A stretch of 35,287 nt of DNA. Source: Gemmatimonadaceae bacterium. Lineage in GTDB: Bacteria > Gemmatimonadota > Gemmatimonadetes > Gemmatimonadales > Gemmatimonadaceae. The stretch covers positions 1 through 35,287 of the forward strand of contig JAIBBJ010000015.1 of NCBI GenBank assembly GCA_019694735.1, in the 5' to 3' direction. Under the pieces are notes generated by a model. The model did not search any database. It was not told the origin of the DNA and was given only the letters and a program-made list of their open reading frames with translations. Positions 1-35,287 of this stretch are shown in pieces. The position numbers were made by a program, and so were the translations under genes. Every line of letters starts with the position of its first letter. The first letter of the stretch is position 1.

Positions 1-878
1 ATCCACTCGGCGGTCAGCATCTTCACGCCGACGATCGCCAGGACGAGCGCCAGCGAGACCTTCAGGTAGCGGAACTTCTCGATCAGCCCCGCCAGCCCGA
101 AGTACAGCGACCGCAGGCAGAGGATCGCGAAGACGTTCGAGGTGAAGACGAGGAACGGGTCCGCCGTGATCGCGAAGATCGCCGGGATCGAGTCCACGGC
201 GAAGATGAGATCCGTCGTCTCGACCAGCACGAGCGCGACCGCCAGCGGCGTCAGGAACGTGCGGCCGTTCAGCTCCACGAGGAAGTGCTGCTCATGGAAG
301 CGATCCGTGACCGGGAAGTGGCGCCGCAGCCACCGCGTCACGGAGCTCTCCACCTCCTCCTCCTCCTTCGCCTGGTTCTGGAAGAGCATGCGGATGCCCG
401 TGAAGACCAGGAACGCACCGAAGAAGTAGAGGACCCAATGGTAGCGCGCCACCAATTGCGCGCCCACACCGATCATCGTGCCGCGCATCGCGAGCGCGCC
501 GAGGATCCCCCAGAACAGCACGCGGTGCTGATGGATCAGCGGGACCTTCAGGTGCTCGAAGATCAGCGCGATCACGAACACGTTGTCCATCGACAGGCTC
601 AGCTCGACCACATAGCCGGTGAGGAACTTCACCGCCGCGAGCTTGCCATCGTTCTGGTGCCCATCCACGGCGTCGACCGCCGTGCCGAGACCCAGCCAAT
701 GTGCCCCGTAGGCGTAGTGGACGAGCACCGAGAACAGGACGGCCATCACCACCGTGCCGGCGGTGAAGACCATGGCCTCGCGCAGCGTCGGGGCATGCGC
801 CTTCCGGTTGAACACGCCGAGATCGAGCGCCAGCACCACGGCGATGAAGAGCAGGAACCCTAGCCACGCCCACATCAT
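1..878 (-). CDS. TerC-family integral membrane protein (3' end cut by window edge)
   Basis: Translating the minus strand gives 292 codons up to the left edge. The protein is highly hydrophobic with about seven membrane segments. It carries the TerC hallmarks: the acidic SLSMDN motif at residues 94-99 and FAVDSIPA at 227-234, on either side of a charged loop with a KEEEEVE run near 171-177. TerC proteins are linked to tellurite resistance and, in other bacteria, to metal (Mn) export at the cytoplasmic membrane. The substrate here cannot be told from sequence. Its ATG overlaps the stop of the upstream ArsC-like gene as ATGA, so the two are probably translationally coupled. The C-terminus lies outside the window. 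Confidence 0.9.
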   Translation of the reverse strand, partial: MMWAWLGFLLFIAVVLALDLGVFNRKAHAPTLREAMVFTAGTVVMAVLFSVLVHYAYGAHWLGLGTAVDAVDGHQNDGKLAAVKFLTGYVVELSLSMDNVFVIALIFEHLKVPLIHQHRVLFWGILGALAMRGTMIGVGAQLVARYHWVLYFFGAFLVFTGIRMLFQNQAKEEEEVESSVTRWLRRHFPVTDRFHEQHFLVELNGRTFLTPLAVALVLVETTDLIFAVDSIPAIFAITADPFLVFTSNVFAILCLRSLYFGLAGLIEKFRYLKVSLALVLAIVGVKMLTAEW

Positions 879-1234
879 GCGCCGCGCTCCGCGTCGACCC
901 ACTGCGTCCACTCCGCTTCCTGCACGCCGATCGTGAGCTTCCCGCCGAAACGGGTGAGGGGCTGTACCAGCAGGAGCGGTTCCTCGGTGAGCAGGGTGAA
1001 CCAGCGATCGTCGGACAGCCGCGCGGCGCCGAGCCCGAGGTCCTGGTAACGCCGGGCGGTGCGGTCGATGAGGGGAGTGAGACCGAACCTCTGGACGAAG
1101 CGCTGCAGTTCGCCCTTGCTCGCAGCGCGCTCCTTGAGGTCCACGAAATGCACCTTCACCCGGCGCTCGCTCCAGAACCGGAGCGCCCGCCGAGTATCCT
1201 GGCTCTTCTGTGTGCCGAAGACCTGCACTTCCAC
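875..1234 (-). CDS. ArsC/Spx-like thioredoxin-fold protein lacking the active cysteine
   Basis: About 119 residues. The N-terminal strand VEVQVFG is followed by TQKSQDTRRAL, which aligns with the arsenate-reductase/Spx loop (CxxSRxAL type) but has Ser in place of the catalytic Cys. The middle part (VHFVDLKERAASKGELQRFV) and the later RTARRYQDLGL fit the ArsC helical insert. An arsenate-reductase reaction is therefore unlikely. A structural or regulatory role is inferred. The frame is open from a GTG at 1303, but a TAGATT -10 element at 1287-1292 on this strand would start transcription near 1280. I therefore prefer the GTG at 1234, just before the first strand. It is coupled to terC by a 4-base overlap. 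Confidence 0.7.
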   Translation of the reverse strand: MEVQVFGTQKSQDTRRALRFWSERRVKVHFVDLKERAASKGELQRFVQRFGLTPLIDRTARRYQDLGLGAARLSDDRWFTLLTEEPLLLVQPLTRFGGKLTIGVQEAEWTQWVDAERGA

Positions 1235-1286
1235 CCGGTCGCCCCCGATATTCCACGGCCCAGCGGCATGCGCCGCCAGGTCCCGG

Positions 1287-1292
1287 AATCTA
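1287..1292 (-). promoter_or_regulatory. -10 element TAGATT for the ArsC-like/terC pair
   Basis: On the minus strand TAGATT sits in a GC-rich surround and matches TAnnnT. The identical hexamer precedes mnmG. No convincing -35 is seen. A GATATT on the plus strand (1247-1252) could serve the divergent hydrolase. Confidence 0.35.
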
Positions 1293-1304
1293 CTCAGGTC
1301 CACA

Positions 1305-2285
1305 CTGTCGATTCATCCGCCGTTCCGCCCCGCCTGGTGGCTGCCCGGGCCGCACCTCCCCACGATCTGGGGCAAGCTCGCGCGTCGCCTCCCGGACGCG
1401 CACGAGCGGATCGAGCTGTGGCCCACCCCGGATGGCGACCGCCTGTCCGTCGCCCGGCTCGACGCCCCCGATCCCGACGCCCCGCTGCTCCTGCTACTGC
1501 ACGGACTCGAGGGCTCCGTGCGGTCGAAATACGCGCAGGGATTGATGCACCACGCCCGCGCGCGCGGCTGGTCGGCGGCGCTGGTGATCTTCCGCAGCTG
1601 TGACGGTCGTATCCCAGCCACCCCGCGGCTCTACCATTCCGGTGAGACCAGTGACGCCGACCTCGTCATCCGGCGCCTTGCCGCCGAGCGGCCAGGGCGA
1701 GCCCTCCTCGCGGCCGGCGTGTCGCTCGGCGCCAACGTGCTCCTCAAGTGGCTCGGCGAGCAGGGCGACCGGACGCCGCCGGAACTGCGGCGCGCCGCCG
1801 CCATCTCGACCCCCTTCGACCTCGCGGCCGGCAGTCGCCATCTCGAACGGGGGTTCTCACGCGTCTACGTCCGCCATTTCGTGAAGGGGCTCCGCGCGAA
1901 GGCCCTCCGGACCCTCGCTCGGCACCCCGGACTCCCGGTGGACCGGGGCCGCCTGCTCGCCGCCCGCTCATTCTGGGACTTCGATGACGTGTTCACGGGC
2001 CCGGTCCATGGGTTCGCGGGTGCCGACGACTACTACGCGCGGTCGAGCTCTCTGGGCTTCCTCGACCGCATCACGGTACCGACCCTGCTCCATTCCGCCG
2101 TGGACGACCCCTTCCTGCCGGCTGCGATCCTGGACCGGGTCCGGGAGGTGGCGCGCCGGACCCCCGCGCTGACCGTGGACTTCACGCCGCGCGGCGGACA
2201 CGTCGGCTGGGTCGCCGGACCGCCCTGGGCGCCCATCTATTGGATGGAACACCGCGTGACGCATTGGCTTGGTGGCGGGTCCTGA
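1305..2285 (+). CDS. YheT-type alpha/beta hydrolase (COG0429)
   Basis: The family signature begins at FRPAWWLPGPHLPTIW. HGLEG forms the oxyanion region, GVSLGAN holds the nucleophile Ser (about residue 140), DDPFLP holds the acid (about 267/268) and GGHVGW the His (about 299). Family members are esterases or hydrolases of uncertain physiological substrate. The start is uncertain. The frame is open far upstream over the divergent ArsC-like gene, but homology begins only near 1320 and no ATG, GTG or TTG lies there. A CTG at 1305, 7 bases after an AGG, is the best guess and an ATT at 1314 is an alternative. The length of about 326 aa is normal for the family. The desaturase follows 50 bases downstream. 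Confidence 0.85.
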   Translation: MSIHPPFRPAWWLPGPHLPTIWGKLARRLPDAHERIELWPTPDGDRLSVARLDAPDPDAPLLLLLHGLEGSVRSKYAQGLMHHARARGWSAALVIFRSCDGRIPATPRLYHSGETSDADLVIRRLAAERPGRALLAAGVSLGANVLLKWLGEQGDRTPPELRRAAAISTPFDLAAGSRHLERGFSRVYVRHFVKGLRAKALRTLARHPGLPVDRGRLLAARSFWDFDDVFTGPVHGFAGADDYYARSSSLGFLDRITVPTLLHSAVDDPFLPAAILDRVREVARRTPALTVDFTPRGGHVGWVAGPPWAPIYWMEHRVTHWLGGGS

Positions 2286-2291
2286 GCGTGT

Positions 2292-2297
2292 AGCTTT
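2292..2297 (+). promoter_or_regulatory. -10 element TAGCTT upstream of the desaturase
   Basis: TAGCTT followed by TCG is the same hexamer found 6 bases before the Ser/Thr kinase start at 24910. Here transcription would begin near 2304, leaving a leader of about 30 nt with an AGGG ribosome-binding site before the GTG at 2335. No clear -35. Confidence 0.3.
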
Positions 2298-2334
2298 CGA
2301 GTCGGACGCTCCTTCTACCGATCCCAGGGTCTCC

Positions 2335-3522
2335 GTGAGTTCGACGACAGCCGAGTACCACGACGACATCATCTATCCGAACACTGCGGCGTTCATCTTC
2401 GTCCACCTGGTGCCGATCGCAGCACTCTGGTCTGGCGTGACGGCGACCTCCGTGCTGCTCGCGATCACCCTGTACGTGGTGCGGATGTTCGGCATCACCG
2501 CCGGATACCACCGCTATTTCTCGCATCGGTCGTTCCGCACCTCGCGCGTCGGGCAGTTCCTCCTCGCCTGGCTCGCGATGAGCTCGGCCCAGAAGTCGGT
2601 GCTCTGGTGGGCCGCGCTCCACCGCCATCACCACCGGCACTCGGATACCGAGGACGATGTGCATTCGCCACTCCACCGCGGCTTCTGGTACTCGCACGTC
2701 GGGTGGATCTTCGATGCGAAGCACGATCAGACCCGACTGGACGAGGTCCCTGACCTCGCGAGATTCCCGGAGCTCCGTTTCCTCGACCGGCACCAGTTGC
2801 TGCCGGCGATCTCGCTCGCGATCCTCTGCTTCCTGATCGACGGGTGGCCGGGGCTGCTCATCGGCTTCTTCGCCAGCACGGCCGTGCTCTACCACGGCAC
2901 GTTCTTCATCAACTCGCTCGCCCACGTGACCGGCACGCAGCGCTACGTGACCGGGGACACCTCGCGCAACAACTGGTGGCTCGCGGTCATCACCCTCGGG
3001 GAGGGGTGGCACAACAACCACCACTATTACCAGCGCTCCACCCGGCAGGGCTTCCGTTGGTATGAGTTCGATCCGACGTTCTACGCGCTCAAGGTGATGA
3101 GCTGGGCGCGACTCGTGTGGGATCTCGGCGAACCCCCGGTCGAGGTGGTGCGGAACGAGCGGCGACTCGGCGCCGCGACCCTCGAGCGGGTCGCACGGCA
3201 GCTCGCTGAACGCTTCCCGAGCGGCCAGTTCGCGGCGCAACTCGCGCAGGCGCGTGCAACCTTCGACGCCCATCCGAAGGTCATCGAGCTCCGGGCCCGC
3301 CTCGCGGCCGGCCAGACCCGCGCCGAGGAAGCGTGGCACGAGCTCCAGGAGCACCTGCCGCACCTCCCGCATCTGCCGTCCATGCCGGAACTGCGCGCCC
3401 GCGCCCTCCAGATGTATGCGGAGAGCCCGTCCACCGACGAGATCGTCGCGCGCGCCAGACAGGTCATCGCCGAGCGCTTCAGCCTCGAGCTCTTCCCGGA
3501 GCTGCGCCCGGCCACCGCGTAG
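2335..3522 (+). CDS. Membrane acyl-CoA/acyl-lipid fatty acid desaturase
   Basis: A 395-residue non-haem di-iron desaturase with all three histidine boxes: HRYFSH (59-64), HRHHH (96-100) and HNNHH (226-230), plus the DVHSPLHRGFWYSH segment. Hydrophobic pairs lie around the boxes, as in delta-9 (stearoyl-CoA-like) desaturases, which insert a cis double bond into acyl chains at the membrane. The C-terminal roughly 125 residues form a charged helical extension with a HLPHLPHLP repeat and no recognised catalytic residues. The GTG at 2335 is chosen because AGGG lies 5-6 bases upstream. The longer GTG at 2269 would overlap the hydrolase gene. Confidence 0.9.
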   Translation: MSSTTAEYHDDIIYPNTAAFIFVHLVPIAALWSGVTATSVLLAITLYVVRMFGITAGYHRYFSHRSFRTSRVGQFLLAWLAMSSAQKSVLWWAALHRHHHRHSDTEDDVHSPLHRGFWYSHVGWIFDAKHDQTRLDEVPDLARFPELRFLDRHQLLPAISLAILCFLIDGWPGLLIGFFASTAVLYHGTFFINSLAHVTGTQRYVTGDTSRNNWWLAVITLGEGWHNNHHYYQRSTRQGFRWYEFDPTFYALKVMSWARLVWDLGEPPVEVVRNERRLGAATLERVARQLAERFPSGQFAAQLAQARATFDAHPKVIELRARLAAGQTRAEEAWHELQEHLPHLPHLPSMPELRARALQMYAESPSTDEIVARARQVIAERFSLELFPELRPATA

Positions 3523-3555
3523 CCTCTCGCGAACGGGCGGAACAGTTGACACGTT

Positions 3556-3582
3556 AAGGGGGTGGTGGCACGCCACCCCCTT
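3556..3582 (+). terminator. Hairpin terminator after the desaturase
   Basis: AAGGGGGTGG (3556-3565) pairs perfectly with CCACCCCCTT (3573-3582) around a 7-base loop, followed only by TTT rather than a long T-run. Confidence 0.65.
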
Positions 3583-3615
3583 TCTGCGTGCCCATCCCTT
3601 CTCGGAGCCCCCGCG

Positions 3616-4521
3616 ATGCTGATCCGACGTCTCCTCCCCGTCGCCGCCCTCACCTTCGCCGCGTGCACGGTGCAGCGCCTGCCGCAGTCCGCTCCCGCGG
3701 CGACCGACGACCACTCCAGCCATGCCGCCATGGCGGCGCCGATGGGCGCCAGCCGGCAACAGGACCCGCGCATCGCGCCGGGCGCCGCGGAAGCCGCGGC
3801 GCGTCTCCAGGCCTCGACGCGGCACGGCGAGTGGGCGATGGTCCCTCTGCAGGCAGGCGGCAAGGACTCGATCGCCGCGTGGGTCGTGTATCCCGAGCGC
3901 CGGGACAACGCGCCGGTGGTGGTCGTGATCCACGAGATCTTCGGCCTGTCCACATGGGTTCGCGCCGTGGCCGATCAGCTGGCGGCCGACGGCTTCATCG
4001 CCATCGCGCCCGACCTGCTCTCCATCGAGCGCGGCGGGGCGACCACCGACACCATTCCGACCGCGACCGCGACGCAGCTGATCCGGAACGTCACGCCGGA
4101 CAAGATGAACGCGATGGTGCAGGCCGTCGCACAGTACGGCATGGCGCTGCCGTCGGCACGGAAGATCTACGGCGTCGTCGGTTACTGCTGGGGCGGATCG
4201 GCATCGTTCAACCACGCGGTCTTCAACGGGGCGGGCCTCAAGGCCGCCGTCGTCTACTACGGTGCGTCGCCCGCGGACACCCTGATCGCGCGGGTGCAGG
4301 TGCCGGTGCTCGGCCTCTACGGCGGGAACGACCAGCGGGTGAACTCGACCATCCCGCGCGCCGATTCGACGATGAAGGCGATCCGCGGCACCTTCGTCAA
4401 CCGGATCTACGAGGGGGCGGGGCACGGGTTCCTCCGACAGCAGGCGGACTCAGCGAATGCCGTGGCGGCGAAGCAGGCGTGGCCCGAGACGGTCGCGTGG
4501 TTCCGGAAGTACCTCAAGTGA
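3616..4521 (+). CDS. Dienelactone hydrolase-family lipoprotein
   Basis: A 301-residue exported protein. The ATG at 3616 has GGAG 8 bases upstream and opens a lipoprotein signal (RR, hydrophobic stretch, then LTFAAC), so the mature protein is probably lipid-anchored. The alpha/beta-hydrolase core has the dienelactone-hydrolase triad: Cys191 in GYCWGG, Asp239 in GGND, His270 in GHGF, plus the HEIFG motif near residue 107. A Cys nucleophile with the family Glu is typical of this family, which opens lactone or ester rings. The true substrate is unknown. It is a single gene between two hairpins. Confidence 0.88.
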   Translation: MLIRRLLPVAALTFAACTVQRLPQSAPAATDDHSSHAAMAAPMGASRQQDPRIAPGAAEAAARLQASTRHGEWAMVPLQAGGKDSIAAWVVYPERRDNAPVVVVIHEIFGLSTWVRAVADQLAADGFIAIAPDLLSIERGGATTDTIPTATATQLIRNVTPDKMNAMVQAVAQYGMALPSARKIYGVVGYCWGGSASFNHAVFNGAGLKAAVVYYGASPADTLIARVQVPVLGLYGGNDQRVNSTIPRADSTMKAIRGTFVNRIYEGAGHGFLRQQADSANAVAAKQAWPETVAWFRKYLK

Positions 4522-4552
4522 GCCCGCCGGCGCGCGGCCTTCCGTGAGCGCA

Positions 4553-4581
4553 CGAAGGGGCGGCCGGTGGCCGCCCCTTCG
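4553..4581. terminator. Bidirectional 13-bp stem hairpin between convergent genes
   Basis: CGAAGGGGCGGCC (4553-4565) and GGCCGCCCCTTCG (4569-4581) form a perfect 13-bp stem with a GGT loop. There is no U-tract on either side. The position between two convergent stops suggests shared termination. Confidence 0.65.
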
Positions 4582-4605
4582 GCGTTCCGGGAGGGCGGAC
4601 GCCCC

Positions 4606-4896
4606 CTAGGAGCGCGCCTCGCTCACCCAGACGCCGAGCCACGCGGGGAGATTCCCGCTCATCTCCAGGAAGTCATCGAAGTACACCAGGCCCTCCTCCT
4701 CGAGTGCCTCCACCAGCGCACCGAGCGCATCGGCATCGTAGACCGGCCCGACCACGACCACCTGGCCTTCGACGCGGAACTCCTCGGGCGTCAGGTTGAG
4801 CCACCGATCGAAGGAGGCGCGCGTCAGTCCCGCGCGCTCGAAGGCCGGGCGGTGGATGATCAGCGTCGGGGCATCGTGCGTCAGCGGAATGGGCAT
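4606..4896 (-). CDS. Small protein of unknown function (96 aa)
   Basis: I do not recognise this family. The ATG at 4896 opens a 96-residue soluble protein with alternating strands and acidic helices (RVEGQVVVVG, ALVEALEEEGLVYFDDFLEM) and no signal peptide or membrane segment. The longer open frame upstream crosses into the divergent mnmG and its composition there is not protein-like. The AT-rich patch at 4928-4940 could serve both directions (TAATCT or TATGTA on this strand). Convergent with the hydrolase lipoprotein. Confidence 0.65.
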   Translation of the reverse strand: MPIPLTHDAPTLIIHRPAFERAGLTRASFDRWLNLTPEEFRVEGQVVVVGPVYDADALGALVEALEEEGLVYFDDFLEMSGNLPAWLGVWVSEARS

Positions 4897-4930
4897 CGTC
4901 GGGGCGGTCGAGGGCGGGAGGGCGTGTACA

Positions 4931-4936
4931 TAGATT
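4931..4936 (+). promoter_or_regulatory. -10 element TAGATT, leaderless position before mnmG
   Basis: TAGATT ends 6 bases before the GTG of mnmG and no Shine-Dalgarno lies between. By the spacing seen at rnpB, transcription would start on or next to the GTG. Confidence 0.45.
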
Positions 4937-4942
4937 ATCCGC

Positions 4943-6850
4943 GTGCGACCGGACGCGCAGGGCTTCGACGTCATCGTCATCGGAGGCGGGCACGCGGGGA
5001 CCGAGGCCGCGGTCGCCGCCGCACGCCGCGGTGCACGCACCGCGCTGCTGACCACCTCACTCGAGTCGATCGGCCAGCTCTCCTGCAATCCCGCGATGGG
5101 CGGCGTCGCGAAGGGCACCGTCATCCGCGAGATCGACGCGCTCGGCGGCGTCATGGGACGCGCCACGGACCTGGCGACGCTCCAGTTCCGGATGCTCAAC
5201 CGCGGGAAGGGTCCGGCCGTCTGGGCGCCGCGCGCTCAGACGGACCGCGGTCTCTATCGCCGTGCCGTGCGCCACCTCGTCGAGGCGCAGCCCCTGCTGA
5301 CGACCGTGCAGGGAACCGCCGCGCGACTGCTCGTCGGTCCTGGCGGGTCGATCACCGGCCTTGAGACCGCCGAGGGCAGCCGGCTCGCGGCACGTGCGGT
5401 CGTCGTCTGCACCGGCACCTTCCTTCGGGGTCGTCTGCATGTCGGCACCGCGTGGTCGGCGAGCGGGGGGCGCGCCGGCGAGCCAGCGACGGTCGCGCTC
5501 GCGGAGCAGTTCGCCGAGCTCGGCCTCCGCACCGCCCGCTTCAAGACCGGCACGCCACCGCGGATCGACGGACGCACCGTGGACTTCGCTCGGCTCGAGC
5601 GGCAGGACAGCGAGATCGAGGACTTCGACTTCTCCTGGTCCGCCTTCTGGCCGGCGCCCCGACGCCACGGCGACCGCACGCGGCATCCCGAGCAGGTGCC
5701 GTGCTGGCTCACGCACGCCGGCCCGGAGGTGAAGGCGCTGGTGCAGGATCACCTCCAGGAGTCGGCGATGTACGGCGGCGCCATCGGCGCCCGGGGCCCG
5801 CGCTATTGCCCGAGTATCGAGGACAAGGTCGTCCGGTTCGCCGACGCCGAGCGGCACCTCGTCTATCTCGAGCCGGAAGGGCTCGACACGAGCGAGCTCT
5901 ACGTCAACGGACTCTCGACGTCGCTGCCCGCGGAGGTGCAGCTCGCGATGCTCCGGGCGGTCCCGGGCCTGGAGCGGGTCGCGATGACGCGCGCCGGTTA
6001 CGCGATCGAGTACGACTACGTGCCGCCCACACAGCTGGCACCGACGCTCGCCACGCAAGCGCTGCCGGGACTCTTCCTGGCCGGCCAGATCAACGGCACC
6101 ACCGGGTACGAGGAAGCCGGCGGCCAGGGGGTCATCGCCGGGCTGAACGCCGCGGCCCACGCGCTCGCCCTCGCACCGCTCGTGCTGGGGCGGGACCGCG
6201 CCTACATCGGCGTGCTCGTGGACGACCTCGTGACCCGGGGCGTGGATGAGCCCTACCGGCTCTTCACCTCACGCTCGGAGTTCCGGCTCACCGTCCGACA
6301 GGACAATGCGGTGCCGCGGCTGCTGCCGGTCGCGCAGGCACTCGGGCTGCTCACGCCCGCCGAGGCAGCGCAGGCAGAGCGGCGCGTCGCCGACGAAGCC
6401 TCGGCGCAGGCCCTCGCCGCGGCGACCACGATCGCGCCGGCGGCCGCGGCCGCGGTGCTCGCGGCGGCCGGCGAGCGAGGGCTCGCCCACGGCGTCCCGG
6501 TCGCGGAGGTCGCGAAGCGTCAAAAAGTATCGCTCAGAGACTTATTCACCGCCGCTGGCGTCGGCGAGGCGCTCGGGGCGGAGGCGGTGATCACCGCCGA
6601 TCTCGAACTCAAGTACGCGGGCTATCTCGCGCGGGAGCGCACCGCGGCCGCACGGCTCCAGCGGCTCGGCGCCTTCGCCCTGCCGGAGGCGGCGCCCTAC
6701 GCCGAGATGCGGACCGTGAGCGTCGAGGCGCGACAGAAGCTGGCGGCGCGCCGGCCAGCGACCCTGGCCCAGGCCGCCAGCATCCCCGGCGTCAGCCCGG
6801 CCGACCTGCAGAACCTGGTCCTCGAGGTCGAGCGGTGGCGACGCGCCTGA
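4943..6850 (+). CDS. mnmG: tRNA uridine-5-carboxymethylaminomethyl modification enzyme MnmG (GidA)
   Basis: A 635-residue FAD enzyme that works with MnmE to modify U34 of certain tRNAs. The FAD-binding GGGHAGTEAA lies at residues 13-22. Family blocks include SLESIGQLSCNPAMGG, RMLNRGKGPAVWAPRAQTDR, GTFLRGRLHVG, SGGRAGEP, RFKTGTPPRID, CPSIEDK and GLFLAGQINGTTGYEEA. The length is normal. GTG start, with a -10-like TAGATT immediately upstream. An AT-rich stretch (6519-6550) uses codons otherwise rare here (AAA, GTA, AGA, TTA). The stop overlaps the start of the next gene by 16 bases. Its partner mnmE begins at the other end of the window. Confidence 0.97.
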   Translation: MRPDAQGFDVIVIGGGHAGTEAAVAAARRGARTALLTTSLESIGQLSCNPAMGGVAKGTVIREIDALGGVMGRATDLATLQFRMLNRGKGPAVWAPRAQTDRGLYRRAVRHLVEAQPLLTTVQGTAARLLVGPGGSITGLETAEGSRLAARAVVVCTGTFLRGRLHVGTAWSASGGRAGEPATVALAEQFAELGLRTARFKTGTPPRIDGRTVDFARLERQDSEIEDFDFSWSAFWPAPRRHGDRTRHPEQVPCWLTHAGPEVKALVQDHLQESAMYGGAIGARGPRYCPSIEDKVVRFADAERHLVYLEPEGLDTSELYVNGLSTSLPAEVQLAMLRAVPGLERVAMTRAGYAIEYDYVPPTQLAPTLATQALPGLFLAGQINGTTGYEEAGGQGVIAGLNAAAHALALAPLVLGRDRAYIGVLVDDLVTRGVDEPYRLFTSRSEFRLTVRQDNAVPRLLPVAQALGLLTPAEAAQAERRVADEASAQALAAATTIAPAAAAAVLAAAGERGLAHGVPVAEVAKRQKVSLRDLFTAAGVGEALGAEAVITADLELKYAGYLARERTAAARLQRLGAFALPEAAPYAEMRTVSVEARQKLAARRPATLAQAASIPGVSPADLQNLVLEVERWRRA

Positions 6851-8805
6851 TCGCCCTCGCGGTCCTCGCCCTCTCGTTGCTCCCCATCGCCGGCTGGCTC
6901 CCCGGCGGGGAATCGGACGTCGAGTACGCGGCCCGCCTGCTCGACTGGACCTATGGCCTCGCGCTCTGCGGCGGCATCGGCGGACTCGCGGTCTTCCTCA
7001 CCCGGGCGCGACTGGCCGCTGGCGGCGAAGGGACCGCCGACCACGACCGCCCACCCGGGTCGGCCGGCACGGGCTTCGCCGTCGGCGTCGGACTCGCCGC
7101 CGCCGCCCTCTATGCACTCATCGCGCGGACGGTCTTCTCGGGCCGGCCGCTGCTCATCGACGAGATCGTGCAGGTGCTGCAGGCGCGCTGGTATGCCGCC
7201 GGCCACGTCTGGGTTCCCACGCCCGAACCCCGCGAGTTCTTCTCGATCCTCCACCTGGTCGACCTGGGGCCACGCACGTACAGCCAGTTCCCGGCCGGCG
7301 GTCCCGCGATGCTCGCGCTCGGATCGCTCGTCGGCGCCGAGTGGCTGGTCGGGCCGGTGGTGGGGTTCGGCTGCGTGTGGCTCTTCGCACGCCTGCTGCG
7401 CGCCCTGGAGCCTGAGGCATCGCGCCGATGGCACCGCGGAGCGGTCGCCCTCTTCGCCGTGGCGCCGTTCGGTGCCTTCATGTTCGGCTCGCACATGAAC
7501 CACGCGACCACGCTCCTGTGGCTGCTCGTCGCGTGCGTGGGGCTCGCCGCTGCGGCGGCTGACGAGACGGCATCACCCTGGTGGGGGCTGCTCACCGGGC
7601 TGGGCCTCGGCGTGGCTGCGACCATCCGCCCGGTGGACGCTGCCGCGTTCGCGCTGCCGGCCGCCGGGTGGCTCCTCTGGCGCGCGCGCCGGGGTGGGAA
7701 GCCCATGGCCGTGTTGCTCGCGAGCGGAGTCGGCGTCGCCGCGCCCTTGGCCGCGCTCCTGTACGTGAATGCGCAGACCACCGGACGGCCGCTCCTGTTC
7801 GGCTATGATCTCCTCTGGGGCGCCGGACACGGCCTCGGGTTCCATCGCTCGCCGTGGGGGCCGGTCCACACGCCGATGCGAGGGCTCGAGCTCGTCAGCC
7901 TCTACCTCACGCGGCTTTCGGTCTACCTCTTCGAGACGCCATTCCCGGCGTTGCTTCCCGCGGCTGGGGCCCTCTGGTGGCACCGCACCCTTCGACCGCT
8001 TGACCGCTACCTGTTGGTGAGCGCCGGGCTCGTGCTCACCGGGTACTGGGCCTACTGGCATGACGGCTTCTACCTCGGCCCTCGCTTCATGGTGCCGCTG
8101 CTGCCGGTGCTCGTGCTCTGGAGCGCCCGTTGGCCGCGCGCGCTGGCAACGCGATTCCCAGCTCGTCCCGGGGTGCGGCGCGCGTCCACGGTCACGCTCG
8201 TCGCGGGCGGGGCATATGCGGCGCTGTCCCTCGCCATGGTGCGCGTGCCACAGTACCGGAACGGCATGACCTCCATGCGCGCGGATATCGAGGCCGCCTC
8301 GCAGGCGGCCGACGTGCACGGGGCGCTCGTGCTCGTGAAGGAGAGCTGGGGTGCACAGCTGGTGGTGCGGATGTGGGCCCGAGGGATCGCGCGTAGCGAC
8401 GCCGAGGTGCTCTACCGGAATGTGGATGCCTGCCGTCTGGAGCTCGCCCTTGATTCCCTCGAGGCCGCCGACGTGCGCGGCCTCGGGGCCCGCGCGGTAC
8501 TGGTGCCGCTCCAATCCGACTCGGCACGGCTCGTGAAGAGCGATCGATCCCCGGACTATACGGAGCGGATGCTGCCGGGACTCGCGTACCCACCCCGGTG
8601 CGAGGCGCGGATCCGCGAGGATCAGGCTGGCTTCTCACACCTCGCACCGCTGCGGCTCGCGCGCGACGGGAACGTCTACGCCCGATGGCTGCCCGGCCGT
8701 GAGCGGGAGATCGCGGCACGGTTCCCGGAACGAGCGGTCTACCTGCTCGGCCGGCGCGATGCCAGCGTCGGCGCGCCATTCACCTTCACGCGACTCCGGC
8801 CGTAG
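6835..8805 (+). CDS. Multi-pass membrane protein, GT-C glycosyltransferase-like
   Basis: 656 residues with roughly ten membrane helices in the first 470 residues and a soluble C-terminal part of about 185 residues. An acidic pair (LLIDE, Asp109/Glu110) in the first extracytoplasmic loop fits the GT-C fold (ArnT/PMT-like), which uses lipid-linked sugars, but I cannot name a specific family. The GTG start at 6835 lies inside mnmG, 16 bases before its stop, implying coupled translation. The C-terminal domain has no motif I know. Confidence 0.75.
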   Translation: MATRLIALAVLALSLLPIAGWLPGGESDVEYAARLLDWTYGLALCGGIGGLAVFLTRARLAAGGEGTADHDRPPGSAGTGFAVGVGLAAAALYALIARTVFSGRPLLIDEIVQVLQARWYAAGHVWVPTPEPREFFSILHLVDLGPRTYSQFPAGGPAMLALGSLVGAEWLVGPVVGFGCVWLFARLLRALEPEASRRWHRGAVALFAVAPFGAFMFGSHMNHATTLLWLLVACVGLAAAAADETASPWWGLLTGLGLGVAATIRPVDAAAFALPAAGWLLWRARRGGKPMAVLLASGVGVAAPLAALLYVNAQTTGRPLLFGYDLLWGAGHGLGFHRSPWGPVHTPMRGLELVSLYLTRLSVYLFETPFPALLPAAGALWWHRTLRPLDRYLLVSAGLVLTGYWAYWHDGFYLGPRFMVPLLPVLVLWSARWPRALATRFPARPGVRRASTVTLVAGGAYAALSLAMVRVPQYRNGMTSMRADIEAASQAADVHGALVLVKESWGAQLVVRMWARGIARSDAEVLYRNVDACRLELALDSLEAADVRGLGARAVLVPLQSDSARLVKSDRSPDYTERMLPGLAYPPRCEARIREDQAGFSHLAPLRLARDGNVYARWLPGREREIAARFPERAVYLLGRRDASVGAPFTFTRLRP

Positions 8806-8846
8806 CACCGTCCGCCGAGGCACCGCGGGACATGGCGCGCGTGTAC

Positions 8847-8889
8847 TATGGATATCGTCGTGGTTGGCACATTAAGTAGCATATCCATA
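8847..8889. repeat. 9-bp inverted repeat in the promoter region of the SIMPL gene
   Basis: TATGGATAT (8847-8855) and ATATCCATA (8881-8889) are perfect inverted copies separated by 25 bases, extendable by one mismatch plus one match. The spacer holds TTGGCA (8864-8869), a possible -35. CATACT or TACTAA at 8886-8893 is -10-like. It is a candidate operator or stem in an AT-rich island before the gene at 8906. Confidence 0.5.
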
Positions 8890-8905
8890 CTAAATGGAGC
8901 ACCCC

Positions 8906-9649
8906 ATGTCCGGTCCCCCGAAGCCGATCCGTGTCCTCCTGGTGCTGGCCCTCGCCGCGCAGAGCGCCGCGGCACAGAGTCCTCTGGTTCCCTCGTCAGC
9001 AACACCGCCACGCATCGTGACGTCCGCGGTCGAGGAGGTGGAGATCGCCCCGGATCGCGCCGTCGTCACCTTCAGCGTGCAGACTCGCGGGCGGACGGCC
9101 GCGGTCGCCGGACAGGAGAACGCGCGGCTCCAGGCGGCCATCCTCGACACGCTCCGACGCGCGGGGATCGCCTCGGTGCAACTCAAGACGCAGGGGGTCA
9201 GCATCAACCCCGAGTACGAGTATCCTCGGGATGGTGGACGACCGACGGTCGTCGGGTATCAGGCGCAGAACACCATCCAAGTCGAGGTCCGCCAGATCGC
9301 GACGCTGGGAACGATCATCGACGCGGCACTCGCTCGCGGCGCGACGAACGTCGGCGGGCTGCGGTTCTTCGCCTCGAGCACCGAAGCCGCGACGCGGGAG
9401 GCGCTCCGCAAAGCCGTGATCCGGGCGCGCGCGGACGCGGATGCGATCGCGGAGGCGGCCGGCGGTCGCGTCGGGGCGCTGCAGGAGATCGTCTCGAATC
9501 CTGGCGGGGCGGCACCTCCCTACGTCGAAGGACCGCAGCCCATGCTGGCGATGCGCGCCGCGGCGGATGCTGCCCCGACTCCGATCGAATCCGGGGTGCT
9601 GAAGATCATTGTCTCGGTCGAGGCCCGTTTCACCTTCGTTCCTCGCTGA
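8906..9649 (+). CDS. SIMPL (DUF541) domain periplasmic protein
   Basis: 247 residues. A signal peptide (hydrophobic to AAQSAAAQ) precedes a SIMPL/DUF541 domain. The family pattern includes VTSAVEEVEIAPDRAVVTFSV, the NARLQAAILDTLRRAGI helix, TQGVSINPEYEY, YQAQNTIQVEV, LGTIIDAALARGA and an ARADADAIAEAAGGRVGAL helix. SIMPL proteins (YggE-like) are exported, form oligomers and have been tied to oxidative stress, but have no settled biochemical role. The ATG at 8906 has GGAG 6 bases upstream. An ATG at 8894 is in frame but lies within the likely -10. Confidence 0.88.
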   Translation: MSGPPKPIRVLLVLALAAQSAAAQSPLVPSSATPPRIVTSAVEEVEIAPDRAVVTFSVQTRGRTAAVAGQENARLQAAILDTLRRAGIASVQLKTQGVSINPEYEYPRDGGRPTVVGYQAQNTIQVEVRQIATLGTIIDAALARGATNVGGLRFFASSTEAATREALRKAVIRARADADAIAEAAGGRVGALQEIVSNPGGAAPPYVEGPQPMLAMRAAADAAPTPIESGVLKIIVSVEARFTFVPR

Positions 9650-9701
9650 GTAGCCCTGCGAGCCCCTTTCTGGATCTTTTCTGAGGGGGTCGTTGGCTGG
9701 G

Positions 9702-9717
9702 TTTTTCACGTGAAACG
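9702..9717. promoter_or_regulatory. Degenerate parS site
   Basis: TTTTTCACGTGAAACG differs at two positions from the 16-bp ParB site TGTTTCACGTGAAACA and retains the central TTTCACGTGAAAC core. It lies 38 bp upstream of the perfect copy. Confidence 0.75.
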
Positions 9718-9739
9718 AAGCCAGATGTGGGTTCCGTGT

Positions 9740-9755
9740 TGTTTCACGTGAAACA
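9740..9755. promoter_or_regulatory. parS: parS centromere site (perfect)
   Basis: TGTTTCACGTGAAACA exactly matches the widely conserved bacterial parS palindrome where ParB loads. It directly abuts the putative parA -35, so ParB binding could also affect parA transcription. Confidence 0.97.
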
Positions 9756-9761
9756 ATCGGT

Positions 9762-9791
9762 TTGTCGGGGGAGGGGGTGGGCCGGTATATT
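9762..9791 (+). promoter_or_regulatory. parA promoter
   Basis: TTGTCG (9762-9767), an 18-base spacer and TATATT (9786-9791). The -10 context GTATATTCGCC closely resembles that of rnpB (CTATATTCCCC). Transcription would start near 9798, leaving a leader of about 27 nt. Confidence 0.5.
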
Positions 9792-9824
9792 CGCCGGTCC
9801 ACCCCTCTCTCGCACCGGAAGACT

Positions 9825-10631
9825 GTGGCCCGCATCATCGCCATCGCGAACCAGAAAGGCGGCGTCGGCAAGACGACCACCGCCGTGAACCTCGCTGCAT
9901 CGCTCGCAGCGGCGGAGCAGCGCACCCTGCTCGTGGACGGCGACCCTCAGGGGAACGCCTCGAGCGGCATCGGTCTCGCGCGCGACCAAGCGGGGGAGAC
10001 CATCTACGACGTACTGCTCGACGCGTCCCGAATCGACACCGCCATCATCCACGAGGTGCAGTTCAAGCACCTGGATGTCCTTCCGGCCACTCCCGATCTC
10101 GCTGGCGCCGAGATCGAGCTCGTCGGAGAAGAGGAACGCGAGCTGGCCATGCGCCGCGCCCTCGAGCGCGTGCGCGCTGCCTACGACTTCATCCTGATCG
10201 ACTGCCCTCCGTCGCTGGGCCTGATCACCCTGAACATGCTCGCGGCCGCGGACGCACTGCTCATCCCGCTGCAATGCGAGTACTACGCCCTCGAGGGGCT
10301 CTCCCAGCTGCTCAACACGGTCCACCTCGTCCAGCAGGGGGTGAACCCGAGCCTGGGAATAGACGGCGTCGTGCTCACGATGTACGACGCGCGCCTCAAC
10401 CTCTCGCGCCAGGTGGCCAACGACGCGCGAGAGTATTTCGGCGCGAAGGTGTTCCAGTCGGTGGTACCACGGAACATCCGTTTAGCCGAGGCGCCTTCCT
10501 TCGGGAAGCCCATCATCCTGTATGACGTGGCCTCCGTCGGTGCTCAGGCGTATATGGGAGTAGCCCGTGAATTGATCGAGCTCAATCGCAATCGGTCGGC
10601 GTCATCAGGGGGTCCAGCCAGGGATCCCTAG
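9825..10631 (+). CDS. parA: Chromosome-partitioning ATPase ParA (Soj)
   Basis: 268 residues. The deviant Walker A KGGVGKTTT at residues 11-19 carries the signature lysine; Walker B regions LLVDGDPQGN and FILIDCPPSLG follow; PLQCEYYALEGL is typical of chromosomal ParA/Soj. Nucleoid-bound ParA-ATP dimers are displaced by ParB-parS to move origins apart. The GTG at 9825 is chosen because the family begins at IIAIANQKGG and GGAAG lies just upstream. The longer frame from 9762 runs through the promoter. parB follows after 58 bases. Confidence 0.96.
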   Translation: MARIIAIANQKGGVGKTTTAVNLAASLAAAEQRTLLVDGDPQGNASSGIGLARDQAGETIYDVLLDASRIDTAIIHEVQFKHLDVLPATPDLAGAEIELVGEEERELAMRRALERVRAAYDFILIDCPPSLGLITLNMLAAADALLIPLQCEYYALEGLSQLLNTVHLVQQGVNPSLGIDGVVLTMYDARLNLSRQVANDAREYFGAKVFQSVVPRNIRLAEAPSFGKPIILYDVASVGAQAYMGVARELIELNRNRSASSGGPARDP

Positions 10632-10654
10632 GATATGCACCAGCTAACCTGTTG

Positions 10655-10673
10655 TATTGCAATATCTTACACT
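10655..10673 (+). promoter_or_regulatory. Palindrome and -10-like element before parB
   Basis: TATTGCAATA (10655-10664) is a perfect 10-bp palindrome followed by TACACT (10668-10673), which fits TAnnnT and lies 16 bases before the parB ATG. No good -35 is visible. It could be a separate parB promoter with an operator. Confidence 0.35.
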
Positions 10674-10689
10674 GCACTCACGGCGACAG

Positions 10690-11649
10690 ATGAGCACTGA
10701 CAAGAACAGGCGCCTCGGGCGCGGCCTAGAGGCGCTGCTCGCCCGGACACCGTCGCGGCAGGAGTCCGCGGCCCCGGCATCGCCTGAGACGTCCACCGCG
10801 TCCGTGCCTCGTGCGGGTGGCGAGTCCTCGTCGCCCCTTCGGTCGCTGCCCATCGCGCAGATCCGACCGAATCCGCTGCAGCCCCGCAAGGAGTTCAAGC
10901 CGGAGGAGCTCGCGGACCTCGAAGCGTCGTTGCGCGTCAGTGGTCTCCTGCAGCCCGTGACGGTCCGGCCGGCCCCGCGCGGCAGCGGCTACGAACTCAT
11001 CGCCGGCGAACGCCGGTTCCGTGCGGCTCAGCGTCTGGGGTGGACCGAGATCCCGGCGATCGTGAAGGACGTGGATGATCGCCTGCTGTTGTCGCTCGCG
11101 ATGGTCGAGAATCTGCAGCGGTCCGACCTCAATCCGATCGAAGAGGCCGAGGGCTATGAGCAGCTGATCAAGGACTTCTCGCTCACGCAACAGGAGGTCG
11201 CGGACATCGTCGGCAAGGATCGCTCGACGATCGCGAACACACTGCGTCTCCTCGCGCTCCCGGCGAGCGTCCGGCGTCTGGTCTGGGACGGCCAGCTCAC
11301 GGTCGGCCACGCCCGCGCCCTCCTGGGGGTCGGTGACGAGATCCGCATCGCGGACCTCGCCCGAGAGGTCGTCGCGCAGGGACTCTCGGTGCGCGAAGTG
11401 GAGCGCCGGGTCCGTGAGGCGGCACCGGCGCCCAAGCGAAGCACGGCGCCGACCGCACCGCAGGCGACGAGCGATGTCCGCAGCGCCGAGGTCCGGTCCC
11501 TTGAGGACCAGTTGCGGAAGCATCTCGGGACCGACGTGCGGATCGTGCAGAGCGGGAAGGAGAAGGGTGAGCTCCGGGTGCCGTTCTACAGCGCGGACGA
11601 CTTCGAGCGGCTGCTCGACCTCCTGCTCGGCGCCAATCGCCTCGCATGA
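10690..11649 (+). CDS. parB: Chromosome-partitioning protein ParB (Spo0J)
   Basis: 319 residues. The N-terminal KNRRLGRGLEALL is the ParA-interacting box. PNPLQPRKEF and GERRFRAA (106-113) form the CTP-binding ParB/Srx core. The helix-turn-helix at about 165-187 (LTQQEVADIVGKDRSTIANTL) recognises parS. The C-terminal LRKHLGTDVRI to FERLLDLLL is the dimerisation domain. The family loads at parS and spreads as a CTP-gated clamp. The ATG at 10690 is preferred, since the TTG at 10657 falls in the palindrome/-10 region. The stop overlaps the next start as ATGA. Confidence 0.96.
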   Translation: MSTDKNRRLGRGLEALLARTPSRQESAAPASPETSTASVPRAGGESSSPLRSLPIAQIRPNPLQPRKEFKPEELADLEASLRVSGLLQPVTVRPAPRGSGYELIAGERRFRAAQRLGWTEIPAIVKDVDDRLLLSLAMVENLQRSDLNPIEEAEGYEQLIKDFSLTQQEVADIVGKDRSTIANTLRLLALPASVRRLVWDGQLTVGHARALLGVGDEIRIADLAREVVAQGLSVREVERRVREAAPAPKRSTAPTAPQATSDVRSAEVRSLEDQLRKHLGTDVRIVQSGKEKGELRVPFYSADDFERLLDLLLGANRLA

Positions 11650-12173
11650 ACCGCAACCTGACGCCGAGGCCGGTCCGTGCCGCAGGAGCGAAGGATGCCC
11701 ACGGGAGCATCCTCGACCCGAGCGCCGGAGCGCTCTACGTGCATATGCACCGCGAGAGTGGGCTCGCCCATCGGCACTACGTGCTGAAGGGGTGGCAGGT
11801 GCGGACGCTCCGCCTGCTGGTCTCGCGGCCGATGCAACTGGTCTACGTGATCGCGATCGTGACGATGGGCTGGGCCTGGTCGCAGGCCGCGCGCGTGCCG
11901 ATCCTGCTGCTCCGCGTCGGCGAGCTCACCCGCGATGCCAAGCGACTCGATACGCTGACGGAACGCCTCACCCAACTCACCGCGCGGTATGAGCAGGTCC
12001 AACGCATGATGGCGGCGGCACGTGTGCCGACGGCATCTGCGAAGGACTCGGCGCGGGTCGCCCCGGTGGCGTCCCGGCCGGCACCCGTTCGTGACACGAC
12101 CCGCGACACCACCCGTGCGCGCGCGGCGGCAGCGACCAAGGACACCTCCCGTCCGGTCCCGCCGAATCCCTGA
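11646..12173 (+). CDS. One-TM coiled-coil protein between parB and bactofilin
   Basis: 175 residues, not assignable to a named family. A cytoplasmic N-terminus of about 60 residues precedes one membrane helix at about 62-83 (LVYVIAIVTMGWAW). A coiled-coil stretch follows at about 88-122 (LTRDAKRLDTLTERLTQLTARYEQVQRMM), then a low-complexity Ala/Thr/Pro tail with RDTTRDTTR. This plan resembles the N-terminal half of the membrane-anchored M23 peptidases often encoded next to bactofilins, but no peptidase domain is present. Translation is coupled to parB by ATGA. Bactofilin follows 20 bases later, so a role at the envelope with bactofilin or ParB is inferred. Confidence 0.75.
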   Translation: MNRNLTPRPVRAAGAKDAHGSILDPSAGALYVHMHRESGLAHRHYVLKGWQVRTLRLLVSRPMQLVYVIAIVTMGWAWSQAARVPILLLRVGELTRDAKRLDTLTERLTQLTARYEQVQRMMAAARVPTASAKDSARVAPVASRPAPVRDTTRDTTRARAAAATKDTSRPVPPNP

Positions 12174-12193
12174 TCCAGAACTCAGGAGAGCCT

Positions 12194-12625
12194 TTGGCCA
12201 TCTTCAGCAAGGACGACAACGCGCGCGCCGCCAAGGGAAGCGAGGCGACGCTCTCGATCATCTCCAGCGGTACGACCGTGAGTGGCGACGTCACGACCGG
12301 TGGCGTTCTGAAGGTCGAAGGTCAGGTCGATGGCAGCGTACGCGAAGCACGGCAGGTGATGCTCGCGAAGGAGGGCGCCATCCGGGGCGACGTCCACGCG
12401 AGCGAAGTCGTGGTGGGCGGGGTGATCGACGGGAACGTCACCGCACACGAGCGACTTGAACTGCAGTCGACCGCGGTGGTCAACGGCGACATCACCACGA
12501 AGTCCATCGTCGTGATGGAAGGCGCGCGCATCAACGGCGCAGTGCGGATGACGGAGCTGGCCCTGGTCGGCCGGGGTGATGAGAGTCGCGACACGAAGGA
12601 TGCTCGCGCCGCGCGGAAGGGATGA
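12194..12625 (+). CDS. Bactofilin (polymer-forming cytoskeletal protein)
   Basis: 143 residues with the bactofilin beta-helix core at about 18-125: repeated turns such as SGTTVSGDVTTGG, LKVEGQVDGSV, EGAIRGDVHA and VVNGDITTKSIVVMEGARINGAV, flanked by short disordered ends. Bactofilins self-assemble without nucleotide and act in cell shape, stalk or pilus placement and, in Myxococcus, in ParABS positioning. The TTG start has a strong AGGAGAG 3 bases upstream. The location directly behind parAB supports a link to segregation or envelope work. Confidence 0.93.
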   Translation: MAIFSKDDNARAAKGSEATLSIISSGTTVSGDVTTGGVLKVEGQVDGSVREARQVMLAKEGAIRGDVHASEVVVGGVIDGNVTAHERLELQSTAVVNGDITTKSIVVMEGARINGAVRMTELALVGRGDESRDTKDARAARKG

Positions 12626-12671
12626 CACCAAAGCAACATCACCGCTACAGTCTCGTGGCGCGACAGCGTGG

Positions 12672-12793
12672 GTTTCCACAGAGATTGTTGGCAGTATTCG
12701 TTTGTTTCTATTACTGGTCTATGTCATTGCTGAATAAGACTTTACTTGGACTCATCAACCCGATTATTGCGCGGCGTGTCGTGCTTTTCCACA
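12672..12793. other. AT-rich segment with two DnaA-box-like sites before the BMP gene
   Basis: About 100 bases of unusually low GC separate bactofilin from the lipoprotein coding region. At its ends lie GTTTCCACA (12672-12680) and TTTTCCACA (12785-12793). The second fits TTWTNCACA and overlaps the start of the lipoprotein signal sequence. Candidate -35/-10 pairs exist (TTGGCA near 12688) but none stands out. Most likely the promoter of the transporter operon. Confidence 0.35.
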
Positions 12794-13749
12794 GCATCGC
12801 ACTCCTCGCCCTCGGGTGCGGGCGCCCCGCGGCTGAGTCGGCGACGAAGAGCGAGTTCCGTGTGGCATTGCTCACTCCAGGTCCGATCTCCGACCAGGCG
12901 TGGAATGCCGCCGCGTACCGGGGCCTCGAACGCATCCGAGATTCCCTTGGCGCGGAGATCAGCCACATCCAGACCAAGACGCCGGCCGAGTTCGAGGAGA
13001 ACTTCCGGCAATACGGCGCGAAGGGGTACGCGCTCGTCATCGGGCACGGCTTCGAGTTCCAGGAGGCGGCCCAGCGCGTCGGGCCCGAGTACCCGCGGAC
13101 CGTGTTCGTGACCACCGGCGGCGAGGGGACCGGGCCCAACATCGCGGCGCTCTCCTTCGCGTTCGATGAACCGTCCTACCTCGCGGGCATGGCGGCGGCC
13201 GCGGTCTCCAAGAGCGGCGTGCTGGGTGAGATCGCCGGCACGGAGCTTCCGCCGGTGCAGGCGAGCTTCGCTGCGTTCGCAGCCGGCGCGCGGTCCGTGC
13301 GCCCGGACGCCACAGTTCTCACGGCCTACATCGGCAACTGGGACGATGCGGGAGCGGGGAAGGAACAGGCCCTCGCGCAGATCGCACGTCGCGCGGACGT
13401 CATCTTCCAGAACGCCGACGCAGCCGGCCTCGGCGTCTTCCAGGCCGTGCGCGAGCATCCCGGGACCTGGATCGTCGGATCGAACGCCGACCAGAACGCA
13501 CTCGCACCGCAGTCCGCGCTCGGCAGCGTCGTCATCGACCTGCCGCACGCCTTCCTGCTCGTCGCGCGCGACGTGAAAGCCGGCACCTTCCAGCCGCGCG
13601 TCGTCCGATTCGACATCGCCACCGATGTCGTCCGGTGGGTCCCGAACCCGGCCACCGCGGGCGTCCCGGCGGCCGTGCAGGCCCGGATCGACTCGACTCG
13701 CGCCCGTTTCGCACGACACGAGTTCACGGTGCCGGCGGGGCGGCCGTGA
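12721..13749 (+). CDS. BMP-family (PnrA-like) nucleoside-binding lipoprotein
   Basis: Substrate-binding protein of a nucleoside-type ABC importer. ARRVVLFHSIALLALGC is a lipoprotein signal with Cys at the lipobox. The mature part has the Bmp/PnrA pattern: FRVALLTPGPISDQAWNAAAYRGL, FVTTGGEGTGPNIAALSFAFDEPSYLAGMAAA, VIFQNADAAGLGVFQA and IVGSNADQN. The family binds purine nucleosides or related ligands outside the membrane. The start is unsure. The ATG at 12721 gives 342 aa, but the signal sequence proper begins near 12770, and no good ribosome-binding site favours any choice. The stop overlaps the Nif3 gene as GTGA. Confidence 0.85.
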   Translation: MSLLNKTLLGLINPIIARRVVLFHSIALLALGCGRPAAESATKSEFRVALLTPGPISDQAWNAAAYRGLERIRDSLGAEISHIQTKTPAEFEENFRQYGAKGYALVIGHGFEFQEAAQRVGPEYPRTVFVTTGGEGTGPNIAALSFAFDEPSYLAGMAAAAVSKSGVLGEIAGTELPPVQASFAAFAAGARSVRPDATVLTAYIGNWDDAGAGKEQALAQIARRADVIFQNADAAGLGVFQAVREHPGTWIVGSNADQNALAPQSALGSVVIDLPHAFLLVARDVKAGTFQPRVVRFDIATDVVRWVPNPATAGVPAAVQARIDSTRARFARHEFTVPAGRP

Positions 13750-14528
13750 GCACGGGCGTCCCGCTCGAGACGATCGCGCGCTACCTCGACACGGTGCTCG
13801 AGATCGCGCGTATCCCCGACTACCCGCCGGCCCTGAACGGCGTGCAGGTCGCCCATCGCGGGCCGGTCCGCCGCATCGCGGCCGCCGTGGACGGGTCGCT
13901 ACGGACGATCGAGGCCGCGGCAGCCGAGGGCGCGAACCTGCTGCTCGTCCACCACGGCCTCTTCTGGAATGGTCTGCAGCCGCTGACCGGGCCGCACCTC
14001 GCGCGCGTGCGGGCGCTCCTCGACGCCGACCTGGCGGTCTACTCGGCGCACCTCCCGCTCGACGCACACGGCGCGTTCGGCAACTCGCTGCTCCTCGCGC
14101 GTGCCCTCGAGCTCGAGGTCAGCGCTGGCTTCGCCCGGTACCAACAGATCGATTGCGGGGTGCGGGGCATGGCGGACCTCGACACAACCGCACTCGTGGC
14201 GCGCGTGAGCGCGTGGGCCGCCCCCCTCGGACACCACGTGGTGGCGAGCGCGATCCGGCCCGGCCATCGCACGCGCCAGTGGGCGATCTGTTCGGGCGCC
14301 GGGGCGCAGGTCGAGACGTTGCGCGAGGCCGTCGCGACCGGGGTGGACACGCTCATCGTCGGCGAGGGCCCGCACTGGAGCGCCGTGGACGCGCCGGAGC
14401 GCGGACTCGTCATCATCTACGCCGGTCACTACGCGACCGAGACCTTGGGTGTCCGCGCGCTCGCCACCCACCTGAGCGAGAAGTACGGCCTTCCGTGGAG
14501 CTTCGTGCACGCCCCGACAGGGCTGTGA
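13746..14528 (+). CDS. Nif3-like dinuclear metal-centre protein (DUF34/YqfO)
   Basis: 260 residues. The Nif3 metal ligands are all present: His69-His70 in LLVHHGLFW, His102 and Asp106 in SAHLPLDAH, and His228/Glu232 in GHYATETLG. The N-terminal LNGVQV and VDGSLRTIEAAAAEGANLL match the family. The extra PII-like insert of long YqfO proteins is absent. Nif3/DUF34 proteins are nearly universal, bind two metal ions and lack an agreed function. Here the gene is locked inside a nucleoside ABC operon with 4-base overlaps on both sides, which suggests it acts on, or responds to, the imported compound. Confidence 0.93.
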   Translation: MSTGVPLETIARYLDTVLEIARIPDYPPALNGVQVAHRGPVRRIAAAVDGSLRTIEAAAAEGANLLLVHHGLFWNGLQPLTGPHLARVRALLDADLAVYSAHLPLDAHGAFGNSLLLARALELEVSAGFARYQQIDCGVRGMADLDTTALVARVSAWAAPLGHHVVASAIRPGHRTRQWAICSGAGAQVETLREAVATGVDTLIVGEGPHWSAVDAPERGLVIIYAGHYATETLGVRALATHLSEKYGLPWSFVHAPTGL

Positions 14529-15982
14529 GCGCGGACGAGGCGCTCGCCCTCGAGGACGTCCGGCACACGTTCGGCCGGACCCGGGCGCTCGACGGAGCAT
14601 CGTGTCGGTTGCGCCGCGGGACCGTGCATGCCCTGCTCGGCGAGAACGGTGCGGGGAAGTCCACACTCATGAAGGTGGCGTTCGGGATGCTCTCCCCCGA
14701 CGCCGGCACCCTGCGGATCGCCGGCACGCCGACGCGGCTGCGATCGAGCCGCGATGCCATCGCGCGTGGCATCGGGATGGTGCACCAGCACTTCATGCTC
14801 GTCCCCGCACTCACGGTAGCGGAGAACGTCGCGCTCGGTGGGCGGGGCCGCTTCGATCCCGCACAGACGTCGGCGCGCATCGCCACGCTCGGGGAACGGA
14901 CCGGACTCGTGCTCGACCCGCGCGCGCGCGTTGCGGACCTCTCCGTAGGCGAGCAGCAACGCCTGGAGATCGTGAAGGCGTTGGCGCATGACGCGCGCAT
15001 CCTGATCCTCGACGAACCCACCGCGGTGCTCCCAGCCGCGGAAGCGGACGAGCTGCTCCGATGGCTCCGCCGCTTCGCCGACGAGGGGAATGCCGTCATG
15101 CTGATCACGCACAAACTGCGCGAGGCGTTCCGGATCGCGGATGACGTGACCGTGATGCGCCGCGGCCGTACGGTGCGCACCGGCACGCGCACCGAGCTCG
15201 ACGAGGGCGAGGTCGTGCGCGCCCTGGTCGGCGAGATGGATGTCCCAACGCCCCCCGCACGCCGATCCGTCCGAGAGGACGCGCCGATCGTGCTGGCACT
15301 CGAGGGCGCCACCGTGGTGGACCCCACGGGGGTCACGCGCCTCCACCCCACGTCGCTCACGGTGCGGGCCGGCGAGGTCCTCGGGGTGCTCGGCGTCGAG
15401 GGCGCCGGCCAGCATGCGCTGCTGCGCCTGCTCGCCGGACGCCTGGCGCCGACGGCCGGACGCGTGATGCGCCCGCCGATCGTCGGCTTCATCCCCGAGG
15501 ACCGGCTGGAGGACGCCCTGATCCCGGACCTGCCGCTCACCGACAACCTGTTGCTCGCCGACGCGGGGCGGCTGACGGGACGCGTGGACCATGCCGCCGC
15601 GCGTCACGAGACCGCGGAGATCCTCCGGACAGCCGATGTGCGCGCCGCCGGCCCCGACGCGCGCGCCGCGACGCTCTCGGGCGGGAACCAACAGAAGTTC
15701 GTCGTCGCACGCGAGAATCGCCGCGCGACGGCGGCCCTGGTCGCCGAGAACCCGACACGCGGGCTCGACTTGCGGGCCGCCGCAAGCGTCCTGGCCGGCA
15801 TCACGACCGATGAGGCGATGCAGGAGCGCGCGATCGTGGTGCACTCCGCCGACATCGATGAAGTGCTCGCGGTCGCGACCCGCGTGGTCGTCTGCTTCGC
15901 CGGGGTCGTGCGCGAGGTCCCCTGGCCCGCCGACCGCTCCGACCGGACGCCATTCACGCGCGCGATGACGGGCGCGGCCTGA
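14525..15982 (+). CDS. Double ATPase of a nucleoside/sugar-type ABC importer
   Basis: 485 residues with two fused nucleotide-binding domains, as in RbsA/YufO. The first has Walker A GENGAGKST (39-47), Q-loop MVHQHF, signature LSVGEQQR, Walker B ILILDEPTA and H-loop ITHK. The second keeps signature LSGGNQQK, but its Walker A is degenerate (GVEGAGQHA, no Lys/Ser) and its Walker B region reads VAENPTRGLD. One catalytic and one degenerate site is common in this family, but loss of the Walker A Lys is marked. GTG start overlapping the Nif3 stop by 4. The stop overlaps the permease start as TGATG. Confidence 0.93.
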   Translation: MSADEALALEDVRHTFGRTRALDGASCRLRRGTVHALLGENGAGKSTLMKVAFGMLSPDAGTLRIAGTPTRLRSSRDAIARGIGMVHQHFMLVPALTVAENVALGGRGRFDPAQTSARIATLGERTGLVLDPRARVADLSVGEQQRLEIVKALAHDARILILDEPTAVLPAAEADELLRWLRRFADEGNAVMLITHKLREAFRIADDVTVMRRGRTVRTGTRTELDEGEVVRALVGEMDVPTPPARRSVREDAPIVLALEGATVVDPTGVTRLHPTSLTVRAGEVLGVLGVEGAGQHALLRLLAGRLAPTAGRVMRPPIVGFIPEDRLEDALIPDLPLTDNLLLADAGRLTGRVDHAAARHETAEILRTADVRAAGPDARAATLSGGNQQKFVVARENRRATAALVAENPTRGLDLRAAASVLAGITTDEAMQERAIVVHSADIDEVLAVATRVVVCFAGVVREVPWPADRSDRTPFTRAMTGAA

Positions 15983-16938
15983 TGGACGCGCTCGCTGCAC
16001 TCTGGGACGGCGCCTTCGGGTCCTCGTACGCGTTCTGGTCCGCGACACTGGTCCGCGCCACGCCACTACTGTTGCTCGGGCTCTCGGTGGCGCTCGCATT
16101 CCGCGCGGGCGTACTGAACATCGGCGCCGAGGGCCAGCTGGCCGTGGGCGCGATCGCCGCGAGTGCCGTTGCACTCACGTGGGCCGGCGCGCCCCGTCCG
16201 CTGCTGGTCCCGCTGATGGCCGGCGCGGGGGCGGGAGCGGGAGCGGTCTGGGCGGGCATCGCGGCCGTCCTTCGACGTCGCTTCGGCGTGCTCGAGGTGA
16301 TCAGCACGCTGATGCTCAACTTCGTGGCGGCGGCACTGCTCAGCTGGGTGGTGCGCGGCCCGCTGCAGGAGCCGACGCACATCTATCCCCAATCGCCCAC
16401 CTTCGCCGCGACCGCCCACTGGCCGTTCCTGCTGCCCGGGCAGCGTCTGCATCTGGGCTTCGCCGTGGGGCTCATCGCGGCGCTGGTGGCGTGGCACTGG
16501 CTCGCGCATCGCGCCGCGGGGCTTCGGGTGCGTCTCGTGGGTGCCGGTCCGCGCGCGAGCGCGAGCGCGGGTGGGGTGGACGTGGCGCGCACCACATTCG
16601 GTGTCTTTCTCGTCAGTGGTGCGCTCGCCGGTCTCGCCGGCGCTTCGGAGGTCGGGGGCGTGACGTGGGCCCTGTACGAGGGCCTCTCCCCCGGTCTGGG
16701 GTACACCGCCATCGCGGTCGCGCTGCTCGCGCGCCTCGACCCGCGCGGCGTCATCGCGAGCGCGGTGCTGTTCGGCGCGCTCGACGCGGGAGCGGCTGCG
16801 ATGCAGCGTGATGCGGGGGTCCCGTCGGTCGCCGTGCAGGTGCTCGTCGCGGGGATCGTGCTCGCGGTGCTCGCGATGACGCAGCTCCGCACCGCGCGCG
16901 CGGCGGCGCGCACCGGACCCGACGAGGCAGCCGCCTGA
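15982..16938 (+). CDS. ABC importer permease, nucleoside type (first subunit)
   Basis: 318 residues with about eight to ten membrane helices and the BPD_transp_2 pattern: AFRAGVLNIGAEGQLAVGA near the N-terminus and the coupling region GLRVRLVGAGPRASASAGGVDV. It resembles YufP/BmpB permeases paired with BMP binding proteins. Start and stop overlap both neighbours by one base (TGATG), so it is part of one translationally coupled unit. Confidence 0.92.
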   Translation: MDALAALWDGAFGSSYAFWSATLVRATPLLLLGLSVALAFRAGVLNIGAEGQLAVGAIAASAVALTWAGAPRPLLVPLMAGAGAGAGAVWAGIAAVLRRRFGVLEVISTLMLNFVAAALLSWVVRGPLQEPTHIYPQSPTFAATAHWPFLLPGQRLHLGFAVGLIAALVAWHWLAHRAAGLRVRLVGAGPRASASAGGVDVARTTFGVFLVSGALAGLAGASEVGGVTWALYEGLSPGLGYTAIAVALLARLDPRGVIASAVLFGALDAGAAAMQRDAGVPSVAVQVLVAGIVLAVLAMTQLRTARAAARTGPDEAAA

Positions 16939-17846
16939 TGGACCCGATCCTCACGCCCTTCCTCGCGGCGACGGTCCGCACGGCGACCCCACTGGCGTTC
17001 GCCGCGCTCGGCGAACAGGTGGGAGAGCGCGCCGGCGTGATCTTCCTCGGGCTCGAAGGGGCCATCATCGCTGGGTGCCTCGGCGCGGCGATCGCGTCCG
17101 GGGCCGGCCCGCTCGCCGGCTTCGCGGGCGGGATCCTCGCGGGCGTCCTCGTCTCCGCACTCTTCGCCGCATTCGTGATCGGGCTCCGGGCGGACCAGAT
17201 CATCACCGGGACCGCCATCACCATGTTCGGCCTCGGCCTCACCGGCGCGGTGCACCGTGGCCTCTTCGCCGATGCCGGTGCCAGCACGGGCGGCACGGCG
17301 GCGACCGTGGGACCAGTGGCGATCCCGGGGTTGTCGCAGCTGCCAATCCTCGGCCCGGCCCTCTTCGCGCAGCCGTGGCCGACCTACCTGCTCTACGGGC
17401 TCGTACCCGCGCTGGCCTGGTGGATGCGCGGCACGCACGCCGGCCTGGCGTTGCGCGCGACCGGCGCGCACCGCGATGCGGCCGCGGCCGCCGGCATCCG
17501 GACGCGGCGCGTCCGTACCCTCGCCGTGCTCTTCGCCGGCGCGATGGGCGGCCTGTGCGGGGCGACGCTCGTGCTCGCACAGGTCGGCACGTTCACCGAA
17601 GGGATGAGCGCCGGGCGTGGGTTCATCGCGATCGCGATCGTCGTGCTCGGCCGGTGGGCGGTCTGGGGCACCGCAGCGGCGGCGCTGGTGTTCGGCGGGG
17701 CCTTCGCGCTGCAGTACCTGTTCCAGGCCACGGGATGGGACGCGCCGTACCAGCTGTTCCTCGGCTTCCCCTACCTGCTGACGCTGACCCTGCTCGCAGT
17801 GCAGCGGACCCGCACCGGCGCACCGGCCGAACTGGGCCGTCCCTAG
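16938..17846 (+). CDS. ABC importer permease, nucleoside type (second subunit)
   Basis: 302 residues and very hydrophobic. LAALGEQVGERAGVIFLGLEGAIIAG-like family sequence (AALGEQVGERAGVIFLGLE) and GLALRATGAHRDAAAAAGI mark the YufQ-type partner permease. With the binding protein, double ATPase and first permease it completes a full importer. The gene ends at a strong hairpin. Confidence 0.92.
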   Translation: MDPILTPFLAATVRTATPLAFAALGEQVGERAGVIFLGLEGAIIAGCLGAAIASGAGPLAGFAGGILAGVLVSALFAAFVIGLRADQIITGTAITMFGLGLTGAVHRGLFADAGASTGGTAATVGPVAIPGLSQLPILGPALFAQPWPTYLLYGLVPALAWWMRGTHAGLALRATGAHRDAAAAAGIRTRRVRTLAVLFAGAMGGLCGATLVLAQVGTFTEGMSAGRGFIAIAIVVLGRWAVWGTAAAALVFGGAFALQYLFQATGWDAPYQLFLGFPYLLTLTLLAVQRTRTGAPAELGRP

Positions 17847-17850
17847 CGCC

Positions 17851-17876
17851 GCAGGGTGCCGGCGGCGGCGCCCTGC
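17851..17876. terminator. Hairpin between convergent permease and lipoprotein genes
   Basis: GCAGGGTGCCG (17851-17861) pairs with CGGCGCCCTGC (17866-17876), with one G-T pair and a 4-base loop. It sits 5 bases after the permease stop and lacks a U-tract. Confidence 0.6.
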
Positions 17877-17889
17877 CCGGGTGCCCGCG

Positions 17890-18684
17890 TCACGGCGCGC
17901 CGCACCTCGGAAGCATCCCGCTCCAGTCCACGCGCCAGCCGTCGTCGCGGCGAACGAGCAGCTCCAGCACTTCGCCTTCCGCCTGCTCATGCACCAGCAC
18001 GAGCGCGAGGCGCCCGGCGTCCTGCGTCGCACCGAGGAGTTCGCGCATGACGACCTCCTCCTCGGTCCCCACCTCACGCGCGACCCACTGCGCGACGAGC
18101 GGATCGCGGATGCCGGGGCGCTCACCGGGAGCGGCCACCAGGAGGAAGACCTCCTCCAGCGGGGAGGATTCCATCGGCATCCGCCGCGCGACGAGCGCGA
18201 CCACGACGGTGTCGCCGTCAGCCGGCACGAGGCGCCAGGCGAAGCGTACCACGACCGGCAGGCCGCGAAAGTCCGCGCGCGCCGTATCGCTGGGGAGCGC
18301 ATCGACGACGCGCGTCAGCCGCGCCGCGAGCCGCGCGGAATCGCGCGGTGCGAGCGATTCGATGGGAGCGAACCCCACCGTGGTTCCGGCAGGCCGCAGC
18401 AGGTGCCACGCCTCGCCCGACGCGGGATCGCCAGCCAGACACGCCTCGCGCAGCGGTTCCGGCAGGGGCGCGGCAGCCGGAGTCGCGGACGCCGGGGTCT
18501 CCCTGATCGGCACGCCGGCCGAGTCACCCGGTGCGCGCGGCGTGGACGTGGCCCGGTCGTCGCACGCCAGCGCAATGCCCACCAGCAGCGCCAGCGGCAC
18601 CGCCAGTGCCGCGCGTGACGTGCGCGACGTGCGCGACGTGCACACCCGGGGCGTCACGGCGCCGAGCGATCGGGGTGTGATCAT
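17890..18684 (-). CDS. Lipoprotein of unknown function
   Basis: 264 residues from the ATG at 18684. LAVPLALLVGIALAC is a lipobox signal, preceded by an unusually long arginine-rich N-terminus containing TSR three times. Those come from three tandem 9-bp repeats at 18617-18643. The mature part has a Pro/Ala linker, then a folded domain with ESLAPRDSARLAARLTRVVDAL and VVVRFAWRLVPADGDTVVVALVARR. It is not a family I know. A later GTG (for example at the residue-10 position) would give a more normal signal length. Translation is coupled to the DUF4031 gene by ATGA. Confidence 0.65.
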   Translation of the reverse strand: MITPRSLGAVTPRVCTSRTSRTSRAALAVPLALLVGIALACDDRATSTPRAPGDSAGVPIRETPASATPAAAPLPEPLREACLAGDPASGEAWHLLRPAGTTVGFAPIESLAPRDSARLAARLTRVVDALPSDTARADFRGLPVVVRFAWRLVPADGDTVVVALVARRMPMESSPLEEVFLLVAAPGERPGIRDPLVAQWVAREVGTEEEVVMRELLGATQDAGRLALVLVHEQAEGEVLELLVRRDDGWRVDWSGMLPRCGAP

Positions 18685-19013
18685 CGCGGTGGCGGAAGGT
18701 ACGGCCCACCGAGGTCCCAATGCCACGCCTCGCGCCGGAGGCCATCGCGGGGATCCTTGAGCGGATGGTACTGGAGCCGCTCGGCCGGCAGCCCGACACG
18801 GTCCCCCCACGCGAGCAGACGCGCGCGGTCGCACGAGACGAGGTGCGCGAGCCGGCGGCCGAACCAGACGTGACGGTGGAGCCACAGTCCGCCGCTCATC
18901 GCATGGACCATCCCCTCGCGGCGACTCCGGAACTCGCGCCAGTCGAGCAGCAGCGCCGACGGGTCGCGCGGCGGCGGGATGGGCGGCAGCGGCGGGTCGC
19001 CGCGCCGGCTCAC
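18681..19013 (-). CDS. DUF4031-type protein
   Basis: 110 residues. The segment GGLWLHRHVWFGRRLAHLVS followed by LLAWGDRVGLPAERLQYHPLKDPRDGL matches DUF4031, a short domain of unknown function found in diverse bacteria. The GTG at 19013 overlaps the pilin stop as GTGA. The first 33 or so residues are Pro/Arg-rich and may not belong, and an ATG further in is possible. Its stop overlaps the lipoprotein start as ATGA. Confidence 0.65.
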   Translation of the reverse strand: MSRRGDPPLPPIPPPRDPSALLLDWREFRSRREGMVHAMSGGLWLHRHVWFGRRLAHLVSCDRARLLAWGDRVGLPAERLQYHPLKDPRDGLRREAWHWDLGGPYLPPPR

Positions 19014-19390
19014 CGGCAGCTGATCTGCCCCTCGGTGGTCGCCGGGGCGACCGGTGCCACCGTGCCGTTGTAGAGAGCGCAGGTGAGCGGGAAGGACAGG
19101 GGATGCGTCGCGACGGCCGACCAGCCGCCGCGCGTCGCGTTGACGATCGTGAGGCTCGAGCCGTTCGTCGTCTTGTAGTTCAGCGCGGACGTGTCGGCGG
19201 AGTACGTCTGCCAGGTGTAGAAGTACGTCTCCTGCGCCGTCGCGAGATTGCGGAGGTCCCCACGCAGTGCCGCGGCGTGCGCCTTGCCCTTGGTCGAATT
19301 GAACTTCGGCACCGCGATCGCGGCGAGGATGCCGATGATCACGACCACGATCAGCAGTTCGATGAGGGTGAAGCCTTGGCGGCGCGGCAT
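19010..19390 (-). CDS. Type IV pilin-like (prepilin) protein
   Basis: 126 residues. A short leader MPRRQG precedes FTLIELLIVVVIIGILAAIAVPKF, with cleavage expected between Gly6 and Phe7 and the assembly Glu at mature position 5. Two Cys bracket a C-terminal loop (CALYNGTVAP to QISC), as in major pilins with a D-region disulphide. The mature length of about 120 residues fits a small type IV or type II secretion pilin. The frame is open further upstream, but the ATG at 19390 fits the prepilin leader. No pilus machinery genes are adjacent, so it is an orphan pilin here. Confidence 0.92.
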   Translation of the reverse strand: MPRRQGFTLIELLIVVVIIGILAAIAVPKFNSTKGKAHAAALRGDLRNLATAQETYFYTWQTYSADTSALNYKTTNGSSLTIVNATRGGWSAVATHPLSFPLTCALYNGTVAPVAPATTEGQISCR

Positions 19391-19667
19391 CGGCCTCGGG
19401 ACCACGAGGGGGGAGGGGAAACGCTGACTACAGGAAGTGACGCGCATCACGCAGAAAGGTGACGGCGTAGCGAAACAGGACTCTGGGTCCCTTCAAGAAC
19501 TAGGCAAAGCAGGGGCCCCGGTGGCCGGTCCGCGCTAAGACTATGTGACATAACGGGTTGTCCCGCAAGCACCTTGGTACTCCGTCGCGCTGCTGTCCGG
19601 CAACCGACGGCGACCGATGCAAGGTGCAAGGCCTCGACCGGTGTGCCGGTGTCGGCGGCCGCGGTGC
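19391..19667. other. 277-bp intergenic region between polA and the pilin gene
   Basis: No convincing coding. On the minus strand it holds a promoter candidate (19540-19568), then a leader of about 140 nt rich in GC pairing (for example GGCCACCGGGGCCCC) before the pilin ATG. I looked for a c-di-GMP riboswitch and did not find its conserved loops. Confidence 0.4.
19540..19568 (-). promoter_or_regulatory. Pilin promoter candidate
   Basis: On the minus strand, TTGCGG (19563-19568), a 17-base spacer and CATAGT (19540-19545), with an overlapping TAGTCT. It lies in a local AT-rich patch (GTTATGTCACATAGTCTTAG). Confidence 0.35.
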
Positions 19668-22655
<2,988 letters not shown>

Positions 22656-22664
22656 GCCCGAAAG

Positions 22665-23303
22665 CTACGCGACGCCGAGGGCCCACGCCGCGAGGCCGGC
22701 AGCGAGGGCGACGCGCGCGTTGTCATCGAGGGCGAGCGCCGGCCGTTCGGCCGCCGCCGCGGCCAGGCCGATCACGATCGCCTCGAAGGGTGCCGCAGCC
22801 GCGAGCCACAGCGGACCGACTGCGCTCGCGAGGGCGCACGCGATGGAGCCGGCCCAGGTCTTCCCCTGCGCGGCTGCGCGGGCCGCGACCGCGCGGCCGA
22901 TGATCGCGGCCGCGGCGTCCCCGAACACCCCGGCCCACAGCGCGCAGAGCGCCGCGCGCGCCGGGAACGTCGCCACCGCCAGGAGCATCGCGGCGAGGAT
23001 CCACGTGGCACCCGTGAGGCGCGTCGTCTCGTGGCCGCGCAGCATGAAGCCGAACCAGCGTCCGAAGGCCTCGCGGACCGCCGCCGACCGTCGCCGCCCG
23101 ATCTCGAGGATGAGCGCGATCGCGAGGCCCGCCCCCAGCAGCGCCAGCAACCGGGGCCGGTCGACGAGCCCGAGACCCCAGCTCACGGGGAAGACCGCCG
23201 ATCCGAGGTGGATCCCCTTCCGCGCCAGCTCGGCACGCCACGAGAACGGGCGCGGCGCGGACGGGAGCGGGGCGGGGGCGCTGGTCGGGCGCGTCGGGGT
23301 CAC
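22665..23303 (-). CDS. Phytol/dolichol kinase-like (CdsA-related) membrane protein
   Basis: 212 residues with about six membrane helices. ELARKGIHLGSAVFP near the N-terminus and AGVFGDAAAAIIGR in the middle are the markers of the polyprenol/phytol kinase and phosphatidate cytidylyltransferase-like group, which phosphorylates or activates lipid alcohols using CTP. The precise substrate is unknown. The GTG start overlaps the stop of the GWxTD gene as GTGA. polA follows directly. Confidence 0.8.
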   Translation of the reverse strand: MTPTRPTSAPAPLPSAPRPFSWRAELARKGIHLGSAVFPVSWGLGLVDRPRLLALLGAGLAIALILEIGRRRSAAVREAFGRWFGFMLRGHETTRLTGATWILAAMLLAVATFPARAALCALWAGVFGDAAAAIIGRAVAARAAAQGKTWAGSIACALASAVGPLWLAAAAPFEAIVIGLAAAAAERPALALDDNARVALAAGLAAWALGVA

Positions 23304-24700
23304 CGCAGCCGGCGCCGGAACTCCGACTCGAAGCGGACCTCGCTCGACTGCGTCAGGCGCCAGCGGCCGTTGCCGGTCTGGTCATAGAACACCAACTGGA
23401 GATTCATCGCGCGATAGTCCCAGATCTGCTGGCGGTTGCGCGAGAAGTCCGCGAGCTGCGGCTCGACGACCTGGTCCGGCTCGCCGAGCGTGATGTAGAC
23501 GCGACCGCGGTCGGAGAGCCACCCGGGGGTCGCCTCCTCACGGAATCGTCCGTTGGCCCGCACGACCTTGCTGAAGTACTCGCGCAGCGGCTCGCTGATC
23601 GGCGTCTCCGGGCGGTCGTCGGTCGCGCGCAGGAACTCCGCCCAGGCCGCCGGCCGCTCGGCCTCCGGTGCATCCCGCAGCTTCTGCAGACGGTCGGCCC
23701 GCGCGAACCACCGCAGGTAGTTGACCATCTCCTCGTAGGTGGCCACGGGGACGTCATCGCCGTAGCCGACGAAGACATAGGTCGAGGTCGTGTCCGCCAA
23801 CCCGTCGCGCACGAACGCGAGCTGCGAGACCCCCAGGCCGAGCCGCGCCACCGGGACCTCGACGACCCCGGCGCGGAGCGCCCCGCGCGCGGGAAGCGCC
23901 ACGGTGTCGTTCCACATGACCGTGCCCCGCTCCGTGCGCACCAGCAGGCGGACGGGACGCGCCGTGTCGCCATAGGCCTCCAGGTACACGGGAAGCAGCG
24001 AGTCGCGCCCCGCGACGGCGGCACCCTCGGGGTCCAGCAGGAGGTCCGGGACCGCGGCGAGACTCGCGCGCGGCGACACCTCCGCGATCGGCATCGGCGT
24101 CGACAACCCCGCCTCGGCGTACCGCGGGACCACGACCGGCATCGACTCCTGGGCGCTCCGGCCGCTGCCCTCATCCCGCAGCGTCACCGTGAGCGTGTAC
24201 CGACCCGGCGCGACATCCACCATCTCCTGATGGATCATGCTCTCGTCGGTCCGCGCCGTCTCGCGGAACGTCGCGACCACCAGCTCCGACGATGCCTGCG
24301 CGCTCGCGACCACCGCCGCCTCCCGTGTCAGCACGGCGCTGATCGAGTAGCGCGCCCGGAAGCGGTTGTCCGCCTCCCGCGCGAACGTGAGCGAGGCGTT
24401 GGCGAAGGTCACGCCCACGATCACGTGGGTCGTGTCGGGCGACGCGCTCGCCGCGAAGGCCGCACGGCCGATGATCGGGAAGGGGAGGCCGCGGGCGAGC
24501 ATCCCCATCTGACGATAGAGCGGCGAGGCATCGAAGCTGATCGCCGCCGCCGGCGACCGCACCGCGGCCGCCGAGGGCGCCGGTCCGCCGCGCGGCGGCG
24601 GGGAGCCCGCCGGTGGGGCCGTGCGTCCCCCGCGGCCGCAGGCGGCCGGCAGCAGGACGAAGGACGCGATCGCGAGAAGGGCGGGGCGGGAGCGGAGCAT
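23300..24700 (-). CDS. GWxTD-domain lipoprotein
   Basis: 466 residues. SFVLLPAACG is a lipobox signal, followed by a Pro/Ala linker. The C-terminal domain carries RFREEATPGWLSDRGRVYITLGEPDQV, the GWxTD signature with Ser in place of Thr, then YRAMNLQLVFYDQTGNGRWRL. GWxTD proteins are common in Gemmatimonadota, Acidobacteriota and Bacteroidota-related groups, and their role is unknown. It is the first gene of a minus-strand chain running into polA. A TATCTT -10 lies about 40 bases upstream. Confidence 0.88.
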   Translation of the reverse strand: MLRSRPALLAIASFVLLPAACGRGGRTAPPAGSPPPRGGPAPSAAAVRSPAAAISFDASPLYRQMGMLARGLPFPIIGRAAFAASASPDTTHVIVGVTFANASLTFAREADNRFRARYSISAVLTREAAVVASAQASSELVVATFRETARTDESMIHQEMVDVAPGRYTLTVTLRDEGSGRSAQESMPVVVPRYAEAGLSTPMPIAEVSPRASLAAVPDLLLDPEGAAVAGRDSLLPVYLEAYGDTARPVRLLVRTERGTVMWNDTVALPARGALRAGVVEVPVARLGLGVSQLAFVRDGLADTTSTYVFVGYGDDVPVATYEEMVNYLRWFARADRLQKLRDAPEAERPAAWAEFLRATDDRPETPISEPLREYFSKVVRANGRFREEATPGWLSDRGRVYITLGEPDQVVEPQLADFSRNRQQIWDYRAMNLQLVFYDQTGNGRWRLTQSSEVRFESEFRRRLR

Positions 24701-24740
24701 GGGGGCGGGTGTGGGGGCCGGTCCGTCCGGGCGGCTGCGA

Positions 24741-24746
24741 AAGATA
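24741..24746 (-). promoter_or_regulatory. -10 element TATCTT for the GWxTD-polA chain
   Basis: On the minus strand TATCTT stands out in otherwise GC sequence. Transcription would begin near 24734, giving a leader of about 34 nt. The 11-bp repeats lie just upstream. Confidence 0.35.
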
Positions 24747-24773
24747 CCCCGCGCGGGGGCGACCGGTCATTCG

Positions 24774-24847
24774 GACACGCGACGGCGCCGGCCCCGTCGA
24801 CGCGCCGCTGCGCAGGGGACACGCGGGGGACACGCGAGCGACACGCG
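24774..24847. repeat. Phased 11-bp direct repeats (GACACGCG) between divergent genes
   Basis: GACACGCG occurs at 24774, 24818, 24829 and 24840. The last three are spaced exactly 11 bp apart, and the first lies 44 bp (four such steps) upstream. They sit between the divergent promoters of the GWxTD gene and the Ser/Thr kinase. Confidence 0.6.
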
Positions 24848-24897
24848 GACTCGCCGGTCCGCACGGCGTCTCGCTTGCCCGGCCGCAGGCGGCTCGG

Positions 24898-24903
24898 TAG
24901 CTT
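24898..24903 (+). promoter_or_regulatory. -10 element TAGCTT, leaderless position before the kinase
   Basis: TAGCTT ends 6 bases before the GTG at 24910 with no Shine-Dalgarno between. Confidence 0.45.
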
Positions 24904-24909
24904 CGCCGC

Positions 24910-25824
24910 GTGACTCGCGACCCTCTCGTCGGCTCGACCATCGCCGGATTCACCCTCCTCGACCGCGTCGGCGAGGGGGGCACGGCCACCGTCTACAAGG
25001 CCCAGCACGACGGGCACGGCACCGTCGCGTTCAAGGTGCTCAAGGAGAAGCTGCGGCAGGACCGCACCGCGGTCGCGCGCTTCACGCGCGAGGCGAACTT
25101 CGGGACGCGCGTCACCCACCCGAACGTGATCCGCACGATCCAGACGGGCGAGGACGCCGGGCTCCCCTTCCTCGTGATCGAGTGGGCCGCCGGCGAGCTC
25201 ATGGAGAGCTATGCCAAGCGCAACGCCCCGTTCCCGCCGGACGAGGTGGCCTCGATCATCAGCCAGATCGCGGGCGCCGTGTACGCCGCGCACCAGGCCG
25301 GCATCGTGCACCGGGACCTGAAGCCCGACAACGTGATGTACGATCACGACACGCGCACGGTGAAGCTGCTCGACTTCGGGATCGCCACGGCCACCGACGT
25401 GACCCCCGACCAGCGCCTCACCCGCGCTGGCTTCTTCGTCGGCACGCTCATGTACGTCGCGCCGGAGGCGCTCTCCGGCGAGGTCGTGTCGCCGGCGGCC
25501 GACCAGTACTCGCTCGCGACGATGGCGTACCAGTTCCTCACCGGCTCGCTGCCCTACACGGCGAAGAGCCCGCGCGAGATGTTCACGCAGCTCCTGTCGC
25601 AGCCGCCGGTGGCGCTCAACAAGGCGAAGTCCGAGCTGCAGTACCATCCGGCGGTGGAGGCGGTGGTGATGCGCGGACTCTCGAAGGCACCCAAGGAGCG
25701 CTACGCCACCGTGGTCGAGTTCGCCGAGGCGCTCGGCGCCGCACTCAAGGATCCCTTCCCGGCGGACACCCCCACGGGGGGCTTCCTCTCGCGCATGCGC
25801 GGCCTCTTCGGCGGCAACCGCTGA
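24910..25824 (+). CDS. Hanks-type Ser/Thr protein kinase (catalytic domain only)
   Basis: 304 residues. The kinase fold is complete: glycine loop GEGGTATVYK (21-30), catalytic Lys42 in AFKVLK, HRDLKPDN (134-141), DFG (155-157) and APE (184-186). There is no transmembrane helix or PASTA/sensor domain, so it is a soluble kinase ending about 20 residues after the last kinase helix (SRMRGLFGGNR). GTG start placed by the glycine-loop distance and the upstream -10. Substrates unknown. It converges on the histidine kinase gene. Confidence 0.95.
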   Translation: MTRDPLVGSTIAGFTLLDRVGEGGTATVYKAQHDGHGTVAFKVLKEKLRQDRTAVARFTREANFGTRVTHPNVIRTIQTGEDAGLPFLVIEWAAGELMESYAKRNAPFPPDEVASIISQIAGAVYAAHQAGIVHRDLKPDNVMYDHDTRTVKLLDFGIATATDVTPDQRLTRAGFFVGTLMYVAPEALSGEVVSPAADQYSLATMAYQFLTGSLPYTAKSPREMFTQLLSQPPVALNKAKSELQYHPAVEAVVMRGLSKAPKERYATVVEFAEALGAALKDPFPADTPTGGFLSRMRGLFGGNR

Positions 25825-25837
25825 CCTGGGGCGCGCC

Positions 25838-26767
25838 CTAGCCCGGCCGGGCGAGGGTCTCGGCGCTCCCGCGCGGGGCCGGATCCGCGGGCAGCCAGCA
25901 GGTGAACGTCGCCCCCCGGCCCGGGGCACTCTCGAGCGTGATGTCCCCGTCGAGCAGCCGGGCGAGCCGCCGCGTGATCGAGAGGCCGAGCCCCGTGCCC
26001 CGCCGCTCCGAGTCGCCGCGCGAGCCCGCTTCGACCTGCTCGAACTCCTCGAAGATCCGCTCGTGGTCCTTCGGCGCGATGCCGATCCCCGTGTCGACCA
26101 CCTGCAGCACGATCCAGTTGCCGCCGGCCGCGAGCAGCGGCCGCTTCGTCGCCGTCGCGGTCGCGGCGTTGACCGCACCGTCGGGCACGTACGCGGCGCG
26201 TACCGTGATGCTCCCCGTCGGCGTGAACTTCACCGCGTTGCCGAGGAGGTTCACGAGGATCTGGCGCAGGTGGGTCGGGTCCGTGCTGATGCGCGGCAGC
26301 GTCGTCGGCACCTGGATGGCGAGCGCCAGCCCCTTCTCGATCACCAGTGGCTCCACTTCGCTCGCCACGTCGATGACGAAGGCGCGCAGGGAGAGCGGCT
26401 CGCGGTGCACGTCGAGGCGACCGGCCGACAGGCGCGCGAGGTCGAGCACCTGGTCCACGAGCGCCTGCAGGTGCTCGGCCGAGGCCTGGATCCGCTCCAC
26501 CGGGCCGATCATCCGCGGTGAGAGTTCGCCGTACGACCCGTCCCGCAGCAGGTCCACGAAGCCGACGATCGCGGCGAGCGGGGTCCGGAGCTCGTGCGAG
26601 ACGTTGGCGAGGAACTCGGACTTGGCGCGGTTCGCGCGCGCGAGCTCGAAGGACAGGTGCTCCAGCTCGGCGCTGCGCTCCTTGAGCCGCCGCCGCTGCC
26701 CCCGCTCATAGAGCAGGAACGCGACGAGTCCCACCGCGACGATGACCCCGATCACCCCGACGAGCAT
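25838..26767 (-). CDS. Membrane-anchored sensor-less histidine kinase
   Basis: 309 residues. One N-terminal membrane helix (3-20) is followed by a basic coiled linker, the HisKA phosphoacceptor His58 in NVSHELRTPL, then HATPase_c with the N-box (LVNLLGNAVKF), VVDTGIGI and GTGLGLS. No extracellular loop or PAS/HAMP sensor domain is present, so signal input must come from the membrane helix or a partner. No response regulator with an intact receiver is adjacent. GAGGAG lies 2 bases before the ATG. Confidence 0.92.
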   Translation of the reverse strand: MLVGVIGVIVAVGLVAFLLYERGQRRRLKERSAELEHLSFELARANRAKSEFLANVSHELRTPLAAIVGFVDLLRDGSYGELSPRMIGPVERIQASAEHLQALVDQVLDLARLSAGRLDVHREPLSLRAFVIDVASEVEPLVIEKGLALAIQVPTTLPRISTDPTHLRQILVNLLGNAVKFTPTGSITVRAAYVPDGAVNAATATATKRPLLAAGGNWIVLQVVDTGIGIAPKDHERIFEEFEQVEAGSRGDSERRGTGLGLSITRRLARLLDGDITLESAPGRGATFTCWLPADPAPRGSAETLARPG

Positions 26768-26799
26768 GGCTCCTCATTGACCGCCCCGCCACGGCCGGG

Positions 26800-26805
26800 T
26801 AGAGT
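26800..26805 (+). promoter_or_regulatory. -10 element TAGAGT, leaderless position before pyrE
   Basis: TAGAGT ends 7 bases before the pyrE ATG with no Shine-Dalgarno between. Confidence 0.4.
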
Positions 26806-26812
26806 GCCCCGC

Positions 26813-27364
26813 ATGGACACCCGCTCCCGGCTCCTCGACCTCCTCGCGCAGCGCAGCGCGCGCCGCGGCACCTTCACCCTCGCGTCGGGACGGCAGTCCG
26901 ACCTCTACATCGATTGCCGCCTCACCACGATGCACCCCGAGGGCCTCGCCCTGATCGGCCCGCTCGGCCTGCACGAGATCGGGGAACGCGGCTGGCACCC
27001 CGACAGCATCGGCGGGCTCACCCTCGGCGCCGACCCCGTGAGCTACGCGATCGCCTATGCGAGCGCCCTCGCCGGCATGCCGACCCGCGCCTTCACGGTG
27101 CGGAAGGAAGCGAAAACGCACGGGACGGGCAAGCTCATCGAGGGACCGTACCAGACCGGTGACCGCGTCGTCGTCATCGAGGACGTGATCACGACCGGCG
27201 GCTCGGCGCTCAAGGCGGTGGAGGCGGTGCGCGCCGCCGGTGGCCTGGTCGTCGGCGTGCTCGCCGTCGTCGACCGCGAGGAGGGCGGCCGCGAGGCGAT
27301 CGAGGCGGCCGGCCTCGAAGTGGCGTCGCTCGCGCGGGCGGCGGAGATCGTCGCGCGGATGTAG
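26813..27364 (+). CDS. pyrE: Orotate phosphoribosyltransferase
   Basis: 183 residues. The PRPP-binding loop VIEDVITTGGS (121-131), the flexible-loop residues R97, K98, K101 and H103 (VRKEAKTHG), and the N-terminal FTLASGRQSDLYIDCR fit PyrE, which converts orotate and PRPP to OMP in pyrimidine synthesis. The ATG at 26813 is chosen from family length; the frame upstream overlaps the divergent histidine kinase. Single gene, converging on the AraC-type regulator. Confidence 0.94.
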   Translation: MDTRSRLLDLLAQRSARRGTFTLASGRQSDLYIDCRLTTMHPEGLALIGPLGLHEIGERGWHPDSIGGLTLGADPVSYAIAYASALAGMPTRAFTVRKEAKTHGTGKLIEGPYQTGDRVVVIEDVITTGGSALKAVEAVRAAGGLVVGVLAVVDREEGGREAIEAAGLEVASLARAAEIVARM

Positions 27365-27400
27365 CGGCCGCGGGAGGAGGAGCGGGTGCGGCGCGGCCGC
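27364..27400. terminator. Inverted repeat between pyrE and the AraC-type gene
   Basis: GCGGCCGCG (27364-27372) and CGCGGCCGC (27392-27400) pair across 19 bases. No U-tract. Shared terminator is an inference from the convergent position. Confidence 0.4.
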
Positions 27401-27410
27401 CGGCGGGATC

Positions 27411-28319
27411 TCAGGGGCCGCGACCGCCGTACGCAGGCCGCCGGTCCATGACGGAGGGGGGCAGGCGCTGCATCCCGGCCCGCAGCACGAACGGATCCAG
27501 CCGCCGCAGGGCACCTCGATGCGGGCGCACCAGCTCGTCGAGCAGCCGCTCCAGCAGCCGCGCCGCATCGAATCCGTCCCGGAACTCCCCGGCGGAGATC
27601 CCCAGCACCGTGCGCACGTGCCGGCTGAAGCTCTGCGGGGAGGAGTAGTCGAGGGCGTTGGCCACGTCCGCCACCGAGTGCCCGCGGTCCTCGAAGAGTC
27701 GTGCCGCGCGCAACAGCCGCGCATAGGCGAGATAGCGCTTCGGTGACGGCAGGTGCGCGCGGAAGAAGCGGCTCATGAGGGTGCTGGGCAGGAGCCCCAT
27801 CCGGAGCGCGAGCTCCCGTACCGTGCCGACACGCTCGCATGCGACGAAGAGCGCCTCGAAGAAGCGCCACCCGCCGGGCGTCATGGTCCCGAGCTCCTGG
27901 ACGATGGCCTCGAGTGCGCGTCGATCGACTTCCTGCCCGCCTTGCGCCGCGAGCAGCTGCCGGAGTCGTGACCACCCGGCGGGCTGCCGGACGTCCACGA
28001 GCGTCGTGACCCCGGCGTTGCCGAGTTGGAGCAGCGCCTCCGCCGACGCCGGCGCGGCACCCAGGAGCGCGAGGGTCGGCACCGAGGGGAACTCGCGCAC
28101 CATCGTGGCCATCCGCCGGTCGCCATCCCGGCTGCAGCGGAGCACCGAGAGCAACACGGCGCTCACACGCTGCCGCTTCAGGTCCTCGAGCGCGTCGGCC
28201 ACGCTCTCCTTGTGGATGGCGCGATAGAGCCCGGCGCCGGCCGCATCGACCCGCACCCGCTCCTCGGGCTCGAGCACGGTGAGGACGGGCGCCGTCAGGG
28301 CGCGCGGAACGATCGGCAT
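27411..28319 (-). CDS. AraC-family regulator with receiver-like N-terminal domain
   Basis: 302 residues. The AraC double helix-turn-helix lies at about 165-248 (VRELALRMGLLPSTLMSRFFRAHL, then SVADVANALDYSSPQSFSRHVRTVLGISAGEFR). The N-terminal roughly 115 residues alternate strands and helices like a response-regulator receiver (VSAVLLSVLR, VPTLALLG, LGNAGVTTLVDV), but the expected phospho-Asp position is Ser. GGAGGAA lies 7 bases before the ATG. It is divergent from rnpB. Confidence 0.85.
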   Translation of the reverse strand: MPIVPRALTAPVLTVLEPEERVRVDAAGAGLYRAIHKESVADALEDLKRQRVSAVLLSVLRCSRDGDRRMATMVREFPSVPTLALLGAAPASAEALLQLGNAGVTTLVDVRQPAGWSRLRQLLAAQGGQEVDRRALEAIVQELGTMTPGGWRFFEALFVACERVGTVRELALRMGLLPSTLMSRFFRAHLPSPKRYLAYARLLRAARLFEDRGHSVADVANALDYSSPQSFSRHVRTVLGISAGEFRDGFDAARLLERLLDELVRPHRGALRRLDPFVLRAGMQRLPPSVMDRRPAYGGRGP

Positions 28320-28435
28320 CGGGGTTCCTCCGGCGGTGAGGGAGTCGCCAAGAAGGGTGTGGACCGCCGGTCACGACCGCGTCATCCGGCCCGGAATGCG
28401 GTGCTGTGCGCGTCATCGCCCGCCAGGGGCCGCGC

Positions 28436-28441
28436 TATATT
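28436..28441 (+). promoter_or_regulatory. rnpB promoter -10 (TATATT)
   Basis: TATATT ends 8 bases before the P1 helix of RNase P RNA, which places the -10 convincingly. The -35 is weak. Confidence 0.6.
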
Positions 28442-28449
28442 CCCCAGGT

Positions 28450-28812
28450 GGTCCCGCCGGACGATCGCGTCGCAGGCTCGCCTGCGCCGAGGAAAGTCCG
28501 GGCTCCTTGGACACGCTGCCAGGTAACGCCTGGGCACGCCGCAAGGCGTGACGGACAGTGCCACAGAGAACAGACCGCCTTCACGCGAGTGGAGGTAAGG
28601 GTGAAACGGTGGGGTAAGAGCCCACCGCGCCGGCGGCAACGACGGCGGCACGGCAAACCCCAGCGGGAGCAAGGCCAAATAGGCGGCGAGCAGCAGTCCT
28701 CTGCGAACGAGACGCCGCGGGTTGGCTGCTAGAGCGTACGGGCGACCGTACGCCGAGAGAAATGATCGTCCGGGGCTTCGGCCCCGACAGAACCCGGCTT
28801 ACAGGCGGGACC
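28450..28812 (+). ncRNA. rnpB: RNase P RNA, bacterial type A
   Basis: Catalytic RNA that trims tRNA 5' leaders with the RnpA protein (encoded at 32878). The ends pair as P1: GGTCCCGCC (28450-28458) with GGCGGGACC (28804-28812). Universal blocks are present: GAGGAAAGTCCGGGCTCC near 28489, CACAGAGAACAGACCGCC near 28561, GGTAAGGGTGAAACGGTGG and GTAAGAGCCCACC near 28593-28626, and the 3' block GACAGAACCCGGCTTACAGG near 28787. The size of about 363 nt is normal. The precise 3' end after P1 is uncertain by a few bases. Confidence 0.96.
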
Positions 28813-28830
28813 CACGCTGGGCACGATGGG

Positions 28831-28867
28831 GCGACGGACGGGGTGCGCGGTGCGCCCCGTCCGTCGC
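28831..28867 (+). terminator. Hairpin downstream of rnpB
   Basis: GCGACGGACGGGG (28831-28843) pairs perfectly with CCCCGTCCGTCGC (28855-28867) around an 11-base loop, 18 bases after rnpB. No U-tract. Confidence 0.6.
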
Positions 28868-28886
28868 GCACCCTGCACCGTCTCCG

Positions 28887-29765
28887 ATGTCGCCTCCATC
28901 CACCCCTGCTCGCCGTCGCGTCGCCGTTGCGGTCGCCCTCATCGCGGCCGTGATCGGCTGCGCGACACCGTCGCCATCGCCGGCACCGCGACCGGACACC
29001 GCCATCCCGGTGGCGCCAGTGCCCGATCGGCTGGCGGCCCCTTGGACGTTGCGGCTCGGCGCAGGCACCTGGGTACGCCGACTGACGCTCGAGACGGAGC
29101 TGCGGACGCGGACCGATTCGGTCGAGACCGTCGACTCCTTGCGCACGGACCTCGTAGCCGAGTGGTCTCGGCTCGCCGGCGAGGGCGAGCCCCGGCTCTC
29201 CGGGCTGCTGCGCGAGTTCCGCCTGGCCGTCCCACCCGATGCGCCAGCAACACCGGCTGGGGTCCTCTTGCCCATCCCCTTCGCCGCGTTGGATGGCATC
29301 GGCGGAGCCCCGGTGCAGTTCACGCGCCCCGATCCCGCCGCTTGCGGGCTGGACGCCGCCGCGCTGCAGCCGATGCGCGAGCTCCTTGTCACCCCTCCGC
29401 GGCGCCTCGAACCCGGCACGGCGTGGGCTGACTCCGCGACCTACACCATCTGCCGCGACTCCATCCCACTCTCCGTGCACGTGACGCGCCGATTCGTGGC
29501 GCGCGGTGCAGAGGCGCGCGAGGACGGTGTCGTCGTGCTCGTCGACCGGACGAGCGTCGTGCAGTTGCGTGGCGAGGGCCGGCAGTTCGGCGAGCCGCTC
29601 ACCATCGAGGCGACCGGCGAGGGGGCGATGGCGCTCACCCTGCAGGTCCCGGATGGCGCGATCGCCGAGGGGCACGGGACCCAGGTGCTGCAAATGACGA
29701 TGCGCGGGCGCCGCCGCTCCCAGGAGCTGACGCAGCACACGCGCATCACGATCGCACGGCCCTGA
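28887..29765 (+). CDS. Lipoprotein of unknown function
   Basis: 292 residues from the ATG at 28887. RRRVAVAVALIAAVIGC is a clear lipoprotein signal, then a Pro/Ser linker. The mature part is beta-rich (WTLRLGAGTWVRRLTLETELRTRTDSVETVDSL, SVVQLRGEGRQFGEPLTIEATGEGAMALTLQV), suggesting an exported beta-sheet domain. I do not recognise the family. The frame is open back through rnpB, but that part is the RNA gene. It lies just beyond the rnpB hairpin and converges on dnaN. Confidence 0.75.
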   Translation: MSPPSTPARRRVAVAVALIAAVIGCATPSPSPAPRPDTAIPVAPVPDRLAAPWTLRLGAGTWVRRLTLETELRTRTDSVETVDSLRTDLVAEWSRLAGEGEPRLSGLLREFRLAVPPDAPATPAGVLLPIPFAALDGIGGAPVQFTRPDPAACGLDAAALQPMRELLVTPPRRLEPGTAWADSATYTICRDSIPLSVHVTRRFVARGAEAREDGVVVLVDRTSVVQLRGEGRQFGEPLTIEATGEGAMALTLQVPDGAIAEGHGTQVLQMTMRGRRRSQELTQHTRITIARP

Positions 29766-29783
29766 TGCCGGCCGTCGCCGGCA
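29766..29783. terminator. Short hairpin between the lipoprotein gene and dnaN
   Basis: TGCCGGC (29766-29772) pairs with GCCGGCA (29777-29783) around a 4-base loop in a 24-base convergent gap. Confidence 0.45.
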
Positions 29784-29789
29784 CGACGA

Positions 29790-30896
29790 TCAGTCCACCA
29801 GCCGCAGCGGCATCAGCAGGCACAGGTACTTCGCCGACTCGCTCCACCCTTCCGGCTCGATGGTCGAGGCCCGCTCCGGGGCACGGAAGGTCATCTTGAC
29901 CTCCTCGGTCGGCATCTGGCGCAGGATCTCGAGGAGGTAGGCCGCATTGAAGCCGATGTCGAGCGGATCGCCGTCATAGCGGATCGGGAGCTCGTCCTGC
30001 GCTTCACCGAGATCCGGCGTGCTGACGGAGAACTTCACCATCCCGGCGTTGAAGGAGAGCCGGATCCGGTGCGTCTGATCCGAGGCCACCACGCTCATGC
30101 GGCGCAGCGCGCTCGTGAACGCGGCCTTGTCGACGATCGCCTTCTTGTCGTTGTCCTTCGGGATGACCTGTTCGTAGCCCGGGTACGGCCCCTCGATGAG
30201 GCGCGTGTAGACCGACGTGAACGGGGAGCGGAACCCGAGGTGGTTCTCACCCTGGGCGACCTCAAGCTCCTCCTCGGCGGCGAAGAGACGCCGGATCTGG
30301 TCGAGCGCCTTCGGGGGGATGATGAGATCCGCCTTCTGCCCGCCCGAGACCCCGACCTCCATCTTCGCGAGCCGGTGGCCGTTGGTCGCGACCATGCGCA
30401 TGAGGTCGCTGCGCAGCTCCCAGAGCACGCCATTGAGGATCGGCCGGCTCTCCTCCGTGCTGGCCGCGAACGCCGTGTGGCCGATGAGCTTCTGCAGGTC
30501 GCCCGAGGGGATCCGCACCGCCTTGTCGAACTGCACGGCGGGGAAGCTCGGGAACTCCGACTTCGGCAGGCCGAGCAGCTTGAACTTCGATCGGCCGCAC
30601 TCGAGGGTGATGCGCTGGTCCCCGGTGGCGGAGATCCGCACCGGCGCCGGCGGCAGCTCCCGGGCGATCTCGCTCAGCTTGCGCGCCGGGATGGTGATCG
30701 CGCCCACGCCCTCGACGTCCGCGGTCACTTCGGTGCTGACTGCGATGTCGAGGTCGGTGCCCGAGATCCGGATCCCCTTGTCCGTCGTCTGGACGAGGAG
30801 GTTGGCCAGGACCGGCAACGTGGTCTTGCCCGGCACCGCGGGGGTGACGGCGGCGAGCCCTTCCTGGAGCTTCTCGCGGGTGATGGTGAAACGCAT
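29790..30896 (-). CDS. dnaN: DNA polymerase III beta sliding clamp
   Basis: 368 residues in three clamp folds. MRFTITREKLQEGLAAV at the N-terminus, LPVLANLLVQT, RPILNGVLWEL, ATNGHRLAKMEV and the C-terminal YLCLLMPLRLVD match DnaN. The ring dimer tethers the replicase and hands DNA to PolA and repair enzymes. Downstream of dnaA in the same orientation, separated by the origin region, as in Bacillus-type origins. Confidence 0.97.
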   Translation of the reverse strand: MRFTITREKLQEGLAAVTPAVPGKTTLPVLANLLVQTTDKGIRISGTDLDIAVSTEVTADVEGVGAITIPARKLSEIARELPPAPVRISATGDQRITLECGRSKFKLLGLPKSEFPSFPAVQFDKAVRIPSGDLQKLIGHTAFAASTEESRPILNGVLWELRSDLMRMVATNGHRLAKMEVGVSGGQKADLIIPPKALDQIRRLFAAEEELEVAQGENHLGFRSPFTSVYTRLIEGPYPGYEQVIPKDNDKKAIVDKAAFTSALRRMSVVASDQTHRIRLSFNAGMVKFSVSTPDLGEAQDELPIRYDGDPLDIGFNAAYLLEILRQMPTEEVKMTFRAPERASTIEPEGWSESAKYLCLLMPLRLVD

Positions 30897-31132
30897 GCGG
30901 ATCCGACCGAGTGACGGGGGCTGTGGAACGCGGCGAGGACCTACGGTATCGAATTACTGAATTACTTGAACAGCAACAGTAGTAGAAAGATGTGGAGTGT
31001 GGACGAACGCCGGAAGGCGTTGCCCCACAAGGGCGTCCGGGGTGTCCAGCTGATGTGTGACCTCACGTGGGGCAGCGTGGAGTCGCGTCGACAACCCGGC
31101 GATCGCCGCGCCCCGCGTGGGGAACATGTGCA
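30897..31132. other. oriC: oriC (dnaA-dnaN intergenic part) with basal unwinding elements
   Basis: The 236-bp gap carries an AT-rich island in GC-rich DNA. Read on the minus strand from dnaA toward dnaN: two weak DnaA boxes, TCGTCCACA (30998-31006) and CACTCCACA (30991-30999), then five bases, then triplets CTA CTA CTG TTG CTG (30985 down to 30971). These match the DnaA-trio pattern, whose complement read 3'-5' is [G/A]A[T/C]. Next comes a tandem repeat of GAATTACT (30951-30966, plus-strand reading). The order box, trio, AT-rich duplex-unwinding region toward dnaN is that of the B. subtilis origin. The boxes are imperfect. Confidence 0.7.
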
Positions 31133-32530
31133 TCAGGTGGAGTGCCGCACGGTTTCCCGCACCTTCTCCACACGCCCCCGGAACTCCCCGCTCTCCTTCA
31201 TCATGTCGGCCACCCGCTCGAGCGAGTGGATGACCGTCGAATGGTCGCGACCGCCGAAGGCCTGGCCGATCTCGACCAGCTGGAGGCCGAGCACCTCGCG
31301 CGCGAGGTACATCGCCACCTGCCGCGGAACGGTCAGGTTCTTCGTGCGGGTCTTCGAGCGCAGGCCATCGACCGTGACGCCCCACTCGGCGGCGACCCGC
31401 TGCTGGATCGTGCCCATCCGATCGTGGCGCTCCGGCCGCGCCGCACCCGCATCGTTCTGCCGCAGCTTGTCGCGCAACGCCTCACGCGCCAGCTCCACCG
31501 TGATCACCCGGTGCTTCAGCGAGGCGTAGGCGAGCAGCTTGATGATGGAGCCTTCGAGCTCGCGCACGTTCGACTGGACGTGGTCCGCGATGAAGTGGAG
31601 CACATCATCGGGGATCGTGTGCTCAAGGTGGTCCATCGCGGCCTTGCGGCGCAGGATGGCGATGCGGTGCTCGAGGTCCGGCTGGCCGACATCGGCCACC
31701 ATGCCCCAGGCGAAGCGGGACGCCAGGCGCGCCTCGAGCTTGGGGATCTCGGAAGGCGGCCGATCCGAGGTGAGGACGATCTGGCGCCCGGCCTCGTAGA
31801 GGGCGTTGAACGTGTGGAAGAACTCCTCCTGCGTGGAGTTCTTGCCCCCGATGAAGTGGACGTCGTCGACCAGGAAGAGGTCGGTCTCCCGGTAGCGGCG
31901 CCGGAAGTCGTGCATGGCGCCTTTTCCGATGGACGTGATGACGTCGTTGGTGAACTGCTCGGTGGTGATGTAGGTGACGCGGGTCTGCGGGGCGCGCTTG
32001 ATGATGTCGTGCGCGATCGCCTGCATCAGGTGCGTCTTCCCCAGGCCGGTGGGGCCGTAGAAGAACAGAGGATTGTAGGTCTTGCCCGGGGCCTGGGCGA
32101 CGGCTGCCGCAGCGGCGGCAGCGAGGTCGTTGGACTTACCGACGACGAAGGTATCGAAGGTATAGCGGTCGTTGAGCTGACTCAGCGTGACATTCTGCTG
32201 AGGCTTTTCTGGCGCGATGATGCTCTGTTCTTGCCCCTTTACTGGCACAAAAAGATCCATCTGGGAGCGCTGGACGCGCTCCTGCTGGACCCGCAGCGCA
32301 ATCTTGACCGGGTGGCCCACCGCGACCGGCGCCAACGACTCGAGGATCGCCGAGTGCCGGCGCTCATTCCACTCGACCGAGAACTGGTCGGGCGCGTTGA
32401 GCGTGAGCGCTTCCCCGGAGAACTCGGCCGCCGTGAGAGGGGCGAGCCAGGTATCAACTATGTGATCCGAGAGCTGGGTGCGCGCCCGGTCGAGCAGGCG
32501 GGACCAGACTTCGGAGGCGGTGAGCGACAT
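31133..32530 (-). CDS. dnaA: Chromosomal replication initiator DnaA
   Basis: 465 residues. Domain I (VWSRLLDRARTQLSDHIVDTWLAPL), a short linker, AAA+ domain III with NPLFFYGPTGLGKTHLM (Walker A), LFLVDDVHF (Walker B) and sensor regions, then domain IV with GGRDHSTVIHS, the DnaA-box-reading signature. It opens oriC and loads the replicative helicase. DnaA boxes lie in its own promoter (autoregulation) and in the downstream gap to dnaN. Normal length. Confidence 0.97.
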   Translation of the reverse strand: MSLTASEVWSRLLDRARTQLSDHIVDTWLAPLTAAEFSGEALTLNAPDQFSVEWNERRHSAILESLAPVAVGHPVKIALRVQQERVQRSQMDLFVPVKGQEQSIIAPEKPQQNVTLSQLNDRYTFDTFVVGKSNDLAAAAAAAVAQAPGKTYNPLFFYGPTGLGKTHLMQAIAHDIIKRAPQTRVTYITTEQFTNDVITSIGKGAMHDFRRRYRETDLFLVDDVHFIGGKNSTQEEFFHTFNALYEAGRQIVLTSDRPPSEIPKLEARLASRFAWGMVADVGQPDLEHRIAILRRKAAMDHLEHTIPDDVLHFIADHVQSNVRELEGSIIKLLAYASLKHRVITVELAREALRDKLRQNDAGAARPERHDRMGTIQQRVAAEWGVTVDGLRSKTRTKNLTVPRQVAMYLAREVLGLQLVEIGQAFGGRDHSTVIHSLERVADMMKESGEFRGRVEKVRETVRHST

Positions 32531-32546
32531 TCCGGGCCGAGCGGGG

Positions 32547-32555
32547 TGTGGATAT
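32547..32555 (-). promoter_or_regulatory. DnaA box (ATATCCACA)
   Basis: On the minus strand ATATCCACA differs by one base from TTATCCACA. It falls in the dnaA leader just past the predicted transcription start, well placed to repress dnaA. Confidence 0.6.
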
Positions 32556-32569
32556 CTGCTGGGGCGCCC

Positions 32570-32598
32570 AACCTACCCCGGCCGTGTGGACAAGTCAA
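32570..32598 (-). promoter_or_regulatory. dnaA promoter
   Basis: On the minus strand TTGACT (32593-32598), exactly 17 bases, then TAGGTT (32570-32575). Transcription would start near 32562, about 32 nt before the ATG. It is the best -35/-10 pair in the window. Confidence 0.6.
32585..32593 (-). promoter_or_regulatory. DnaA box (TTGTCCACA)
   Basis: On the minus strand TTGTCCACA is one base off consensus and touches the -35 of dnaA, so bound DnaA would cover the promoter. Confidence 0.6.
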
Positions 32599-32605
32599 CG
32601 TTCGT

Positions 32606-32629
32606 GGGTGCGAACAAGCGTACGCACCC
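32606..32629. repeat. Inverted repeat between the dnaA and rpmH promoters
   Basis: GGGTGCG (32606-32612) and CGCACCC (32623-32629) are perfect inverted copies across 10 bases, between the two divergent -35 elements. Could be an operator or part of the origin. Confidence 0.4.
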
Positions 32630-32640
32630 GGGGGTTGCCG

Positions 32641-32669
32641 TTGACCTAAGCCCAATGCCCAACTACGTT
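32641..32669 (+). promoter_or_regulatory. rpmH-rnpA-yidDC promoter
   Basis: TTGACC (32641-32646), 17 bases, TACGTT (32664-32669). Strong -35, weaker -10. It gives a leader of about 47 nt to rpmH. Confidence 0.5.
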
Positions 32670-32723
32670 TAGCGTTCTGTCCGTACCGGATCTACCAAGC
32701 CTTTTGGAGCACCTGGAGCACCT

Positions 32724-32888
32724 ATGGGGAAGCCGACGTACCGTCCGCGCAACAAGCGTCGCATCAAGACGCACGGGTTCCGCGCGCGCATGGAGACCAA
32801 GTGGGGGCGTGAAGTCCTCAGCCGCCGCCGCAAGAAGGGGCGCAAGCGGCTCACCGTGAAGCTGCCGTCCAAGTACGCTGGCGCCTGA
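32724..32888 (+). CDS. rpmH: 50S ribosomal protein L34
   Basis: 54 residues and very basic: [47 protein letters not shown], the whole-length pattern of L34 in the large ribosomal subunit. The N-terminus is slightly different from the common MKRTYQP. The ATG is preceded by a tandem duplication of TGGAGCACC (32705-32722), giving two GGAG ribosome-binding sites. First gene of the rpmH-rnpA-yidD-yidC-mnmE series beside dnaA. Confidence 0.96.
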
Positions 32889-33249
32889 GCACTCCCTCCG
32901 CTTCCCGCCGGCCCGGCGGTTGACGCGGACGGCGGCGCTCGACGCGGTGCGTCGTGAAGGGAAGCGAGTCCGGACTCCGCGCCTGGAGGTTCGGTACATC
33001 GCTTCCCTTTCGCGTTCCGCGCGGGTCGGCATCGTCGTGCCGAAGCACAAGCGCACCGCGGTCGCGCGCAATCTCGTGAAGCGACGGCTGCGCGAGCTGG
33101 TGCGCACGACGTTGCTCCCGGGGCTGGCCGCGGTCGCGCCGCTCGATCTCGTCGTGCGGGCGGCGCCCGAGGCGTACGGGGCCGACCTGGCCACCCTCGC
33201 CGCGGATCTCGCGACGGTGCTCGCGCGCCTGCGGACGCGGCCCGCGTGA
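32878..33249 (+). CDS. rnpA: RNase P protein component
   Basis: Protein subunit of RNase P, partner of the rnpB RNA at 28450. The core [27 protein letters not shown] is the RNR motif. Translating upstream of the TTG at 32920 in frame gives [18 protein letters not shown], matching the conserved N-terminal FP..RRL block, so the true start must lie further up. The only start-like codon before the in-frame stop is CTG at 32878, which overlaps the end of rpmH by 11 bases and gives 123 residues. The start is therefore non-canonical and uncertain. Confidence 0.9.
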
Positions 33250-33494
33250 AGCGGGTGCTCGTCCTCGGGGTGCGCGCCTACCAGGTGCTGCTCTCGCCGT
33301 TGCTCCCCGCGGCGTGTCGGTACACGCCGAGTTGTTCGCACTACGCCATCGAGGCGCTCGAGACGCACGGAGCGTTGCGTGGCGGGTGGCTCGCGGTGAA
33401 GCGCATCGCGCGCTGCCATCCCTTCCACGCCGGGGGCTACGACCCGGTGCCCGATCCTCCCTCTGGTCCCCCTGGTCCACGCCGAGATGGATAA
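33246..33494 (+). CDS. yidD: Membrane protein insertion efficiency factor YidD
   Basis: 82 residues. [51 protein letters not shown] is the full YidD pattern with its three conserved Cys. It helps YidC insert membrane proteins. GTG start overlapping the rnpA stop by 4 bases; the 3' end overlaps yidC by 8. Confidence 0.95.
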
Positions 33495-35199
33495 GCGCTT
33501 CTTCCTCGCGCTCGTGCTGACGATGGGCGTCATCTTCGTGACGCCCCGCCTCTTCCCCGGACCGCCGCGTCCGGTGACGCCGATCGCGGCCGCGGACAGC
33601 ACGGGCCGAGCCGACACGACCGCCGTCGGCCGTTCCACCGGTCCCGCCGCGCCTGTGATGACGGCGGCGCCCTCCGTGGGCCCAGCGGCCGCACCGGCGG
33701 GCGCGCCGCAGGTCCTCCCGCCCGCGCGCACGGCGCGGCTCGCGCACGCGCTCGCCACGTACGAGTTCTCGTCGCGCGGCGCCGCGTTCCTGCGCGCCGA
33801 GCTGCCGCGGCATCGCCGGCTGGGCGGCGAGGCTGCCCCCGTCGAGCTGCGCGACGGCACGCGCCCGCTCGTGCACTACCGCATCCTCGCCGGCGGCGAC
33901 ACGATCCCGCTCGACGCGATCGACTTCGCCGCGACGGAGACCGCCGACGCGACGCGCCCGCGCGTCACGTTCACGGCACCGGTCGGGGCGGGGCAGGTCG
34001 CGATCACCTACACCCTCTCGCCGTCCCGCTACGTGACCGACCTCGAGGTCGCGGCGACGGGACTCCCGGCCCCGAGCTACCTGCTGATCGACCTCCCCGA
34101 GTCCTTCGAGTCGCAGGAGAAGGATTCGCTCGATGACCGTCGCCACCTCGCCTACGCCATGCGCACGATGGCCGGCGGCGCCGAGCGCATCGACTTCCGC
34201 AAGCCGGACCCGGGGGAGCGCCTCGTGCGCCAGGGTCCGTTCACGTGGGCGGTCGCGAAGAACAAGTACTTCCTCGTCGGCGTGCTGACGGCCGACTCCA
34301 CCGACTCCCCGCTCGCCGAGGTGCAGGTGACGGGTGCGCCGCGCCAGGACCGCGTGGCGACGCGCGCGCACGGCACCGTCGTCACGCGCCTCGCGAGCGT
34401 CCCGGTGCGGCTCGAGCTCTACGCCGGCCCGCAGGAGTGGGAGGGCCTCGTCGCGATGGGCCGCGAGTTCGAGCACGTGAACCCGTACGGCGGGTGGCTC
34501 AACTCGGTCGTGCAGCCGTTCGCGACGATCGTCATGCGCGTCCTGCTCTGGATGAAGCGCTCGACCGCGCTCTCGTACGGCTGGATCCTCGTGATCTTCG
34601 GCGTCGGCATCCGGCTGCTGCTCTGGCCGCTGAACAGCCGGGCCATGCGCTCGCAGATGGTGATGCAGCGCATCGCGCCGCTCGTGCAGGCCGCGCAGGC
34701 CGAGGCCAAGGCGAAGCACCCGACGGACCTGCAGAAGCAGCAGGCGATGGTGATGAAGGTGTACGCCGACGCCGGCGTCAGCCCGTTCGCCCCGCTCGCC
34801 GGCTGCCTGCCGATGCTCCTGCCGATGCCGGTGCTGTTCGCGCTCTTCTTCGTGTTCCAGAACACGATCGAGTTCCGCGGCGTGCCGTTCCTGTGGTTCC
34901 CGGACATCTCGGTCGCCGACCCGCTCTACATCGCCCCGCTGCTCACCGGTGGCTCGATGTTCCTGCTCTCGTGGCTGAGCATGCGGAACAGCCCGCCGAA
35001 CCCGCAGACGAAGATGCTGGCGTGGATGATGCCCCTCATGATGACCGTGTTCGGGATCCGCTTCGCCGCCGGGCTCAACCTGTACTGGTTCGTGCAGAAC
35101 TTCGCCGCGATGCCGCAGCAGTGGATGATCGCGAACGAGCGTGCGAAGCTCACGCCGGCCCCGGCGCCGGCCGATGCCGGCGAGCGGAAGCGGCGCTGA
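33487..35199 (+). CDS. yidC: Membrane protein insertase YidC
   Basis: 570 residues, Gram-negative type. An N-terminal membrane helix (4-20) is followed by a Pro/Ala linker and a large periplasmic beta domain (about 75-330; YILSPS-like [35 protein letters not shown]). The conserved five-helix insertase core comes next ([65 protein letters not shown]). It inserts proteins into the inner membrane with or without Sec. ATG start inside the yidD end. The mnmE start lies within its last codons. Confidence 0.97.
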
Positions 35200-35287
35200 C
35201 GTCCGCGGCGACACGATCGCCGCGGTCGCGACGGCCGGCGGGCGCGGGGCGCTCGCGGTCGTCCGCCTGAGCGGGCCCGACGCGCAC
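35174..35287 (+). CDS. mnmE: tRNA modification GTPase MnmE (N-terminal 38 residues)
   Basis: An ATG at 35174 opens a frame reading into GDTIAAVATAGGRGALAVVRLSGPDAH, the MnmE N-terminal (formyl-THF-binding) signature. It overlaps the yidC end by 26 bases and runs off the window. It is the partner of mnmG at the left of the window; the two are usually closer. Confidence 0.88.
   Translation, partial: MPASGSGADVRGDTIAAVATAGGRGALAVVRLSGPDAH

Follow-up and report, generated by a model that had tools for sequence, protein, structure and literature searches.

A putative LmdC-type bactofilin partner without its M23 peptidase, encoded between parB and bactofilin in Gemmatimonadaceae

Introduction

Bactofilins are thought to shape cells largely by placing an M23 endopeptidase.

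LmdC is the M23 DD-endopeptidase partner of the bactofilin BacA in Hyphomonas neptunium and Rhodospirillum rubrum. Its cytoplasmic region attaches to bactofilin (KD about 15 uM for peptide 1-38), and mutations in its hairpin abolish or disturb recruitment (PMC10945521). Non-enzymatic partners also occur in a bactofilin-linked M23 system, that of Helicobacter pylori, where Csd2 is homologous to the hydrolase Csd1 but inactive, and the transmembrane (TM) protein Csd7 stabilises Csd1 (PMC9507126).

The coupling of bactofilins to chromosome segregation is known as well. In Myxococcus xanthus, the BacNOP-PadC-ParA system couples bactofilin to ParABS, and PadC binds ParA and contains a ParB-like (ParBC) domain (PMC5703909). 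In Bdellovibrio bacteriovorus, parA3, parB and bactofilin are co-transcribed (PMC7186360); the bactofilin gene bd3904 carries the next locus number after parB (bd3905), with no mention of an anchor gene in between.

Here, we analysed a window of 35,287 nucleotides (positions 1 to 35,287 of contig JAIBBJ010000015.1 of a Gemmatimonadaceae bacterium), in which a gene for a one-TM coiled-coil protein, called the anchor below, stands between parB and bactofilin. The original prediction regarded a membrane anchor joining bactofilin to ParB-parS as undescribed, a word that overstates the case for the link between par genes and bactofilin itself, known from the two species above; the point of interest here is the repeated loss of the enzyme. 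No paper on Gemmatimonadota bactofilins was found in the literature searched.

Results

Layout of the par-bactofilin locus

The features of the locus are listed in Table 1. The TGA stop of parB at 11649 overlaps the ATG start of the anchor gene at 11646 (ATGA), as had been predicted, and bactofilin follows after a gap of 20 nt. The interval first reported, 11646-12625, covers not one gene but two, those of the anchor and of bactofilin. The bactofilin scores 88.7 bits against PF04519 (gathering cut-off 27.9), and its place right behind the anchor, also predicted, is confirmed. Two parS sites, one of them perfect, are located 5' of parA, with 0.01 chance matches expected in the scan at up to 3 mismatches, and ParB should therefore nucleate beside the par operon.

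Table 1 Features of the par-bactofilin locus in window coordinates
Feature	Position	Strand	Evidence
parS-like site, 2 mismatches	9702..9717	+	consensus scan
Perfect parS consensus TGTTTCACGTGAAACA, 5' of parA	9740..9755	+	0 mismatches
parA	9762..10631	+	AAA_31 E=5e-66; start codon uncertain, ORF as listed begins TTG
parB	10657..11649	+	ParB_N, HTH_ParB and ParB_C matches
Putative peptidase-less LmdC-type membrane anchor, 175 aa	11646..12173	+	homology and AF2
Codons 17-52, beta-hairpin segment, cytoplasmic and conserved, proposed to bind bactofilin	11694..11801	+	conservation, AF2, lowest dN/dS
Codons 53-82, predicted transmembrane helix region	11802..11891	+	sequence; long helix in AF2 model
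Codons 83-123, predicted periplasmic coiled coil RVPxL...RLDTLxxxLxxLxxRYxQVQxM	11892..12014	+	conservation, AF2, dN/dS
Codons 124-175, unconserved Pro/Ala-rich tail, position of M23 in relatives	12015..12170	+	mean identity 36% in genus, dN/dS 0.65
Bactofilin, TTG start	12194..12625	+	PF04519 E=3e-25, single bactofilin of the genome

On the 5' side the window carries, besides parA, a SIMPL-domain gene, a 656-codon ORF without Pfam match and mnmG, and on the 3' side of bactofilin a Bmp/PnrA-type gene and nif3. A tRNA-SeC gene (anticodon tca) was detected by ARAGORN at 20338-20410 on the minus strand.

Architecture of the anchor and selection on it

The anchor consists of a cytoplasmic N-terminus, one TM helix, a short coiled coil and a Pro/Ala-rich tail, the N-in orientation being expected from the positive charges. 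In AF2 models, which are single chains, the window anchor has hairpin strands at 29-33/44-47, a helix at 49-59 and a long helix at 61-126 that holds both the TM segment and the coiled coil; confidence is high solely in the long helix and modest in the hairpin (pLDDT about 60-75). In the model of an M23-bearing orthologue, hairpin and helix are similar, and the C-terminal domain matches the M23 structures of ShyA, LytM, EnvC and Csd1-Csd2.

Seven residues, among them G20, G28, R36, G39 and L40, are invariant in 38 family members. Gemmatimonadaceae homologues also share a conserved cytoplasmic stretch before the hairpin, H/YGNI..P..G (codons 19-28; 11700-11729), which the M23 orthologues of the other families did not show. 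Median dN/dS within the genus is lowest in residues 17-52 (0.15), followed by the coiled coil (0.28), the TM region (0.37) and the tail (0.65); these values are rough because dS is near saturation. By this rough measure, the hairpin segment and the coiled coil are under purifying selection, and the tail much less so.

No Pfam or NCBIfam family matches the window anchor above cut-off, which leaves it without a recognisable M23 domain, and a ParB-like (ParBC) domain was likewise without match in either database. Two sub-threshold candidates were rejected: DUF3138 (E=0.18), and the filament morphology protein FcmC (NF052682), which covers only residues 95-143 at 12.8 bits (E=0.11) against a curated cut-off of 90 bits.

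Conservation of the gene order

We found 47 strong anchor homologues in 46 of 148 Gemmatimonadaceae genomes. All 47 have parB directly 5', and bactofilin lies 3' in every locus whose contig reaches far enough (45 of 45). A phylum-wide profile search of 395 genomes gave relatives in 256. In the 39 loci fetched from six other families, parA and parB always precede the protein in this slot (hereafter X) and bactofilin comes next in 37, the usual order being mnmG-parA-parB-X-bactofilin-nif3. The start codon of the anchor gene lies in a 4-nt overlap in 36 of 81 anchor loci of the par slot. An order kept in seven families, often with overlapping start and stop codons, suggests selected co-expression. 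Homologues scattered away from parB and bactofilin were looked for in the family and in the six others, and the linkage reported originally was not refuted.

The anchor-bactofilin pair is not obligate. Three genera (g6, g26 and g29; L195-L202, L069) have bactofilin behind parB without an anchor, an order that can be compared with the single transcript of B. bacteriovorus. Conversely, both loci without a following bactofilin (L150 and L151) belong to one genus of another family, g81, whose two genomes (G389 and G181) contain no bactofilin above cut-off anywhere, yet have an intact anchor-M23 protein behind parB.

Weak matches in six family genomes (G030, G039, G061, G076, G090 and G120:C20; E about 1e-4) were taken as chance, and three fetched weak-match loci (L050-L052) had neither a profile match nor a par or bactofilin neighbour. 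A single-sequence scan of genome contigs for the anchor gave no match, but an alignment-based scan did; 37 of its 38 records bear Gemmatimonadaceae- or Gemmatimonadota-type names, and the remaining record is a 'Verrucomicrobia' MAG that may be misbinned.

Repeated loss of the peptidase

Outside the family, X usually has a hairpin-type cytoplasmic segment (for example MSFIIVPHG...TRSFEVTYRQLR), a TM helix, a coiled coil and an intact M23 domain. The motifs HPGxD, YGH and HLHFE are all present in 35 of 39 such proteins, and the other four (L136-L139) end once the coiled coil is complete, with the bactofilin gene following at a short distance.

Inside the family the state is more varied. M23 is intact in two loci (L035 and L041), degenerate in ten and absent in 33, including the whole genus of the window; the remaining two of the 47 run off contig ends. 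In the degenerate forms the first histidine and the histidine of YGH are gone, in some the aspartate too, but H-L/I-HFE remains. Comparing the family's M23-less anchors with the M23-bearing proteins of other families, hhalign gives a probability of 99.4% (E=1e-21) over residues 25-130, a comparison that covers the anchor regions alone. Thus, same-slot orthologues with an intact, degenerate or absent M23 domain bear out the earlier idea that the protein corresponds to the anchor half of bactofilin-linked M23 peptidases, minus the peptidase.

The peptidase state changes at least 5 times on a tree of ParB, and within one clade of several genera 28 of 29 rows keep the peptidase-less form. L139, from another family and outside this tree, is likely a further loss. 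At least five losses or inactivations of the peptidase, with hairpin, TM helix and coiled coil conserved, argue for a non-enzymatic role.

Loci without the anchor

In 12 other family genera, fetched because they had no good anchor match, the operon retains parAB but includes no anchor and no bactofilin. The same holds for G116 (2.1 Mb), from the genus of the window, in which a Bmp gene stands directly behind parB (L155). The same-genus genomes without the anchor (G116, G134, G139 and G143) also have no bactofilin above cut-off, and this joint absence in four genomes fits bactofilin as the partner. However, in G134, G139 and G143 (1.9-2.3 Mb) no ParB match was found at E 1e-40, either because the whole par locus was lost or because of assembly gaps, so that only G116 separates bactofilin from ParB as the partner of the anchor. 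A sign test for the co-occurrence of anchor and bactofilin gave p of about 0.25 and was under-powered, with only 3-4 supported pairs.

Bactofilin and other M23 proteins of the genome

The bactofilin in the window is the only one of the genome. Its N-terminus, MAIFSKDD, resembles a membrane-targeting sequence (compare MFSKQAKS of BacA; PMC12448750). Since bactofilins of genera without the anchor also begin with a MAIFSK-like N-terminus of their own, the anchor is probably not merely for holding bactofilin at the membrane, and a role solely of this kind was rejected.

Four M23 proteins are encoded elsewhere in the genome. One of them (L053, on C127) has an LmdC-like N-terminus, RRWTLLVVPPKNGTTRELSV, and has no adjoining bactofilin because the only one sits in the window; it is possible that L053 is a peptidase acting in trans.

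Discussion

The window anchor and LmdC both have a short cytoplasmic beta-hairpin region, one TM segment, a periplasmic coiled coil and a bactofilin-adjacent gene, a likeness to the alphaproteobacterial protein that is one of architecture and not of direct sequence alignment. (Two plasmid M23 matches examined while seeking an alphaproteobacterial LmdC had no bactofilin neighbour.) The window anchor differs in having no M23 domain and in standing behind parB. Lacking an M23 C-terminal domain with zinc ligands, it is classed as an M23-less derivative, expected to act in the manner of the non-enzymatic portion, and not as an LmdC peptidase. It resembles Csd2 and Csd7 as a non-enzymatic partner; Csd2 differs in keeping the M23 fold, and Csd7 is a TM protein.

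Judging from sequence, the anchor is an LmdC-type bactofilin partner minus its M23 endopeptidase, whose hairpin would bind bactofilin, whose TM helix would cross the membrane and whose periplasmic part would relay the position of the polymer; we give this reading a probability of roughly 0.75. The family's proteins are orthologous to the M23-bearing ones, share their anchor architecture and have lost the peptidase. By analogy with the LmdC experiments, the cytoplasmic beta-hairpin should bind the bactofilin encoded by the next gene. The single TM helix would span the inner membrane, and the coiled coil and flexible tail would pass the position of the polymer to the envelope. We infer this periplasmic role, which is most likely to recruit or position other wall enzymes or to restrain the polymer. 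Placement behind parAB and beside parS would let the module be expressed together with these segregation genes, close to the origin, and no contact with ParB is claimed.

Such a contact was part of the original prediction, in which the anchor joins the polymers of bactofilin to ParB-parS; such a tether would keep the replication origin at the membrane. An old and strict parB-anchor-bactofilin order, the ATGA overlap, the perfect parS next to the operon and the conserved extra segment at residues 19-28 speak for a tether, as does M. xanthus, where bactofilins organise ParABS through PadC (PMC5703909). Both systems link bactofilin to the segregation machinery; however, the window anchor has a membrane helix, and neither ParBC nor any other ParB-binding feature was found in it, parAB persists without it in 12 fetched genera and in G116, where bactofilin is also gone, three genera have bactofilin behind parB in its absence, its orthologues carry a periplasmic peptidase, which is a wall function, and it is bactofilin that the hairpin region of LmdC binds. 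We consider the tether unlikely, and a physical tie to ParB-parS is possible but unsupported beyond the operon structure. A narrower form, in which the peptidase-less Gemmatimonadaceae anchor is an adapter that binds ParB or ParA through residues 17-28 and bactofilin through the hairpin, thereby keeping the origin at a site of the membrane marked by bactofilin, is very unlikely. As for location alone, the bactofilin-anchor pair could be a self-contained module for wall or shape whose position in the origin-proximal mnmG-parAB cluster is accidental, which is compatible with an LmdC-type partner. The module can be missing with parAB intact, and mnmG and nif3 are likewise conserved neighbours without obvious link, but the order conserved across seven families and the frequent 4-nt overlap point to selected co-expression; we hold this hitchhiking quite possible, at somewhat below even odds.

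What the protein does after losing its peptidase allows two further readings. Repeated loss of the enzyme, and complete absence of the anchor in some genera, could mean a non-functional remnant on its way out, which we find scarcely credible in view of the seven residues invariant across 38 family members, the purifying selection on hairpin and coiled coil, and the clade in which nearly all rows keep the peptidase-less form. The other refines the LmdC-type partner explanation: the periplasmic part may bind and activate or stabilise a separate wall hydrolase in trans, like EnvC or Csd2/Csd7, the candidates being the four other M23 proteins of the genome. The LmdC-like N-terminus of one of these, the forms with a degenerate M23 seen in other family genera and the H. 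pylori precedent favour such regulation, which we propose tentatively, as less than an even chance.

In summary, a shared operon and at least five peptidase losses with the bactofilin-facing part conserved suggest a second, non-catalytic job for the partner. The Gemmatimonadota loci offer natural separation-of-function variants, and the link between bactofilin and segregation becomes testable beyond Myxococcus and Bdellovibrio.
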